A stretch of 61,548 nucleotides of DNA from Acidimicrobiia bacterium (GTDB taxonomy: Bacteria > Actinomycetota > Acidimicrobiia > Spongiisociales > JAHEDJ01). The translations under genes were made by a program, and so were the position numbers. How positions within the stretch are numbered: the stretch's first letter is position 1; each line of letters begins with the position of its first letter. Shown here piece after piece: positions 1 to 61,548 of the stretch. The stretch is from contig DATIPS010000067.1 in NCBI GenBank assembly GCA_035471805.1, forward strand, positions 1 to 61,548. The letters are read 5' to 3'. The notes under the pieces are model-generated. The model did no database searches. It worked only from the letters and a program-made list of their open reading frames with translations, and was not told where the DNA came from.

Positions 1-6
1 CCGGTG

Positions 7-1749
7 ATGGGAACGGGTTTCACCATCGACACGCCGTTGAAAGTCGCCCGCTACGGCATATCTTCGGTTATCCAGATCGTCGATGACGTTCTCATCGAGC
101 AGATGCGGCGGTTCCATACCGAACTGGCCGGCGAAGCCTACGAGGAGATCGCCGACGATGTCGAGGATGCCCGAGCCCGACGCATCACGGCCTACCTCGA
201 TCTCGTCCACGACCATGTCAAGAAGCAGGTGAGCGCGCTGCAATCGTCCCTCTTCGAAGCAGGCAGCGACCTCACCAAGTACTTCGAGATGCTCCCGACC
301 GGATCTCTCCGCGACACCTACCAGCGGATGAAGGACAGCCGGGACGAGTCTGAACGAACCCGCCTCCAGGACCTCCTCCGGACCTTCGTCACCGCCGGGT
401 CGATCGACGTGAACTTGATGACCAAGGTCGACCGGGATGCCTACCAGGACGGGATGAAGCAGGCTCCCGAGATGAGCGACGCCCTCTCCGGCCTGCGCGG
501 ATTCGCACGCAGCAAACTTCAATCTGCCGTGGTGTTCTCGGCCGGATTGAACCCTCGGCTGTACAACTACCTCTCCGAATTCGACGACTTCTACCCCGAC
601 GAGAAGGGCCTGCTCCGGAAGAGGATCATTCTCAAAGTCAGCGACTTCCGGTCTGCGCTCATCCAGGGCAAGTACCTGGCAAAGCGGGGTCTGTGGGTAT
701 CCGAGTTCCGCATCGAGTCCGGGCTCAACTGCGGCGGACACACCTTTCCATCGGTAGGCAAGCTGCTCGGACCGATCCTCGACGAGTTCAAGAGCAAGCG
801 TGCGGAACTGATTCAGACGCTGCACACCATCCGGAACAAGGGCCTGCAGGCACGCAACCGCGTCGAAGTCGCCGATCCCCCGGAACTGAACATCACGGTG
901 CAGGGCGGGATCGGTACCGCCCAGGAGCACCGCCAGATCATCGAGCACTTCGATGTCGACTCCGCCGGGTGGGGAACGCCCTTCCTGCTGGTTCCGGAGG
1001 TCACCAACGTCGACGACGAGCACCTGGTGAAGCTTCAAGAAGCCACCGCCGACGACGTGTACCTCAGCAACTCCTCACCGTTCGGCATCCCGTTCTGGAG
1101 TCTGCGGACCTCCGAGAGCGAACGTCACCGTCGCCAGAAGATCATCGACGGCCGCCCGGGAAGCGCCTGCCCGAAGGGCTACCTGGCGCTCTACAACACC
1201 GAGTTCTCCGAGGTGCCCATCTGCGTTGCGTCCCGCGAATACCAGGTGCAGAAGCTGGCACATCTCGACGGCGAGGGATACACACCCGAACAGCTCTTGG
1301 TTGTGAAGGAAGATGTACTTGCCAAAGCCTGCCTGTGCCGGGACCTCGCCGGAGGAGCGGAAGGCAAGAACCAGATCAAGAACCGATCGCACACTTCTGT
1401 ATGCACCGGCCCGAACATCGTGAACTTCTCGAAACTCGCCAGCCTCGCGGAGATGGTCGATCATATCTACGGCAGGGCCCAGCTGATCTCCACACCGGAC
1501 CGTCCCCACGTCTTCGTGCGAGAAGCCGAGCTCTATCTCGAGTTCGTGCGCGGTGAGCTCGACCGGTTTGCGCTCGACCTCTCGACGCGCACCGTCGCCT
1601 ACTTCGATGAGTTCCGAACGAACTTGCTCGAAGGTCTCGACTACTACGGCCGGTTTGCCGACGAGCACGACCTCGGCGCTGAGTTCAAAACCCGCATCGG
1701 CGAGTGCCGCGCCGAGGCCGAGCGCATCGCCGTACCGGTGCTCGTCTGA
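7..1749 (+). CDS. conserved protein of unknown function (about 580 aa)
   Basis: About 580-residue soluble protein with no signal peptide or membrane segment. The middle section (VQGGIGTAQEH, then GWGTPFLLVPE) has the look of an alpha/beta barrel with a glycine-rich phosphate-binding turn, as in FMN-dependent glutamate-synthase-like or nitronate-monooxygenase-like proteins; this is a resemblance only. Cysteines occur in short conserved-looking contexts (NCGGH, SACPKG, PICVAS, ACLCRD, SVCTGPN) and could bind metal or an Fe-S cluster. An ATG at 7 and an in-frame GTG at 4 are both possible starts. No stop lies between the window edge and the start, so the gene may begin further upstream. I do not recognise a function. 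Confidence 0.75.
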   Translation: MGTGFTIDTPLKVARYGISSVIQIVDDVLIEQMRRFHTELAGEAYEEIADDVEDARARRITAYLDLVHDHVKKQVSALQSSLFEAGSDLTKYFEMLPTGSLRDTYQRMKDSRDESERTRLQDLLRTFVTAGSIDVNLMTKVDRDAYQDGMKQAPEMSDALSGLRGFARSKLQSAVVFSAGLNPRLYNYLSEFDDFYPDEKGLLRKRIILKVSDFRSALIQGKYLAKRGLWVSEFRIESGLNCGGHTFPSVGKLLGPILDEFKSKRAELIQTLHTIRNKGLQARNRVEVADPPELNITVQGGIGTAQEHRQIIEHFDVDSAGWGTPFLLVPEVTNVDDEHLVKLQEATADDVYLSNSSPFGIPFWSLRTSESERHRRQKIIDGRPGSACPKGYLALYNTEFSEVPICVASREYQVQKLAHLDGEGYTPEQLLVVKEDVLAKACLCRDLAGGAEGKNQIKNRSHTSVCTGPNIVNFSKLASLAEMVDHIYGRAQLISTPDRPHVFVREAELYLEFVRGELDRFALDLSTRTVAYFDEFRTNLLEGLDYYGRFADEHDLGAEFKTRIGECRAEAERIAVPVLV

Positions 1750-1791
1750 CCACGCTCTTCCCGGTCGGTGCCCGTGCCGGGCTCGACCGTG

Positions 1792-2148
1792 TCACGCCGA
1801 ATCGGCGGCGATGGCTACGAGTGCGGCCGCCAACGCCAGGGTGCCGATCGCCGGTATCCACTCTCGACGGCGAACATGGAGACCGGCGGCGAGCGACATC
1901 AGAATCGCCAGACCCACGGCTGCCAGAGCGGTGAGGCGGTCGATCGCCTGAACCATCGTCGGGAACATGAGCCCGACTCCGCCCGCAATCTCCAACCAGC
2001 CGGCCAGGCGATATCGATTGGGCGGCAAATCGGAGACCCAGCCGAGACGGACGGCCGCCTGCTCGTGGGGAACCATCAGCTTCAAGGCGCCCGTCGACAG
2101 GAACAACAGGCCTAGAAGAAAAGCCAGGAGCAGGGTGACCGAACCCAC
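1792..2148 (-). CDS. DoxX/MauE-like small integral membrane protein
   Basis: 118 residues with four predicted membrane helices (near residues 2-24, 46-64, 70-92 and 98-116), the size and topology of the DoxX-like superfamily. The N-terminal pattern LLLAFLLGLLFLSTGALKL is typical of these proteins. Members are linked to redox or thiosulfate metabolism in some bacteria, but the role here is not determined. It starts with GTG three bases after the stop of the upstream F420-type oxidoreductase, so the two are almost certainly co-transcribed. It ends 42 bases from the convergent gene on the left. Confidence 0.75.
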   Translation of the reverse strand: MGSVTLLLAFLLGLLFLSTGALKLMVPHEQAAVRLGWVSDLPPNRYRLAGWLEIAGGVGLMFPTMVQAIDRLTALAAVGLAILMSLAAGLHVRRREWIPAIGTLALAAALVAIAADSA

Positions 2149-2151
2149 TTC

Positions 2152-3009
2152 CTAGCGGCCGACCGCATCCAGCAGGGGAACGAACGAATCGAGAGCGTCG
2201 AGAACCTCTCCCGGAGGTCCCTGCGGGAGCGCCAGGACCGCACGGGCAACTCCCGATTCGGCGAGCGGCTCCAATACCTCCGCCTTCGCCGGGGCCTGGA
2301 AGAGGGCGAGTTCGATCGAATCGGGGTCGCGGCCCGATTCCTCGGCCAGGCGCCGGAGCTGATCCACCTTGTCACGGAACGAATGCCGGCCGGCGATCGG
2401 CATCCACCCGTCGCAGTATTCGACGATGTCGCGCATGGTCTTCGGTCCCGCGTCACCGCCGAGAATCACAGGTGGATGCGGCTTCTGAATCGGCTTGGGC
2501 CACGACCAGCTCTTCTCGAAGTCGACGAACTCTCCGTGGTACTCGGCTTCGTCCTTCGTCCACAACTCCTTCATGGCCAGAATGCTCTCGCGGATGATCG
2601 CCCGACGATCCGTATAGCGGATTCCGTGGTCGGCCATTTCCTCTTTGTTCCAACCATATCCCACGCCGAAGAGCACCCGTCCACCCGAGATGACGTCCAG
2701 GGAGGCAACCTCCTTGGCCAGCCAGAGCGGATCCCGCTGCGCAACGAGGGTGATGCCGGTTGCCAGTTTCAGGGTTGTGGTGACCGCGGCTGCGGCGGCC
2801 AGTGCCACGAACTGATCGTGAGTGTGCCAGTAATGGTCCGGGAGCGGTGGCGCCGCCTGACGCCCTCCCCACGGAGTGACACGGCTGGTCGGAATATGGC
2901 TGTGCTCGGGAAACCAGAGCGACTCGAAGCCCCGCTCCTCCACCGCCCGGGCCAGTTCGACCGGTTGCAGGGTTGTATCCGTGGGAAATATCAGGACTCC
3001 GAGATGCAT
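2152..3009 (-). CDS. LLM-class F420-dependent oxidoreductase
   Basis: 285-residue luciferase-like TIM-barrel protein. Family marks include the N-terminal MHLGVLIFPTD strand, the FESLWFPEHSHIPTSR segment, LATGITLVAQRDPLWLAKE and GRVLFGVGYGWNKEEM. The last is typical of the actinobacterial F420-dependent subgroup (TIGR03619-like) rather than FMN-dependent bacterial luciferases. Such enzymes transfer hydride to or from F420 on many substrates; the substrate here cannot be read from sequence. A good Shine-Dalgarno (AAGGAGAG) precedes the ATG. It is the first gene of a two-gene unit with the DoxX-like gene. Confidence 0.85.
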   Translation of the reverse strand: MHLGVLIFPTDTTLQPVELARAVEERGFESLWFPEHSHIPTSRVTPWGGRQAAPPLPDHYWHTHDQFVALAAAAAVTTTLKLATGITLVAQRDPLWLAKEVASLDVISGGRVLFGVGYGWNKEEMADHGIRYTDRRAIIRESILAMKELWTKDEAEYHGEFVDFEKSWSWPKPIQKPHPPVILGGDAGPKTMRDIVEYCDGWMPIAGRHSFRDKVDQLRRLAEESGRDPDSIELALFQAPAKAEVLEPLAESGVARAVLALPQGPPGEVLDALDSFVPLLDAVGR

Positions 3010-3286
3010 CGGTCTCTCCTTTGTCCGGCGGAAGCATAAAGGGCAGGCGGCTAGATTGGTTCCTTGTGTTCAGGGGAGACAGCCGACAGGAGACCCGATG
3101 GCCCGATCGAGCGGTTTCGACGTTTGCGAAACCAATGGTCGTTGACGCCTCCGTTGCCGCCGTGGCGAGGAGGGTCTCCCCGGAGGAGGAACACGAGGCT
3201 GCCCCGGGAATCGTCGTGACCCATCCCGGCCGCGGCGGGCGTGCCGTCGACCGGCGCGACGGCAGACGGCGGCTTCGAGGGAACCG

Positions 3287-4747
3287 ATGACGACACCCAT
3301 CGATCGTCCCCCGGCCTGGGTCTCAGATGCCATCTTCTATCAGATCTTCCCGGATAGGTTCGCCTCGTCCGATCGAGTCGAGAAACCGCCCAACCTGGAG
3401 ACATGGGACGATCCGCCGACGGTCTTCGGCTACAAGGGGGGCGACCTGCCCGGGATAGTCGAGCATCTCGACTACATCGAGGATCTTGGAGTCAACGCCC
3501 TCTATCTGAATCCGATCTTCGCCTCCGCCTCCAATCACCGCTACCACACCTGGGATTACTTCCGCGTGGACCCGATGCTCGGAGGAGACGACGCCTTCGA
3601 CGACCTCCTCGCCGAATGTCACAACCGCGGGATCCGGGTGGTGATCGATGGCGTCTTCAATCACTGCGGCCGGGGGTTTCTCCAGTTCAACGATCTCCTC
3701 GAAAACGGTCGGAGCTCGGCATGGATCGACTGGTTTCTCGTCGATTCGTGGCCGCTGCACGCCTACGACGGCCAGAAACCCGGCTACCACGCCTGGTGGG
3801 GCAACGCCGCGCTTCCGAAGTTCAACACCGAAAACCCGCAGGTCGTCGAGTACCTGATGAGGGTCGGGGAGCATTGGGCAAGGAAGGGTATCGACGGCTG
3901 GCGCCTGGACGTTCCGAACGAGATCACAACTGACGGTTTCTGGGAGGAGTTCCGTCAGAGAGTGCGAGCCGTCAATCCGGACCTCTACCTAGTCGGTGAG
4001 ATATGGGAGGACGCCACCGACTGGATCGTGCGGGGCGACCGCTTCGACGGAACGATGAACTACCACTTCGGCGGCCGCACTATCGCCTTCGCAGCCGGCA
4101 GCCGGGTCGATGCCCGGCTGGCGGCCGGCCTCCCCTTCCCGGTGTCACCTGCACTCGATGCACCCGGCTACGGCGACGCCATCAACGATCTCCTCTTTCG
4201 CTATCCACGCCACTCCCACCTCGCCAATCTCAATCTGCTCGGCTCGCACGACACTGCCCGGGTGTTGAGCGTTGCAGGCGGGGACGTCGACTCCGTCATC
4301 CTCTCCACTCTGCTCAATTTCACCTTCCCCGGTGCGCCGTCGATCTACTACGGCGACGAGATAGGAATGAGCGGGGGGAATGATCCCGGCTCGCGGGGAA
4401 CGTTCCCATGGAAGCGCACCGACCTCTGGAACGACCGGCTGTTGAGGGCACATCGCTCGCTGGCGTCACTCCGCAGCCACCACCGTGCACTCCGCCACGG
4501 CGAATACCGAAGGCTCGCCGCCAAGGACGGATCCTCGCTGTACGCATTCGCGATGCAGGACGAGAGTGAACAACTCATCATCGCCCTCAACGTATCCGAC
4601 ACGGGAGCCTCGGCCACCATCGTCGACGAGACCATCGGCGGCACCTTCAAGACTCTCTGGGGATCGGGAGGGATCAAACGCACCGAAGGCAAGATACATC
4701 TGGCTCTGCCGCCGAGAACCGGCGCCGTGTGGGAGGTGAGCCACTAG
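3287..4747 (+). CDS. GH13 alpha-glycosidase (neopullulanase/cyclomaltodextrinase-like)
   Basis: 486-residue alpha-amylase-family hydrolase. It opens directly with the barrel (WVSDAIFYQIFPDRFA). Conserved regions are VVIDGVFNHCG (region I), GWRLDVPNE with the likely nucleophile D208, LVGEIWED with the acid/base E238, and LGSHDTAR with the transition-state stabiliser D322. All three catalytic acids are present. It hydrolyses alpha-1,4-linked maltooligosaccharides or cyclodextrins; no signal peptide is seen, so it should be cytoplasmic, acting on imported or glycogen-derived oligosaccharides. The N-terminal starch-binding domain of many neopullulanases is absent. Substrate preference is not resolved. 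It converges on the permease gene to its right. Confidence 0.9.
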   Translation: MTTPIDRPPAWVSDAIFYQIFPDRFASSDRVEKPPNLETWDDPPTVFGYKGGDLPGIVEHLDYIEDLGVNALYLNPIFASASNHRYHTWDYFRVDPMLGGDDAFDDLLAECHNRGIRVVIDGVFNHCGRGFLQFNDLLENGRSSAWIDWFLVDSWPLHAYDGQKPGYHAWWGNAALPKFNTENPQVVEYLMRVGEHWARKGIDGWRLDVPNEITTDGFWEEFRQRVRAVNPDLYLVGEIWEDATDWIVRGDRFDGTMNYHFGGRTIAFAAGSRVDARLAAGLPFPVSPALDAPGYGDAINDLLFRYPRHSHLANLNLLGSHDTARVLSVAGGDVDSVILSTLLNFTFPGAPSIYYGDEIGMSGGNDPGSRGTFPWKRTDLWNDRLLRAHRSLASLRSHHRALRHGEYRRLAAKDGSSLYAFAMQDESEQLIIALNVSDTGASATIVDETIGGTFKTLWGSGGIKRTEGKIHLALPPRTGAVWEVSH

Positions 4748-4792
4748 CAGTCCCCGATCGGCCGGTGCCGGGAGACGGGGCCGCCCCCAATC

Positions 4793-5997
4793 TCATCCGG
4801 CCGTACGCAACGCTTCCGTAGGTGACATTCGCGCAGCTCTGATCGCCGGGTAGAGGCCGGCAACCGCTCCGATCACCAGAGCGGCGATGATCCCGCCTGC
4901 GATGGCTATCGGCGGAATCAGGGCGTCCCACCCCTTGAATACTGCATAGGCGGTAGTGACCGCCGCTCCGAGAACCACCCCGCCCAACCCGCCGAACAAC
5001 GACAGCAGGAGGGCCTCACCGAGGAACTGCGACGCAACGTGACGCTTCGTAGCCCCGAGGGCACGGCGCAGGCCGATCTCGGAACGCCGCTCGAGCACCG
5101 AGATGACCATCACGTTCGCAATCCCCACTCCCCCGACCAGGAGGGCGACGGCCCCCAACCCGAGAAACAGCGCAGTCAGGGCATCGTCGGCAGCCTCCTT
5201 CGCTTCCAGAGCATCTGTGGGGCGGGCCACCTCGACCTCTTCGGGATTCTCCGGATTGGCGGTTGCAGCCATGACTCCCATCACTGCATCTACCTGGTCA
5301 GGATCGACACGCACGAGGATACGGGTCGGCACTCCGTCGTCGTCGAGAAAGTCGGCCGCCGCCTGGAGGCCGACCATGGCGGCCCGATCCAGATCCGGAG
5401 CCAGCTCGAACTCCTGGAGGATGCCGATGACGGTGAACCACCGGCCACCCAGCCAGACCTGCTCGGAGCCGGTCACTTCCGTGAAGCCGAGACGCTCTGC
5501 CGCCACCGCGCCGAGCACCGCGGTCGGATATGCTCCGGTGGCCGCGTCCAACCACCGGCCGTCCGCAACCGCGCCGGCCAAGGTGTCCAGCAGGTTGAGA
5601 TCGACCGCCTGAACGGAGATCCCCCCGGTCTGTCCTTCCGGTATGTAGTCCGTGCGATACACCTTGGCGTCGTCCACCGCACTGACAACGGTTGTTGTTT
5701 CGACGGGTCCAATCTGGGCGATCATGGCTGCCGCTTCCTGGGGCAGTTCACCGCTCCCGATCCCTATGCCGGTACCGGCTTCCACGGTCAAGAGATTCGT
5801 GCCCAGCCTGTCGAGTTGGGCGAGCAACTCCGACTTCGAAGACTCCGACAACCCGAGCACTCCGACCATCGCGGCAATGCCGATCATGATGCCGAGAGCC
5901 GACAGCGCGGTTCTCAACCGGCGCGTCCGCAGTCCGACCGTCGCCGTTCTGCCGAGGTCGCGCGGATGTAATCTGCTCGGTTGGAGGTCGGCAGCCA

Positions 5998-6001
<4 letters not shown>
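4793..6001 (-). CDS. MacB-type ABC transporter permease
   Basis: 402 residues in the FtsX/MacB fold. An N-terminal membrane helix (LRTALSALGIMIGIAAMVGV, about residues 28-50) is followed by a large extracytoplasmic MacB-like domain (about 60-270) and three C-terminal helices. Between the last helices lies the motif ERRSEIGLRRALGATKRHV, a hallmark of these permeases. Its ATG overlaps the TGA of the upstream ATPase gene by four bases, so translation is coupled. With the adaptor it would form a mechanotransmission-type exporter of lipids, peptides or drugs; the substrate is unknown. Confidence 0.9.
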
Positions 6002-6695
<694 letters not shown>

Positions 6696-6699
<4 letters not shown>

Positions 6700-8279
6700 G
6701 GCACAACAACTCGATCACCGGCCTTCAGGCCATCGCCGGCTATCTCAACCAGTCCGTCGGCGAAGAAACCGGGATCTACTGCAACCAAACGGGAACTCCC
6801 CCCGCCGTTGTCGACCCTGACCGCGTAGCCTCCCTCGCTCAACGCGACGAGTGCCGACACGGGAACCGCCAGGACACCCTCGACCGAATCGGAGATCACA
6901 TCTACGTCGACCGGGGCCTCGTCCAGGGAGCCTGCAACCGACGGGTCGAGCAGTTCGACGATCACTTCGAACACTGCCTGGTTTCCCTGATCCACCGTCG
7001 CGGTCGTGGCAACCGAAACCACCACGCCGGGCGTCTCGGAGAAATCCGGGAGGACGACAATCACATCATCACCCACCGACACGACGCCCTGGTCGCGTGC
7101 CGGTAGGTTTACGCGGACCACCTTGTCGGATGATGAGACCGCCAGCACCGGGCTGCCGGGGCCGACGCGGCTCCCCACCGAGGAGAGCCCGTCACTCACC
7201 AGAACCGACGTCTCCAGGAAGACGACCTCGCCGAGGTCCACGACGCCGTCTTGCTCGAGGCCGGTTGACGCCTGCCACGAAGAGACTGCGGCACGCGTCT
7301 CGTCGGTGAACGTGCCGTCTACCTCGCCGGGATCGAACCCGAGGGCGGCAAGAGCGGCTTCGAGTTGCTCGACGTCCCGGCCGACCATCGGCTCACCGGT
7401 GATCAGAGACGCCACCGGAGCGCCACCGCCGGTCGAATCGCCCACGGCGGCGATGGTGCGTACCTGAGCCGGACCCGGGATGAAGATCACCTCGCCGTGG
7501 TGGACGATGCCGTCCGTCTCTGCCCCGACGTCCTCTTGCCAGGCCTCGACCATCTGCGCGGTGCTCGATGTGAACTCCCGGTCGACGGTCACCGCCTCAT
7601 CAGGGTCGTAGCCGAGCGCCACCAGGGCCGCCTCGAGTTGCTCGACGTCTTCGCCTTGGAGGTTGGTCGGGGCATCGAAGAGGGTCCGGTACGCCGGCAC
7701 GTCACCGTACAGGACGACGACGGGCTCTCCGTCGACGCGATAGAGCACATCCCCTTGGGCGAGAGGGGCACCGGGTTCTGCAGCGGCGGTGATGGTTCCC
7801 ACCAGCCTGCCCTGGACGGCGAGCGTTTCCGCCCCGGCGGCCATGTCCCGGTAGGCAGGAGACTCGCCGTAGAGGAGGATCACCGGTTCACCATCGATGC
7901 TGAACAGAACATCGCCCTGCCCAACCATCTCCCCGGCACCTGCTGCGGTCGTCAGGGTGCCCGACAGCTGGGTGGTCACCGGATCGCCGTCGACCGTCCC
8001 GAGGGTTCCCTCATACCTCTCGATCTGCACGAGGTCCGTGATGACGGCCTCCGCCAACCTCGCCGGTGAGGTCGGCGCCGCGGTTGAGTCCGGCCCGCCG
8101 CCGTCCAGGGCGATGAGGACAGCGGCCCCCGCGGCGGCCGACACGACGATGCCGGCAAACAACCACAGCCAGGGACGCCGTCGGGGCGCAGCATCCGGCG
8201 ATCGGGCTGCGTGCTCGTTCGCCGTGGCTTCTTCATCAAGCGGCATGTGGGGCTCCGTGGTGGCTTCCGTGTCGCTCAT
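6696..8279 (-). CDS. HlyD/MacA-like periplasmic adaptor with two peptidoglycan-binding repeats
   Basis: 527 residues. An N-terminal cytoplasmic tail and one membrane anchor (WLWLFAGIVVSAAAGAAVLI) are followed by biotinyl/lipoyl-like hairpin segments and two PG_binding_1 repeats (each with the pattern EDVEQLEAALVALGYDP or RDVEQLEAALAALGFDP). A C-terminal beta-barrel membrane-fusion region follows. I chose the internal ATG at 8279 because a GGAAG ribosome site stands just upstream; an ATG at 8324 would add 15 residues. Such adaptors couple ABC exporters to the cell wall in Gram-positive actinobacteria. First gene of the export operon; a palindromic repeat lies between it and the zinc-finger genes. 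Confidence 0.85.
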
Positions 8280-8410
8280 AATGCTTCCTATCCGGCCGAG
8301 ATGGCAATCAGGGCGCGGAGACACGCTGTTGTGTGCCCGAGAGGATGGCCGGAGGACCTAAGACCAGGATGCAATCAGTCTGAGAGTTGCATGAGAAAGA
8401 CCTACCGGGG

Positions 8411-8461
8411 TTTTCTCAGCAATGCTGTTGCGCGTGGGGAACCACAGTATTGCTGAGAAAA
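8411..8461. repeat. palindromic repeat family 1, copy R1 (single)
   Basis: 51-nt imperfect palindrome whose arms are TTTTCTCAGCAATGCTG and CAGTATTGCTGAGAAAA (one mismatch), around a loop containing GCGCGTGGGG. It is the only unpaired copy of a seven-copy family in this window. It lies between two genes read leftward, immediately after the stop of the zinc-finger gene. T-runs are on the 5' side and A-runs on the 3' side, the opposite of an intrinsic terminator. Confidence 0.95.
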
Positions 8462-8462
8462 C

Positions 8463-8738
8463 TCAGGGGAGGTCGCTCGGGACACGTCGCCGATCGGGTC
8501 GGATGCCGAATCGCTGCTCGCGAATGTCGAATGCGTTTTCCAACACCGCCTGGATGGCGAACATGCTGTCGAGCCGGGCCGGGGCGAAGAGCTTGGATTG
8601 ATCGACCTCGACGTCCGACAGCACTTCGATTCCGACCCGGCCGCACCCGCTGCACACCCTGCGTTTGATGCTGCCGCCAACTCCAGATGCATCGACGAAA
8701 GTGTGGTTGCCCTTCCGGCAGTCCTTGTTGCGTCTCAT
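8463..8738 (-). CDS. small zinc-finger-like protein, paralogue A
   Basis: 91 residues starting MRRNKDCRKGNHTF. Putative metal ligands are C7 and H12 near the N-terminus and the pair in VCSGCGRVGIEVL. The C-terminal half (SKLFAPARLDSMFAIQA) is shared with the neighbouring 77-residue protein, showing a tandem duplication. A strong ribosome site (GGGAGG, 5 nt from ATG) fixes the start at 8738; a longer reading frame to 8813 has no such support. No known family is recognised. A short metal-binding regulator or adaptor is a guess only. It carries a C-terminal Arg-rich extension that the paralogue lacks. Confidence 0.75.
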   Translation of the reverse strand: MRRNKDCRKGNHTFVDASGVGGSIKRRVCSGCGRVGIEVLSDVEVDQSKLFAPARLDSMFAIQAVLENAFDIREQRFGIRPDRRRVPSDLP

Positions 8739-8820
8739 GTTGCCTCCCACATTGCTTTGCAGTCGCCCTACCGAGGCGCCATCATTCCGGCCCACCGGAT
8801 GACATTTCAACATTCCCCAC

Positions 8821-8850
8821 TGTATTCACTCTCCGTGGCTTGTACAGCAC
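8821..8850 (-). promoter_or_regulatory. conserved upstream element of zinc-finger paralogue A
   Basis: 30-nt stretch about 83 nt upstream of the start at 8738. It matches 22 of 30 positions with the segment at 9223-9252, which lies about 62 nt upstream of the second paralogue. On the minus strand both copies contain GTGCT, then CCAC and GAGAGTGA at the same spacing. It is probably a promoter or operator duplicated with the gene. Confidence 0.5.
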
Positions 8851-8927
8851 TATTTGTGGTCGTAGATGGGGACTAGTGCCGACCCCTCTCCGGCCGCCCG
8901 GCAGCCGAGCGGACGCACTGCCAGGGG

Positions 8928-9161
8928 CTATCCGACGCCGAAACGCTGTTGAAGCTCGTTCCGGGGAGCCGCCCTGATCATGAAGATGCTGTCGATGGGC
9001 AGAGGAGCGAAAAGCCGGGATTCCTCCATCTCGGCACTGGCGCGGAGGTCGATCTCAATCAGGCCGCAAGACGGGCAGACCTGCCGTTGGATTCCGCCGC
9101 CGATCTCGACGAGCGGCCCGAAGGAATGCTCCCCCCTCCTGCAACCAGATTTGCGCCGCAT
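8928..9161 (-). CDS. small zinc-finger-like protein, paralogue B
   Basis: 77 residues beginning MRRKSGCRRGEHSF. It aligns with paralogue A throughout: the N-terminal C-x4-H (C7, H12), GGGIQRQVCPSCGLIEI with a CxxC knuckle, then SRLFAPLPIDSIFMIRA. It is shorter than A at the C-terminus. It lies 189 nt upstream of A in the same direction, and the two share an upstream element. A GGAAGGGGA ribosome-binding stretch precedes the ATG. The function is not recognised; four candidate zinc ligands suggest a single zinc ribbon. Confidence 0.72.
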   Translation of the reverse strand: MRRKSGCRRGEHSFGPLVEIGGGIQRQVCPSCGLIEIDLRASAEMEESRLFAPLPIDSIFMIRAAPRNELQQRFGVG

Positions 9162-9222
9162 CCCGCCATCCCCTTCCTTCCCGAGACTGCATCGGTTTGG
9201 TTCGACGATTGGGCACTCCCAA

Positions 9223-9252
9223 ACTACTCACTCTCGGTGGTATGTCGAGCAC
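9223..9252 (-). promoter_or_regulatory. conserved upstream element of zinc-finger paralogue B
   Basis: Second copy of the 30-nt element described at 8821-8850, 22 of 30 positions identical. It retains GTGCT, CCAC and GAGAGTGA on the minus strand. It lies between the paralogue B start and the end of the upstream EtfD-like gene. Confidence 0.5.
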
Positions 9253-9290
9253 CAATGGAGACACAATCCCGTCGCGCCATCCACGGGAGA

Positions 9291-11450
9291 TCAGGGACGC
9301 TTGAAAACCGACTCGGACAGGATCATCGAAATATCTCGCACCCGCACCTCGGAGCCGAGTTCCTTGACACCGTCGTCGATCATGACGTAGCAATATGGAC
9401 ACCCGACCGCCACCTCCGCCGCCCCGGTGGCAATGGCCTGCTCTGCGCGTTCGACGTTGACTTTCTTCCCGGTCTGCTCTTCCATCCAGAACCGAGCCCC
9501 GCCGGCTCCGCAGCACATTGCATTGGTGCCGTTCCGCTCCATCTCCACGAGCGAAGCGCCGGTGGCTGCAACGACTTCGCGCGGAGCGACGTAGACGTCG
9601 TTGTGGCGTCCCAGATAACAAGGGTCATGGAACGTGATCTCGGGCCTCTTGCCGGTTGAGGCGGTCGTATCCAGCGACCCGTTTCCCACCAACTCCATGA
9701 GAAGCTGGCTGTGATGGACCACCTGGTAGTCGCCCCCCAGCTGCGGGTAGTCGTTGGCTAGAGAGTTGAAGCAATGGGGACACTGAGTGATGACCTTCTC
9801 GACACCGAGATCGTTGAGGGTTTCGATATTCGAAAGGGCGAGTTGCTGATACAGGTACTCGTTGCCGGACCGGCGAGCAGGATCACCGGTGCAGGATTCT
9901 TTCGGGCCGAGCACGGCGAAGTCGATGCCGGCCTCGTGCAAGAGCCGGGCCGTTGCCTTGGTGACCTCCACGTTGCGATCGTCGAAAGATCCTGCGCAAC
10001 CCACCCAGTAGAGGTACTCGGCCGAATCGACACCTTCCTCACCGAGGACTTTCACCTCAAAATCGAGAGACCCGGCCCAGTCCATGCGCTTCTGCTGGCT
10101 GAGCCCCCAGGGATTGCCCTGGTTCTCGAGAGCAACGAAGGCTTTGCCCAGCTCGACCGGGAAGTCGGCTTCCATCAGCGCCTTGTACCTGCGCATATCG
10201 AGAATCTTGTCGAGGATCTCGATATTGACCGGGCAGATCTCGTCACATGCTCGACAAGTGGTGCACGACCACAGCTCATCCGACGTGACCCGCTCGAACA
10301 GATTGTCGGCGCCGATACTGATCTCGGTGTCCATCGACACGGGAGTGGATATCCGGGCCGGGGCTGTAGAAGCAGCCACTTCGCCGACCTTCAGCACCAT
10401 CTCGCGGGGATCGAGCGGCTTCCCGGTCGTGTTGGCCGGGCAAACGCTGGTACACCGACCGCACACGGTGCAGGCGTCGGTGTCGAAGATCTGCTTCCAG
10501 GTGAGATCCGTGATCACCGACGCACCGATGGATTCGATGTCGGTGGCTTCCATGAGATTGGGGAGCTCTTTCATCGCCCCCTTCGGCCGATCCCGGGGCC
10601 CCATGAACATGTTGGCCGGTGAGGTCAACATGTGACGCAGCTTGGTGGTCGGGAGGATCACCAGGAACCACACGAAGGTGGCTACATGCGCAATCCAGAA
10701 GAACTGGTGCCAGCCGGCGGCCGCCGCTTCTGGAAACAACGAGCTGAGGGGATAGCCGATGAAAGACCACACTTCGAAGTCCGGTCTTCCGTCGACCGCG
10801 ATGCGGGCCGCCTCTGTCAACACACCGGTCACTCCGATCAGCCCGAGCACGGTGAGGATCCAGGCGTCCTCGGCCTTGGTCTTGGACCGTAGTCGCCAGG
10901 GTGCCCGGCCGTATCGCCGTGCAACAGCCCAGAAGACTCCGACTATGAGCGCGACGGATGCTGCGTCGAGGACCGCCGAATAGCCCTTGTAGAAGCTGCC
11001 GCTCAGGAACTTCAGGCCTTCCGGCAAGAGGTGATCGATCTCGAGGATCACGGTGCCGAGGAACAGGAGCACGAATCCGTAGTAGATCAAGGCATGCATC
11101 AACCCGGCCGCCCGATCTCGAAGCAGCGTCTGCATGGACAGGCCCGCCGTCAGGTTCTTCAGTCGCTCCCCCCATCGACCCGTACGGTTCTCGGAACCGC
11201 CGCGCGCCCAGCTACGCGAGCGTTCTGCAAACAGATAGAGGGTCAGAGATAGAAACGCACCGATACCGACATAGAAGGCCGCCTGGAAGGCACCCGGAAC
11301 GTTGCCGAATACCTCGCGTCCGATCTCGGGAACATGATCGCCGGGAAGAGTGCCCAGCCACCAGAAGAGCAACGTGGCAGGAAAAGCCGCGAACGCCAGA
11401 AGGAGGAGGATCCGGGTCGAAGTCGGGCGTCGGCGAGGCTCCATCGTCAT
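9291..11450 (-). CDS. membrane-bound Fe-S oxidoreductase, EtfD-like
   Basis: 719 residues in the heterodisulfide-reductase/glycolate-oxidase class. The N-terminal third has about six membrane helices of a NarI-like haem b domain. A two-cluster ferredoxin domain follows (CTVCGRCTSVCPAN and CTTCRACDEICPVN), then two cysteine-rich CCG-type domains (CCGAGGARFW near the end). The layout matches mycobacterial Rv0338c/EtfD, which oxidises electron-transfer flavoprotein during fatty-acid beta-oxidation and passes electrons to the quinone pool. The CoA-metabolising genes elsewhere in this window fit that role. Transcribed alone; the EtfD assignment is by architecture. Confidence 0.85.
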   Translation of the reverse strand: MTMEPRRRPTSTRILLLLAFAAFPATLLFWWLGTLPGDHVPEIGREVFGNVPGAFQAAFYVGIGAFLSLTLYLFAERSRSWARGGSENRTGRWGERLKNLTAGLSMQTLLRDRAAGLMHALIYYGFVLLFLGTVILEIDHLLPEGLKFLSGSFYKGYSAVLDAASVALIVGVFWAVARRYGRAPWRLRSKTKAEDAWILTVLGLIGVTGVLTEAARIAVDGRPDFEVWSFIGYPLSSLFPEAAAAGWHQFFWIAHVATFVWFLVILPTTKLRHMLTSPANMFMGPRDRPKGAMKELPNLMEATDIESIGASVITDLTWKQIFDTDACTVCGRCTSVCPANTTGKPLDPREMVLKVGEVAASTAPARISTPVSMDTEISIGADNLFERVTSDELWSCTTCRACDEICPVNIEILDKILDMRRYKALMEADFPVELGKAFVALENQGNPWGLSQQKRMDWAGSLDFEVKVLGEEGVDSAEYLYWVGCAGSFDDRNVEVTKATARLLHEAGIDFAVLGPKESCTGDPARRSGNEYLYQQLALSNIETLNDLGVEKVITQCPHCFNSLANDYPQLGGDYQVVHHSQLLMELVGNGSLDTTASTGKRPEITFHDPCYLGRHNDVYVAPREVVAATGASLVEMERNGTNAMCCGAGGARFWMEEQTGKKVNVERAEQAIATGAAEVAVGCPYCYVMIDDGVKELGSEVRVRDISMILSESVFKRP

Positions 11451-11562
11451 CCTTTCCTAGCGAGGACGTTCAGAGTCTACGAAAGCTCCCCGGCTCGCGC
11501 CGACCGACCGGCAGGGTCGAAGGTCACGAATCACGCCGGTTGCTCAGCGCCGCCCGCACGCG

Positions 11563-11588
11563 GCTCGGTCCCCCGAGGGGGACCGAGC
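11563..11588. terminator. GC-rich hairpin downstream of pspA-like gene
   Basis: Perfect 12-bp stem with arms GCTCGGTCCCCC and GGGGGACCGAGC around a GA loop. It sits in the 164-nt space between the PspA-like gene stop and the EtfD-like gene start, both leftward. No T-tract follows on either strand, so it is at best a non-canonical terminator. Confidence 0.45.
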
Positions 11589-11614
11589 GGCGCAGCGAGG
11601 TTGTGGGCGGAGGT

Positions 11615-12331
11615 CTACTCGGTGAGCCCGAGCTCTGCCTTCAGCTCTTCGAGCTTCGTATCCGCCTGTGCCAGCGAGATCGCATCGCGCAACTCCGCCT
11701 CGGTCCCTTCGGGCGTGGATTCACGCAGCTCCGAACGTGCCTTGGCTTCGGACAACCTCGCCTGAATCTTGTCCTGAACCTTGTCGAGGCTGGGAGCTTC
11801 GTGTTCCATCGAAGCTGAGATCGACTCGACGGCCGAGTTGACGGCTTCCTGCATCTTTGCCTGCTGAAGTTGCCCGACGAGCTCCATTCGCTTGGCAGCC
11901 AGTTCCTGGAGCCGCATGGCATTCTGCTGCACGGTCCGTTTGGCGTCCTCGGCCTGGTTCACCGAGATCTCGTACTGGTCTTTCAGCCCGTTGAGGTTGT
12001 TCTCCCCTGCCTGAAGCTTGAGGGCAATGCTCTGTGCCGCCTGGGTCCACTTGTTGAGCCCCTCGATGTCGCCCTGATTCTTTGCTTCGTCGGCACGAAG
12101 CAGGGCTTTCTTGGCCATCTCGCGAGCTTCGCCGACGGTGTCGGCGGCCTGTTCGATCTTGGCTTCCAGTTGGGTTCGATGAGCAATCACTTTGGCAGCC
12201 TGGTTACGAAGGACCTGGTCCTGCCTGCGAGCCTCTTGGATCGCCTGTTCGATCTCAACCTCAGGGTCCATTGCTCCTTCGACCGTCCGCCGGAACAGCG
12301 CTTTGATGTAGCCCCACAAGCGTTTGAACAT
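11615..12331 (-). CDS. pspA: PspA/IM30 family protein
   Basis: 238 residues, almost entirely alpha-helical coiled coil. The N-terminus MFKRLWGYIKALFRRTVEGA is an amphipathic membrane-binding helix, followed by MDPEVEIEQAIQEARRQ, a PspA/IM30 hallmark. Members line the inner face of the membrane and protect it under envelope stress. The start at 12331 has a GGAGA ribosome site and avoids overlapping the gene upstream. It lies 74 nt downstream of the TPM-like membrane protein gene, a pairing common in actinobacteria, and the two are likely one operon. Confidence 0.9.
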   Translation of the reverse strand: MFKRLWGYIKALFRRTVEGAMDPEVEIEQAIQEARRQDQVLRNQAAKVIAHRTQLEAKIEQAADTVGEAREMAKKALLRADEAKNQGDIEGLNKWTQAAQSIALKLQAGENNLNGLKDQYEISVNQAEDAKRTVQQNAMRLQELAAKRMELVGQLQQAKMQEAVNSAVESISASMEHEAPSLDKVQDKIQARLSEAKARSELRESTPEGTEAELRDAISLAQADTKLEELKAELGLTE

Positions 12332-12405
12332 GATCTCTCCGATCTCCTTCTTGAGCTTCGTCCATACTAAGACAGCGAGGGAACGGCTGACGCGGCCGAC
12401 TGGGT

Positions 12406-13710
12406 CTAGCGGCGGCGGCGCGCCCTTCCCTTCACCTTCGGTGCCGACGCCTGCCGGCTCGAGGGCTTCGATCGGGTCCCACCGGTCGCGCGGGGAGCCG
12501 AGCGCGGCGCACTGCGACTCCGGGATCCGAGCCGGCCCAGGGCCGATCCCGCGCTGCCCCGGCTGCGACGGCGGAGGCCGCTCGAGCGTCCGAAGTCGTA
12601 TGAGGCGCCCATGTCCCGACCTCCGAGCAGTACCGAGAACGTGCTGAGCCAGTCGAGGCCACCGCCGCCGTACGATCTCGGAGCCCGTGGAGCAGGGATG
12701 GGCCGTCCCCCGACGTTGATCGATCGGGGTGTCGGTGTCTCGCCGTTGCGCAGCTTTGCGGCACAGTCTCTGCATACGCCGACCATCTTCGAACCTGCTG
12801 CGGTGCGAATCTCGGCTTCTTCGACCCCGGCGCGGTGGGCCGGATCGAAGAAGCAATGGGCAGGTCGATCCTCCGGCTCCGCCGGAACGTCTCTATCCTC
12901 GATCAGCGCTTCGGCAGCCTCGAGTTGCCATCGGGCACGGTCGAGACGATCGGAAAGCTCTTCGAGCGCGCCCAGGTCGACTGCCGTCTCGGCCGCTTTC
13001 GACACTTCCGAGTAGGTGTCGCTGGCCTCCCGGAAATAGGCCAGAGCTCCTTCGTTCTCGGCAACGGTCACCCGGTCGGACAGATCGAGTATCTCGTTGG
13101 CGATCACGTCTATCTGGGTTTTGAGCTCTTCCTTCGCCTCGTCCAGGCGGCCTTCGACGATCTGCCTGTCGCGCCGGGAGTTGCGCCAGATCACGAACAC
13201 GATGCCCCCGACTACAACCAGCATGAACGCAAGGAACGGCGCACTCCCACCGCCGCCGGTTGAGTCGGTCGCCGACCGGTTCGAATCCGGCAGCCTGCCG
13301 GCGAATGCCTCGAAAGCACCGATGTCATCCCGCTCCAGGAAGTCGTCGAAGGCGGCATCGACAGCGTCGGCAACGGCGGCGGCGTCATGGACGCTGGACG
13401 ACGCACCTATCTCATTCGGTGAGATCACCACCACCGTTCCGTCGAGTTGCTCACCAATCAGCCGTCCGGCGAAGAGGTCGTTGCCGCCCGATGGGTCGGA
13501 CCTCAGGACGACAAAGTAGAGCCGGCGCTCCACAGCGTCGACATCGGCTACCAGTTTCTCGAGTCCGTTGATGTCGACGGTTGTCCCCTCCTCCGCCGCG
13601 TAATTCCGGAACTGGAGCTCAACGAGAATGGCGTCCGGGTCGGCGGCAAGGGCCGGCATCGCCGAGACCATCGACATCGCAAGAAGAACGAGTATCAGGA
13701 ATCGGCGCAT
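12406..13710 (-). CDS. TPM-domain-like membrane protein with Arg/Ser-rich tail
   Basis: 434 residues. A clear signal peptide (MRRFLILVLLAMSMVSAMPALAA) sets the start at 13710 rather than an upstream codon. An extracytoplasmic TPM-like domain follows (about 25-165), then one membrane helix (PFLAFMLVVVGGIVFVIW) and a coiled coil. Next comes a Cys/His patch with CFFDPAH and CRDC that could bind zinc, and finally a strongly basic Arg/Ser-rich tail of about 60 residues. The tail may bind RNA, DNA or acidic lipid. It is paired with pspA downstream, suggesting a joint envelope-stress or membrane-repair role. The TPM assignment is moderate. Confidence 0.75.
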   Translation of the reverse strand: MRRFLILVLLAMSMVSAMPALAADPDAILVELQFRNYAAEEGTTVDINGLEKLVADVDAVERRLYFVVLRSDPSGGNDLFAGRLIGEQLDGTVVVISPNEIGASSSVHDAAAVADAVDAAFDDFLERDDIGAFEAFAGRLPDSNRSATDSTGGGGSAPFLAFMLVVVGGIVFVIWRNSRRDRQIVEGRLDEAKEELKTQIDVIANEILDLSDRVTVAENEGALAYFREASDTYSEVSKAAETAVDLGALEELSDRLDRARWQLEAAEALIEDRDVPAEPEDRPAHCFFDPAHRAGVEEAEIRTAAGSKMVGVCRDCAAKLRNGETPTPRSINVGGRPIPAPRAPRSYGGGGLDWLSTFSVLLGGRDMGASYDFGRSSGLRRRSRGSAGSALGRLGSRSRSAPRSAPRATGGTRSKPSSRQASAPKVKGRARRRR

Positions 13711-13769
13711 ACCGACCTGGAGCTTAGCGACGCCGCGCCGGACGGAAGCACCCCGGGGGACCCCAGCGG

Positions 13770-14231
13770 TCACTCTCCAAGCAGATCCCGGGTGACTCGA
13801 GCAACGTGGCCGGAGGCACGGACATTTCGGTATACGTTGAGCAACAATCCGTCGCCGCCGACGACGAAGGTGGACCTGATCAGGCCTTCATACTCACGGC
13901 CGTAGTTCTTCTTCATACCCCAGGCACCGTACTCCTCGGCCACGATGTGGTCTTCGTCCGACAAGAGGGGGTAGGTCAGGGACTCCCGCTCCTTGAAAGC
14001 AACGAGGCGTGGGATGGGGTCGGGACTCACGCCCACCACGGAGAAGCCGGCGGCCAGAAGCGCGTCGGCGCGATCCCGAAAGTCACATGCTTCTTTCGTG
14101 CAACCGGGCGTCATGGCCTTCGGATAGAAGAACATGACGAGCTTGCGACCGGTGAAATCCGCCAGTGAAACTCTGGACCCGGTGTCATCCGGAAGGTCGA
14201 AGGCGGGGGCTTTGTCGCCGATTTCGAGCAC
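13770..14231 (-). CDS. bcp: thioredoxin-dependent peroxiredoxin, Bcp/PrxQ type
   Basis: 153 residues reading VLEIGDKAPAFDLPDDTGS, a classic PrxQ start. The active site is YPKAMTPGCTKEACDFRD, with peroxidatic C44 and resolving C49 in the Cx4C arrangement of monomeric atypical 2-Cys PrxQ. It reduces hydrogen and organic peroxides using thioredoxin. The GTG start at 14231 is preceded by GAGAGG; longer frames would run into the upstream proline dehydrogenase gene, which ends 29 nt away. It is probably the last gene of the proC-proDH unit. Confidence 0.93.
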   Translation of the reverse strand: MLEIGDKAPAFDLPDDTGSRVSLADFTGRKLVMFFYPKAMTPGCTKEACDFRDRADALLAAGFSVVGVSPDPIPRLVAFKERESLTYPLLSDEDHIVAEEYGAWGMKKNYGREYEGLIRSTFVVGGDGLLLNVYRNVRASGHVARVTRDLLGE

Positions 14232-14260
14232 TCGACACCTCTCTCTCTTTCGCTGAGACG

Positions 14261-15175
14261 CTACTTCCCGAACAGAGCTCGCAGAAAGAACAATGTGTTG
14301 GCAGGACGCTCTGCGAGGCGCCGGGTCAAGTACGGATACCACTCTGAGCCGTACGGAACATAGATGCGCAAAGGATGGCCCTGGCGCACCAGTTCGCTCT
14401 GCAACTGTTCGCGGATCCCGTACAGCATCTGGAACTCGAACGGGGCGGCGCGGCCGGCCACCAGTTTCCTCGCCAGGTCGATCAGCCCATCGTCGTGCGA
14501 GGCGATCGCCGGCTTGGCGTCGTCCTGATCCATGAGTTGCTTGGTCAGTGTGGCGAAATTGGCGTCGACATGTTCCTTGCGTCTCATTGCGATCCTGTCC
14601 GGCTCGGCATATGCACCTTTGCACAGCCTTATGTGGCCGCCGAGGGGAGCGATCCTTGAGATATCTGCGCCGGTCCGATAGAGATACGCCTGCACGGCAA
14701 CCCCAACGTTCTCGAACTCCTTCTGGATCAGTTCGTAGATGTCGAGAGTCGCGTCCGTATACGGGCTGTCTTCCATATCGATCGTCACGGTGGTCCCGAC
14801 CTCGGCTGCCCGCCCGGCGATTTGTCGCATGGCTTCGATCGCGATCCCGCGATCGAGAGCCAGACCGAGTTGCGTCAGCTTCACCGAAACGTTTGCATCC
14901 AGACCGGTAGCCGCGATCTCATCGAGACATGCCAGATAGTCGTCGCGCGCCGCACGGGCGGAGCCGACATTGGTGACGGATTCACCGAGGTGATCCATTG
15001 AGACCATCATCCCCCGTTCGTTCAGCTCCTTCGCCACAGCCACAGCTTCACTCAGGGTCTCCCCGGCCACGAACCGCAAAGCGAGCCTGCGCCCGGCGTT
15101 CAGCTCGGTGAAGAGCCACTTCGACAGCCGGAGGTCTGTGGCCTTCAGCATCACGTTGCTGAATGCGCTGATCAC
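14261..15175 (-). CDS. proline dehydrogenase
   Basis: 304-residue FAD-dependent barrel of the monofunctional ProDH/PutA family. Supporting motifs are VSMDHLGESV, VSVKLTQLGLALD, VTIDMEDSPYTD, AYLYRTGADI, IRLCKGAYAEPD and the C-terminal YVPYGSEWYPYLTRRLAERP, which binds proline. It oxidises proline to pyrroline-5-carboxylate and feeds electrons to quinones. Its ATG overlaps the proC stop by four bases, so the two are coupled even though the reactions run in opposite directions. Confidence 0.95.
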   Translation of the reverse strand: MISAFSNVMLKATDLRLSKWLFTELNAGRRLALRFVAGETLSEAVAVAKELNERGMMVSMDHLGESVTNVGSARAARDDYLACLDEIAATGLDANVSVKLTQLGLALDRGIAIEAMRQIAGRAAEVGTTVTIDMEDSPYTDATLDIYELIQKEFENVGVAVQAYLYRTGADISRIAPLGGHIRLCKGAYAEPDRIAMRRKEHVDANFATLTKQLMDQDDAKPAIASHDDGLIDLARKLVAGRAAPFEFQMLYGIREQLQSELVRQGHPLRIYVPYGSEWYPYLTRRLAERPANTLFFLRALFGK

Positions 15176-16008
15176 GAATCTTCCTCCGCGGCGACTGCGA
15201 ACCCGCCGAGTTCCTTCGATCGCTGGGCGGCTGCCCTCACGGCATCCTCCACGAGAGCTCGAAACCCTCGCTCTTCGAGGACGTGCATCGCCGCCGCGGT
15301 CGTGCCGCCCGGGGAGGTGACCTCGGAACGGAGCTCGAAAGGGCTGCGACGGGTGTCTACGAGCAGATGGCCGGCGCCCTTGATCGTCTGGTGAACGAGG
15401 AGTTCTGCAACGTCACGGGGGAGCCCCTCACGGATCGCGGCTTCGGTCAGGGCCTCTGCGAGGAGAAACGCATAGGCGGGCCCGGTCCCCGAGACGGCGG
15501 TAACGGCGTCGAGCAGGTGCTCCTCGAGCCGGGAAACCGGACCGACCGCCGAGAGGACTTGTTCGGCCAGATCGAGATCGTCGGCGGAGGCAAAAGCTCC
15601 CCCGGCCATCCCGCTGATGCCCTGACGAACGATCGCCGGGGTATTCGGCATCGCCCTGACCACCGCTACCTCTCCGAGGGCCTTTTCGAAGACAGACGTG
15701 GGGACACCGGCGGCGAGCGAGAGGAACAGGTGGCCGGCCTCGACCACTGGGTTGATCTGCGCGAGGAGGTGGTGGACATCGCGCGGTTTGACTGCGACGA
15801 CCACGACATCCTTGCCCGCCAGGATCTCCGCCGGTTCGAGTACGCAGCGGCACGATGTGCCTGCTTCGACTCGCCTGGCCCGCTCGACCCGGCGAGCGGC
15901 GAGGTCGATGTCGGAATGTGCCCAGCCGGCCTCCAGGAGGCCCATAGCGAGCGCCTCGCCCATGGCTCCGGCACCGAGTATCGCTACAGAGGGGTGTTCG
16001 TGGCTCAC
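15172..16008 (-). CDS. proC: pyrroline-5-carboxylate reductase
   Basis: 278 residues. The Rossmann fingerprint VAILGAGAMGEALA lies at the N-terminus, with VVAVKPRDV, VVRAMPNTPAIV and the family signature region VSGTGPAYAFLLAEAL and SPGGTTAAAMHVLEE near the C-terminus. It makes proline from P5C with NAD(P)H. I placed the start at the GTG at 16008; an upstream ATG at 16080 would overlap the divergent gene. It leads a unit with proline dehydrogenase and probably the peroxiredoxin. The divergent start at 16061 leaves 52 nt for both promoters. Confidence 0.93.
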   Translation of the reverse strand: MSHEHPSVAILGAGAMGEALAMGLLEAGWAHSDIDLAARRVERARRVEAGTSCRCVLEPAEILAGKDVVVVAVKPRDVHHLLAQINPVVEAGHLFLSLAAGVPTSVFEKALGEVAVVRAMPNTPAIVRQGISGMAGGAFASADDLDLAEQVLSAVGPVSRLEEHLLDAVTAVSGTGPAYAFLLAEALTEAAIREGLPRDVAELLVHQTIKGAGHLLVDTRRSPFELRSEVTSPGGTTAAAMHVLEERGFRALVEDAVRAAAQRSKELGGFAVAAEEDS

Positions 16009-16060
16009 AAATAGACAGTATATGGGGACAAGCCGTTGGCGGTCGTGGAACAATGCACCC

Positions 16061-16531
16061 GTGGGCAAGACGAGGGCCATTCAGGCGTTGGAACGGGCCG
16101 GAGCACAGTTTCAGGTCCACCGCTATCGCGTCGACCCGACGGACGGATCCTACGGCGAGGCGGTAGCCGCCGCCGTCGGTGTAAACGGCAGTCGTATGTT
16201 CAAGACGCTCGTGGCTTCGGTCGACGGAAACCCGACGGTCGGCATCGTCCCGGTGAACAGGCAGCTCTCCCTGAAGGCGCTCGCAAGAGCCGCGGCCGGA
16301 AAGCGGGCGCACCTGGCACACTCCAGCGACGCCGAACGACTGACCGGCTACGTCGTCGGCGGAATCAGTCCATTCGGACGGGTCAAGGAGATCCCCGTGT
16401 TCGTCGACGAATCCGCCTTTGAACACGAAACCGTCTACGTGAGCGGCGGACAACGCGGGATCCAGTTGGAAGTCGCTCCGGATCTGCTCGTCTCGATGAA
16501 CTCCGCGAAGAGGGCGCAGATCGCCGACTGA
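16061..16531 (+). CDS. ybaK: Cys-tRNA(Pro) deacylase, YbaK/EbsC type
   Basis: 156 residues of the YbaK/ProX editing fold. The N-terminus GKTRAIQALERAGAQFQVHRY, the central MFKTLVASVDG and GIVPVNRQLSLKALARA, and GYVVGGISPFGRVK match YbaK. The lysine in MFKTL is a catalytic candidate. It hydrolyses cysteine mischarged on tRNA-Pro by prolyl-tRNA synthetase. The GTG at 16061 is the only reasonable start given the divergent proC. Its position next to two proline-metabolism genes is suggestive but may be coincidence. Confidence 0.92.
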   Translation: MGKTRAIQALERAGAQFQVHRYRVDPTDGSYGEAVAAAVGVNGSRMFKTLVASVDGNPTVGIVPVNRQLSLKALARAAAGKRAHLAHSSDAERLTGYVVGGISPFGRVKEIPVFVDESAFEHETVYVSGGQRGIQLEVAPDLLVSMNSAKRAQIAD

Positions 16532-16536
16532 CCTGG

Positions 16537-16586
16537 TTTCTCAGCAATACCGATGCGCGTGGGGATCACCAGCATTGCCGAGAAAA
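16537..16586. repeat. palindromic repeat family 1, copy R2 (pair with R3)
   Basis: Palindrome with arms beginning TTTCTCAGCAATAC and ending GCATTGCCGAGAAAA, loop GCGCGTGGGG. It begins six bases after the ybaK stop. The next copy starts 59 nt further on in the same orientation, separated by a 9-nt spacer. Confidence 0.95.
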
Positions 16587-16595
16587 TCAATGCGG

Positions 16596-16644
16596 TTTCT
16601 CAGCAATACAGATGCGCGTGGGGATCACCAGCATTGCCGAGAAA
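16596..16644. repeat. palindromic repeat family 1, copy R3 (pair with R2)
   Basis: Almost identical to R2 (one base differs across the core), in direct tandem. R2 and R3 fill the space between two converging genes, ybaK and the uridine kinase gene. Confidence 0.95.
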
Positions 16645-16653
16645 CGGTCGGGT

Positions 16654-17262
16654 CTACTCCCGGGCCAGGTACTCCCGGATCATCCCGATCACAGTCCCGA
16701 CCGCGCTGGAGTTGTAGCCCTCCGGGATGATGATGTCGGCATAGCGCTTCGAAGGTTCGACGAACTGCAGGTGCATGGGTCGTACCGACCTCAGGTACTG
16801 CTCAACCACCGAGTCGGGAGTCCGCCCTCGATCGCGAATATCACGCTCAATCCGCCTGGCGAGTCGGAGGTCGGCGTCCGTGTCGACGTAGATCTTCAGA
16901 TCCATGAGATTGCGCAGGGCCTCCTCGGCCAGCACGAGGATTCCCTCCAGCATGATCACCCGATGCGGCTCCACGACCAACGACTCGGGGCGGCGGGCAT
17001 GGGTACCGAAGTCGTACTGCGGTTGCTCGATCCTCTTGCCCGCCAGGAGACTCCGGACATGCTCTACGAGCAACTCCGTCTCCAGCGAGTTCGGATGGTC
17101 GTAGTTGATGCTCGCCCGTTCCTCGGCGGACAGCTCCGGCCGATCCCGGTAGTACGCGTCGTGCTCGACAAGCAGAACACGGTCCCTGCCGATCCCGTTT
17201 ACGACCCGCTCGGCGATGGTGCTCTTCCCCGACCCGGATCCACCGGCGATGCCGATGACCAT
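16654..17262 (-). CDS. udk: uridine kinase
   Basis: 202 residues from MVIGIAGGSGSGKST, where the P-loop begins. Further marks are LVEHDAYYRD, NYDHPNSLETELL, PQYDFGTHAR, VIMLEGILVLAEEALRNLMD and DIRDRGRTPDSVVEQYL, all typical of Udk. It phosphorylates uridine and cytidine with ATP or GTP. I prefer the ATG at 17262 (ribosome site GAGGGA) to one at 17313, which has no such site and would give an unusual leader. It converges on ybaK across the R2/R3 repeats. Confidence 0.95.
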   Translation of the reverse strand: MVIGIAGGSGSGKSTIAERVVNGIGRDRVLLVEHDAYYRDRPELSAEERASINYDHPNSLETELLVEHVRSLLAGKRIEQPQYDFGTHARRPESLVVEPHRVIMLEGILVLAEEALRNLMDLKIYVDTDADLRLARRIERDIRDRGRTPDSVVEQYLRSVRPMHLQFVEPSKRYADIIIPEGYNSSAVGTVIGMIREYLARE

Positions 17263-17364
17263 CGGCCGTCCCTCGCCCTTGTCAGGCCATCCTTGGAACG
17301 TCTCAAGCGCCATTACCGCAGTGTGGCTTCAGGCCCCATCGCTGGCAAATGCGAAGAGGTCCGC

Positions 17365-17847
17365 CTAGATCTCGGAGCCTTCCGCCAACGGGAGATACAG
17401 GTCGAACTCCCAGTCTTCCGGGGGTTGGGTTATCGGTGTCAGCAACTCCTCGAGGCACTCGTTCCATCCCGGGCCGGGCCGCAGGCCGCTCTCCTCAAAC
17501 CAGGCGACGAACCGCCGCCAGGTGTCTGTGATGTTCTCGATGCCCTTGAAACGGGTTACCGCATACCGGCGCGCCGGCACATGCTTGCGGGTCAGTGGTT
17601 GCTCGACGGCCGTGTCGGCATCGATGGTCATCCACTGCTCGTAGCCGTAGTTCGGGCTTCCGGGAGTCGGATTCGGGTTGTTGAAGCCGAAGAATCGGTG
17701 TTCGCCGGATTCGATGTCGATCCCATTCGCCGCTGCGAACTCCTGAATCAACGACCACGCCTCCATTTCAGGTTCCGAACCGAATCCCAGCGCGCTCACC
17801 ACGTCGATCGCCTCCAGGTCTCTGATCTCGACCACCATGTCTTCCAT
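17365..17847 (-). CDS. GyrI-like small-molecule-binding domain protein
   Basis: 160 residues. It begins MEDMVVEIRDLEAIDVVSALG, the usual N-terminal strand of GyrI/AraC-effector-binding (SHS2) proteins, and ends WEFDLYLPLAE, the matching C-terminal strand. Aromatic residues in between (RFFGFNNP, YGYEQW) would line the ligand pocket. A strong AAAGGAGGT ribosome site fixes the start. It is transcribed divergently from a WYL regulator across a shared palindrome, so the two probably form a ligand-responsive pair. Confidence 0.85.
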   Translation of the reverse strand: MEDMVVEIRDLEAIDVVSALGFGSEPEMEAWSLIQEFAAANGIDIESGEHRFFGFNNPNPTPGSPNYGYEQWMTIDADTAVEQPLTRKHVPARRYAVTRFKGIENITDTWRRFVAWFEESGLRPGPGWNECLEELLTPITQPPEDWEFDLYLPLAEGSEI

Positions 17848-17881
17848 GTGACCTCCTTTCCTCGACGGTACGACCCACTCC

Positions 17882-17898
17882 CTGACATCTTGTGTCAG
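17882..17898. promoter_or_regulatory. palindromic operator between the GyrI-like and WYL genes
   Basis: Perfect inverted repeat CTGACA-N5-TGTCAG in the 113-nt divergent intergenic region. It is 35 nt from the GyrI-like start and 62 nt from the WYL start. Its size and symmetry fit a dimeric winged-helix repressor, most likely the WYL protein itself. A TATTAC box next to it may be a -10 element. Confidence 0.6.
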
Positions 17899-17960
17899 TA
17901 TTACCTGATGGACCGGCGCCGGCCGTCTCGACGAAATGCCCTCAGTTGAAGTGAGCCGCG

Positions 17961-18860
17961 ATGCGAGCTGACCGGCTGCTCAGCGAACTGCTGATGATCC
18001 AAAGGCACGGCCGCGTCAGAGCGAGAGACCTGGCCCGTGAACTCGAGGTATCGGTTCGTACGATCTATCGCGATTGGTACTCGCTTCGCGTGGCCGGAGT
18101 GCCGATCATCACCGAGACCGGCCCGGACGGTGGAGCCCGCCTCTACGGAGACTGGCGAACCGAACTGACCGGCCTGACCGCCCGGGAGATCGACGCCCTG
18201 GCCCTTCTGGCGGCATCAGAGCCTGTCGGCTCGTCGGCGAGGACACTGACGACGGCCCTGGCCAAACTGAGCGCTGCCCTTCCGGCGGAACACCGCTTGC
18301 CACCCGGCCGAATACATTTCGACGTCGAGGCGAGCGAGGCGGCCCTCGGGACGCTCAGCCGGGCGGTCAATCTCGGCATTTGTGTCGATGTGGAGATCAT
18401 CCGCGTGTTCGACACCCTGATCACGCACAGGGTCCGGCCGATCGGACTGGTCTCGAGCAATGATCGCTGGCATCTCATCTGGATGCAGCCCGACGACAGG
18501 ATCAGGGTCGATCCGCTGAGCGCGATCGCCTCCGCCGAAATCACCGACGTACCGTTCGATCGTCCCGCCCAGTTCGATCTGGCCGGGTTCTGGAAGGAAC
18601 ATGTGACGGTAATCGCCGCCGCACACCACACCTACGTCGTGCGCCTGCTGGCGTCGGAGGAAGCGGCGCCGCTGCTCGAACGGCGGTTCGGAACCGACCT
18701 CAGCCGGGTCGGACCACATTACGAACTCCGCTTTGATGACATCATCCAGGCCCGTTCGGCCCTTCTGCCCTGGGGTGGGGCGGTCGAGGTCGTCGCGCCG
18801 GAGGCGCTTCGTCGGACTATGCGAGATTTCGCCAGGCAGACCCTCGACCGGTACGAGTAG
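17961..18860 (+). CDS. WYL-domain transcriptional regulator (YafY/DeoR type)
   Basis: 299 residues. An N-terminal winged helix-turn-helix (about 1-60, LARELEVSVRTIYRDWYSLRVAG) is followed by a WYL-type ligand-binding domain, with the stretch RVRPIGLVSSNDRWHLIWM as the core, and a C-terminal WCX-like extension. In this class the WYL domain senses nucleotides, DNA or small molecules. It faces the GyrI-like gene across a palindrome and is the likely regulator of both. The upstream ribosome site is weak. Confidence 0.88.
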   Translation: MRADRLLSELLMIQRHGRVRARDLARELEVSVRTIYRDWYSLRVAGVPIITETGPDGGARLYGDWRTELTGLTAREIDALALLAASEPVGSSARTLTTALAKLSAALPAEHRLPPGRIHFDVEASEAALGTLSRAVNLGICVDVEIIRVFDTLITHRVRPIGLVSSNDRWHLIWMQPDDRIRVDPLSAIASAEITDVPFDRPAQFDLAGFWKEHVTVIAAAHHTYVVRLLASEEAAPLLERRFGTDLSRVGPHYELRFDDIIQARSALLPWGGAVEVVAPEALRRTMRDFARQTLDRYE

Positions 18861-18908
18861 GACACGACCCGGCAGCCGGAGCCTCCCCCGAGGTCTTTGC
18901 CGGACAGG

Positions 18909-19481
18909 TCAGCGACCCTCGGCCTTCTTCGGGGACTCCTTCATCGCCCGTTTCCTCTCTCGCAGGTCGTGCACATCATCGAAAACGGCGACGTCGGCAA
19001 TCGAGGGCCAGTCGGCCGCCTTCTCCTGCCACCCGGCGGGTGCCGCACCGAGCCGCTTCCCGAGAATGCCGATGAAGATTCGGGACTTCGCCACGCCGTA
19101 TCCCGGAAGAGCCTCGAGCCTTCGGAGGAGCTCGGCAGCATCAGCGGCCGTCGCCCAGATCTGCCCGGCATCGCCGCCGTATTCATCAACGACCGCCCGG
19201 CACAGTGCCTGTGTTCGCTTCGCCATCGAACCGGGATACCGGTGGATGGCCGGCGGCCCTTTGAACAACTCGATCAATTCCTCTTCGCCGATTGAGGCAA
19301 GGTTGCCTGCGTCGAGAGGACGGCCCATCCGCTCCGACAAGAGATAGGGACCGTAGAACGCCCGCTCCATCGGGAACTGCTGATCGAGCAGCATTCCGAT
19401 CAGCAGCGCAAGGGGATTCGCGGCCAGCAGCCGGTTGGCTTGCTCACTCTCGGTCCAGTGCAGCGCGTCAACGCCGTTCAT
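18909..19481 (-). CDS. HhH-GPD base-excision DNA repair protein
   Basis: 190 residues of the actinobacterial HhH-GPD family (TIGR03252-like). Key segments are NPLALLIGMLLDQQFPMERAF, HRYPGSMAKRTQALCRAVVDEYGG and the helix-hairpin-helix LEALPGYGVAKSRIFIGILGKRLG. No Fe-S cluster cysteines are present. Substrate specificity is not known. The ATG at 19481 has a GAGGGGA site; a longer frame to 19592 would overlap the upstream gene. It may be co-transcribed with the dehydrogenase upstream. Confidence 0.88.
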   Translation of the reverse strand: MNGVDALHWTESEQANRLLAANPLALLIGMLLDQQFPMERAFYGPYLLSERMGRPLDAGNLASIGEEELIELFKGPPAIHRYPGSMAKRTQALCRAVVDEYGGDAGQIWATAADAAELLRRLEALPGYGVAKSRIFIGILGKRLGAAPAGWQEKAADWPSIADVAVFDDVHDLRERKRAMKESPKKAEGR

Positions 19482-19521
19482 TCGTCCCCTCAATGCATGG
19501 AGTTGCAGGCACCTGACCGGA

Positions 19522-20412
19522 CTATCCGCCGAGCTCGAGGCCCGACATCTCCTCGAGCGCCTTGACCAGAGCATGGTTGCCGTCGCCCCCAAAGCCTCTG
19601 CGCTGCAGTGCCCGATACATCTGGAACACGAGACTCGTCCCGGGGAGGGGCGAGCCGAGTTCGTCCGCAGCTTCGAGAACGAGGCGCAGGTCCTTCTGTT
19701 GCAGATCGATCGTGAAACCCGGCCGCCAATCCCGGACGATCATCTGCGGGCCACGGTTGGCGAGCATCCACGAACCGGCCGCCCCGCCCTTCACGGCGCT
19801 CAGAGTCTTCTCGAGATCGAGACCGCCCGCCTCGGCGAACAAAAGCGCCTCGGACACCGCCAGCTGCGTTCCGACGACCAGAATCTGGTTGACGAGCTTG
19901 ACGAGCTGCCCCGACCCGATCGGGCCGACGTGGGTAATTGTCGTGGCGAATGCCTCGAGGTAGGGGGTTGCTCGATCGAACTGGGCGCCGTCGCCGCCGA
20001 CCATGATCGACAGCGTGCCCCGCGCCGCTCCCTCGCTACCTCCGCTGACGGGAGCATCGAGCCAGGAGGCCCCGGAGTCCTCGACCTGTGTCGCGAGTCG
20101 AAGGGTTGCGGAGGGGCTGATCGTCGAGTGGTCTATGACGAGGTCGCCGGCGGACAGTCCGGCCAGGATGCCTTCTTCGCCGTGCAGGACGGCCTCGACA
20201 TCGGGAGTGTCTGAGACGCAGATCATGGTGATTCCGCACTTCGCAGCAACTTCTCTCGGAGAATCGGCGACTGCTGCTCCGGCCTCGGCCAGCTGCTCCG
20301 TACGCGATCTGGTCCTGTTCCAGACGGTGACATCGTGACCCTTTTCGAGGAGGTTGCGAGCCATCCCAGAACCCATGATCCCCAGCCCGACGAACCCGAT
20401 CTTCTCGGTCAA
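19522..20412 (-). CDS. 3-hydroxyisobutyrate dehydrogenase family oxidoreductase
   Basis: 296 residues. The dinucleotide fingerprint is IGFVGLGIMGSGMARNLL; the substrate loop is DAPVSGGSEGAARGTL and the catalytic Lys is K172 in SGQLVKLVNQ. This is the beta-hydroxyacid dehydrogenase family (3-hydroxyisobutyrate, tartronate semialdehyde or glyoxylate reductases). The TTG at 20412, with GGAGGG 4 nt upstream, is the better start. An ATG at 20472 would put the N-terminus inside the palindrome at 20454-20511. The exact substrate is not resolved. Confidence 0.9.
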   Translation of the reverse strand: MTEKIGFVGLGIMGSGMARNLLEKGHDVTVWNRTRSRTEQLAEAGAAVADSPREVAAKCGITMICVSDTPDVEAVLHGEEGILAGLSAGDLVIDHSTISPSATLRLATQVEDSGASWLDAPVSGGSEGAARGTLSIMVGGDGAQFDRATPYLEAFATTITHVGPIGSGQLVKLVNQILVVGTQLAVSEALLFAEAGGLDLEKTLSAVKGGAAGSWMLANRGPQMIVRDWRPGFTIDLQQKDLRLVLEAADELGSPLPGTSLVFQMYRALQRRGFGGDGNHALVKALEEMSGLELGG

Positions 20413-20453
20413 ACTGCCCTCCTTCGCTGCTGCACCGAAGACGCTACCCAGTC

Positions 20454-20511
20454 CATCGTTTTCGCGCGACATTCCGACCCCATACGTTCCGAATGTCGCG
20501 CGAAAACGATG
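20454..20511. repeat. palindromic repeat family 2, copy S1
   Basis: Perfect 21-bp stem with arms 20454-20474 and 20491-20511 around a 16-nt loop. Each arm contains CGTTTTCGCGCGACATTC or its complement. The core from TTTT to AAAA is 48 nt, the same length as the second copy at 25541-25588. It lies between feoA and the dehydrogenase gene, both leftward. Confidence 0.95.
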
Positions 20512-20517
20512 ACAGTG

Positions 20518-20949
20518 TCAGGTTTCGGCCTTGACGAAGACGAGCTCGGCCAGGCCGGATTCCAGAGCGATCTCCGTCTCGTCTACCCCGACCACGGTCA
20601 CGGGTGAATGCTGTTCCACCAATACGGTGCGGCCGGGCTCGATGCCGTAGGCGCGCAGCAGTTCGCGATGGCCGGTTGTCATCGCGTCGGAGAAGCCGGC
20701 GATGGCCACTCTCACTCCGATTGCGGCGCCATCGAGGGTCGATCCGACCGGCCGGCCGTCCGACCGGGAGGGAAACAAGCGAGCCAGCAGCCCGGCCGAA
20801 CGCGAGGAGTTGATATCGACCGTTGTGTACCCGCACTCCGGGCAGCACGTCAGCGTGCAGGCTCCGCTCATCGGACAGGATCCGCACGCAACTTCGGCCT
20901 CCGGGTCGAACCGCGTGCCACAGAGAGCGCAGGCAATTGTGAGCGTCAT
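20518..20949 (-). CDS. feoA: FeoA-domain protein with N-terminal Cys-rich knuckle
   Basis: 143 residues. The first 40 hold eight cysteines (C7, C10, C22, C25, C31, C35, C36, C39), with pieces CALCG, CGSCPMSG and CCPECGY. This looks like a two-metal zinc or Fe-S knuckle. After a linker, a FeoA-type SH3-like domain begins near GAAIGVRVAIAGFSD and ends ESGLAELVFVKAET. FeoA assists the FeoB ferrous-iron channel. The ATG overlaps the feoB stop by four bases. A family 2 palindrome lies 6 nt past its stop. Confidence 0.85.
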   Translation of the reverse strand: MTLTIACALCGTRFDPEAEVACGSCPMSGACTLTCCPECGYTTVDINSSRSAGLLARLFPSRSDGRPVGSTLDGAAIGVRVAIAGFSDAMTTGHRELLRAYGIEPGRTVLVEQHSPVTVVGVDETEIALESGLAELVFVKAET

Positions 20950-22922
20950 GCGCCCCACCCGAAGAACTCGAGTGCGCGTCCCAGAACTCCACCGATGAAG
21001 ATCGCCAGCGGGAAGACCAGGACGGTCACCGCGACTGCCGTCTTGGCCCCGCGCTCCTTGGCGATCATCAGCACACTGGCCACGCAGGGGACAAACAGAG
21101 TGATCGTCGTCATGCTCACCACCATCTGAAGCGGAGACAGGAGCCCGCCCCCGGCAATCAGGAACAGGCCGGTGGCGCCGAAGTCCCTCCTGAAGAACCC
21201 CATCATGAAGGCCGTCGCCGCTTCGGCCGGCAGCTTCAGCCAGTCGACCACCAGGGGCTCGGCCACCCCGATCAGCCATGCGAGAGCATCGACACGATCG
21301 AGGATGAACAGCAGAACCGACCCGATGAGAAACAGGGGAACGACCTCGCGTATGTACCACTCGACCCGGGCGACCGTCTTGAGCACCACCGGGCGCAGCG
21401 GGGGGCGACGCATCGGGGGTAACTCGGCGACGAACACGGACCGATCGCCGGGCACCAGACGGGCGGCCAACCAGCCGACCATCACCAGTACGCCGATGAC
21501 CACTCCCGCCCAGATCGTCATCGCAGTCATCGAGACTCCTCCGAGCATGCCCATCACAACACCCAGCTGGGCACTGCACGGGACGCCGAGAGACAGCAGC
21601 AGGATGACAAGGAGCCGGTCACGTTTGGAGGAAAGGATCCGCGTTGTCATCGTGGCCATCGTCACGCAGCCGAGACCCAGCACCATGGGAACGACGGCGG
21701 TCCCGTTGAGGCCCATCGACTTGAAGATTCGGTTGGTGAGGACTGCCAGCCTCGGCAGGTAGCCGGAATCCTCGAGCAAGCCGAAGGCGAAGAAGAAGGT
21801 CGCCACGATGGGGAGAATCAACGCCAGGGCATAGGTCATGCCCATCGTCCACAGACCGTACTCTCCCACCAGGAGGTCTTGGACCCAGATCCATGCCGAG
21901 ATTCTCCCGACTGCGGAAACCACCCACGGGTTGATGTAGACGCCGAACAGGGTCTCTTCGAGCCACCCGACCAGGGTCCCGGCTCCGAATACACCTACGA
22001 ACCAGTACATCCCGTAGAGGACGATCGCCAGCAGCGGCAACCCCCAGAGGGGGTGGGTCGTCATCCGGCCGACCCGGTGCATTCGGTTCGAATGTGATCC
22101 CGCCCGAGTCCGGGTCGTGTGGCCGACCAGTGAGTCCACGACTTCGAACCTCGCCTCGAGAATCGCCGAGGACAGGGGTGTTCCGAGCGCCTCGGCCGCT
22201 GCGCTGCGAACTCGCACCGCCTCTCCCATCCGACGATCGTCGAACCGGACTCGCACCCACTCTTCAACCACCGCATCTCCGGCCAGGAAGAGCAGAGCCA
22301 GAGACCGTTCTGTGATGGAGGCGTGCGGCAGGAGTCCGGCGAGTTCGCCGATCGCCGCCTCGATGGGCTCCGGATACCGGACTCCTATCGAAGCGAGGCC
22401 CGGTCGGCGCAGGGCGTCCTCGAGGGGCTGGATCCCCTCGCCGCGTACTGCCGTTGTAGCCACCACCGGAAGTCCCAGCATCCGGGAGAGACCCTCGCTA
22501 TCGGGCGGGATACCGCGGTCATGCGCTTCATCGGCCATGTTGAGAGCGAGAGTGAGGGGTACGCCCATCTCGGCGAGCTGCACGGTGAGGAGGAGCGTTC
22601 TACGGAGGTTCTTGGCATCACCGACCTGGAGTACCCCGACCAGATCCTCGTCGAGCAGGACCCGCACGGTCGCCTGTTCGTCTTCGGTTCTAGACGGGAA
22701 CGAGAGAATGCCGGGCGAGTCGATGAAAGTCTCGGCAAGGCGCCGTCCGGTTGCCCGGATGATTTCGACCGTAGTACCCGGGTAGTTCGCCGCGATGACC
22801 CGATGACCGGTGAGTGCCTCAAAGAGCGTCGACTTGCCGACGTTGGGGTGACCAACGAGAGCGACGACGCCTGCTTGTCGAGGCATCTCCCCCGCCATCG
22901 GAGTGTGACAGTTTCCTCCCAT
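20946..22922 (-). CDS. feoB: ferrous iron transporter B
   Basis: Up to 658 residues. An N-terminal G domain (G1 GHPNVGKST, G2 NYPGTTVE, G3 DSPG, G4 NMAD) and a helical spacer are followed by a membrane domain with two Gate-like segments (FFAFGLLEDSGYLPRLAVL and later FMMGFFRRDFGATGLF). This is the full FeoB architecture for GTP-dependent Fe(II) import. Start choice is uncertain: ATGs at 22922, 22898 and 22886 are all in frame, and the last begins directly with the G domain. It is followed by feoA with a four-base overlap. Confidence 0.92.
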   Translation of the reverse strand: MGGNCHTPMAGEMPRQAGVVALVGHPNVGKSTLFEALTGHRVIAANYPGTTVEIIRATGRRLAETFIDSPGILSFPSRTEDEQATVRVLLDEDLVGVLQVGDAKNLRRTLLLTVQLAEMGVPLTLALNMADEAHDRGIPPDSEGLSRMLGLPVVATTAVRGEGIQPLEDALRRPGLASIGVRYPEPIEAAIGELAGLLPHASITERSLALLFLAGDAVVEEWVRVRFDDRRMGEAVRVRSAAAEALGTPLSSAILEARFEVVDSLVGHTTRTRAGSHSNRMHRVGRMTTHPLWGLPLLAIVLYGMYWFVGVFGAGTLVGWLEETLFGVYINPWVVSAVGRISAWIWVQDLLVGEYGLWTMGMTYALALILPIVATFFFAFGLLEDSGYLPRLAVLTNRIFKSMGLNGTAVVPMVLGLGCVTMATMTTRILSSKRDRLLVILLLSLGVPCSAQLGVVMGMLGGVSMTAMTIWAGVVIGVLVMVGWLAARLVPGDRSVFVAELPPMRRPPLRPVVLKTVARVEWYIREVVPLFLIGSVLLFILDRVDALAWLIGVAEPLVVDWLKLPAEAATAFMMGFFRRDFGATGLFLIAGGGLLSPLQMVVSMTTITLFVPCVASVLMIAKERGAKTAVAVTVLVFPLAIFIGGVLGRALEFFGWGA

Positions 22923-23047
22923 GACCGAACATATCGTCGTGGGCGGAGTCGGAGTGGCTATAGGGTCGGACGGTCTTGCCGGATCGGATTTCGGCCCATG
23001 GTCCCGAATCGGTGTCGGGAAAAGGGGCGGGTTACCGGAAACAGTCG

Positions 23048-23863
23048 TCAGGTCGGGCCGCCGGCAGGCCTTTCCACTTTCCTTGACACCAGCACGGCAC
23101 CGGCCGCCAGCAGGCCGAACTGGGCGAGTGCGATCGACGAGGTCAACCAGGAGAGCGCGGATAGCTCTCTATCGGAGTTCTCCCCGAGCGACTCCCGCTC
23201 GGCCTCGACATCTGCGATGGCGGCGGCGGTCGCGGCGCGGTACCGATCGAGCAGCCGGGATCCGTCGCCGAGAGCCTGCCGTGCCAGCCCTATCCCGATG
23301 ATCAGATCCCCGCCCTGGTCGGCGATTCGACCCAATCCGACGCCCACTTCCTCGATCAGCGCCGCCTGCTCGCGGACCTGCTCGGGAAGGTTCTCGATGG
23401 ATTCCGCGACGCCGGCGAGCGACTCGTCGAACGGTACGTCTGGATCGTAGGGCACTCCGACGATGCTGAGCGTTCCAAGGGTTCCATCGATGACGTCGGC
23501 CACCTGAATGAGGGCGGGCATGGCCTCTTGCAGGGATTCAACGATGCGCGGAAGGTCTTCTCCGCTGATCTCGGCCAGTTTGGACAATCCGTTCTCGGCG
23601 TCGTCGAGGGTGGCGATGGAATCGACGGCCGCATCCTCCACCGCCACCAGGCTGCCGGCCAGCCGTTCGACGATTGATGCCACGATCGCCACGGTGTCAT
23701 CTGCGGTCCGGAGTGCTTCGGTGCTCGCGGCCAGCGATTCGTCGATGGCGGCAACGCGTTCGTCGGCGGCCGTCCGCAGCTGACCGGATGCGATGAGCAC
23801 GGCAACGCCACCGAGCACCGCGGATAGCATCATGATCAGTCCGACGGTTCTCGACCATCCCAT
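23048..23863 (-). CDS. membrane protein of unknown function with long coiled coil
   Basis: About 271 residues. One membrane helix at each end (VGLIMMLSAVLGGVAVLIA and LTSSIALAQFGLLAAGAVLV) flanks some 200 residues rich in Ala, Glu and Asp with heptad-like spacing (SLAASTEALRTADDTVAI). Topology is two termini inside with an extracytoplasmic coiled coil, or the reverse. No family is recognised. I take the ATG at 23863; an upstream TTG would overlap the divergent carboxylase start. No link to feoB is evident beyond position and strand. Confidence 0.7.
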   Translation of the reverse strand: MGWSRTVGLIMMLSAVLGGVAVLIASGQLRTAADERVAAIDESLAASTEALRTADDTVAIVASIVERLAGSLVAVEDAAVDSIATLDDAENGLSKLAEISGEDLPRIVESLQEAMPALIQVADVIDGTLGTLSIVGVPYDPDVPFDESLAGVAESIENLPEQVREQAALIEEVGVGLGRIADQGGDLIIGIGLARQALGDGSRLLDRYRAATAAAIADVEAERESLGENSDRELSALSWLTSSIALAQFGLLAAGAVLVSRKVERPAGGPT

Positions 23864-23925
23864 CACAAGGATGGTAACGGCCTCGACGAGCACTCCCCGG
23901 CTCCCCACAACTAACCTGCCGGGCA

Positions 23926-25524
23926 ATGCCGGTACTGACCTCGATGCTCGACCAACGATCCGACGAGTACTCGTCCAACCGCGCCTCCATGGAGGAGAAG
24001 CTCTCGGAGTTCGAACAGCTGATGGCGACCTCCCGCCTGGGAGGTGGCGCGAAGTACGTCGCCCGGCACAAGGAGCGCGGCAAGTTGCTGGCCAGGGAGC
24101 GGATCGAGTTGCTGCTCGACCGCGATACCCCGTTCCTCGAACTCTCCTCGCTGGCCGGTTGGGGTACCGACTTCCCGATAGGTGGCAATCTCGTCTGCGG
24201 CATCGGAGTCGTATCCGGGGTGGAGGTGGCGATCAACGCCAACGACCCGACGAGCAGGGCAGGATCTTCGAATCCGATTTCCCTCGCCAAGAGTCTCCGG
24301 CTGCAGGACATCGTTCGCCAGAATCGCCTGCCCCTCATCAACCTCGTCGAATCGGGAGGGGCCGACCTGCCGACCCAGGCCGATGTCTTCCTGGCGGGAG
24401 GCAAGTGGTTCCGCAACCTCACCCAGCTATCGAAGCTGGGAATCCCGACGATCGCACTCGTCTTCGGCAACTCGACGGCCGGCGGCGCCTACGTGCCCGG
24501 CATGTCCGACTATGCGGTGATGGTCAAGGATCAGGCAAAGGTCTTCCTGGGTGGCCCGCCGCTCGTGAAGATGGCCACGGGTGAGGAGTCGACCGACGAG
24601 GAGTTGGGCGGCGCCGACATGCACTCCCGGATCTCGGGACTCTCCGACTACCTGGCGGCGGACGAACACGACGCACTCCGCATTGGACGCGAAATCGTCG
24701 CCCACCTCAACTGGCGCAAACTCGGCTACGGACCGAATCAGCCGTCCGACGAGCCGCTCTACGACGCCGACGATCTCCTGGGAATCGTCTCCGCCGACCT
24801 GAAGGTGCCGTTCGACATGCGAGAGGTGCTGGCACGCGTGCTCGATGGATCGCGATTCGACGAATACAAGATGGTGTACGGGACCTCGCTGGTGACCGGG
24901 TGGGGCTCCATCCATGGTTATCCGATCGGGGTCGTGGCAAACCAGCGCGGCGTCCTCTTCAGTGAAGAGGCACAGAAGGCGGCTGAGTTCATTCAACTCT
25001 GTAATCGCTACGACACCCCCATCATCTTCATCCACAACACGACCGGTTACATGGTGGGCAAGGAGTACGAGCAGGGCGGGATGATCAAAGACGGTGCCAA
25101 GATGGTGAACGCGGTGGCCAACAGCACGGTGCCTCACATTTCCCTGATGGCAGGGGCCTCCTACGGCGCGGGCAACTACGGCATGGCCGGCCGGGCATTC
25201 GACTCACGTTTCGTGTTCGGCTGGCCCGGCCACAAGGTGGCTGTGATGGGCGGGGAGCAGCTCGCCGGCGTGATGTCGATCATCGGCAGAGCCGGGGCTG
25301 AAGCCCGCGGCCAGGAGATCGACGAAGCGGCCGCGGAACTCAGCCGCCGGGCAATCGAAGATCAAATCGAGCGAGAGGCACTCGCCTACTACTCGACCGG
25401 CCGGGTTCGCGACGACGGAATCATCGATCCGCGCGATACGCGGACGGTCCTGGGCATTGCCCTCTCTGCTATTCATTCGGGACCGGTGCAGGGCACCGGC
25501 GAGTTCGGGGTGTTCCGGATGTGA
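23926..25524 (+). CDS. acyl-CoA carboxylase carboxyltransferase (beta) subunit
   Basis: 532 residues with two crotonase-like carboxyltransferase halves. Segments such as LINLVESGGADLPTQADVF, FGNSTAGGAYVPGMSDY and VGKEYEQGGMIKDGAKM match the biotin-dependent acyl-CoA carboxylase beta family. The closest type appears to be methylcrotonyl-CoA carboxylase (AccD1/MccB), including IIFIHNTTGYMVG. It transfers the carboxyl group from biotin to an acyl-CoA. The partner alpha subunit follows after a palindrome. Substrate (methylcrotonyl-, geranyl- or another acyl-CoA) is inferred only. The window provides a clear two-gene system. Confidence 0.92.
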   Translation: MPVLTSMLDQRSDEYSSNRASMEEKLSEFEQLMATSRLGGGAKYVARHKERGKLLARERIELLLDRDTPFLELSSLAGWGTDFPIGGNLVCGIGVVSGVEVAINANDPTSRAGSSNPISLAKSLRLQDIVRQNRLPLINLVESGGADLPTQADVFLAGGKWFRNLTQLSKLGIPTIALVFGNSTAGGAYVPGMSDYAVMVKDQAKVFLGGPPLVKMATGEESTDEELGGADMHSRISGLSDYLAADEHDALRIGREIVAHLNWRKLGYGPNQPSDEPLYDADDLLGIVSADLKVPFDMREVLARVLDGSRFDEYKMVYGTSLVTGWGSIHGYPIGVVANQRGVLFSEEAQKAAEFIQLCNRYDTPIIFIHNTTGYMVGKEYEQGGMIKDGAKMVNAVANSTVPHISLMAGASYGAGNYGMAGRAFDSRFVFGWPGHKVAVMGGEQLAGVMSIIGRAGAEARGQEIDEAAAELSRRAIEDQIEREALAYYSTGRVRDDGIIDPRDTRTVLGIALSAIHSGPVQGTGEFGVFRM

Positions 25525-25540
25525 AGAGGTTCAACCTCTC

Positions 25541-25588
25541 TTTTCGCGCGACAATCGGCCCCTATAGGGGAACATTTTCGCGCGAAAA
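25541..25588. repeat. palindromic repeat family 2, copy S2
   Basis: 48-nt element opening TTTTCGCGCGACAATC and closing with the self-complementary TTTTCGCGCGAAAA, with CCCCTATAGGGG in the centre. It is the same length and has the same ends as S1 but a less perfect stem. It sits in the 79-nt gap between the two carboxylase subunit genes. Confidence 0.85.
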
Positions 25589-25603
25589 CGGGGGTGGAGG
25601 GCG

Positions 25604-27610
25604 GTGACACCGTTTGCCAAGATCCTGGTTGCCAACCGCGGTGAGATCGCCAGGCGGATCTTTCGTACCTGTCGCACGATGGGCATCTCCACCGTCGCCG
25701 TCTACTCGGATGCCGACCGGCTGGCCCCGTTCGTCGCAGAAGCAGACGAGGCACTCGAGCTCCCGGGCTCTGCCCCCTCGGACACCTACCTTCGCCAAGA
25801 CCTGATCATCGAGGCGGCGCTGAAGGCGGGCGCCCAGGCGATCCACCCGGGGTACGGATTCCTCGCCGAGAACGCCGGGTTCGCCCAAGCGTGTGCGGAT
25901 GCGGGAATCTGTTTCATCGGACCTCCGCCGTCCGCCATGGCCTCGATGGGTTCCAAGGTCGAGGCGAGACGGATCATGCTGGCCGCCGGAGTTCCGGTCG
26001 TGCCCGGTGTGGAGATCGCCGGCCGGAACGAGGAGGCAGTCGTCGGTGCGGCCACCGGTATCGGCTATCCGATCCTGGTCAAGGCGTCCGCCGGTGGAGG
26101 CGGCAAGGGCATGCGCATCGTGCGCGAACCCGCCGACCTCCGGGAGTCCATCGTCTCCGCCGCCCGGGAAGCGATGTCTGCCTTCGGCGACGACACGCTG
26201 TTCCTCGAGCGCTACATCGAGGAACCCCGGCACGTCGAGATCCAGGTGCTGAGCGACACTCAGGGAAACTTCGTCAGCCTGTTCGAGCGCGAGTGCTCGA
26301 TCCAGCGCAGGCACCAGAAGATCATCGAGGAATCGCCCTCGCCTGCCGTGGATCAGGACCTCCGGGACCGCCTCGGTCGGGCCGCCACCGACGCCGCCGA
26401 GGCGGTTGGATATGTCGGAGCCGGGACGGTCGAGTTCCTGCTGGAACCGGGCGGCGAGTTCTTCTTCCTCGAGATGAACACGCGGCTCCAGGTGGAACAC
26501 CCGGTCACCGAGCTGGTCACCGGGATCGATCTCGTTCGCGCCCAGATCCGGATAGCCGAAGGCCACCCCCTCGACCCGGAGGTTCTCGAGGCAACGACTC
26601 GGGGGCACGCAATCGAGGCGCGACTGTACGCAGAGGATCCCAGGCACGATTTCCTGCCGACCATCGGGACCCTGCACCGGTTCAACTTCGCCGACGAGGA
26701 CTCCGACCGGGGACAACACTCCATTCTCCGCGTTGACTCGGGGGTCGAAGATGGATCAGAAGTGTCGATCCATTACGACCCGATGCTCGCCAAGGTGATC
26801 GCGCACGCTCCAACCAGGAGTGAGGCAGCGGGGCGGCTCGCAGCCGCACTGGCCCGAGCTGAAATTCATGGTCTCTACACCAACCGTGAACTCCTCGTCC
26901 GCATCCTCCGCCACCCGGAGTTCCTCACCGGCGACACCGACACCCACTTCCTGGACCGGCACGATCCGGCCCTCCTCGGAGCCCCGCTCGCCGACCCCGC
27001 CAGCGAACGACTCCACGCCATAGCCGCCGCGCTCGCCGGCCAGGTCGAGGCAAGGGCGGCAGCTTCCGTGCTCACCACCATCCCCTCCGGATGGCGGAAC
27101 AGTCCTTCGCAGCTGCAGTCACTCACGTTTCGCGGCGACGGCGGGGATATCACAGTCGGCTATCAGTTCAACCGGGGCGGTCTGGAGGTCTGCCTCGGCG
27201 GCGACCCGGTGCCGGCCGTACTCCGCACGTGCACCGCCTCGAGCGTGCAAGTCGAGATAGACGGTGTGCTCAGGGTCTTCTCGACTCATCGGGTGGGCGA
27301 AACCTGGTACATAGACAGCGTGCTCGGCCATTCCGCCCTCACTCAGCTGCCTCGCTTCCCTGAGGCCACCAAGCACGAGGAACCCGGATCGATGCTGTCC
27401 CCGATGCCCGGCAAGGTGATCGGTATCTCGGTGGTTGAGGGCGACGCCGTCAGCCGGGGCCAGGTGCTCGTGATCATCGAGGCCATGAAGATGGAGCACT
27501 CGGTGCGCTCGCCGGCCGACGGGACCGTGGCATCGGTGAAGGTCAGGCAGGGAGACCAGGTGGAAGCCGATGAGGTGCTGATCGTCGTCGCGGAGAGCAC
27601 TGAGGAGTAG
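25604..27610 (+). CDS. acyl-CoA carboxylase biotin carboxylase/BCCP (alpha) subunit
   Basis: 668 residues starting with GTG. The N-terminal biotin carboxylase domain (FAKILVANRGEIARRIFRTC, ATP-grasp glycine loop SAGGGGKGMR, EMNTRLQVEHPVTE) runs to about residue 450. A linker region follows and a C-terminal biotinyl domain carries EAMKMEHS with biotinylated K629. The single-chain BC-BCCP layout is typical of actinobacterial acyl-CoA carboxylases and of MccA. It works with the beta subunit immediately upstream. Confidence 0.95.
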   Translation: MTPFAKILVANRGEIARRIFRTCRTMGISTVAVYSDADRLAPFVAEADEALELPGSAPSDTYLRQDLIIEAALKAGAQAIHPGYGFLAENAGFAQACADAGICFIGPPPSAMASMGSKVEARRIMLAAGVPVVPGVEIAGRNEEAVVGAATGIGYPILVKASAGGGGKGMRIVREPADLRESIVSAAREAMSAFGDDTLFLERYIEEPRHVEIQVLSDTQGNFVSLFERECSIQRRHQKIIEESPSPAVDQDLRDRLGRAATDAAEAVGYVGAGTVEFLLEPGGEFFFLEMNTRLQVEHPVTELVTGIDLVRAQIRIAEGHPLDPEVLEATTRGHAIEARLYAEDPRHDFLPTIGTLHRFNFADEDSDRGQHSILRVDSGVEDGSEVSIHYDPMLAKVIAHAPTRSEAAGRLAAALARAEIHGLYTNRELLVRILRHPEFLTGDTDTHFLDRHDPALLGAPLADPASERLHAIAAALAGQVEARAAASVLTTIPSGWRNSPSQLQSLTFRGDGGDITVGYQFNRGGLEVCLGGDPVPAVLRTCTASSVQVEIDGVLRVFSTHRVGETWYIDSVLGHSALTQLPRFPEATKHEEPGSMLSPMPGKVIGISVVEGDAVSRGQVLVIIEAMKMEHSVRSPADGTVASVKVRQGDQVEADEVLIVVAESTEE

Positions 27611-27683
27611 GCGCTGGTTGCACGAGACCGCCGGGCGGGTACAAGGATTCCTTTCCGACTAGCCTCGCTGCCTGGAGGTAACG

Positions 27684-27944
27684 ATGACCATCACTCTCGA
27701 ATACTGCGCCCAATGAGGCTATCTGGACCGTGCGGTTCGCATGGTCGAGCAGATTCTCGCTGAGTTTCAACACCAAACGGAGAGCGTCGGCATCATTCCG
27801 TCCAAAGGCGGCGTGTTCGAGGTGGTGGTCGACGGAGATCTCATCTATTCGAAGAAAGCCACGGGCCGTCACACCGACTACGAAGAGGTGGGCGAACTGA
27901 TCCGTGCCCGGATGCCTGCGCTGCCGGCGTCCGAGAACGATTGA
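27684..27944 (+). CDS. SelW/Rdx-family selenoprotein, UGA codon 11 read as selenocysteine
   Basis: 86 residues if the in-frame TGA at 27714-27716 is selenocysteine: MTITLEYCAQ, then U11, then GYLDRAVRMVEQIL. The CxxU motif near the N-terminus, the basic/aromatic helix after it and the C-terminal region (GGVFEVVVDGDLIYSKKATGR) are those of the Rdx (SelW/SelT/SelH-like) thioredoxin-fold family. A GGAGGT ribosome site lies 4 nt before the ATG at 27684, upstream of the TGA. Downstream of the TGA the frame stays open to 27944, and a candidate SECIS hairpin follows at once. A start at the internal ATG (27741) would delete the active site. The gene follows the carboxylase alpha subunit by 73 nt and ends 2 nt before a convergent gene. 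It probably acts as a small thiol/selenol redox protein. Confidence 0.85.
27723..27752 (+). promoter_or_regulatory. candidate bacterial SECIS element
   Basis: Hairpin just after the UGA at 27714. Arms GACCGTGCG (27726-27734) and CGCATGGTC (27738-27746) pair over 9 bp with one G-U pair, closing the triloop GTT. A flanking CTG and CAG can pair past a three-base bulge. The loop begins 18 nt after the UGA and its first base is G, as the bacterial SECIS model requires (loop within 16-37 nt of the UGA, a G in the first two loop positions). It would recruit SelB. Confidence 0.75.
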
Positions 27945-27946
27945 CC

Positions 27947-29074
27947 TCAGGGGCGCAGTCGATCCGGCCGCACTTCGGCCTCACGCAGACCTCCCCGTGT
28001 CATCCATGCGGGAAGCTCCTCATCGATGATCAGCGAGGTCGCCATTCGGGCCATGCCCGGCGAGGTCATGATCCCGAACCCGCCCTGGCCGGCCAGCCAC
28101 ACGAACTGCCGATCCTCCGGATCGGGCCCCACAACCGGCGCTCCGTCGGGCGCGAAGGTGCGTAGCCCCGCCCACGCACGGCGTATCGAGCGTATCTCGA
28201 GGGTCGTGGCGGCCTGAATCCGTTCGATACCGACCGCAACGTCGATCTCGTCGTGACGGACGTCGTGCGGATCCATCGGGGTCTGATCGGCCGGCGACCC
28301 CAGCAACTGAACTCCCTCGGGCTCGAAATAGAACTGCTCGTCGATGTCGATGACGGCCGGCCATCGCCGCACGTCGGTACCCTCCGGCGGGGCGAAGGTG
28401 AAGGCGGTCCTGCGCTTGGGCTGAAGTCCGATCGGCTCGATTCCGGCAAGTGCTGCGACCTGATCGGCCCAGGAGCCGGCCGCGTTGACGAGGACCTCGG
28501 CGCGGATGTCCTCGCCACCGGCCCGCACGGACCAACCGGCTCCGTCTCGCACGATGGCGCCGACCGGAGAGTCGGTCAGGACCTGACCGCGCCTGCGTTT
28601 GATACCGCGCAAGAATCCCTGCAGAAGGCTGTCGACGTCGATTGCACGGCCGTCTGGTTCGAGCACCGCTCTCTCGACGTAGCCGGGACGCAGGACCGGG
28701 CACAGCTCGCTCGCTTCGCTTCCGTCGATCAGGCGGACCGAAGGGATCTGCGATCTGGTCTCTTCGGCCGAGGCATCTACGGCTTCACTCTGATCGGGCC
28801 TTCCGATCAGCATGATCGGACGCGGCGAAACGAGCGGAACGTCGGTGAAACGGAAGGGAGGATCCTCGAGGAAATCGCGCCCTGCCGCCGTGATACTCCG
28901 GATGAGGGGCGTTTCCCATGCCTCGGTCAACAAAGCGGCCGACCTGCCCGTCGTGTGATGACCGCACTGCTTCTCGCGCTCGACGAGTATCACCGAACCG
29001 TGAGCCGCCAGTTCGTAACCGACCGATGCGCCGGCTATCCCACCCCCGACGATCAGGAACTCAGTGGTCAACAT
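27947..29074 (-). CDS. FAD-dependent amine/amino-acid oxidoreductase (DadA-like)
   Basis: 375 residues of the glycine-oxidase/DadA flavoprotein family. The FAD-binding N-terminus is EFLIVGGGIAGASVGYELA; a second contact is GHHTTGRSAALLTEAW, and the C-terminus reads WLAGQGGFGIMTSPGMARM. It resembles D-arginine or other D-amino-acid dehydrogenases and sarcosine-oxidase-like enzymes. The substrate is not determined. Its stop is two bases from that of the convergent selenoprotein gene, and the TrmH gene lies just upstream. Confidence 0.88.
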   Translation of the reverse strand: MLTTEFLIVGGGIAGASVGYELAAHGSVILVEREKQCGHHTTGRSAALLTEAWETPLIRSITAAGRDFLEDPPFRFTDVPLVSPRPIMLIGRPDQSEAVDASAEETRSQIPSVRLIDGSEASELCPVLRPGYVERAVLEPDGRAIDVDSLLQGFLRGIKRRRGQVLTDSPVGAIVRDGAGWSVRAGGEDIRAEVLVNAAGSWADQVAALAGIEPIGLQPKRRTAFTFAPPEGTDVRRWPAVIDIDEQFYFEPEGVQLLGSPADQTPMDPHDVRHDEIDVAVGIERIQAATTLEIRSIRRAWAGLRTFAPDGAPVVGPDPEDRQFVWLAGQGGFGIMTSPGMARMATSLIIDEELPAWMTRGGLREAEVRPDRLRP

Positions 29075-29078
29075 CTAT

Positions 29079-29888
29079 TCAACCTCTCGTTATGGCGTAG
29101 AAGGCTATCGCGGCAGCTGCACCGACATTGAGCGAGTCCACACCGGCGCGCATGGGGATCGTCAGCCGTTCCTCGACCACGTCCAGCGTTGCCCGGGTCA
29201 GACCGGGCCCTTCTGCACCCAGCAGGAGGGCGACTCGCTCGTCGGCGGACGCTTGGAATTCGTCGATCGGGGTCGCGCCGGCGGCCGGGGTGAGGGCGAC
29301 GATGCGGAAACCGTACCTCCGTGCCGGATCGAGACCGGGCGGCAAGTAGCCCACTCGTGCGTGTGGCAGGGAGAATGCTTCTCCCATCGCGACACGTAGA
29401 GCCCTCCGGTAGAGCGGGTCGCAACTCCGCGGGTCGAGCAACAGCGCATCGATGCCGAGACCTGCAGCCGACCGGACAATCACGCCCATGTTCGTGGGGT
29501 TCGTAACGTTCTCGAGAATCACCACGCGCCGGGATTCGGCGAGCAACTCTTCGGCCGGCGGGAGTTCCTTGCGGTAGAACACGGAGATGAGCCCGCGGTG
29601 CAGATGTATCCCGGTCACCTCATTGACAACCGCTCGACCTGCAAAATAGTGCGGGACGTCGCGAGGAACGGAGTCGGGGATGGGTTCGCCGCGCGTCGCG
29701 TCGATGAGGACCGACTTCAGCTCGAACCCTGCGCGCAAGGCGCGCTCGACGACGAGCGCGCCCTCGGCAATGAAGACGCCGGCCAGGTCCCCGCCCGGCG
29801 CCTCGCGTTGCCGGCGCAGCTGCTGATCTCGCAAGCCGATGTAGTCGAGAATACGTGGGTCGGCCGGATCGATGATGGAGACTTTCAC
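29079..29888 (-). CDS. TrmH/SpoU-family RNA 2'-O-methyltransferase
   Basis: 269 residues. An N-terminal substrate-binding region (about 1-110) is followed by the SPOUT knot motifs: motif 1 VILENVTNPTNMGVIVRSA, motif 2 VALLLGAEGPGL and motif 3 IPMRAGVDSLNVGAAAAIAFY. All are intact. It transfers a methyl group from SAM to a ribose 2'-OH in tRNA or rRNA; the target is not predictable. It lies four bases upstream of the FAD oxidoreductase, probably one transcript. Confidence 0.93.
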   Translation of the reverse strand: MKVSIIDPADPRILDYIGLRDQQLRRQREAPGGDLAGVFIAEGALVVERALRAGFELKSVLIDATRGEPIPDSVPRDVPHYFAGRAVVNEVTGIHLHRGLISVFYRKELPPAEELLAESRRVVILENVTNPTNMGVIVRSAAGLGIDALLLDPRSCDPLYRRALRVAMGEAFSLPHARVGYLPPGLDPARRYGFRIVALTPAAGATPIDEFQASADERVALLLGAEGPGLTRATLDVVEERLTIPMRAGVDSLNVGAAAAIAFYAITRG

Positions 29889-29926
29889 GGCCAGCAGCGT
29901 ACATCGTCGAGTAATAGGAGAAGAAG

Positions 29927-30328
29927 GTGGAAACGACCGCTCGGTTTAACGCCCTGGGAATCGTCGTCGCGAACATGGAACGCAGCCTTGCTTTCTACCG
30001 ACTGCTCGGACTCCACGGCCCGGACGGATCGGAAGGAGAGGGTCACGTGGAGCTGAACCTCGCCAGAGGGCTGCGCCTGATGCTCGATACCGCCGATGTT
30101 GTCCGGTCGTTTTCCGAATGGGAACCACCCACGGGAGGCCATCGCATGGCCCTGGCGTTCCTGTGTCCATCACCTGCGGAAGTCGACGGACTGCACGCAT
30201 CGCTGGTTGCGGCCGGGCACCGCAGCAAGGTAGACCCGTTCGATGCACCCTGGGGGCAGCGGTATGCCACCGTGCTCGATCCGGACGGCAATCCGGTGGA
30301 TCTATTCGCCGCCCCGGACATCGGGTAG
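29927..30328 (+). CDS. VOC-family (glyoxalase-like) protein
   Basis: 133 residues with a paired beta-alpha-beta VOC fold. Opening ARFNALGIVVANMERSLAFYRLLG and closing YATVLDPDGNPVDLFAA are standard. The closing Asp/Glu of many metal-dependent members is Asp here (VDLF). Substrate unknown; related proteins act in glyoxal detoxification, antibiotic resistance or ring cleavage. GTG start with AGGAG 6-10 nt upstream. Its last 27 bases overlap the end of the convergent ClC gene. Confidence 0.85.
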   Translation: METTARFNALGIVVANMERSLAFYRLLGLHGPDGSEGEGHVELNLARGLRLMLDTADVVRSFSEWEPPTGGHRMALAFLCPSPAEVDGLHASLVAAGHRSKVDPFDAPWGQRYATVLDPDGNPVDLFAAPDIG

Positions 30329-32353
30329 GGGCCCGGAAGGGCCTGCGATTGCCGGGGAGGACGGGGCGGACTCGGTCGACGTGGCGCGCAGACGTTCGAC
30401 CACCTGGCTGCGCGCCCCGGGAGCACCGAACCCGGTTACCACGTCACCGTCCTGGAGAACGGTGTTGCCTTCCGGAATCAATACGGCCCGTCCGCGTCTC
30501 ACGGCGACCAGTGTGCAACCGGGAGGCCAACGCACTTCCTTCAACTGGCGGCCGTCTGCCACGGATCCTGCCGGGACGTGGAACTCGAAGAACTCCGCGT
30601 CCGGCCGAGTCCAGATACGCTGCCGCTTCCGCTGGAGTTCGGCCTCGGTCGCCTCCGACAGGGCGTGGTGGTAGGCCTTGATCGCCGTCTCCCGCCGGAA
30701 CATGCCGACGAGCTGCGTCGGGTCTTCTTCAGACACGACGGGAAGCCGTCCGACGCCGAGACTCGCCATCCGCTCCAATGCCAGCGAAACGGGCGTCGCC
30801 GGGGTAACCGTGAACGGGCGCGGTGTCATGGCGTCGGCAGCCTTCACCTGGTCCGACGGGCCGCCCGTCCGGGCGATGTCCGACACGGTGAGGATTCCAA
30901 TCAGGCGGCCGTCGTCGTCGGCGACCGGCAGGCCGTGGTGACGATGCCGGTCGAGCACGGCCTGCACCTCACCGGTGGTCATCTGCGGCCGCAATACCTC
31001 GTCCCATGGGGTCATGACGTCGCCGACGGCCACCGTGTCGAGAAGGTCGACGTCGCTGGTGCGGAGCAGCCGGATCCCCCTGCGGACGAGCGGGATCGTA
31101 TAGACGCTCTCTTTGTGAATGCGGTCTGCGATGACAGTCGCCAATGAAGTCGCCAGCATCAGAGGCAGGACGAGCCCGTAATCGCCGGTCAACTCGAAAA
31201 CGATCAGAATCGAGGTGAGCGGAGCCCGTGCAACCGCGGCGAACATCGCCGCCATGCCGACAACGGCAAAAGCACCGGCTTCGAGCGTCGAGAACCCCCA
31301 GACCGGTCCGACGAGTGCGGCCAAACCCGCGCCGAGCGATGAGCCGATGAAGAGTGCGGGCATGAAGTGCCCGCCCGATGCTTGAGATCCCAACGTTCCC
31401 GCCGTCGCCAGGATCTTCAGCCCGACGAGGATGAGCAGAGTCCACCAGGCGACACCGAGCGGTGTACCGCCTACGAGTTCCTGAATGAAGCCCTGCCCCG
31501 TGCCGAGAATCCGTGGTTCGATGGTCACGATGACGGCCACCGGAACTCCCAGCGCGACGGGCCTCATCCATGGACGGGCCTCGAACTGCTGCACCGGTGA
31601 GTGCACGGAATCGAAGGCCTTCAGGAACAGGAAACCCACCGCGGCGGCTGCGACTCCCAACACCACATAGAGCATGAGCTCTGCCGGGTGGTCGACACTG
31701 TGAGAAGTTACCGACAGGATTCGCTCCTCCCCGACGATTGTGCGCGCAGTCACGGCCGCGGTCACCGATGCGATGACCACTGCATTGAGATGCCGAATGG
31801 CGAAGTTTCCGAGGATCACCTCCATCGCGAAAAGCATGCCGGCGATCGGGGCGTTGAACGTCGCTCCGATTCCGGCACCGGCACCGGCCGCCACCAGACT
31901 CCGCACCTGATCCTCACCAAGTCCGGAGTACCTGCCTATCGACGATCCGATCGCCGCGCCCACCATCACGGTCGGACCTTCCCGGCCGGCCGACCCTCCG
32001 CTGCCGATAGTGAGCGCGGTTGCCAGGATCTTCAGATAGCCGGCACGGGTCGGAACGTAGCCGGAGCGAACTGCCAATCCTGCCGTCGTCTCAGGCACAC
32101 CGCTTCCGCGCAACTCGGGAAACCGCTGGGAGAGGGCCCAAGCGGCAAACAACCCGAGCGGAACGGTGAGCAGCGGAATGAACCTCCCCCAGGACAACGT
32201 CTCATCCATCCAGTCGACTCCATCGCGGATCAGCTCGATGCTCCCGATGAGTGCAGCACCCCCCAGCCCGGCCATGAGCCCGACAACGAGGGACAGGCCG
32301 ATGAAGACGGCCGTCGTTTGCCGCCGGGCGATGGTACGCAGACGCTGCCTCAC
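30302..32353 (-). CDS. ClC-type chloride channel/transporter with CBS pair and TrkA-C-like domain
   Basis: 683 residues. The ClC membrane core (about 1-430) contains RGSGVPET, GSGGSAGREGPTV with the gating glutamate of GREGP, and GIGATFNAPIAGMLFAMEV. Two CBS domains (about 455-580) and a TrkA-C-like domain (about 610-670, VRWPPGCTLVAVRRGRAVLIPEG as core; residues 651-665 VLQDGDVVTGFGAPG) follow. The gate Glu suggests a Cl-/H+ exchanger rather than a channel, though bacterial members can be either. CBS and TrkA-C domains imply nucleotide regulation. GTG start. It converges on the VOC gene with a 27-bp overlap. Confidence 0.92.
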   Translation of the reverse strand: MRQRLRTIARRQTTAVFIGLSLVVGLMAGLGGAALIGSIELIRDGVDWMDETLSWGRFIPLLTVPLGLFAAWALSQRFPELRGSGVPETTAGLAVRSGYVPTRAGYLKILATALTIGSGGSAGREGPTVMVGAAIGSSIGRYSGLGEDQVRSLVAAGAGAGIGATFNAPIAGMLFAMEVILGNFAIRHLNAVVIASVTAAVTARTIVGEERILSVTSHSVDHPAELMLYVVLGVAAAAVGFLFLKAFDSVHSPVQQFEARPWMRPVALGVPVAVIVTIEPRILGTGQGFIQELVGGTPLGVAWWTLLILVGLKILATAGTLGSQASGGHFMPALFIGSSLGAGLAALVGPVWGFSTLEAGAFAVVGMAAMFAAVARAPLTSILIVFELTGDYGLVLPLMLATSLATVIADRIHKESVYTIPLVRRGIRLLRTSDVDLLDTVAVGDVMTPWDEVLRPQMTTGEVQAVLDRHRHHGLPVADDDGRLIGILTVSDIARTGGPSDQVKAADAMTPRPFTVTPATPVSLALERMASLGVGRLPVVSEEDPTQLVGMFRRETAIKAYHHALSEATEAELQRKRQRIWTRPDAEFFEFHVPAGSVADGRQLKEVRWPPGCTLVAVRRGRAVLIPEGNTVLQDGDVVTGFGAPGARSQVVERLRATSTESAPSSPAIAGPSGPLPDVRGGE

Positions 32354-32403
32354 CGAGCTGAAACTAGTTGCACCGCTGCCCCGATTCGGTCCAGACTGAC
32401 CCG

Positions 32404-33117
32404 ATGGCTCTCTTCTCTTACGATCCGGCGCTGCTGGCCGTCTTCCCGACCATCAGGGCCGGCGTCGTCCACGCCGGCGGGCTCGTGAACGGGCCCAGTC
32501 CGGTCGACCTCCTGCAAGCCTTCGAGACGGAGCAACGGGCCACCATCGCCGGCATCGGAGGAACGCCTCTGGCGGACCTGCCCAGCCTGGCCGCTTGGCG
32601 CAGGGTCTTCAGTCGGTTCGGCGTGTCGCCGACTCAGTACCGGAGTGCTGCTGAGGCGCTCCTCAGGCGCCTGACGAAAGGCAGGGGCCTCCCTTCGATC
32701 AACCTGCTCGTCGATATCGCCAATCTGGTCAGCATCCGGTACCGCCTCCCGGTGGCCGTGTTTGATCAGGGCCCGATCGACGGAGCGACGGTGGTGCGCT
32801 TCGCAGACGGCGACGAGCGATTCACCGATCTGGGAACCCGGGAGTCCAGCCCGCCGGCGGCCGGGGAAGTGATATTCGTCGACGATGCCGGGTTGGTGAG
32901 CGCCAGGCGATGGTGCTGGAGGCAAAGCCTCGAGAGTGCCGCCGGGCCGGACACGACAGAAGTCCTGATGACGATCGAAGGCCACCACGACGGAGCGGCA
33001 TCGGCGGTCGAGGCTGCCACCGGCGACCTCCTGGGACTGCTGGAACGGTTTGCCGCCCCGCTCTCGCTCTCCACGGCGCAGCTGTCGCCTGAGTACCCGC
33101 GGTTCCCGGAGCGGTAG
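32404..33117 (+). CDS. B3/4-domain protein
   Basis: 237 residues with the B3/4 fold otherwise found in the PheRS beta subunit. Recognisable stretches are YRSAAEALLRRLTKGRGLPSI, NLLVDIANLVSIRYRLPV and GEVIFVDDAGLVSARRWCWRQS. Stand-alone B3/4 proteins are thought to edit mischarged or unusual aminoacyl compounds; the role here is not shown. I take the ATG at 32404, the first with the expected MALFSYDPALLA start. It converges on the CoA ligase gene. Confidence 0.85.
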   Translation: MALFSYDPALLAVFPTIRAGVVHAGGLVNGPSPVDLLQAFETEQRATIAGIGGTPLADLPSLAAWRRVFSRFGVSPTQYRSAAEALLRRLTKGRGLPSINLLVDIANLVSIRYRLPVAVFDQGPIDGATVVRFADGDERFTDLGTRESSPPAAGEVIFVDDAGLVSARRWCWRQSLESAAGPDTTEVLMTIEGHHDGAASAVEAATGDLLGLLERFAAPLSLSTAQLSPEYPRFPER

Positions 33118-33178
33118 TAGGAAGCCGGGCTGCGAGTCCGCGCCCGACCGGCTCGAAAGCGCGACACCCGGAGGGCTG

Positions 33179-34729
33179 CTACCGGCCGCGGGCGCGCAGC
33201 ACTCTCCTGAGAATCTTGCCGGAGGCGGACTTGGGGATCTCATCGATGAACTCGAGCACCCGTATCTGCTTGTAGTGGGCGACGTGGCCCGCCACATGTT
33301 CCATGAGTTCCTCTGCGGTGACCTCCACGCCGGGTTTCGCCACGACGTAGGCCTTGGGTATCTCGCCGGCTTCCTCGTCGGGGAGCGGAACCACGGCAAC
33401 ATCCGCCACCGCAGGGTGGGCAAGCAGAAGCGCCTCCAACTCGGCAGGGGGTACCTGAAAACCCTTGTACTTGATCAGTTCCTTGAGCCGGTCGACTATG
33501 AAGTAGTGCCCGTCCTCATCGAGGTGACCGATATCGCCGGTATGGAGCCATCCGGCCGGGTCGATGGTGGCCGCCGTCGCATCGGGGTTGTTGAGGTATC
33601 CCTTCATCACCTGTGGTCCGCGAATCCAGATCTCCCCGTCTTCCCCGATGTCGAGATCTGCCCCCGTGCCGGGCTCGACGATTCTGCACTCCGTGTTCGG
33701 AAGCAAGAGTCCGATCGACCCCGGTTTGAATCGGCCGCTCGGAGTCGCGTGGGTGACGGGACTCGTCTCGGTCAGACCGTATCCCTGCACGACCTCACAG
33801 CCGATGCGCGCCGCCGCCTCGGCGGCCAGTTCTGCTCCGAGCGGTGCCGCACCTGAGAGGACCTGGCGAGCCGCCGAGAGGTCGAAGTCGTCGACCATCG
33901 GATGCTTCGCCAGTGCGAGAACTATCGGAGGAACGAGGTAGTAGCGGGTCACCCGATAGTCCTGGCCGATTTGTAGGAACTGAGCGAGGTCGAAGCGGGG
34001 CATTGTGACCAGGGTCGTTCCCTGGGCGAGCGCGCCGTTCATCAGAACCTGCATGCCGTATATGTGAAAGAACGGGAGGATGCCGATTCCAACGTCGTCC
34101 GAAGAGACTGCGAGTGCGATCTGGCTCTGCTCGAGGTTGGCGACGAGATTGCGATGGGTCAGCATGACGCCCTTGGGCAGGCCGGTCGTCCCGCTCGAAT
34201 ACGGCAGCACGACGACGTCGCTGGATGGATCGACGGGGGCATGCTCCGCCAGCGGTTCGCCGAGCAGGTCGCCGAGCGGTGGAGCACCGTCGGTCTGGTC
34301 GATCGTGTAGACCTGTTCGATACCGGCCCCCGCCGCGGCCTCCCTGGCCGTATCGAGGAACATGCCGATCGAGACGAGGTAGGAAGCGCCGGAGTCCTCC
34401 AACTGGTATTGCGCTTCCTCGGCCGTATACGTCGGGTTGATCGTGGTCACGGTTCCACCGGCCATGGCGGCACCGTGAAACGCCACTGCGTATTCCGGGA
34501 GATTCGGGGCCAGGATGGCCAGCACATCGCCCTTTCCGAACCCACGAGCCCTGAGGCCGCCGGCCAGAGCCCGGATGGCGTGGCTCACCTGTCCGAATGT
34601 GAGCGTTCTTCCGGTCGGTCCGTCGATCAGTGCCGCCTTTTGCTGATTGGCATCGGCGACGCGCAACACGTACGTGGTGATGGGGATGTCGGGTACGGCA
34701 ATGTCGGGAAACCGGCTGGTATAGATCAT
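33179..34729 (-). CDS. acyl-CoA synthetase/4-coumarate-CoA ligase-like
   Basis: 516 residues of the ANL adenylate-forming superfamily. The P-loop is VLPYSSGTTGLPKGVMLTH; other motifs are QGYGLTETSPVTH, GWLHTGDIGHLDEDGH and the C-terminal catalytic-lysine region IPKSASGKILRR. It activates a carboxylic acid to its CoA ester; cinnamate-type or medium-chain acids are possible. The start at 34729 has GAGGAG 6 nt upstream. It lies between the B3/4 gene and two hairpins that separate it from the MBL-acyl-CoA dehydrogenase unit. Confidence 0.92.
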   Translation of the reverse strand: MIYTSRFPDIAVPDIPITTYVLRVADANQQKAALIDGPTGRTLTFGQVSHAIRALAGGLRARGFGKGDVLAILAPNLPEYAVAFHGAAMAGGTVTTINPTYTAEEAQYQLEDSGASYLVSIGMFLDTAREAAAGAGIEQVYTIDQTDGAPPLGDLLGEPLAEHAPVDPSSDVVVLPYSSGTTGLPKGVMLTHRNLVANLEQSQIALAVSSDDVGIGILPFFHIYGMQVLMNGALAQGTTLVTMPRFDLAQFLQIGQDYRVTRYYLVPPIVLALAKHPMVDDFDLSAARQVLSGAAPLGAELAAEAAARIGCEVVQGYGLTETSPVTHATPSGRFKPGSIGLLLPNTECRIVEPGTGADLDIGEDGEIWIRGPQVMKGYLNNPDATAATIDPAGWLHTGDIGHLDEDGHYFIVDRLKELIKYKGFQVPPAELEALLLAHPAVADVAVVPLPDEEAGEIPKAYVVAKPGVEVTAEELMEHVAGHVAHYKQIRVLEFIDEIPKSASGKILRRVLRARGR

Positions 34730-34857
34730 TCTGAGCTCCTCGAGAACGGCGCAACCATCTTTGCACTTAGTTGCGCCTTCCTCCACGCCGCCGGAGGTAT
34801 CTAGTCATTCCGGGTGAATTGTCAATGGGTATCGCGAATCCGAGAGCGCCGACCGAC

Positions 34858-34885
34858 AGGGATCTCGTACGAACGAGAGATCCCT
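34858..34885. terminator. hairpin upstream of the CoA ligase gene
   Basis: Nine-base arms AGGGATCTC and GAGATCCCT enclose a 10-nt loop. It lies 20 nt from the stronger hairpin at 34905-34939. No good T-tract is present. It could be part of a double terminator after the MBL gene or of the CoA ligase leader. Confidence 0.4.
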
Positions 34886-34904
34886 TCACCCGGGGCGGGT
34901 GAAT

Positions 34905-34939
34905 AGAGCCGATCTTGCCGGGCCGGCAAGATCGGCTCT
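34905..34939. terminator. strong hairpin downstream of the MBL-fold gene
   Basis: Perfect 16-bp stem (34905-34920 with 34924-34939) around a GGC loop, 65 nt past the stop of the leftward MBL-fold gene. On the plus strand TTT follows the stem. The very stable stem suggests a terminator for the MBL/acyl-CoA dehydrogenase unit, but the T-tract on the reading strand is weak. Confidence 0.6.
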
Positions 34940-35003
34940 TTGGTGTGCGGCCATCACCCGGAAGGGAGCAAGCATCTTCGATCCAGCGGGCAGCCGAGAG
35001 TGT

Positions 35004-36041
35004 TCAGTTGTCCGCTGCCCCGAAGAGGATGCGTCCGTCCACTTCCACCCGCTCGACTTCGCCGAGCAAGCGGAGATGCTCGAGGTGTGCGAAAGTCTCA
35101 CTCTCGGCCATGAAACCCATAAGACGTTTGGGAAACAGTTCGCCGGCCATGCTCTGAACGGTCATGGGTTCCGAAGCATCGATGACCGCTCGCAGCTGAT
35201 CGAGTCGTTGCTCATGGTGTTCTGTTATCGAGGCGGCCCGCCCGGCCAGGTCGGTGATCGGGTTCCCGTGGGCCGGAAGCACGACTGAGACACCCGGCAG
35301 CGCGACCGTCTTGGCGAGGCTCTCCACGTACTCGGCAAGGGGATCCGGGCCTGCGCCGATTCCGGCAATGTGCGGGGTAATGGTCGGCAACACGTGATCG
35401 CCGCTGAACAGGACTCCGGTCGCAGGTTCGAACCAGCACAGGTGATCGATGGTATGTCCCGGAGTGTGAACAGTCTGCAGAATGCGGTTTCCCAGCACGA
35501 GATGCTCACCATCGGAGAGGCGCCTGGTCGGTGTCGGGCTGCGGAACATGCGATGCGCCATGTTGCGCATCCACCAGGCGCGCACCCGGCGGCCGGTTGG
35601 AAGCCGGTCGGATGTTCCATGCCACGGCATTCGACCCAGGCGGGCAGCTTGATGCCGGTCACGCATCTCGTCGTCGAGGATCGCCTCGGTGTGGTTGTCG
35701 GGGGTCCACCAGATCTGAAACGAGTTGTGGGCCAGCACATCGGCCCCGGCAACATCTGCGATTCTCGCCGCGTTGCCGAAATGGTCCGGATGTGAGTGCG
35801 TGATCATGATGGTGTGCACGCGACGCAGCGGCACGCCCGCCGCTTTCATTCCGGACCGGACCGCCGCCCACCCCGCTCTGCCGGGTAGACCCGTATCGAT
35901 GACGGCCGCGCCGCGCTCATCCTCGAGGACGTACATGTTGGTGTGCCCGAGTCCGGTGAAGTTGATCGGAAGCTGCACCCTGATGACGCCCGGAGCGACC
36001 TCCTTGACCTCGCGCGAGGCGGGAAGGGCCTCCTGCTTCAT
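35004..36041 (-). CDS. MBL-fold metallohydrolase
   Basis: 345 residues. The metal motif is THSHPDHFGNAA, and further ligands are in TPGHTIDHL, FSGDHVLP and PAHGNPI, all present. An insertion of about 60 residues between them is basic and aromatic. Family members include glyoxalase II, lactonases and thioesterase-like hydrolases. Its start overlaps the stop of the acyl-CoA dehydrogenase gene in a TGATG junction, so they are translationally coupled. A role on acyl-CoA or related thioesters is therefore plausible, but is inference. Confidence 0.87.
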   Translation of the reverse strand: MKQEALPASREVKEVAPGVIRVQLPINFTGLGHTNMYVLEDERGAAVIDTGLPGRAGWAAVRSGMKAAGVPLRRVHTIMITHSHPDHFGNAARIADVAGADVLAHNSFQIWWTPDNHTEAILDDEMRDRHQAARLGRMPWHGTSDRLPTGRRVRAWWMRNMAHRMFRSPTPTRRLSDGEHLVLGNRILQTVHTPGHTIDHLCWFEPATGVLFSGDHVLPTITPHIAGIGAGPDPLAEYVESLAKTVALPGVSVVLPAHGNPITDLAGRAASITEHHEQRLDQLRAVIDASEPMTVQSMAGELFPKRLMGFMAESETFAHLEHLRLLGEVERVEVDGRILFGAADN

Positions 36042-37195
36042 CAGTAGGACTTCGGCAGTCCGAGGGAATGCTGGGCGACGAAGTTGAGAATCATCTCTCG
36101 GCTGATGGGCGCGGTGCGGAGAAGACGGACGTTGCCCCACAAGTCGGCGAGACCGTATTCGGAGCTGAGTCCGTTGCCGCCGTGGGTCTGTATGGCCAGG
36201 TCGAGGGCTTCCATCGCCGCTTCGCCGATTGCGTACTTAGCCATGTTGGCCGCTTCGGCGGCATCGTGGCCGTTGTCGTACTGCCAGGCAGCTTTGTAGA
36301 TCATCAGCCTGGCGAGCTCTACCTCCACCTTTGCCTTGGCCAGGGGATGGGCGATGCCCTGGTGGGTTCCGATGGGGACGTCCCACACCTTTCGCTCACG
36401 GGCGTACGCCGCCGCCTTGTCGAGAGCGTACCGGCCGAGGCCGGCCCCGATCGCCGCGCCTGTGATCCTCTCCGGATTGAGTCCCTGGAATACCTGCCGG
36501 AGCCCGTCGCCTTCCGTGCCGACCAGTCGATCGGCCGGGACTTCGACATTGTCGAAGAACAGCGTGTATTGATTCTCCGGTGAAACCATCTCCATGTCGA
36601 TCTTCTGCATGGTGAGGCCGGGCGTGTCCACCGCGACCACGAACAGCGACAGTTGTGCCTTGCCGGTGGTCTCATCGGTTCCCGTCCTGGTCACGACGAG
36701 GACGTCGTCGGCTTCATCGACCGCCGAGATGTAGTACTTCTGACCGTTGAGCCGGTAGACATCTCCGTCGCGTTTGGCGGTGGTGGACAAGCGATGCGAG
36801 TTCGAGCCGGCATCGGGTTCGGTGATGGCGAAAGCGATGCGCCGCTCGCCGGAGGCTATTCCGGGAAGCCACCTCTGCTTCTGACCGTCGGTCCCGAACT
36901 TGGTGATGATCGAACCGGCGATCGCCGGTGAGACGATGAGTATCAGCAGGGGCAGCCCTTGAACTGCGAGTTCCTCGCAGACGATCGAGAGTTCATAGAT
37001 CCCCATCCCCCCGCCGCCGTACTCCTCAGGGATGTTGACCCCTATGAAACCACCGGCGGAAAGCGCTTCCCACAGCTCTTCGACCTTCTCGCCCCGCCGC
37101 CCTCGCTCGGCGTAGTACTCGTGACCGAAGCCGCCTGCGATATCGGCAATCGCCTGCCGCAGCATCGTTTGCTCTTGAGTCTCCAGGAAGTCCAC
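36041..37195 (-). CDS. acyl-CoA dehydrogenase
   Basis: 384 residues with the full ACAD fold: N-terminal helical domain (MDFLETQEQTMLRQAIADI), the beta domain around AFAITEPDAGSNSHRLSTTA and the C-terminal four-helix bundle (RSEV-type end replaced by LRTAPISREMILNFVAQHSLG). QTHGGNGLSSEYGLADLW is the usual C-terminal catalytic-region pattern. It makes enoyl-CoA and passes electrons through ETF to an EtfD-like protein such as that at 9291-11450. GTG start with GAGGAGG upstream. Confidence 0.92.
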   Translation of the reverse strand: MDFLETQEQTMLRQAIADIAGGFGHEYYAERGRRGEKVEELWEALSAGGFIGVNIPEEYGGGGMGIYELSIVCEELAVQGLPLLILIVSPAIAGSIITKFGTDGQKQRWLPGIASGERRIAFAITEPDAGSNSHRLSTTAKRDGDVYRLNGQKYYISAVDEADDVLVVTRTGTDETTGKAQLSLFVVAVDTPGLTMQKIDMEMVSPENQYTLFFDNVEVPADRLVGTEGDGLRQVFQGLNPERITGAAIGAGLGRYALDKAAAYARERKVWDVPIGTHQGIAHPLAKAKVEVELARLMIYKAAWQYDNGHDAAEAANMAKYAIGEAAMEALDLAIQTHGGNGLSSEYGLADLWGNVRLLRTAPISREMILNFVAQHSLGLPKSY

Positions 37196-37288
37196 GAAAA
37201 CCGCCTCCTCATGTTTTGGCGAAGGGTAGACGGTCCCCCGCCGGTCGAACCCGTGCAGAAACCGGAGTCGGCTCCTCCCTGCCGCGTC

Positions 37289-39244
37289 TCACCTATGTCG
37301 CCCCGCCCAGTCGGCAAACGCCTCCAGAGCTTCCGGGTTGGCCATCGCGTCGGTCCGTGCCGCCTTCTCGACGGGCAGCCCGGCAAGGATACGCTTCACC
37401 GGAACCTCCATCTTCTTGCCGTTCAGGGTGCGGGGAACGTCGGCTATCCGATGAATCTCGTCGGGAACGTGTCGTGGAGACAGCTCGGTGCGGATGGCCG
37501 ACTTGAGCCTCTCCCGGAGATCGGGGGTCAAATCGTGGCCGGTCCTCATGACGACGAACAGCAGCAGACTGTCCTCCCTGCCCAGTTGGCCGGTATCGAT
37601 GACGAGGCTGTCCTCTATCTCGGTGAATCCATCGACGACCCGGTAGAACTCACTGGTACCGGTTCTGACGCCGCCCCGGTTGAGGGTCGAATCCGATCGC
37701 CCGTAAACCACGCACCTCCCGTCCGGTGCGATCTTTATCCAGTCGCCATGGCGCCAGACACCCGGGAACATTTCGAAGTAGCTCGATCGGTAGCTCTCTC
37801 CATCCGGATCATTCCAGAAGAAGACGGGCATAGACGGCATCGGCGCAGTCACCGCCAGCTCGCCCACCTCATCGACTACCGGTCGTCCTTCAACGTCGAA
37901 TGCCTCCACCGCGGCCCCGAGATAGCGGCACTGTATTTCGCCGGCCCTGACCGGAAGCAAGGGGCACGAGCCGATGAACGCCGCACAAAGATCGGTGCCG
38001 CCGCTGACCGATCCGAGGAGCACATCGTCGTTCACCCGCTCGTAGACCCAGACGAATCCCTCCGGGGACAGCGGGGCACCGGTCGAGCCGACGCTGCGCA
38101 ACATCGATAGGTCGTAGCTCTGCCCGGGATCGAGGTCGGCTTTGAGGCATGCGTGGATGAACGGAGCCGAAGTCCCGAAGTAGGTCACTTTCAAACGCTC
38201 GGCCATTCGCCACAGGGCGTCGAGGTCCGGATAGCCGGGACTGCCGTCGTACAAGACGATCGTGGAGCCCACCAGCAGGCCGGACACGAGGTAGTTCCAC
38301 ATCATCCACCCGGTCGACGTGTACCAGAAGAACCGGTCGGACTCTCCGAGGTCCATTTGCAGGCTCAGATCCTTGAGGTGTTGAAGGAGAATCCCTCCTT
38401 GCGGGTGCACGATCGGCTTGGGCAGACCTGTGGTACCGGACGAGTACAGCACCCAGAGCGGGTGATCGAACGGGACTCGCTCGAAGCTCAGTGGTTCGGG
38501 ATCCGCGGTCAGTGCTTCCCAACTCAAGGTGTCCGCCGGACGATCCAGTCCCAAACGGCTCAGGATCACGGTGGCCGCCAGGGACGGTAATCGCCCCCGT
38601 ACCTGCTCAACGACGTCGAGGCGGTCGAACGCTCTTCCCCCGAATCGGTAGCCGTCTACGGATACCAGGACCTTGGGCTCGATCTGCTCGAAACGGTGGG
38701 CGATTGCTCCGAGCCCGAACTCGGGCGAGCAGCTCGACCAGACGGCACCGAGACTGGCAGTGGCCAGGAAGGCCACCAGGGTCTCCGGAATGTTCGGCAT
38801 CAAGGCGGCCACACGGTCGCCTTTGCCGACTCCGAGCCGGCGAAGTCCGGCGGCCGCAGCCGCCACACGATCGGCCAGTTCCGCGTAAGTCAACTTCTCC
38901 ACGGCGCCGCTCTCGTCCGTGGCGATCACGGCCGTGTGATCATCCCGTCTCGAGAGGGCACGTTCGGCGTAGTTGAGCCGGGCTCCCTCGAACCACCTGG
39001 CCCCGGGCATCGTGGCGTCGCCCAGGACCCGCTCGTAGGAGGAGTCGATTCCGAAGTACTCCCACAGCGCCCCCCAAAAAGCCTCGAGATCGGCCACCGA
39101 CCACTCCCACAGAGCCCCGTAGTCGCTGAAATCGAGTCCGCGGGCGCGGCGGAGCCAGGCAAGGAACCCGGTGAGGTTGGAGGCTGCGCGGCGTTCGTCC
39201 GAGGGTTCCCACAAGACCGTCCCTTCGGTGACATCCGCGCGCAT
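37289..39244 (-). CDS. acetoacetyl-CoA synthetase
   Basis: 651 residues, a longer ANL enzyme with an N-terminal ACAS-type region (ARWFEGARLNYAERAL). P-loop VLYSSGTTGLPKPIVH, the segment TGWMMWNYLVSGLL and RSDSTLNRGGVRTGTSEFY match acetoacetate-CoA ligase rather than acetate-CoA ligase. It activates acetoacetate for use in lipid or ketone metabolism. It leads a leftward run ending at the acyl-CoA dehydrogenase gene (93 nt gap) and is divergent from the thiolase gene. Confidence 0.9.
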   Translation of the reverse strand: MRADVTEGTVLWEPSDERRAASNLTGFLAWLRRARGLDFSDYGALWEWSVADLEAFWGALWEYFGIDSSYERVLGDATMPGARWFEGARLNYAERALSRRDDHTAVIATDESGAVEKLTYAELADRVAAAAAGLRRLGVGKGDRVAALMPNIPETLVAFLATASLGAVWSSCSPEFGLGAIAHRFEQIEPKVLVSVDGYRFGGRAFDRLDVVEQVRGRLPSLAATVILSRLGLDRPADTLSWEALTADPEPLSFERVPFDHPLWVLYSSGTTGLPKPIVHPQGGILLQHLKDLSLQMDLGESDRFFWYTSTGWMMWNYLVSGLLVGSTIVLYDGSPGYPDLDALWRMAERLKVTYFGTSAPFIHACLKADLDPGQSYDLSMLRSVGSTGAPLSPEGFVWVYERVNDDVLLGSVSGGTDLCAAFIGSCPLLPVRAGEIQCRYLGAAVEAFDVEGRPVVDEVGELAVTAPMPSMPVFFWNDPDGESYRSSYFEMFPGVWRHGDWIKIAPDGRCVVYGRSDSTLNRGGVRTGTSEFYRVVDGFTEIEDSLVIDTGQLGREDSLLLFVVMRTGHDLTPDLRERLKSAIRTELSPRHVPDEIHRIADVPRTLNGKKMEVPVKRILAGLPVEKAARTDAMANPEALEAFADWAGRHR

Positions 39245-39352
39245 GGGCGGAGGCTAGTAAACGGCACCGTGAAAATTCTCATCGCCGACCTGTTGGGTCG
39301 TCGGATGTGCGCGTAGGCTCGGCAGCGGCCGACCAATACGGAGGTTCCCGGA

Positions 39353-40723
39353 ATGCGACCCGTGTACGCACTGTCTGGTGGTGTATCCAAGTTCGCCAAA
39401 GCCAGACCCGACAAGACCTTTCAGGCAATTGTCAAAGAGGCCTACGACTACGCCATCGCCGACATCGGCATCGACTTCCCGGCCTTCACGAGAGCGGTGG
39501 ACGGTTCGGTGGCTTCCTACTTCTCGGATCACTTCTCACGCCAACTGATGGCGGGCATCATGGCCCAGGACTATCTGGGACTCGTGCCCAAGCCGTCGCA
39601 TCGGGTGGAGGGCGGCGGTGCCACGGGAGGCCTGTGCTTCCAGGAGGCTTGGAAGTCGATTGCGTCCGGACACATGGATGTGTGCGCGGCGTACGGTTTT
39701 GAGACCATGAGCCACGTCGAGACCTGGAAGGGAAACGAGTTCATCGCACTGGCCTCGGATGTGTCCTGGGACTATCCGGTCGGGGGCTTCTACTCGGGCT
39801 ACTACGCCATGATGGTGACCCGCCACATGAAGGAGTACGGCACGACCGTCGAGCAGATGGCGGCCGTCTCGGTCAAGAACCATCTCAACGCGTACCACAA
39901 TCCGTACGCGCAGAAACGCAACCGGTACACCATCGAGGATGTCCGCAACTCGCCGATGGTGGCCTGGCCGCTGACGCGGCTGGACATCTGCGTAATGTCC
40001 GACGGGGCGGCGGCCGTGATCTTCGCTTCCGAAGACGGCATCGAAAGGCTGGAAGCCGCCGGAGCCGAGATCCCCCGGCCGCTGGTGCAGGTGACCGGCA
40101 TCGGTCGCGGTACCGACGCCATGCGCATGTCGGATCGCCCGCACGTCGACTACGAGACTTTCATGCAGGACTACGCAACAGACCAGGAGAGGTCTTCCGA
40201 GGACACTCGCAACCACTATCGCTCTCTGTGGGACCGCGGCACCCGTTATCCGGGCGTCCACTCTTTCCGGGCCGGGCGGACCGCCGGCAATATGGCCTAC
40301 AGGCATGCGGGGATCACAGATCCCCTCGAAGAGCTCGATTTCGTGGAACTCCACGATGCCTACACATCGAGCGAAATCCAGACGTATGAGGACCTTGGTC
40401 TGTGCCGCTACGGCGAGGGAGGGGAGTTTGCCGCCTCCGGCAAGGCGTTCATGCCCGGCATCGAATACGGACTCGACCTGACCTCCGACCCGGTGTGCCC
40501 GGTCAATCCGTCCGGAGGCCTGATTGCCTGCGGCCACCCGGTCGGAGCCACCGGACTGATGCAGGGGGTGTTCGCCATCTGGCAACTCCAGAACACGATC
40601 GGCAAGCACTTCGGAGACGAGACTCTCCAGGTCTCAGACGCCCGCCGGGGTGCCATTCACTCGCATGCTGGAACGGGCACCTACGTCACCGTCAGCATTC
40701 TGGAAAGGGAGGGAAACCGATGA
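39353..40723 (+). CDS. thiolase (acetyl-CoA acetyltransferase/SCP-x-like)
   Basis: 456 residues of the thiolase superfamily. Near the end, NPSGGLIACGHPVGATGLMQG holds the catalytic His/Cys-type loop. AGRTAGNMAYRHAGI and DFVELHDAYTSSEIQTYEDLGL are typical of SCP-x-type or non-decarboxylating thiolases. The first nucleophile lies in GGGATGGLCFQEAW. Ribosome site GGAGG 8 nt before the ATG. The downstream DUF35 partner overlaps it by four bases, the usual thiolase-DUF35 pairing. It cleaves or forms beta-ketoacyl-CoA. Confidence 0.9.
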   Translation: MRPVYALSGGVSKFAKARPDKTFQAIVKEAYDYAIADIGIDFPAFTRAVDGSVASYFSDHFSRQLMAGIMAQDYLGLVPKPSHRVEGGGATGGLCFQEAWKSIASGHMDVCAAYGFETMSHVETWKGNEFIALASDVSWDYPVGGFYSGYYAMMVTRHMKEYGTTVEQMAAVSVKNHLNAYHNPYAQKRNRYTIEDVRNSPMVAWPLTRLDICVMSDGAAAVIFASEDGIERLEAAGAEIPRPLVQVTGIGRGTDAMRMSDRPHVDYETFMQDYATDQERSSEDTRNHYRSLWDRGTRYPGVHSFRAGRTAGNMAYRHAGITDPLEELDFVELHDAYTSSEIQTYEDLGLCRYGEGGEFAASGKAFMPGIEYGLDLTSDPVCPVNPSGGLIACGHPVGATGLMQGVFAIWQLQNTIGKHFGDETLQVSDARRGAIHSHAGTGTYVTVSILEREGNR

Positions 40724-41259
40724 GCGACGCACGTCGAGAAGAGACACTGGGCGGCTTCGTCGTCCATGGAGTTCCTTTCCCGGTCGAGACCGACCCGGAC
40801 GCGCTGGCCTTCCTCAAGCGGATGACTCCGATCCAGATCGAACAGCAGTACTCGATCACCTATCTGCACTCGTACGGACAGGACAGCCCCTGGTTCGCCG
40901 GTGCGTCCAACAAGAGGCTGCTGGCCTCGCGGGAACCCGACTCGGGATACGCCTACGCCACTCCGCGCGGCCACGACATGTACACCGGGCGGGAAACCGA
41001 GTGGATCGATGTAACGGACCGCACGGCGACCGTGCACGCCTTCACGGTGTGCTATTTCGGGTCGGAGGAGTTCCTGCCCGATACGCCTTTCGTGCTGGCG
41101 CTGATCGAGTATGAAGGCGTGAACACGTTGTTCCTCACGAGGCTGATCGGCCTGGATCACACGCAGGCGTCACTCGAGTGGATAGGAAGGGAAGTGCAAC
41201 CCCGCTTCCTGAGAAACAGCAAGCTGAAACCGACCGACGTCTACTTCGTGCCTGCCTGA
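40720..41259 (+). CDS. DUF35 OB-fold protein lacking the zinc-ribbon cysteines
   Basis: 179 residues with a DUF35-like OB-fold C-terminal half (TEWIDVTDRTATVHAFTVCYFG and FVLALIEYEGVNTLFLTRLIG). These proteins normally begin with a four-cysteine rubredoxin-like zinc ribbon. Here the matching part reads NKRLLASREPDSGYAYATPR and has none of those cysteines; the only Cys is in FTVCY. It overlaps the thiolase stop by ATGA and should be its acyl-CoA-binding partner. Confidence 0.85.
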   Translation: MSDARREETLGGFVVHGVPFPVETDPDALAFLKRMTPIQIEQQYSITYLHSYGQDSPWFAGASNKRLLASREPDSGYAYATPRGHDMYTGRETEWIDVTDRTATVHAFTVCYFGSEEFLPDTPFVLALIEYEGVNTLFLTRLIGLDHTQASLEWIGREVQPRFLRNSKLKPTDVYFVPA

Positions 41260-41402
41260 CGGAACCGATGGCCGGCGCCGGGAGTGCAGGTTCTCTCGGC
41301 CTAGACCCGGAGCATCTAGAAGGGCACATCATCGATGGGAGTTGAACCGGTTCTGCGCAGGGGAGTCACTCGTAACATGCGGTTCGCGACCTGGAGGAAT
41401 AC

Positions 41403-42050
41403 GTGAGGGACAGCGCCGAAGCGGGCTGGTTCGACAACTCTTTGCGCGCCCTCGTCGCTTCGAACGTGGCGACGATGATCATCGCCCTCGTGGAGGGCTG
41501 GTCGCTCTCACCGTTGCTCTTCATCTACTGGGCGCAGAGTGTGGTGATCGGCGCCTTTCACGTCCGGCGGATTCTCAATCTCGATGAGTTCACAACCACC
41601 GGCCTGAAGATGAACGGCCGGCCGGTGAGGCCGGGTGTCAGGGCACAGCGGCAGATCGCCGGATTCTTTGCCGTGCACTACGGCTTCTTCCACCTGGTCT
41701 ACCTGGTCTTCGTACTCACCGGGGTCAATTCCGACGGAGGATTCGCCTCCGGCGCCTGGTGGGCGCTGGTCGGAGGAGTGCTCGTCTTCGCCGTCAACCA
41801 CTACTTCTCGTACGTGCAGAACCGCGAGTTGGACGGGCGGGGCAAGCCGAACATCGGAACGATGTTGTTCCTTCCTTACGCACGGATCCTGCCCATGCAT
41901 CTGCTGATCGTGATGGGCGCCACGATCGGCGGTGAGAGCCGGACCGCACTGATCATCTTCATCGTGCTCAAGACCGTCGCCGACGCGGTCATGCACATCG
42001 TCGAGCACAGGACGCTACGAAAGGTCGCCGTGGTGAGTTCTGAGTCCTAG
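41403..42050 (+). CDS. DUF6498-type integral membrane protein
   Basis: 215 residues with about five membrane segments (SLRALVASNVATMIIALV, SPLLFIYWAQSVVIGAF, GFFAVHYGFFHLVYLVFV, GAWWALVGGVLVFAVNHYF, LPMHLLIVMGATIGG). The motif YWAQSVVIG near the N-terminus and HYGFFHLVY fit the DUF6498 family, of unknown function. GTG start with GGAGG 5 nt upstream. The 143-nt stretch before it holds no other feature I can support. Confidence 0.7.
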   Translation: MRDSAEAGWFDNSLRALVASNVATMIIALVEGWSLSPLLFIYWAQSVVIGAFHVRRILNLDEFTTTGLKMNGRPVRPGVRAQRQIAGFFAVHYGFFHLVYLVFVLTGVNSDGGFASGAWWALVGGVLVFAVNHYFSYVQNRELDGRGKPNIGTMLFLPYARILPMHLLIVMGATIGGESRTALIIFIVLKTVADAVMHIVEHRTLRKVAVVSSES

Positions 42051-42081
42051 GTTCTGAGTGCAATCCATCCACCTCGAAGCC

Positions 42082-43827
42082 TCACCCCCGCAGCGCCGAC
42101 CAGAAGATGCCGGGGAGCTTCGACGGGGAGGGTCGCATCTCCATGTCCACCAACCGGCGCGTGACGTCGTTGGCTCGCTTGTGGTCGGGGAACCACAGTG
42201 GCTTGACGGGCTGTTTGAACAGGGCTCTCACAACGCTCTTCTCCACCCGATCGAACAGATAAGTGTTGTGGACGACTCCGATACCGCTGCCGATGTTCTC
42301 CATCGTGTTGCCGGGAAAGGCACCCCACGACGTGCTCGTCAGCGCGTAGCCGAGGCCGACCCAGATGTTGACGGCCACAGTGCCGTAGCGCAGGTTTCCA
42401 ATCGCCTCTTCCAAGGCAGCCGCGAAGCCGGGCTGCTTGAGGGTCTTCGGGTGGATGATCAGAGTGGCGCCCAACTGGCCCCACAGCTTCTCGTTGCAGA
42501 ACTCGACGGCCCGCTCGAGGAACTCGATGTCGGACCCGGAGGACGGCAGAGGTGCCTCGCCGAACAGTCCGGTGAAGGCCTCAGTTGTGAAACAGACATC
42601 GGCCTCGTTGTCGGCGCGGAGGCCCTCGATGAACGTCCAGGGAACGGTGCCGGCTCCTGCCTCCCCGTATCTGCCGGCTTCTGGATGCTCATCGACAAAC
42701 AGCTTCCAACGGTCCTCGGCACCCGGGTAGTAGGCGGGGCGATCCGGAGTGGCGTCGAGGCCATCCCTGATCGCGGCAAGGAGCGGTTCCCGGAGACTCC
42801 AGCTCTCCGGTGTCACCACGACGCGAGCCGCGATGCAGTTGAAGCCGGCGTTGTGAGTGAGCATCGATGCGATGTTCTTGCCCTGATAGGCGACGTCCGA
42901 ATCAGACCAGGGTCCCGGTACGACTATCACCGGCGTGACATTTCCTAATTCAGATGCGATCGGCTTGCCCAGGTGAGGATCGTTGGCGGCCTTCCTGCGC
43001 TTTCCCTCTTCGCCCATGCCGAAGACGATCGAATCGTGGGTCTTGTCGGATCCGGTGATATGTACCTTTCCGATACCTTCATGGTGGCACAGGTAATAAC
43101 CCTCGGTCGCTCCCCCGTAGAGAATGCGCAAGAACCCGGCCTCGATGAGCTCCGAGAAGGCTTCGGTGAGGATCGGCCCCAGATACTCGTTGACCGGATT
43201 CATCTTCAGGGCAACCACATCGTTCTCCACGAACAGCTTGTACATGGAGTCCATCGCCGGGATACAGGCGACGTTGCCCGCGCCGAGGACCAGAGCAACG
43301 TCACAGGAGGCGTCTTGGTCGGGTTGATAGATGACCGCCTGCGTACTTGCGAGCTGCGCGGGGGAAACGCCCGGCTCCATCCAGATCTCTCCGGTGAGTC
43401 CGGTCCACAGCAACCTGTCGTAGATGTCGGTCGGAAAGACCTTGACAATCGTCTGTCCCTTGCGGGTGGTGACCGGACCGGGGTACTGAGGAGAACCGTG
43501 CCGGGCGACGTCGGCCAGAGCGTCCTTGAGGAGACGCGCATTGCGAATGAGGAGTACCGGTCCACCGTGCCACTCCTCGGCGGCCACCGGAGCATCGAAC
43601 GAGATACCCTTCGCCGAACAAGCGGCCCGCACCCACTTCTCCGCAACGGCGGCAGTGCGCTCCATGATGCCCTCGAGGTAGGCGATTCGCCGCTCGATCG
43701 ATGTAGCCGCCCACGAACCCTTGTTTGCCCGCAACACCTCGACGGCGGCATCCAACTCCTCCGTCGACGAGGCCTTGATCGAGTGAGGACCCTCAGGGTG
43801 AACGATGCTGCCGGTGGTTATGGTCAC
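42082..43827 (-). CDS. aldehyde dehydrogenase family protein, long form
   Basis: 581 residues, longer than typical aldehyde dehydrogenases. The catalytic cysteine is C331 in HNAGFNCIAARVVV and the general base is E293 in SELGNVTPVIV. The NAD-binding domain includes VALVLGAGNVA and VHITGSDKTHDS. All key parts are present; sequence is divergent from the common classes, so the substrate is not named. Convergent with the DUF6498 gene and upstream of metX on the same strand. Confidence 0.85.
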   Translation of the reverse strand: MTITTGSIVHPEGPHSIKASSTEELDAAVEVLRANKGSWAATSIERRIAYLEGIMERTAAVAEKWVRAACSAKGISFDAPVAAEEWHGGPVLLIRNARLLKDALADVARHGSPQYPGPVTTRKGQTIVKVFPTDIYDRLLWTGLTGEIWMEPGVSPAQLASTQAVIYQPDQDASCDVALVLGAGNVACIPAMDSMYKLFVENDVVALKMNPVNEYLGPILTEAFSELIEAGFLRILYGGATEGYYLCHHEGIGKVHITGSDKTHDSIVFGMGEEGKRRKAANDPHLGKPIASELGNVTPVIVVPGPWSDSDVAYQGKNIASMLTHNAGFNCIAARVVVTPESWSLREPLLAAIRDGLDATPDRPAYYPGAEDRWKLFVDEHPEAGRYGEAGAGTVPWTFIEGLRADNEADVCFTTEAFTGLFGEAPLPSSGSDIEFLERAVEFCNEKLWGQLGATLIIHPKTLKQPGFAAALEEAIGNLRYGTVAVNIWVGLGYALTSTSWGAFPGNTMENIGSGIGVVHNTYLFDRVEKSVVRALFKQPVKPLWFPDHKRANDVTRRLVDMEMRPSPSKLPGIFWSALRG

Positions 43828-43899
43828 AGTGGCTCCTTCATCGCCGCGGCGGCGCCAAGGGTAGTTGCCGGGCGCCGCATCCGTCGGGGGAACGGAGAT

Positions 43900-45075
43900 C
43901 TAGGCGGTACCGAGCGAATCACGCAGATGCGGGGCGAACAGCTCCGGCTCCAACAGGAACGCGTCGTGACCGCGCTCCGAATGCACCGTGATCCGCCGAA
44001 CGGGCACGCCCGCTCGCTTCAAGGCGGCCGCCAGTTCCTCTTGCTCGTCCGGGTAGAAGCACACGTCCGAGTCGATGGAGAACACCATGAACTGCTGTTC
44101 GCGACAGCGCTTGAACAACTCGTCGAAGCTGGTCTCACCCGCCTGCTCGAGAAGGTCGAAGGTTTGCCACAACTCCAAGATGTGCAGGTAGCTGTTGGCG
44201 TCGAACCGGCGGACGAGTTTCGTTCCCTGATGCCACATGTACGACTCCAGCGGATTCGTGATCTTTACGTATCCGCCGGTTTCGTTGCGATCGACGACTT
44301 CCGAACGCGCCCGCTCCTCCATCGCCTTGAGCGACACGAACGTCTTGTGGCCGATCATCCGGGCCAGTGCGAGCCCTCGCTCAGGGTGAGGGCCGCCGTA
44401 GTAGTCGCCGCCGTTGAACAAAGGGTCGTTCTCGATCGCCAGCGCTTGCTCGAAATTGTGTATCCGTTGGAGAGCCGTCACTCCCAGCCCGGCCGCGATC
44501 GGTATGACGACACCTACACGGTCGGGATACCGGGTCGCCAGGCTCAATGCCATGAGCCCACCGACAGACCCACCGATGGCGGCGTGGAGACGGTCGACTC
44601 CGAGATGATCCAAGAGGGCGACCTGACTGTCGACGACGTCCGTCAGGCTGAGGCGCGGGAAACTCGAACCATACGGTCGGCCGGTTGCCGGGTCGATCGA
44701 GGCAGGCCCCGTCGACCCATAGCAACTGCCGATGTAGTTGGCGCAGATGACTGCGAACTTCCTCGTGTCCAAGGCCCTTCCCGGTCCGATGAAACCATCC
44801 CACCAGCCGATCCGCACCTCTTCGTTCCATCGTTCGCTCACAGCAGGGAATCCTTCGTTGAACCCTGCCGCATGCTGACTGCCGGTGAGCGCGTGAAACA
44901 CCAGGACTGCGTTCGACCGGTCCTCGTTCAGATTCCCGTATACCTCGTATGCGACCGTGGCCGGCTGCAGGCGATCCCCGCCGCGCAGGGGCAATCCGTC
45001 CTCGAACGTGACGAACTGTGTTTCGACCGGGCCGACCGAAGCGGCCGACGGGTTCACGGCCAACCCCATCCGCAC
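43900..45075 (-). CDS. metX: homoserine O-acetyltransferase
   Basis: 391 residues of the alpha/beta-hydrolase MetX family. The nucleophile is S170 in HAAIGGSVGGLMAL; the other triad members are D337 (SIDSDVCFYP) and H370 (ERGHDAFLLEP). The Asn-Tyr stretch CANYIGSCYGSTGP is a family mark. It acetylates homoserine for methionine synthesis; some members use succinyl-CoA. It follows metY by 37 nt in the same direction, so it is downstream of the SAM riboswitch. GTG start. Confidence 0.94.
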   Translation of the reverse strand: MRMGLAVNPSAASVGPVETQFVTFEDGLPLRGGDRLQPATVAYEVYGNLNEDRSNAVLVFHALTGSQHAAGFNEGFPAVSERWNEEVRIGWWDGFIGPGRALDTRKFAVICANYIGSCYGSTGPASIDPATGRPYGSSFPRLSLTDVVDSQVALLDHLGVDRLHAAIGGSVGGLMALSLATRYPDRVGVVIPIAAGLGVTALQRIHNFEQALAIENDPLFNGGDYYGGPHPERGLALARMIGHKTFVSLKAMEERARSEVVDRNETGGYVKITNPLESYMWHQGTKLVRRFDANSYLHILELWQTFDLLEQAGETSFDELFKRCREQQFMVFSIDSDVCFYPDEQEELAAALKRAGVPVRRITVHSERGHDAFLLEPELFAPHLRDSLGTA

Positions 45076-45112
45076 GCCGCACCGGTCGCGGTACGCACGG
45101 TGTCGTCCCCCA

Positions 45113-46490
<1,378 letters not shown>

Positions 46491-46512
46491 CACGACGATC
46501 GTCGGCCTGTCC

Positions 46513-46609
46513 TCATCTTTCCCGCTGTTACGGGCAGGATTTGGCACCGTTCTCTCCGAGATGGTTGCCAAGGCTTCGCAGGGCCTGTTCCCTCCACCTT
46601 TCTGGATGA
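46513..46609 (-). promoter_or_regulatory. SAM-I (S-box) riboswitch
   Basis: On the minus strand the aptamer has the S-box core in order: GGTGGAGGGA, GGCCCTGCGAAGCC, GGCAACC, GGTGCCAAATCC, then CCGTAACAGCGGG and AAAGATGAGG. P1 pairs TCATC with GATGA at its two ends. It lies in the metY leader and will reduce expression of metY and metX when SAM is high. Clear match to the SAM-I class by conserved sequence. Confidence 0.93.
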
Positions 46610-46664
46610 TTTCCTGTGAGTTCGTCGTTCGTCTCGGTCGCTACCTCCGTTGGAGAGTGAACCA

Positions 46665-46693
46665 GTTGTACGGGAGGTTCCAGGCGTTGTCAA
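46665..46693 (-). promoter_or_regulatory. sigma70-like promoter for metY/metX
   Basis: TTGACA as -35 and TACAAC as -10 with exactly 17 nt between. It lies about 55 nt upstream of the SAM aptamer and points leftward into it. This is the best consensus promoter seen in the window. Confidence 0.75.
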
Positions 46694-46738
46694 GAGGTTT
46701 CCGATTGATTCGGCGTACAGACGAGTAGCGTCACACCC

Positions 46739-46966
46739 ATGGACCCAAACGAACCGGTCGAAGCCGGTACATTCTTCAGCCGGTTCGACGCAGATGTCGC
46801 CCGCGCTCATCTGGAGTCCGTGGGGATCAGAGCCTTCGTCCAGGCCGACGACGCCGGGGCAACCTATGTCGGGCTCGAATTGGCCAGGGCTCGACTGTTC
46901 GTCCGTTCGGCCGACCTTGCAGACGCACAAGAGGAGCTGGGGCTGGAAGACCTCGAGAGAACCTGA
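46739..46966 (+). CDS. DUF2007-type small protein
   Basis: 75 residues. VEAGTFFSRFDADVARAHLESVGIRAFVQAD is the DUF2007 opening, and VGLELARARLFVRSADLADAQEEL its second half, together an alpha-beta signal-transducing-protein-like fold. Function unknown. It is divergent from metY, sharing about 45 nt of upstream DNA with that promoter. No Shine-Dalgarno of note is seen. Confidence 0.8.
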   Translation: MDPNEPVEAGTFFSRFDADVARAHLESVGIRAFVQADDAGATYVGLELARARLFVRSADLADAQEELGLEDLERT

Positions 46967-47023
46967 GCCCGCCGCCCGGTCTTCGGACGGTAACGTGTCC
47001 AGCACCGACGGAGAGGCTTCACA

Positions 47024-48274
47024 GTGCGACTCGACCCCACGGCTATTCGTTCCAGGTTCCCGGCCCTGGACCGGAAGCAAGGCGGCAGGCCCGTCGTCTG
47101 GGCAGACGGTCCCGGCGGGACACAGGTTCCCTCCCCCGTTATCGAAGCGATGAGCGAAGTACTCAGCCGGGGCGCCAGCAATCACGGTGGTTTCTTCTCG
47201 GCAAGCGCCGAATCAGATGAAGTCCACGAGGAGGCGCGCCGGGCAGTGGCCGACCTGTTCGGCTCCTCCCCCGGTGAGATCGTCTTCGGCCAGAACATGA
47301 CGAGCCTGACGTTTGCTCTGAGCAGGGCAATCGGGCGAACCTGGTCGGAGGGCGACGAAGTGGTCCTGACCCGGCTCGACCACGATGCGAACGTAACACC
47401 CTGGATGCTGGCCGCCCGCGATGCAGGTGCGACGGTACGCTTCGCCGACATCGACACCGAGACCGCCACGCTCGACCTGGATTCCCTCGAAGCGGCGGTC
47501 GGGTCCAACACGCGCCTCGTCGCGGTGCCCGCCGCGTCGAATGCGGTAGGCAGCCTCGTAGACGTTTCGAAGGTGGTTGAGATAGCACACTCGGCCGGAG
47601 CCCTCGCCTTCGTCGATGCCGTCCACTACGCGCCGCACGGGCCGATCGACGTCCGGGCATTCGATTGCGATTTCCTCGTGGCATCCGCCTACAAGTTCTT
47701 CGGACCCCACACCGGTGCCCTGTACGGGAAACACGACCACCTCGAACGGTTCGAGGCGTATCGCCTGAGACCCGCCCCGGCGGAGGCGCCGGGCAAGTGG
47801 GAAACCGGCACCCAGAGCTTTGAATCCCTGGCGGGCGTGACCGCCGCGGTCGACTATCTGGCTTGGGTGGGTGCCTCGCTGACGCCCGGCCCGCGCTCCA
47901 CGGGTTCCCGCCGGGCAGACCTGGTCGCGGCGATGGCGGCGACGAGACAGTACGAGCAGATGCTCTCCAGGCGGTTCCTCGACGGCGTTTCGCGAATCCC
48001 CTCGGTTCGCGTATACGGAATCACCGACGGCGACCCGCTTGCCCGAACGCCGACCTTCGGGATCTCCGTCGCCGGAGTTCACCCGGATCAGGTCGCAGCG
48101 GCCTTTGGAGCAGAGGGCATCTTCGTGTGGAGTGGCAACTACTACGCGGTTGAACCGATCGCCGCGCTCGGGGTCGCCGACGACGGCGGGCTCGTTCGAA
48201 TCGGCTTCGTCCACTACAACCTCGCCGAGGAGGTCGACCGCGTTGTCGAAACCCTCGCACGCATCGCAAGCTGA
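47024..48274 (+). CDS. cysteine-desulfurase-like PLP enzyme without the catalytic Cys
   Basis: 416 residues of the class-V aminotransferase subfamily close to TIGR01976 (VC1184-like). PLP lysine K224 in VASAYKFFGPHTG and the Asp in AFVDAVHYAPHG are present. SufS/IscS enzymes carry a Cys in a C-terminal loop; here the loop reads FVWSGNYYAVEPIAAL without one. It is therefore unlikely to make persulfide. GTG start. It follows the DUF2007 gene by 57 nt in the same direction. Confidence 0.87.
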   Translation: MRLDPTAIRSRFPALDRKQGGRPVVWADGPGGTQVPSPVIEAMSEVLSRGASNHGGFFSASAESDEVHEEARRAVADLFGSSPGEIVFGQNMTSLTFALSRAIGRTWSEGDEVVLTRLDHDANVTPWMLAARDAGATVRFADIDTETATLDLDSLEAAVGSNTRLVAVPAASNAVGSLVDVSKVVEIAHSAGALAFVDAVHYAPHGPIDVRAFDCDFLVASAYKFFGPHTGALYGKHDHLERFEAYRLRPAPAEAPGKWETGTQSFESLAGVTAAVDYLAWVGASLTPGPRSTGSRRADLVAAMAATRQYEQMLSRRFLDGVSRIPSVRVYGITDGDPLARTPTFGISVAGVHPDQVAAAFGAEGIFVWSGNYYAVEPIAALGVADDGGLVRIGFVHYNLAEEVDRVVETLARIAS

Positions 48275-48319
48275 CAGAAACCTCTGTCGTTGGGCAGGGA
48301 TCCGGCCGATAGCAGAGGG

Positions 48320-48607
48320 ATGCAACGACGACTCATAGCCGGGGCCATCCTCGCCGTGGTGGCCACCACCGGCTGCGCCCGGACATTCGATCCAGACCTC
48401 ATGGTGTCGCTCGAGGCCCGCTGGATGTGTGATGTTCAACGTTCGACCTACGACGAACTTTCGGACATCAACGACACGTTCGACGAGCGCCTCGCCGGAA
48501 ACGGGCTGACGGCAGATACCTACCGGAACTTCAAGGACGCCCTCGCCGACGACATCGAGCTGCGCAATCGTGTGCTCGCCGAATACAGGACGTATTGCGA
48601 AGAATGA
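48320..48607 (+). CDS. small lipoprotein of unknown function
   Basis: 95 residues with a lipoprotein signal (MQRRLIAGAILAVVATTGCA, lipobox VATTGC). The mature part is short, charged and helical (FDPDLMVSLEARWMCDVQRS). It overlaps the next gene by ATGA (48604-48607), so the two are coupled. No family recognised. Confidence 0.72.
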   Translation: MQRRLIAGAILAVVATTGCARTFDPDLMVSLEARWMCDVQRSTYDELSDINDTFDERLAGNGLTADTYRNFKDALADDIELRNRVLAEYRTYCEE

Positions 48608-49428
48608 ACCAAATCGAAATCCTCACCCGTGCAGATGACAGCACCGGAAAGACCCGCATTGTTCTCGTGTTGGTCCTCGCCCTGGTCGTTGTCACGGCCA
48701 CTCCAGCTCTCGCGGCCGGAAAAACGACCAAGATCGAGGCCCAGACCAAGCAGACGGCGGCGGTGACCGCCGGCGACAGCACCTGGATCGCCATCGACTG
48801 GCTGGCGAAGGACGGTGATGCTGAGAACTTCGAGGTGACCGTGGAGAGGATCGACGACGGCGTGGCGTTCTCCTACCCAGACAATCCCGACTACACAGGC
48901 GACTACACCTCGCTCTGGGGCGACAGTCTCCTCAGCGAGAACGAGATCGACTTCACGGCCATCAAGGTTTCCGTCCCGTACGACGCCCGGAGCCACCTCA
49001 ACATGCAAGTTGTGGCGACCTACGAGTCGAACGGATCTATCCAGAAGAAGAGAGTCGAGATTCTCATCCCGATCGTGACCCACACCGGCGAGGACCTGCA
49101 CCAGGTCACCTCCGATGTGAGCGTGGAACGAGGCGGCGGCACCTGGGTTCAGCTGTATTACACGGGAGCAGCTCCGCTACTCGAAGGGTTCGACGTCACC
49201 GTCACCGATCCGGGAGACCTCACAGTGACCTACCCGGCCGATGGAACATCAACGAGCCTCAGGCACGATGACACCCTGGAGGACGGCGAGACCGACTACG
49301 TTGCTTTCAGGATCGTCACCGGTGAGCAAGACCCTGGAACGCTTACTCTGCGAGTCGAAGCAACATACATGAAGGGTGGGACGGCGTTCTCGCTACCCGG
49401 CGAAGTGGTGGTGACCGTCGGGCCCTAG
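48604..49428 (+). CDS. secreted protein with two related beta-rich repeats
   Basis: 274 residues. A membrane/signal segment (TRIVLVLVLALVVVTATPALAA) near residues 17-38 precedes two similar domains of about 110 residues. Each has a start like TAGDSTWIAIDW or ERGGGTWVQLYY and later GDYTSLWGDSLLSENEIDF or TSTSLRHDDTLEDGETDY, with a conserved ending VVATYES or VEATYMK. Likely an Ig-like or CARDB-like extracellular protein. Coupled to the upstream lipoprotein gene. Function unknown. Confidence 0.75.
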   Translation: MNQIEILTRADDSTGKTRIVLVLVLALVVVTATPALAAGKTTKIEAQTKQTAAVTAGDSTWIAIDWLAKDGDAENFEVTVERIDDGVAFSYPDNPDYTGDYTSLWGDSLLSENEIDFTAIKVSVPYDARSHLNMQVVATYESNGSIQKKRVEILIPIVTHTGEDLHQVTSDVSVERGGGTWVQLYYTGAAPLLEGFDVTVTDPGDLTVTYPADGTSTSLRHDDTLEDGETDYVAFRIVTGEQDPGTLTLRVEATYMKGGTAFSLPGEVVVTVGP

Positions 49429-49455
49429 TGGCTCGTGCGTGCTTGAATCGCCGCT

Positions 49456-50205
49456 ATGGAGCGGTTGCCCATCGGAAGTCAGATCACCTTCCTGACCGTG
49501 GCCGACCTCGAGTCCAGCAGTCGGTTCTACGGCCGGCTCCTCGGCCTGGACCTGGTGCTCGACCAAGGTCCGTGTCGAATCTATCGGATGACCGGATCTT
49601 CCTTCCTGGGGATCTGCACACATCGCGAGGACGTTCAACCGGCGGGCGTGATCATCACCATCGTCACCGATCATGTGGACGACTGGTTCGCCCGGTTGTC
49701 GGCGGCAGGCGCCCGGTTCGAGACGCCTCCGGCCGTCAACGAGCGGTTCAACATCTATCACGTGTTTCTCCGCGATCCGGACGGGCACCTGGTGGAGATC
49801 CAGCAGTTCCTGGATCCGGGCTGGGCAGGCAGCCGGACTGCCGACGACCTTCTGACCGAGGCGCGCAGCACGATCCGGCGGTGGCTTCCCGCCGACGCCC
49901 ATCGGGCTCAACAGCACGGTGCGCTCGTCATCGATGTGCGGGATTCCGACGACATCGAACGGGAGGGTTCCATCCCCGGCGCAGTCGCCATCCCGCTCTC
50001 CGTCCTCGAGTGGCGCGTGGACCCGATGTCGTCGTTCCGGCTGGACGAGGTGGCCGACTTCGACGGGCCGCTGATCCTGGTGTGCAACGACGGCTTCTCG
50101 TCGAGTCTGGCAGCGGCCAGGCTGCGCGAACTCGGTCGCACTGAGGTCGGAGACCTGGTCGACGGGTTCCGAGCCTGGAAGCTAGACGGACTCCCGGTCG
50201 TCTGA
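49456..50205 (+). CDS. fusion of a VOC domain and a rhodanese domain
   Basis: 249 residues. The first 125 form a VOC domain (ITFLTVADLESSSRFYGRLLG, then FLRDPDGHLVEIQQF). The rest is a rhodanese domain: GALVIDVRDSDDIEREGSIPGAVAIPL followed by the loop LVCNDGFSSSLAAARL with the catalytic Cys. The C-x-x-G-x-S loop suggests a functional sulfurtransferase. A single chain would link a metal-dependent VOC activity to sulfur transfer, for example on a thiol-conjugated substrate; this is inference. It ends 17 bases before the R4 repeat. Confidence 0.87.
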   Translation: MERLPIGSQITFLTVADLESSSRFYGRLLGLDLVLDQGPCRIYRMTGSSFLGICTHREDVQPAGVIITIVTDHVDDWFARLSAAGARFETPPAVNERFNIYHVFLRDPDGHLVEIQQFLDPGWAGSRTADDLLTEARSTIRRWLPADAHRAQQHGALVIDVRDSDDIEREGSIPGAVAIPLSVLEWRVDPMSSFRLDEVADFDGPLILVCNDGFSSSLAAARLRELGRTEVGDLVDGFRAWKLDGLPVV

Positions 50206-50222
50206 CCGACCGTCGTTCGCGG

Positions 50223-50273
50223 TTTTCTCAGCAATACTGTTGCTCCCCACGCGCCTCAACATTGCTGAGAAAA
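50223..50273. repeat. palindromic repeat family 1, copy R4 (pair with R5)
   Basis: 51-nt element opening TTTTCTCAGCAATACTG and closing CATTGCTGAGAAAA. Its loop reads CCCCACGCGC, the complement of the R1-R3 loop, so it is inverted relative to those copies. It sits between converging genes. Confidence 0.95.
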
Positions 50274-50283
50274 CCCGGGGAGG

Positions 50284-50332
50284 ATTCTCGGCAATACTGA
50301 TGCTCCCCACGCGCCCCAGCATTGCTGAGAAA
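50284..50332. repeat. palindromic repeat family 1, copy R5 (pair with R4)
   Basis: Same orientation as R4, beginning ATTCTCGGCAATACTG and ending GCATTGCTGAGAAA, with loop CCCCACGCGC. A 10-nt spacer separates it from R4. It ends 6 bases before the stop of the leftward MBL-fold gene. Confidence 0.95.
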
Positions 50333-50337
50333 GGGCC

Positions 50338-50874
50338 CTAAACCTCGAAGGGCTCCCCGTGGCCCGGCACGATCAGATCGGCCAGCGCTCTCAGCCTCTC
50401 ACGATTCGGCCCGAGCAGTTCGGGATTCGTGGCACGCGGGTCTCCCTCGACGTCGCCGTTCCACCACAGATGGGTGCAGGCAACCACACCGGCGGGGGTC
50501 GTGATCAGCGTCGAAATGTCCTGCGGAGTGTGGCCGGGCGTCTCGACCAAACGGACGCCCGGAGAAACCTGGAACCCCTCCGCCGGTCGATCAGTCCACA
50601 CGTCATCCTGATAGATGGCCCAATGGTCGTGGAACCTGGCGTTGGCGAAGAGCGCCGCGTTCAACGTGTGGTCCGGATGGTGATGCGAGAAAACCACATC
50701 GGTGACCGAATCGGGGTCGACCCCCAGCGCTCGCAGAGGATCCAGAATCACGGCGCGGTTCGGGACCATCCCGGGATCGATGACGATCCGGTGGTCGCCG
50801 TCCGCCACGAAGCTCACGCTGGAAGCCACACCGGGCGACACGTACCCTGCAAACAGCAACTCGAACCTCGCCAT
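50338..50874 (-). CDS. small MBL-fold metallohydrolase
   Basis: 178 residues with motif SHHHPDHTLNAA and further ligand regions TPGHTPQDIS, THLWW and PGHGEPF. The size and the HHHPDH motif resemble MBLAC1-like and glyoxalase-II-like minimal members. The ATG at 50874 has a strong GGAGGTG ribosome site. It converges on the VOC-rhodanese gene across R4/R5 and is divergent from a small membrane protein gene. Confidence 0.85.
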   Translation of the reverse strand: MARFELLFAGYVSPGVASSVSFVADGDHRIVIDPGMVPNRAVILDPLRALGVDPDSVTDVVFSHHHPDHTLNAALFANARFHDHWAIYQDDVWTDRPAEGFQVSPGVRLVETPGHTPQDISTLITTPAGVVACTHLWWNGDVEGDPRATNPELLGPNRERLRALADLIVPGHGEPFEV

Positions 50875-50915
50875 CTTCACCTCCTGCTTAGGATGCAAGC
50901 AGCCACCCGGGAACC

Positions 50916-51125
50916 TTGCACGTGGGAAGAGGAACATTCGCAATCATCATCGGCCTGATCGTCGCCGCCGTCGCCGGTTCGTTCATCGGCGGACGCCTCA
51001 GCGCGCAGGAGATTCTCGCCGTCCTCGCCCTGTTCATGCTCTGGGCATTCGGAGTGAGCCTCTTCCGGGGTTTCGTCAGACTGAGGAGACGCATGAAGCC
51101 GACCCGCCGCCGACCGGGTGAGTAG
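50916..51125 (+). CDS. small two-helix membrane protein
   Basis: Up to 69 residues with two membrane helices (FAIIIGLIVAAVAGSFIGG and EILAVLALFMLWAFGVSLF) and a basic tail (LRRRMKPTRRRPGE). The start is a weak point: TTG at 50916 or GTG at 50922, with no strong ribosome site. No family recognised. It is divergent from the MBL-fold gene. Confidence 0.5.
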   Translation: MHVGRGTFAIIIGLIVAAVAGSFIGGRLSAQEILAVLALFMLWAFGVSLFRGFVRLRRRMKPTRRRPGE

Positions 51126-51305
51126 GAACGGGGAAGTAGAAACGAGGAGTTGTTCGTCGTCGTACTCCTTCTCCTCGGCGTCCTCGGCGGGTTCGGGTAC
51201 GGTCTCCTCGTACAACCGTTCCAGGGAACGACGAGAAGCCTGATTCGAGATTCAGAACGCTTCCGGAATGGTGAGCCGGCCTTCCCCGGCGCCGGCGCGA
51301 GGCTC

Positions 51306-52829
51306 TCAGCCGACCACAACGGTTCGAGTGTGGTGTCCCGTTGCGCCGTTCGGTGCCGGAGCTGCCGGTTCTGCAGTTTGCGTTTCACCGCCGGCGTCCG
51401 TGGCCCGGACTCTGATGTCGTGGGTGCCGGAGGTGGCCTCCCAGTCGAGGGCCCACTGCCGCCACGAGTCCTGTGAGAGCTCAACCGACAGCTCGGCCTC
51501 CACCCACGGGCCGTCGTCGATCTGCACTTCAACCTTGGCGATACCACGGTTCGGCGCCCAGGCGACGCCCGCGACCGGCACCGTACCCGGATCGAGCCGT
51601 TCGCCCTGACGAGGGACGTCGATACGTGACTGCGTCTTGACCGGTGCCTCCTTCGACCAACCGCGCGGAATCCAGAAGGCATCGAAGGCATCCCACGTGG
51701 TGAGCTCGATCTCCGACAGCCATTTCGTCGCCGACACGTATCCGTAGAGACCGGCCACGACCAACCGTGCCGGGAAGCCGTGATCGAACGGAAGTGGCTC
51801 ACCGTTCATGGCGATCGCGACCATGGCTTCCCGCCCGTCGAATACAGCTTCGGTCGGGAAACCAACGGTGAAGTCGTCGACGGATCGGCCGACGACCTGT
51901 GTTGCCCCCTCCTGAACTCCAACCCGATCGAGGAGGTCGCGCAGCGGTATGCCTTGCCACCTGGCATGGCCGACCAGGTCGCCGCCGACACGGTTCGACA
52001 CACACGACAAGGTGACGAATCGTTCGACCATCGGCAGGTCGAGCAGATCGTCGAAGGTCAGCTCGATCGGCCGATCGACCATTCCGCTGATCTTGAGTGT
52101 CCAGGTATCGAGGTCAACCCGCGGCACAGAGATGGCGGTGTCGATCCGGTAGAAGTCCTCGTTGGGCGTGATCAGTTCGGAGATCCCGTCGACGATCAGA
52201 TCATCGCCCGGGGCAGGACCGGGCTGAGAGTCGACCGCGCCCGGCAAGACGACGTCCTCACGGCCGGCCACGAAGTTGCGCACTCGACCTGCCAGGATCC
52301 GACCGGTAGTTGCCGTCAGGGCAGCGAAAGCTGCAACTCCTGCAAAGGCGACGAGGAAGCGCCGCTTGTCGACGTCCTGTTCGGCTACTTCGACGTGGCC
52401 GATCAGGAAGCGGAGCGCAACGAGACCGAGTGCCACCGCCCCCCAAACCACGACGATTCCCGATGCCCCCGGTGTGAGTGGATCTACCACGGCTGCGATA
52501 GTCCCAACTGCTCCGGCGAGCACGAACCCGAAGAATGCAACAGCGAAGCTGCGCACGGCGAGCCGCCCGAGCCAGGCTCCGATGATCAGCCCGGTGATCA
52601 CGATACCGGCGATCAATACCGGCTTGTCGTAGAAGCCGAATACTCGAATGCCGAATCGAACGACCTGCTCGGGGGCCAGGTCGATTATCAGATTGCCCAC
52701 GGCGACAACCACTGAGACGCCGGTCGAGAAAAGGCCGGCCAACAGTTCGGCGACCCCGAACGCGGCCGCAACTGCAATAACACCGGCTGCGGCCGGGCGG
52801 CGATTACCGGTGGGTGCTTCAGAGATCAT
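51306..52829 (-). CDS. membrane molybdopterin-dependent oxidoreductase (sulfite-oxidase fold)
   Basis: 507 residues. Four to six membrane helices fill about 1-180; then a sulfite-oxidase-type Moco domain with the Mo-ligand C276 in LSCVSNRVGGDL and a C-terminal Ig-like dimerisation domain (about 400-500). The mid-part LKISGMVDRPIELTFDDLLDLP is characteristic. The fused membrane N-terminus places the Moco domain outside the cytoplasm. Its substrate is not known; related proteins act on sulfoxides or in methionine repair. Start at the ATG at 52829; the ribosome site is not strong. Confidence 0.87.
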   Translation of the reverse strand: MISEAPTGNRRPAAAGVIAVAAAFGVAELLAGLFSTGVSVVVAVGNLIIDLAPEQVVRFGIRVFGFYDKPVLIAGIVITGLIIGAWLGRLAVRSFAVAFFGFVLAGAVGTIAAVVDPLTPGASGIVVVWGAVALGLVALRFLIGHVEVAEQDVDKRRFLVAFAGVAAFAALTATTGRILAGRVRNFVAGREDVVLPGAVDSQPGPAPGDDLIVDGISELITPNEDFYRIDTAISVPRVDLDTWTLKISGMVDRPIELTFDDLLDLPMVERFVTLSCVSNRVGGDLVGHARWQGIPLRDLLDRVGVQEGATQVVGRSVDDFTVGFPTEAVFDGREAMVAIAMNGEPLPFDHGFPARLVVAGLYGYVSATKWLSEIELTTWDAFDAFWIPRGWSKEAPVKTQSRIDVPRQGERLDPGTVPVAGVAWAPNRGIAKVEVQIDDGPWVEAELSVELSQDSWRQWALDWEATSGTHDIRVRATDAGGETQTAEPAAPAPNGATGHHTRTVVVG

Positions 52830-52968
52830 GGCAGGCACGATAGGGCGGGGTTTCGAGCTACTACCAGTCAACCGACACATGTTTCGCCGGAGTTAACCGA
52901 AACCCCCTCCCATTCGGCCCTGGGCGTAGCTCTTGTTTCGTGCCAGTCTGGGTGGAGAAGGAGTCATC

Positions 52969-53544
52969 ATGGATGTCGCAACCGTCGCAACGCCGAGAAA
53001 CTGGTTCAAGCTACTGAACCGGTGGATGATCATTCCCATGTGGCGTCTGGGTTTGGGAGGGTTCCTCAACATCTGGCCGGCCGTCGGCGGCCGGATGCTC
53101 GTGCTCGTCCACACCGGCCGAAAGTCCGGCCGGCGTAGGCTCACACCCCTCAACTACGCCCCTTCTCCGCCTTCGAGCGTGTTCGTGCTGGCCGGGTCCG
53201 GCGCCGGAACCGATTGGTACCAGAACGCCCTTGCCAATACTGCAGTGGAAGTCTGGCTGCCGGATGGTCGCTGGCTGGCCGAGGCCGTCGATGTGTCGGA
53301 CCACCCTCTTCGACCGGCCATCCTTCGAGATGTCTTGATAGGCAGCGGGTTTGCAGCCCCCCTCGCCGGGGTAGACCCCCGCCGGTTGTCGGATCACGAG
53401 TTGGAAGAGAAGACCGCCGGTTATCGACTGTTGGAACTCCAGCACCGGGCCGACGCCACCGGTACCCATGGTCCGGGAGATCTTTCATGGATCTGGGTCG
53501 CCGCCGGCGCTCTCTGGGTGATCGACCGGGCCCGGCGCAGGTAA
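52969..53544 (+). CDS. deazaflavin (F420)-dependent nitroreductase-family protein
   Basis: 191 residues of the DUF385/DDN type, a split-beta-barrel F420-binding family found mainly in actinobacteria. Evidence: LVLVHTGRKSGRRRLTPLNY, AGSGAGTDWYQNALAN (with the DWY motif) and the N-terminal tryptophan-rich helix. AAGGAG 6 nt before the ATG supports the start. F420-dependent reductase on an unknown substrate. Confidence 0.87.
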   Translation: MDVATVATPRNWFKLLNRWMIIPMWRLGLGGFLNIWPAVGGRMLVLVHTGRKSGRRRLTPLNYAPSPPSSVFVLAGSGAGTDWYQNALANTAVEVWLPDGRWLAEAVDVSDHPLRPAILRDVLIGSGFAAPLAGVDPRRLSDHELEEKTAGYRLLELQHRADATGTHGPGDLSWIWVAAGALWVIDRARRR

Positions 53545-53561
53545 CCGGTTACGATCGGAGC

Positions 53562-54170
53562 ATGACCGATCAAACCGCCCCGGCCGGCGAAGATGGGGTA
53601 AAGCGGTGCTGGTGGGCCGGCTCCGATCCTCTGTACCGGGCGTACCACGATAGAGAGTGGGGATTTCCGGTCACCGACGACACGCGCTTGTTCGAGAAAC
53701 TCTGCTTGGAGGGCTTTCAGGCCGGCCTGGCCTGGATCACGATCCTGCGCAAGCGGGAGAACTTCCGCGCCGCATTCGCAGGATTCGAGATACCGACCGT
53801 CGCCGCATTCGGAACCGACGATGTCGATCGCTTGCTGGGCGATGCAGGCATCGTCCGGCATCGTGGAAAGATCGAGTCGACGATCAACAACGCTGCCCGA
53901 GCCCTCGATTTGATCAACGAGTTCGGATCCCTTTCCGGATACATCTGGCAGTACCGAGCACCTCTCCGCCCGGCCCCGACCCGGCCTGACGATCTACCGG
54001 CCAAGACCGAAGTGTCCGCCGCCCTCAGTAAGGATCTGAAGAGGCGGGGGTGGTCGTTCGTCGGGCCCACCACGGTCTATGCGTTCATGCAGGCAATGGG
54101 CCTGGTCAACGACCACATGGCCGGGTGCGAGATCCGGAAGGCCGTCGAAGCCGCCGGAGGTCGACCGTGA
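53562..54170 (+). CDS. tag: DNA-3-methyladenine glycosylase I
   Basis: 202 residues with all TagI marks: zinc ligands C16 (RCWWAG), H29 (AYHDREWG), H185 and C189 (NDHMAGCEI), plus GFQAGLAWITILRKRENFR and the ending helix. It removes 3-methyladenine from alkylated DNA. It starts 17 nt after the F420-type gene in the same direction, likely one transcript. Confidence 0.95.
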   Translation: MTDQTAPAGEDGVKRCWWAGSDPLYRAYHDREWGFPVTDDTRLFEKLCLEGFQAGLAWITILRKRENFRAAFAGFEIPTVAAFGTDDVDRLLGDAGIVRHRGKIESTINNAARALDLINEFGSLSGYIWQYRAPLRPAPTRPDDLPAKTEVSAALSKDLKRRGWSFVGPTTVYAFMQAMGLVNDHMAGCEIRKAVEAAGGRP

Positions 54171-54271
54171 CCCTACCCGGGCAGTCCCCGCCGTCATCCT
54201 TCTTCGTTGCGGAGCATCCTTGATCCGTCATGATCCGCGGCCGGAACCGGATCGTCGCAGGGCTATGCCCG

Positions 54272-56995
54272 CTACCCGTGCCTGATGGCCGCCTGTGCGG
54301 CGGCAAGCCGGGCGATCGGAACACGGAAAGGTGAGCAACTGACATAGTCCAGGTTGAGTCGATGGCACAGATCGATGGAACTCGGGTCACCCCCGTGCTC
54401 GCCGCAGATCCCGATCTCGAGCCCCGGGCGTGTCGCCCGCCCCTGCTCGACACCCCACTTCATCAACTTGCCGACGCCGTCTTCATCCAGAGAGGCAAAT
54501 GGATTCACCGTCAGTATCCCCTGCTCCAGGTAGGAGATGAGGAAGCCCGTCTCGGCATCATCGCGGCTGATTCCGAAGGTCGTCTGAGTCAGATCATTCG
54601 TTCCGAACGAGAAGAACTCTGCATACTCGGCTATCTGGTCCGCGGTGATTGCCGCCCGGGGGACCTCGATCATCGTGCCGAACTTGTAGTCGACTTCGAT
54701 TCCCTGCTCATCCATCACGGCCTTGGCTTCGGCCTCTAGAACCTCTCGCTGGCGCTGCAACTCGTTCACATGGCTGGTCAACGGGATCATGATCTCGGGA
54801 TGAGTCACAATCCCCTCCCGGGCAACCCGGCATGCGGCCTCGAATATGGCCCGCACCTGCATCCTGGTGAGTTCCGGGATCATGATCCCGAGCCGCACCC
54901 CGCGGGTGCCGAGCATCGGGTTCATCTCGCGCAGCGCCTCGACCCGCTCCAGCATGTGCTCCTCTTCCTCCAGTTGGTGGAGGATCTCGTCGAGTTCGCG
55001 CAACGAGGCGGCATGGGCGAGACGGATCTTCTGATCGGTGATCGAATGCGTCAGGTCCTCGAAAGCCGGAAGAAACTCGTGCAAAGGCGGATCGATCAGC
55101 CGGATGATCACCGGCAGTCCGTCCATCGCCCGGAACAAACCGGCGAAGTCGTCGCGCTGGAACGGCAACAGAACATCCAGCGCCTCTTGCTGCCTGGTCG
55201 GCGATTCCGCAATGATCATCTCCTGGAAGAAAGGCATTCGCTCCGGCTCGAAGAACATGTGCTCCGTCCGGCACAAGCCGATGCCCTGCGCGCCGTACGA
55301 CCGGGCCCGTTCGGCGTCGCGGGGGTAGTCGGCGTTCGTCCACACCTCGAGACGGCGAAACTCGTCTGCCCACGACAACAACTTGGTCAACGAGGGATCT
55401 TCGATGTCCGGGACCTTCGTCGCGAGTTGGCCGGAGAACACCTCACCTGTGGTGCCGTCGATAGAAACCCAATCGCCCTCCGCGATGTCCTTGCCACCGA
55501 CATGCATCAACCGGTTGGCCATATCGATCTCGAGTGCGGCAACTCCCACGACCGCCGGCTTGCCGAACTGTCGGGCGACCAGAGCGGCGTGGCTGGTCCG
55601 TCCACCTCTACTCGTCAGGATGCCGTCGGCGGCAAGCATGCCGTGGACATCGTCCGGCTTGGTTTCCGGACGCACCATGATCACGTGTTTGCCTTCGTCC
55701 TTCGCCCACCGCTCGGCCAGATCGGCATCGAAGGCAACAATCCCGACTGCGGCGCCCGGCGAGACGTTCAAGCCCGTTGCCACCAGATCTGCGGACTCAA
55801 TGGCTCTCCGCCGTGATTCAGGATCGAACTGAGGATGCAGGAAGAAATCGACCTGGTCCGGATGAACCCGCATGACGGCCTCCTCCTTGCTGATCATGCC
55901 TTCCTCGACCTGATCGACTGCGATACGGACCGCCGCCTGCGCGGTTCTCTTGCCGTCCCGCGTCTGAAGGAGCCAGAGCTTGCCGCGCTCGATAGTGAAC
56001 TCCATGTCCTGCATCTCGCGGTAGTGCTGTTCGAGCTTCCGAGCAGTTGCAGAAAACTCCTCGTATAAGGTCGGCATCACCACACGCAGGTGATCTATGG
56101 GATCGGTGACCCGAATCCCGGCAACCACGTCTTCACCCTGCGCGTTGACGAGGAAATCGCCTTCCAGACGTGGCTCACCGGTAGTTGCGTTGCGGGACAT
56201 GGCGACGCCCGTGGCTGAGTCTTCGCCCATGTTGCCGAAGACCATCGTCTGGATGTTGACGCCGGTCCCGAGGCTGTGATCGATGCCGGCCGCGTTGCGG
56301 TAGTCGAAGGCCCGCTTCCCGTTCCAGGAACGGAACACGGCCTCTGCGGCCAAAGCCAGTTGGCGGAGCGGATCGGTCGGGAAGTCCTGGTGGGCGAACC
56401 GGCGGACGATCGCCTTGAACTCCTCGACTATCTCCTCGAAGTCCTCGGCCGTCAGTTCGGAATCAGTTTCGACACCGCGCCTGGCCCGGTGGCCGGAAAG
56501 CACATCCTCGAACGGCTCATCATCGACGTTGAGGACGACGGATCCGAACATCTGCACGAGCCGCCGATAGGAGTCGTAGACGAACCTGGGATCGCCGGTC
56601 ATCTTGACCATCTCGGCCGCGACCTCGTCGTTGAGTCCTATGTTCAAGACGGTGTCCATCATCCCCGGCATCGAGAACTTGGCACCGGATCGACACGAAA
56701 CCAGGAGAGGGTTGGAGGGATCGCCGAAAGACTTCCCCGTCTCGGCTTCTATGCCCTCCAGGGCATCGACAACTTGATCCCACATCTCCGCCGGGAACTT
56801 CTCTCCGGCTGCCAGATAGGCATTGCATGCCTCGGTGGTGATCGTGAAACCCGGAGGAACCGGGACGCCTATGCGCGTCATCTCGGCAAGATTCGCGCCC
56901 TTGCCGCCGAGAAGCGCACGAACAGCCTCCCAGTCGCCGCCGGCGTGCTCTTCCGCTTGCTCGACTTCGTCGAACGCATAGACCCACTTGCTCAT
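54272..56995 (-). CDS. ppdK: pyruvate, phosphate dikinase
   Basis: 907 residues, full-length PPDK. An ATP-grasp N-terminal domain (GGKGANLAEMTRIGVPVPPGF) is followed by the phosphohistidine domain with H469 in GGRTSHAALVAR and a C-terminal PEP/pyruvate TIM barrel ending with CGEHGGDPSSIDL. It interconverts PEP, AMP and PPi with pyruvate, ATP and Pi, useful in gluconeogenesis. Monocistronic; divergent from the YwiC-like gene. Confidence 0.96.
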   Translation of the reverse strand: MSKWVYAFDEVEQAEEHAGGDWEAVRALLGGKGANLAEMTRIGVPVPPGFTITTEACNAYLAAGEKFPAEMWDQVVDALEGIEAETGKSFGDPSNPLLVSCRSGAKFSMPGMMDTVLNIGLNDEVAAEMVKMTGDPRFVYDSYRRLVQMFGSVVLNVDDEPFEDVLSGHRARRGVETDSELTAEDFEEIVEEFKAIVRRFAHQDFPTDPLRQLALAAEAVFRSWNGKRAFDYRNAAGIDHSLGTGVNIQTMVFGNMGEDSATGVAMSRNATTGEPRLEGDFLVNAQGEDVVAGIRVTDPIDHLRVVMPTLYEEFSATARKLEQHYREMQDMEFTIERGKLWLLQTRDGKRTAQAAVRIAVDQVEEGMISKEEAVMRVHPDQVDFFLHPQFDPESRRRAIESADLVATGLNVSPGAAVGIVAFDADLAERWAKDEGKHVIMVRPETKPDDVHGMLAADGILTSRGGRTSHAALVARQFGKPAVVGVAALEIDMANRLMHVGGKDIAEGDWVSIDGTTGEVFSGQLATKVPDIEDPSLTKLLSWADEFRRLEVWTNADYPRDAERARSYGAQGIGLCRTEHMFFEPERMPFFQEMIIAESPTRQQEALDVLLPFQRDDFAGLFRAMDGLPVIIRLIDPPLHEFLPAFEDLTHSITDQKIRLAHAASLRELDEILHQLEEEEHMLERVEALREMNPMLGTRGVRLGIMIPELTRMQVRAIFEAACRVAREGIVTHPEIMIPLTSHVNELQRQREVLEAEAKAVMDEQGIEVDYKFGTMIEVPRAAITADQIAEYAEFFSFGTNDLTQTTFGISRDDAETGFLISYLEQGILTVNPFASLDEDGVGKLMKWGVEQGRATRPGLEIGICGEHGGDPSSIDLCHRLNLDYVSCSPFRVPIARLAAAQAAIRHG

Positions 56996-57112
56996 GGTTT
57001 CCCCTCGGGAGATTCAATCCAGAAACTACGCGATGATTCTGGTCTGCCGCGCGCCGAACCTCTAGGGTCCCGAGTCACACTATGCCCCGTCCGAAGTACG
57101 AAAGGCTTCGCC

Positions 57113-57895
57113 ATGGCCAAGTCGACGCTGCGTACCGTTGTCGTTCCGACGGAACACGGAGGATGGGGATTCACGCTCGAGCCCGTGCTGCTGGGCATGC
57201 TCGTTGTCCCGGGAGCACCGGCACTTGGAACGGCCATCGCAACATTCGCGATCTTCCTGTCGAGGCGGCCGCTTCGAATTGTCGTGGCCGACTGGCGGCG
57301 AGATCGGCGTCTCGCCCGCACAGATGTTGCGTTGTGGTCGATCGTCGGACTCGGAGTCATCGCCCTCGCCGGTCTTGCACTTACGTTGATCACCGCGTCC
57401 GACCCGTTCTGGTGGCCGCCGGCGGTTGCCGCACCCCTGGTGGCAGTGCAACTGAGCTTCGATCTCGACAACCGCGGCCGGGAGCTCGTTCCCGAACTGC
57501 TGGGTCCTATCGCGCTCGGAGCCGCAGCACCGACGGCCCTCCTCGCCGGCGGCGTCGGATGGGAAATCGCGGTCGGGGCCTGGTTGGTGTTGATGGCGCG
57601 CATCGTCCCGTCAATCCTGTTGGTCCGGGCGCAGCTGCGCCGCGCCAAGGGACAGGACTTTACGCAGAAGTCGACCGTCGCCGCCGGCACGACGGCGCTG
57701 ATGATCGTCGCCGGCGCTGCCGCGGTCGGGTGGGTTCCGTGGTTGTCGGTCGGTGCGGCGGCTCTGCTGGTCATGTGGAACTCCAGCTCGTCTCGCCTGC
57801 CGCCCCTCCCGGTGAAGACCCTCGGTTGGACCCAGATGCTGGTTGGAGCAGTTGTGGTGGCGGCCTTCGCGGCCGGACACCACTTCGGCTGGTAG
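57113..57895 (+). CDS. YwiC-like integral membrane protein
   Basis: 260 residues with about eight membrane helices. The N-terminus VVVPTEHGGWGFTLEPVLLG is the diagnostic YwiC-like (PF14256) opening; PLRIVVADWRRDRRL and LLVRAQLRRAKGQ are typical loops. Function unknown. ATG at 57113 with AAAGG upstream. Confidence 0.85.
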   Translation: MAKSTLRTVVVPTEHGGWGFTLEPVLLGMLVVPGAPALGTAIATFAIFLSRRPLRIVVADWRRDRRLARTDVALWSIVGLGVIALAGLALTLITASDPFWWPPAVAAPLVAVQLSFDLDNRGRELVPELLGPIALGAAAPTALLAGGVGWEIAVGAWLVLMARIVPSILLVRAQLRRAKGQDFTQKSTVAAGTTALMIVAGAAAVGWVPWLSVGAAALLVMWNSSSSRLPPLPVKTLGWTQMLVGAVVVAAFAAGHHFGW

Positions 57896-57980
57896 GAGCG
57901 CATCCCGTCGGGTGCACCGGTCGCCTTGCGGTCCGAGTAATCCAAAGCCGACCCAGGGATCCCGGCGGTAACCTCGCGGA

Positions 57981-58994
57981 ATGATCTCCCCGAACCTGCC
58001 ACCCGGATTCACGTGGCGCCCGGCCACGCTCGAAGACGTCGGCGCCGCCGTCGATCTCTTCAACCTGGCCGACAGGGAGTTCCTGGCTCCGGGTGCTCCC
58101 GGCTGGCACCGCCAGGACGAGACGAGAAGCGAATGGACGGAACCCGGCTTCGACCCGCAGACGGACACGGTGCTTGTGTTCGACGACCAAGCTCGCCTCG
58201 TCGGCTATCAGGAGGCCTTCACTACTCCGCCCCATGTTCGGGCGATCGTCTGGGGACGAGTCCACCCGGACTACCGCGGAGCCGGGCTCGGCTCGGCCCT
58301 CGTCGAATGGGGCGAGCAACGGGCACGGGAACTGGTCGGGAGGGCGCCGGAGGGTGCAGCCGTCGATGCTCAGGCATGGGTGGACACTGCCAACGAGGGT
58401 GCAACAAAGCTTCTCGAGGGGTCCGGTTTCACCCGTACGCGCTACTTCTGGGACATGGAGATAACGATGTCGGAGCCTCCGGCCGAGCAACGGTGGCCGG
58501 ACGGTCTGGAGATACGCCCCTTCGTGCGGGAAGAGCATCATCGAATCGCCCACAATGCAGTGCTCGAATCGTTCAAAGACCATTGGGGCTTTGCAGACGC
58601 AGACCCGGACGAGTCCTTCGAACGGGCGGTGCACGAGGTCGAGTCCGATTCCAACTTCGACCCGAAGTATTTCCACGTTCTCTGGGACGGTGATGAGGTT
58701 GCAGCCGTGTCGCTCTGCCACCCGAAAGCAGAGAACGACCCGCGCAAAGGCCTGGTGGGCGTTCTGGGGGTCAGGAAAGCCTGGCGACAGAGGGGGCTGG
58801 GTCTCGCCATCCTCCTGCACTCGTTTCGGGTGTTCTGGGACAACAACATGCCGGTCGTGACGCTCGGAGTCGACGCCGACAGCCTCACCGGCGCGACCAG
58901 GCTGTACGAGAAGGCCGGAATGCACGTCGAGCGCACCTTCGCCACCTATGAGAAGCGGCTTCGCGAAGGCAAGGAACTCCGCAATCGAGGGTGA
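57981..58994 (+). CDS. tandem GNAT acetyltransferase, mycothiol-synthase-like
   Basis: 337 residues with two GNAT domains. The first has RVHPDYRGAGLGSALVEWG (about residues 95-115); the second has VRKAWRQRGLGLAILLHSFR (about 260-285). Both carry acetyl-CoA binding loops. The arrangement is that of MshD, which acetylates Cys-GlcN-Ins in mycothiol synthesis; other tandem GNATs exist. It ends just before the R6/R7 repeats. Confidence 0.8.
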   Translation: MISPNLPPGFTWRPATLEDVGAAVDLFNLADREFLAPGAPGWHRQDETRSEWTEPGFDPQTDTVLVFDDQARLVGYQEAFTTPPHVRAIVWGRVHPDYRGAGLGSALVEWGEQRARELVGRAPEGAAVDAQAWVDTANEGATKLLEGSGFTRTRYFWDMEITMSEPPAEQRWPDGLEIRPFVREEHHRIAHNAVLESFKDHWGFADADPDESFERAVHEVESDSNFDPKYFHVLWDGDEVAAVSLCHPKAENDPRKGLVGVLGVRKAWRQRGLGLAILLHSFRVFWDNNMPVVTLGVDADSLTGATRLYEKAGMHVERTFATYEKRLREGKELRNRG

Positions 58995-58999
58995 CCGAG

Positions 59000-59048
59000 T
59001 TTCTCAGCAATGCCGTCGTGCCCTGAGAGCATCAGTATTGCTGAGAAA
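59000..59048. repeat. palindromic repeat family 1, copy R6 (pair with R7)
   Basis: Arms TTTCTCAGCAATGC and AGTATTGCTGAGAAA. Loop GCCCTGAGAGCAT, different from R1-R5. It begins within 6 bases of the tandem-GNAT gene stop. Confidence 0.93.
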
Positions 59049-59058
59049 CCACTCCCCG

Positions 59059-59108
59059 TTTTCTCCGCAATGTTCTTGTCGCTGGAGAGCGCCAGTATTG
59101 CCGAGAAA
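59059..59108. repeat. palindromic repeat family 1, copy R7 (pair with R6)
   Basis: Opens TTTTCTCCGCAATG and closes AGTATTGCCGAGAAA. Its loop CGCTGGAGAGCGC shares GAGAGC with R6. Spacer to R6 is 10 nt, both in the same direction. Between R7 and the msrB start lie about 145 nt with no other feature seen. Confidence 0.93.
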
Positions 59109-59253
59109 GCAGAGGAGGAGCTGCGCGTCGCCGCCGCCGGCCAGCAAACCCGACCACTCTTCCCTGCCTGCGCACAAAACCGCAGAGCCCATAACCTATG
59201 ACCTCGACGAAGACCCGGCCGCCATGCGCATTTGCACTCCGAAGGAGGATCCG

Positions 59254-59655
59254 ATGCCAGACACACCATTCCCCAGACTGACCGATGAGCAGTGGCGGGA
59301 ACGCCTGACTCCGCAGCAGTACGAAGTCACCCGCGGGGGGGCCACCGAACCACCGTTCACCGGCGAGTACTGGAACACCAAGGATCCCGGCGTGTATCGC
59401 TGCGTCGCGTGCGGAACCGAGCTGTTCCGCTCCGATACCAAGTTCGATTCCGGAAGCGGATGGCCCAGTTTCTACGCTGCCGTGGACGACGGGAAGATCA
59501 TCACGAAGGAGGACCGCAGCCACGGCATGGTGCGTACCGAGATCATCTGCGCCACCTGCGATAGCCACCTCGGCCACCTGTTCGACGACGGTCCCAACCC
59601 GACCGGTCTCCGCTACTGCGTGAACTCCGCGGCGCTGGAGCTCGATCACGACTGA
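59254..59655 (+). CDS. msrB: methionine-R-sulfoxide reductase B
   Basis: 133 residues with the resolving/catalytic region RYCVNSAALEL (catalytic C122) and zinc ligands CVACG and CATCDSHLGH. TKFDSGSGWPSFYA is the MsrB substrate loop. It reduces methionine-R-sulfoxide with thioredoxin. AGGAGG 6 nt before the ATG at 59254 fixes the start; longer frames run back through R6/R7. Confidence 0.96.
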   Translation: MPDTPFPRLTDEQWRERLTPQQYEVTRGGATEPPFTGEYWNTKDPGVYRCVACGTELFRSDTKFDSGSGWPSFYAAVDDGKIITKEDRSHGMVRTEIICATCDSHLGHLFDDGPNPTGLRYCVNSAALELDHD

Positions 59656-59721
59656 CCAGACGAGCCGCACAGGAGGAGCGCGTTTACACTCTGAAGCACG
59701 ACCCGAGGGGAGAACTGGATC

Positions 59722-60156
59722 ATGACTTTGCTTCATCGTCGATCGGATCGGATCAAGACCCTCAAGCAGATACCGCTGTTCTCTGCTCTGAGCCAGAAGG
59801 ACCTCAACGAGGTGGCGAAACGAGCGGGCGAGGTTGCGGTTTCCAAAGGGACGGTGATCGCCGAACAGGGCGAGCGCGGTAGTCAATGCTTCGTTATTGT
59901 GCGCGGCTCCGTGTCGGTCCGCAGAAACAACCGGAAGATCTCTCTCTATGGCGAGGGTGAGGTGCTCGGCGAGATGTCGTTGCTGGACGGCAAGCCCCGC
60001 TCCGCCTCACTACGCGTCGAAGAGGACGCCGTGCTGATGGTGATCAGCCGTCAGGATTTCCACTACCTGATCGACCACCTTCCCGGACTGGATCGAAAGC
60101 TCCTGGTGAGCCTGTCGGAACGTTTGAGGAGCATGGACAAGGGGCTCGACCACTAG
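59722..60156 (+). CDS. cyclic-nucleotide-binding domain protein
   Basis: 144 residues, a stand-alone cNMP-binding beta-roll. IPLFSALSQKDLNEVAKRA, VIAEQGERGSQCFVIVRGSVSV and GEVLGEMSLLDGKPRSASLR are typical; the phosphate-binding cassette (GEMSLLDGKPRSA) is present. No DNA-binding domain is attached, so it may act as a partner or sensor. Confidence 0.87.
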   Translation: MTLLHRRSDRIKTLKQIPLFSALSQKDLNEVAKRAGEVAVSKGTVIAEQGERGSQCFVIVRGSVSVRRNNRKISLYGEGEVLGEMSLLDGKPRSASLRVEEDAVLMVISRQDFHYLIDHLPGLDRKLLVSLSERLRSMDKGLDH

Positions 60157-60212
60157 GCGACGGCCAAACCGGCCCTCTATCCACTGGCCCCTCGGCACCC
60201 AGATCGGGCATC

Positions 60213-61548
<1,336 letters not shown>

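Follow-up and report, generated by a model that had tools for sequence, protein, structure and literature searches.

A predicted SelW-like selenoprotein gene with an in-frame UGA and a putative bSECIS hairpin in an actinobacterial order

SelW-like proteins are an established group of bacterial selenoproteins. The term SelW-like occurs in the text of a 2005 paper (PMC1088965), the family was counted among the predicted bacterial selenoprotein families by 2006 in the selenoprotein passages of PMC1794560, and PF10262 with the motif CxxU is tabulated as a bacterial selenoprotein family in a 2026 review (PMC13188914, tabulated families). According to the SelW passage of PMC1794560, this family has very few or no Cys homologs in organisms that contain Sec. 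Some further literature on bacterial selenium use and selenoprotein prediction makes no mention of SelW, and Acidimicrobiia-like actinobacteria are not named in the SelW passages of PMC1794560 and PMC13188914.

The locus described here is found in the window, by which is meant the whole 61,548-nt stretch of DNA that was analyzed. It almost certainly encodes an 86-aa SelW-like selenoprotein, whose UGA would be read as Sec by means of SelA, SelD, SelB and a hairpin, and which would carry a CxxU redox pair. A preliminary description made from the sequence had claimed that an in-frame TGA hides a selenoprotein of SelW/Rdx type at this position, and this claim is supported by the family match, the sel genes, the conserved TGA and the bSECIS-like hairpin.

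Gene model, redox motif and protein family

The gene and its associated features were placed as follows.

27674..27679, + strand: GGAGGT ribosome-binding site with a 4-nt spacer to the ATG at 27684 (from the sequence)
27684..27944, + strand: predicted selenoprotein gene of SelW-like (Rdx) type, with 86 aa and a stop codon (PF10262, TIGR02174; 53 genomes of the order)
27705..27716, + strand: CxxU redox motif, Cys8-Ala-Gln-Sec11 (from the translation; opposite CTQC in alignments to solved Rdx proteins, and aligned with CxxU/CxxC homologs)
27714..27716, + strand: in-frame UGA, predicted Sec11 (TGA conserved in the order; Sec machinery in the genome)
27726..27746, + strand: putative bSECIS hairpin, stem GACCGUGC/GCAUGGUC with loop GGUUC at 27734-27738 (from folding; agrees with published bSECIS constraints)

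Translation of 27684-27944 gives MTITLEYCAQ-TGA-GYLDRAV..., with the frame remaining open until the TGA stop that ends at 27944. The ATG, the GGAGGT site, the ten codons followed by TGA and the frame to 27944 were all correctly placed and described beforehand. Codons 8-12 read TGC GCC CAA TGA GGC, and the TGA thus occupies the second redox position of CxxU; the earlier placing of it at the Sec of this motif is borne out by CAQU at codons 8-11, which is conserved across the order.

The read-through product matched the Pfam Rdx family PF10262 over residues 2-74 of 86 (E = 4.8e-21, 75.2 bits, cut-off 22.6) and NCBIfam TIGR02174 (CXXU_selWTH) over residues 3-74 (E = 2.2e-16, over its cut-off), while its score against the Campylobacter SelTWH equivalog profile was 76.4, under that profile's cut-off of 88. 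As the matches to PF10262 and TIGR02174 lie above both curated cut-offs, the read-through frame is not a chance one. Relatives with solved structures were also matched, namely the Rdx proteins 2fa8, 3dex, 2oka, 2obk, 2ojl and 2p0g and mammalian selenoprotein W (2npb), and together with the two profile matches these confirm the assignment to the Rdx/SelW type. Alignment with Rdx/SelW proteins, which had been proposed as a check, places the TGA codon opposite the second motif Cys of both 2fa8 and 3dex, the two relatives for which alignments were shown.

Standard ORF calling in this frame yields only 27741-27944, a 67-aa product starting at an internal ATG, and the loss of the active site that was foreseen for such a call is apparent in the ORF list. 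Being the sole standard ORF of the frame, this shorter product could be taken as the true one, without a redox motif. This is very improbable given the good ribosome-binding site at 27684, N-terminal residues that are conserved throughout the order and an Rdx profile that spans residues 2-74. Routine annotation would therefore clip the gene and cut away its active site, and the full-length frame corrects the gene model.

An acyl-CoA carboxylase pair at 23926-27610 on the + strand, made up of a carboxyltransferase and a biotin carboxylase/BCCP, is found directly upstream of the selenoprotein gene. With the biotin carboxylase on the upstream side and an FAD oxidoreductase downstream, the full arrangement occurs only in the closest relatives, and for this reason gives no pointer to a substrate. 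Elsewhere in the window, a SAM riboswitch (RF00162) was identified at 46510-46612 on the minus strand with 79 bits.

Selenocysteine machinery and conservation of the UGA

The source genome (2.85 Mb in 70 contigs, 97% complete) was searched for selA, selB, selC (tRNA-Sec) and selD, and all four were found; their absence would have counted against the preliminary description, which thus withstands the check that it had named. The tRNA-Sec scored 75.2 bits against a cut-off of 47 and was also called as SeC, with anticodon tca, by ARAGORN. SelA (E = 1.2e-111) and SelB (E = 6.8e-102, covering positions 2-578 of 581) are encoded by adjacent genes on contig C49, and SelD was identified with E = 2.2e-120. 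The SelD gene (L018:1486-2532, contig C31) itself holds one in-frame TGA, at SGUACK near the N terminus, and SelD of this genome is likely to be a selenoprotein as well.

Other selenoprotein candidates were sampled through family searches only. One is a molybdopterin oxidoreductase (L084, contig C23:79681-80952, minus strand) whose in-frame TGA falls within NRTUHAPS, a feature shared with formate dehydrogenase alpha subunits, and which has the hairpin GUCGUC-GGUCU-GGCGAC located 3' of the TGA. Another is a CMD/AhpD-like protein (L089, contig C11:47778-48023, minus strand) with an in-frame TGA in CDYU followed on the 3' side by a strong hairpin, CCGUCC-AGGCU-GGACGG. A second CMD-like frame (L090, C55:41772-41909), with CFYU, is a weak match under the family cut-off. 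The further selenoproteins of this genome are thus likely to include SelD, a formate-dehydrogenase-like molybdoprotein and an AhpD-like protein.

Conservation was followed in a set of 99 genomes, comprising the source genome and 98 further genomes from its genus or order. SelA was found in 87 of the 99, source genome included, and the earlier remark that selenoproteins are uncommon in actinobacteria does not hold for this lineage, an order whose members as a rule use selenium. A homolog of the locus product is present in 54 of the 99 genomes. TGA occurs in 54 of the 55 matching rows of the order, the exception beginning only downstream of the site, at query residue 37, and all 30 of the order loci that were retrieved and inspected have TGA at the CxxU position. 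With 98 related genomes searched, no Cys was found at the site among order homologs that cover it, and the order fits the pattern of few or no Cys homologs given in the SelW passage of PMC1794560. SelA accompanies the TGA-type rdx gene in 51 of 53 genomes, the two without it being G041 (69% complete) and G086 (90% complete). Outside the order set, TGA was also found in homologs labeled Acidimicrobiia, Chloroflexi, Gemmatimonadetes, Acidobacteria, Calditrichaeota, Planctomycetes and Fibrobacter (genome_contigs), with TGC in its place in one homolog group, mostly of Chloroflexi/Dehalococcoidia.

These data bear on two further explanations of the TGA. The source genome is a draft assembly of 70 contigs, and the codon might be a sequencing or assembly error for TGC or TGT. 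However, the TGA is shared by independent genomes, among them JAHEDJ010000003.1 (L019), whose protein is 90% identical and has the same TGA, and its conservation across 53 genomes rules out such an error; the probability left to a miscall is negligible, and this explanation was rejected on the repetition of the TGA in independent assemblies. Alternatively, since the TGA codon breaks the frame, it could be a true stop in the decaying remnant of a pseudogene. This is highly implausible, as the TGA is kept in 53 genomes of several families and in other phyla, protein identity is preserved on both sides of it and the Sec machinery of the genome is complete, and a pseudogene was rejected on the grounds of a conserved TGA flanked by conserved protein. 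The Sec form of SelW would be the conserved form throughout this actinobacterial order, whose members commonly use selenium.

The putative bSECIS hairpin

The hairpin at the locus has an 8-bp stem and its loop lies 17 nt after the UGA, with a folding energy of -17.7 kcal/mol. It agrees with the bSECIS model as given in the relevant part of PMC13188914, where the loop is 3-9 nt and has G in its first two positions, with G or U often coming next, the stem is 4-16 bp, the spacing is 16-37 nt and the MFE is at or below -7.5. Judged on the locus sequence by itself, the hairpin stands out only moderately, an equally long stem being found in 2.3% of protein-preserving recodings (p = 0.02) and shuffle controls giving z of about -2.3 to -2.6.

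Across homologs the bSECIS signal is strong, although related sequences are not independent. An NGUNN pentaloop closed by a stem of 5 bp or more was found in 35 of 37 distinct Sec homologs, compared with a mean of 1.94 and a maximum of 5 in 300 synonymous, protein-preserving recoding trials, in which the codon usage of the window was applied to all sequences and is approximate for other phyla. Mean MFE was -14.85 in the Sec homologs and -11.52 (sd 0.43) in the recodings. Within the 17-nt register (28 sequences), 94.6% of cells were paired, compared with 19-43% in slid versions, and changes on both sides were seen in three stem pairs (for example U-A to C-G with Met to Ala), the covariation counts being small (6 cells), as the region is under constraint from the encoded protein too. 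The absence of the hairpin from Cys homologs (mostly Chloroflexi: L023-L030, L043) was also considered as a contrast and was given no weight, because their protein sequence could hardly encode an NGU loop (recoding null 0/9).

In homologs from other phyla, such as Chloroflexi, Planctomycetes and Gemmatimonadetes, the loop lies 21 nt after the UGA. This register was seen in the non-actinobacterial SelW-like sequences L031-L035, L037-L042 and L044-L053, and the order of the locus has 17 nt. The loop type is kept between phyla although the register differs. On balance, the SelW-like bSECIS seems to have two registers, with NGUNN at 17 nt in this actinobacterial order and at 21 nt in other phyla. 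If both are functional, one could ask how SelB copes with, or tracks, a recoding hairpin whose position shifts inside a single protein family. The locus and its homologs also offer a well-sampled comparative case of a putative bSECIS hairpin within coding sequence.

Proposed decoding and comparison with known systems

Family, motif, UGA conservation, machinery and hairpin were each computed here, and it is from the sequence that Sec insertion in this organism and a redox function are predicted. Sec-tRNA(Sec) would be made by SelA and SelD, and SelB would bind the hairpin directly downstream in the coding sequence and so bring Sec-tRNA(Sec) to the UGA at codon 11. The product, as a member of the Rdx family, would have a thioredoxin-like fold in which Cys8 and Sec11 form the CxxU redox pair. 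Judging from its family, it is most likely a small thiol/selenol oxidoreductase working through a selenenylsulfide cycle.

Atu0228 (2fa8) and SAV_2001 (3dex) belong to the same sequence family as the locus product and align with it over residues 3-77. Both have CxxC, with Cys where the locus has Sec, and recoding is unneeded there. Mammalian selenoprotein W (2npb) is of the same family and has the CxxU motif, with a weak sequence match (E = 1.5e-4). In eukaryotes the SECIS is positioned in the 3' UTR, and mammalian selenoprotein W differs in this respect from the locus, where the putative hairpin lies within the coding sequence. The mildly fresh point is that the hairpin takes one of two registers (17 or 21 nt) when phyla are compared. 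The protein type has been known since 2005-2006, and the general picture of selenoproteins is unchanged by this locus, which adds one member of an ordinary kind: like the bacterial SelW-like (SELENOW-like) selenoproteins, it has the family profile and a CxxU motif with Sec second, and there is no essential difference between them.
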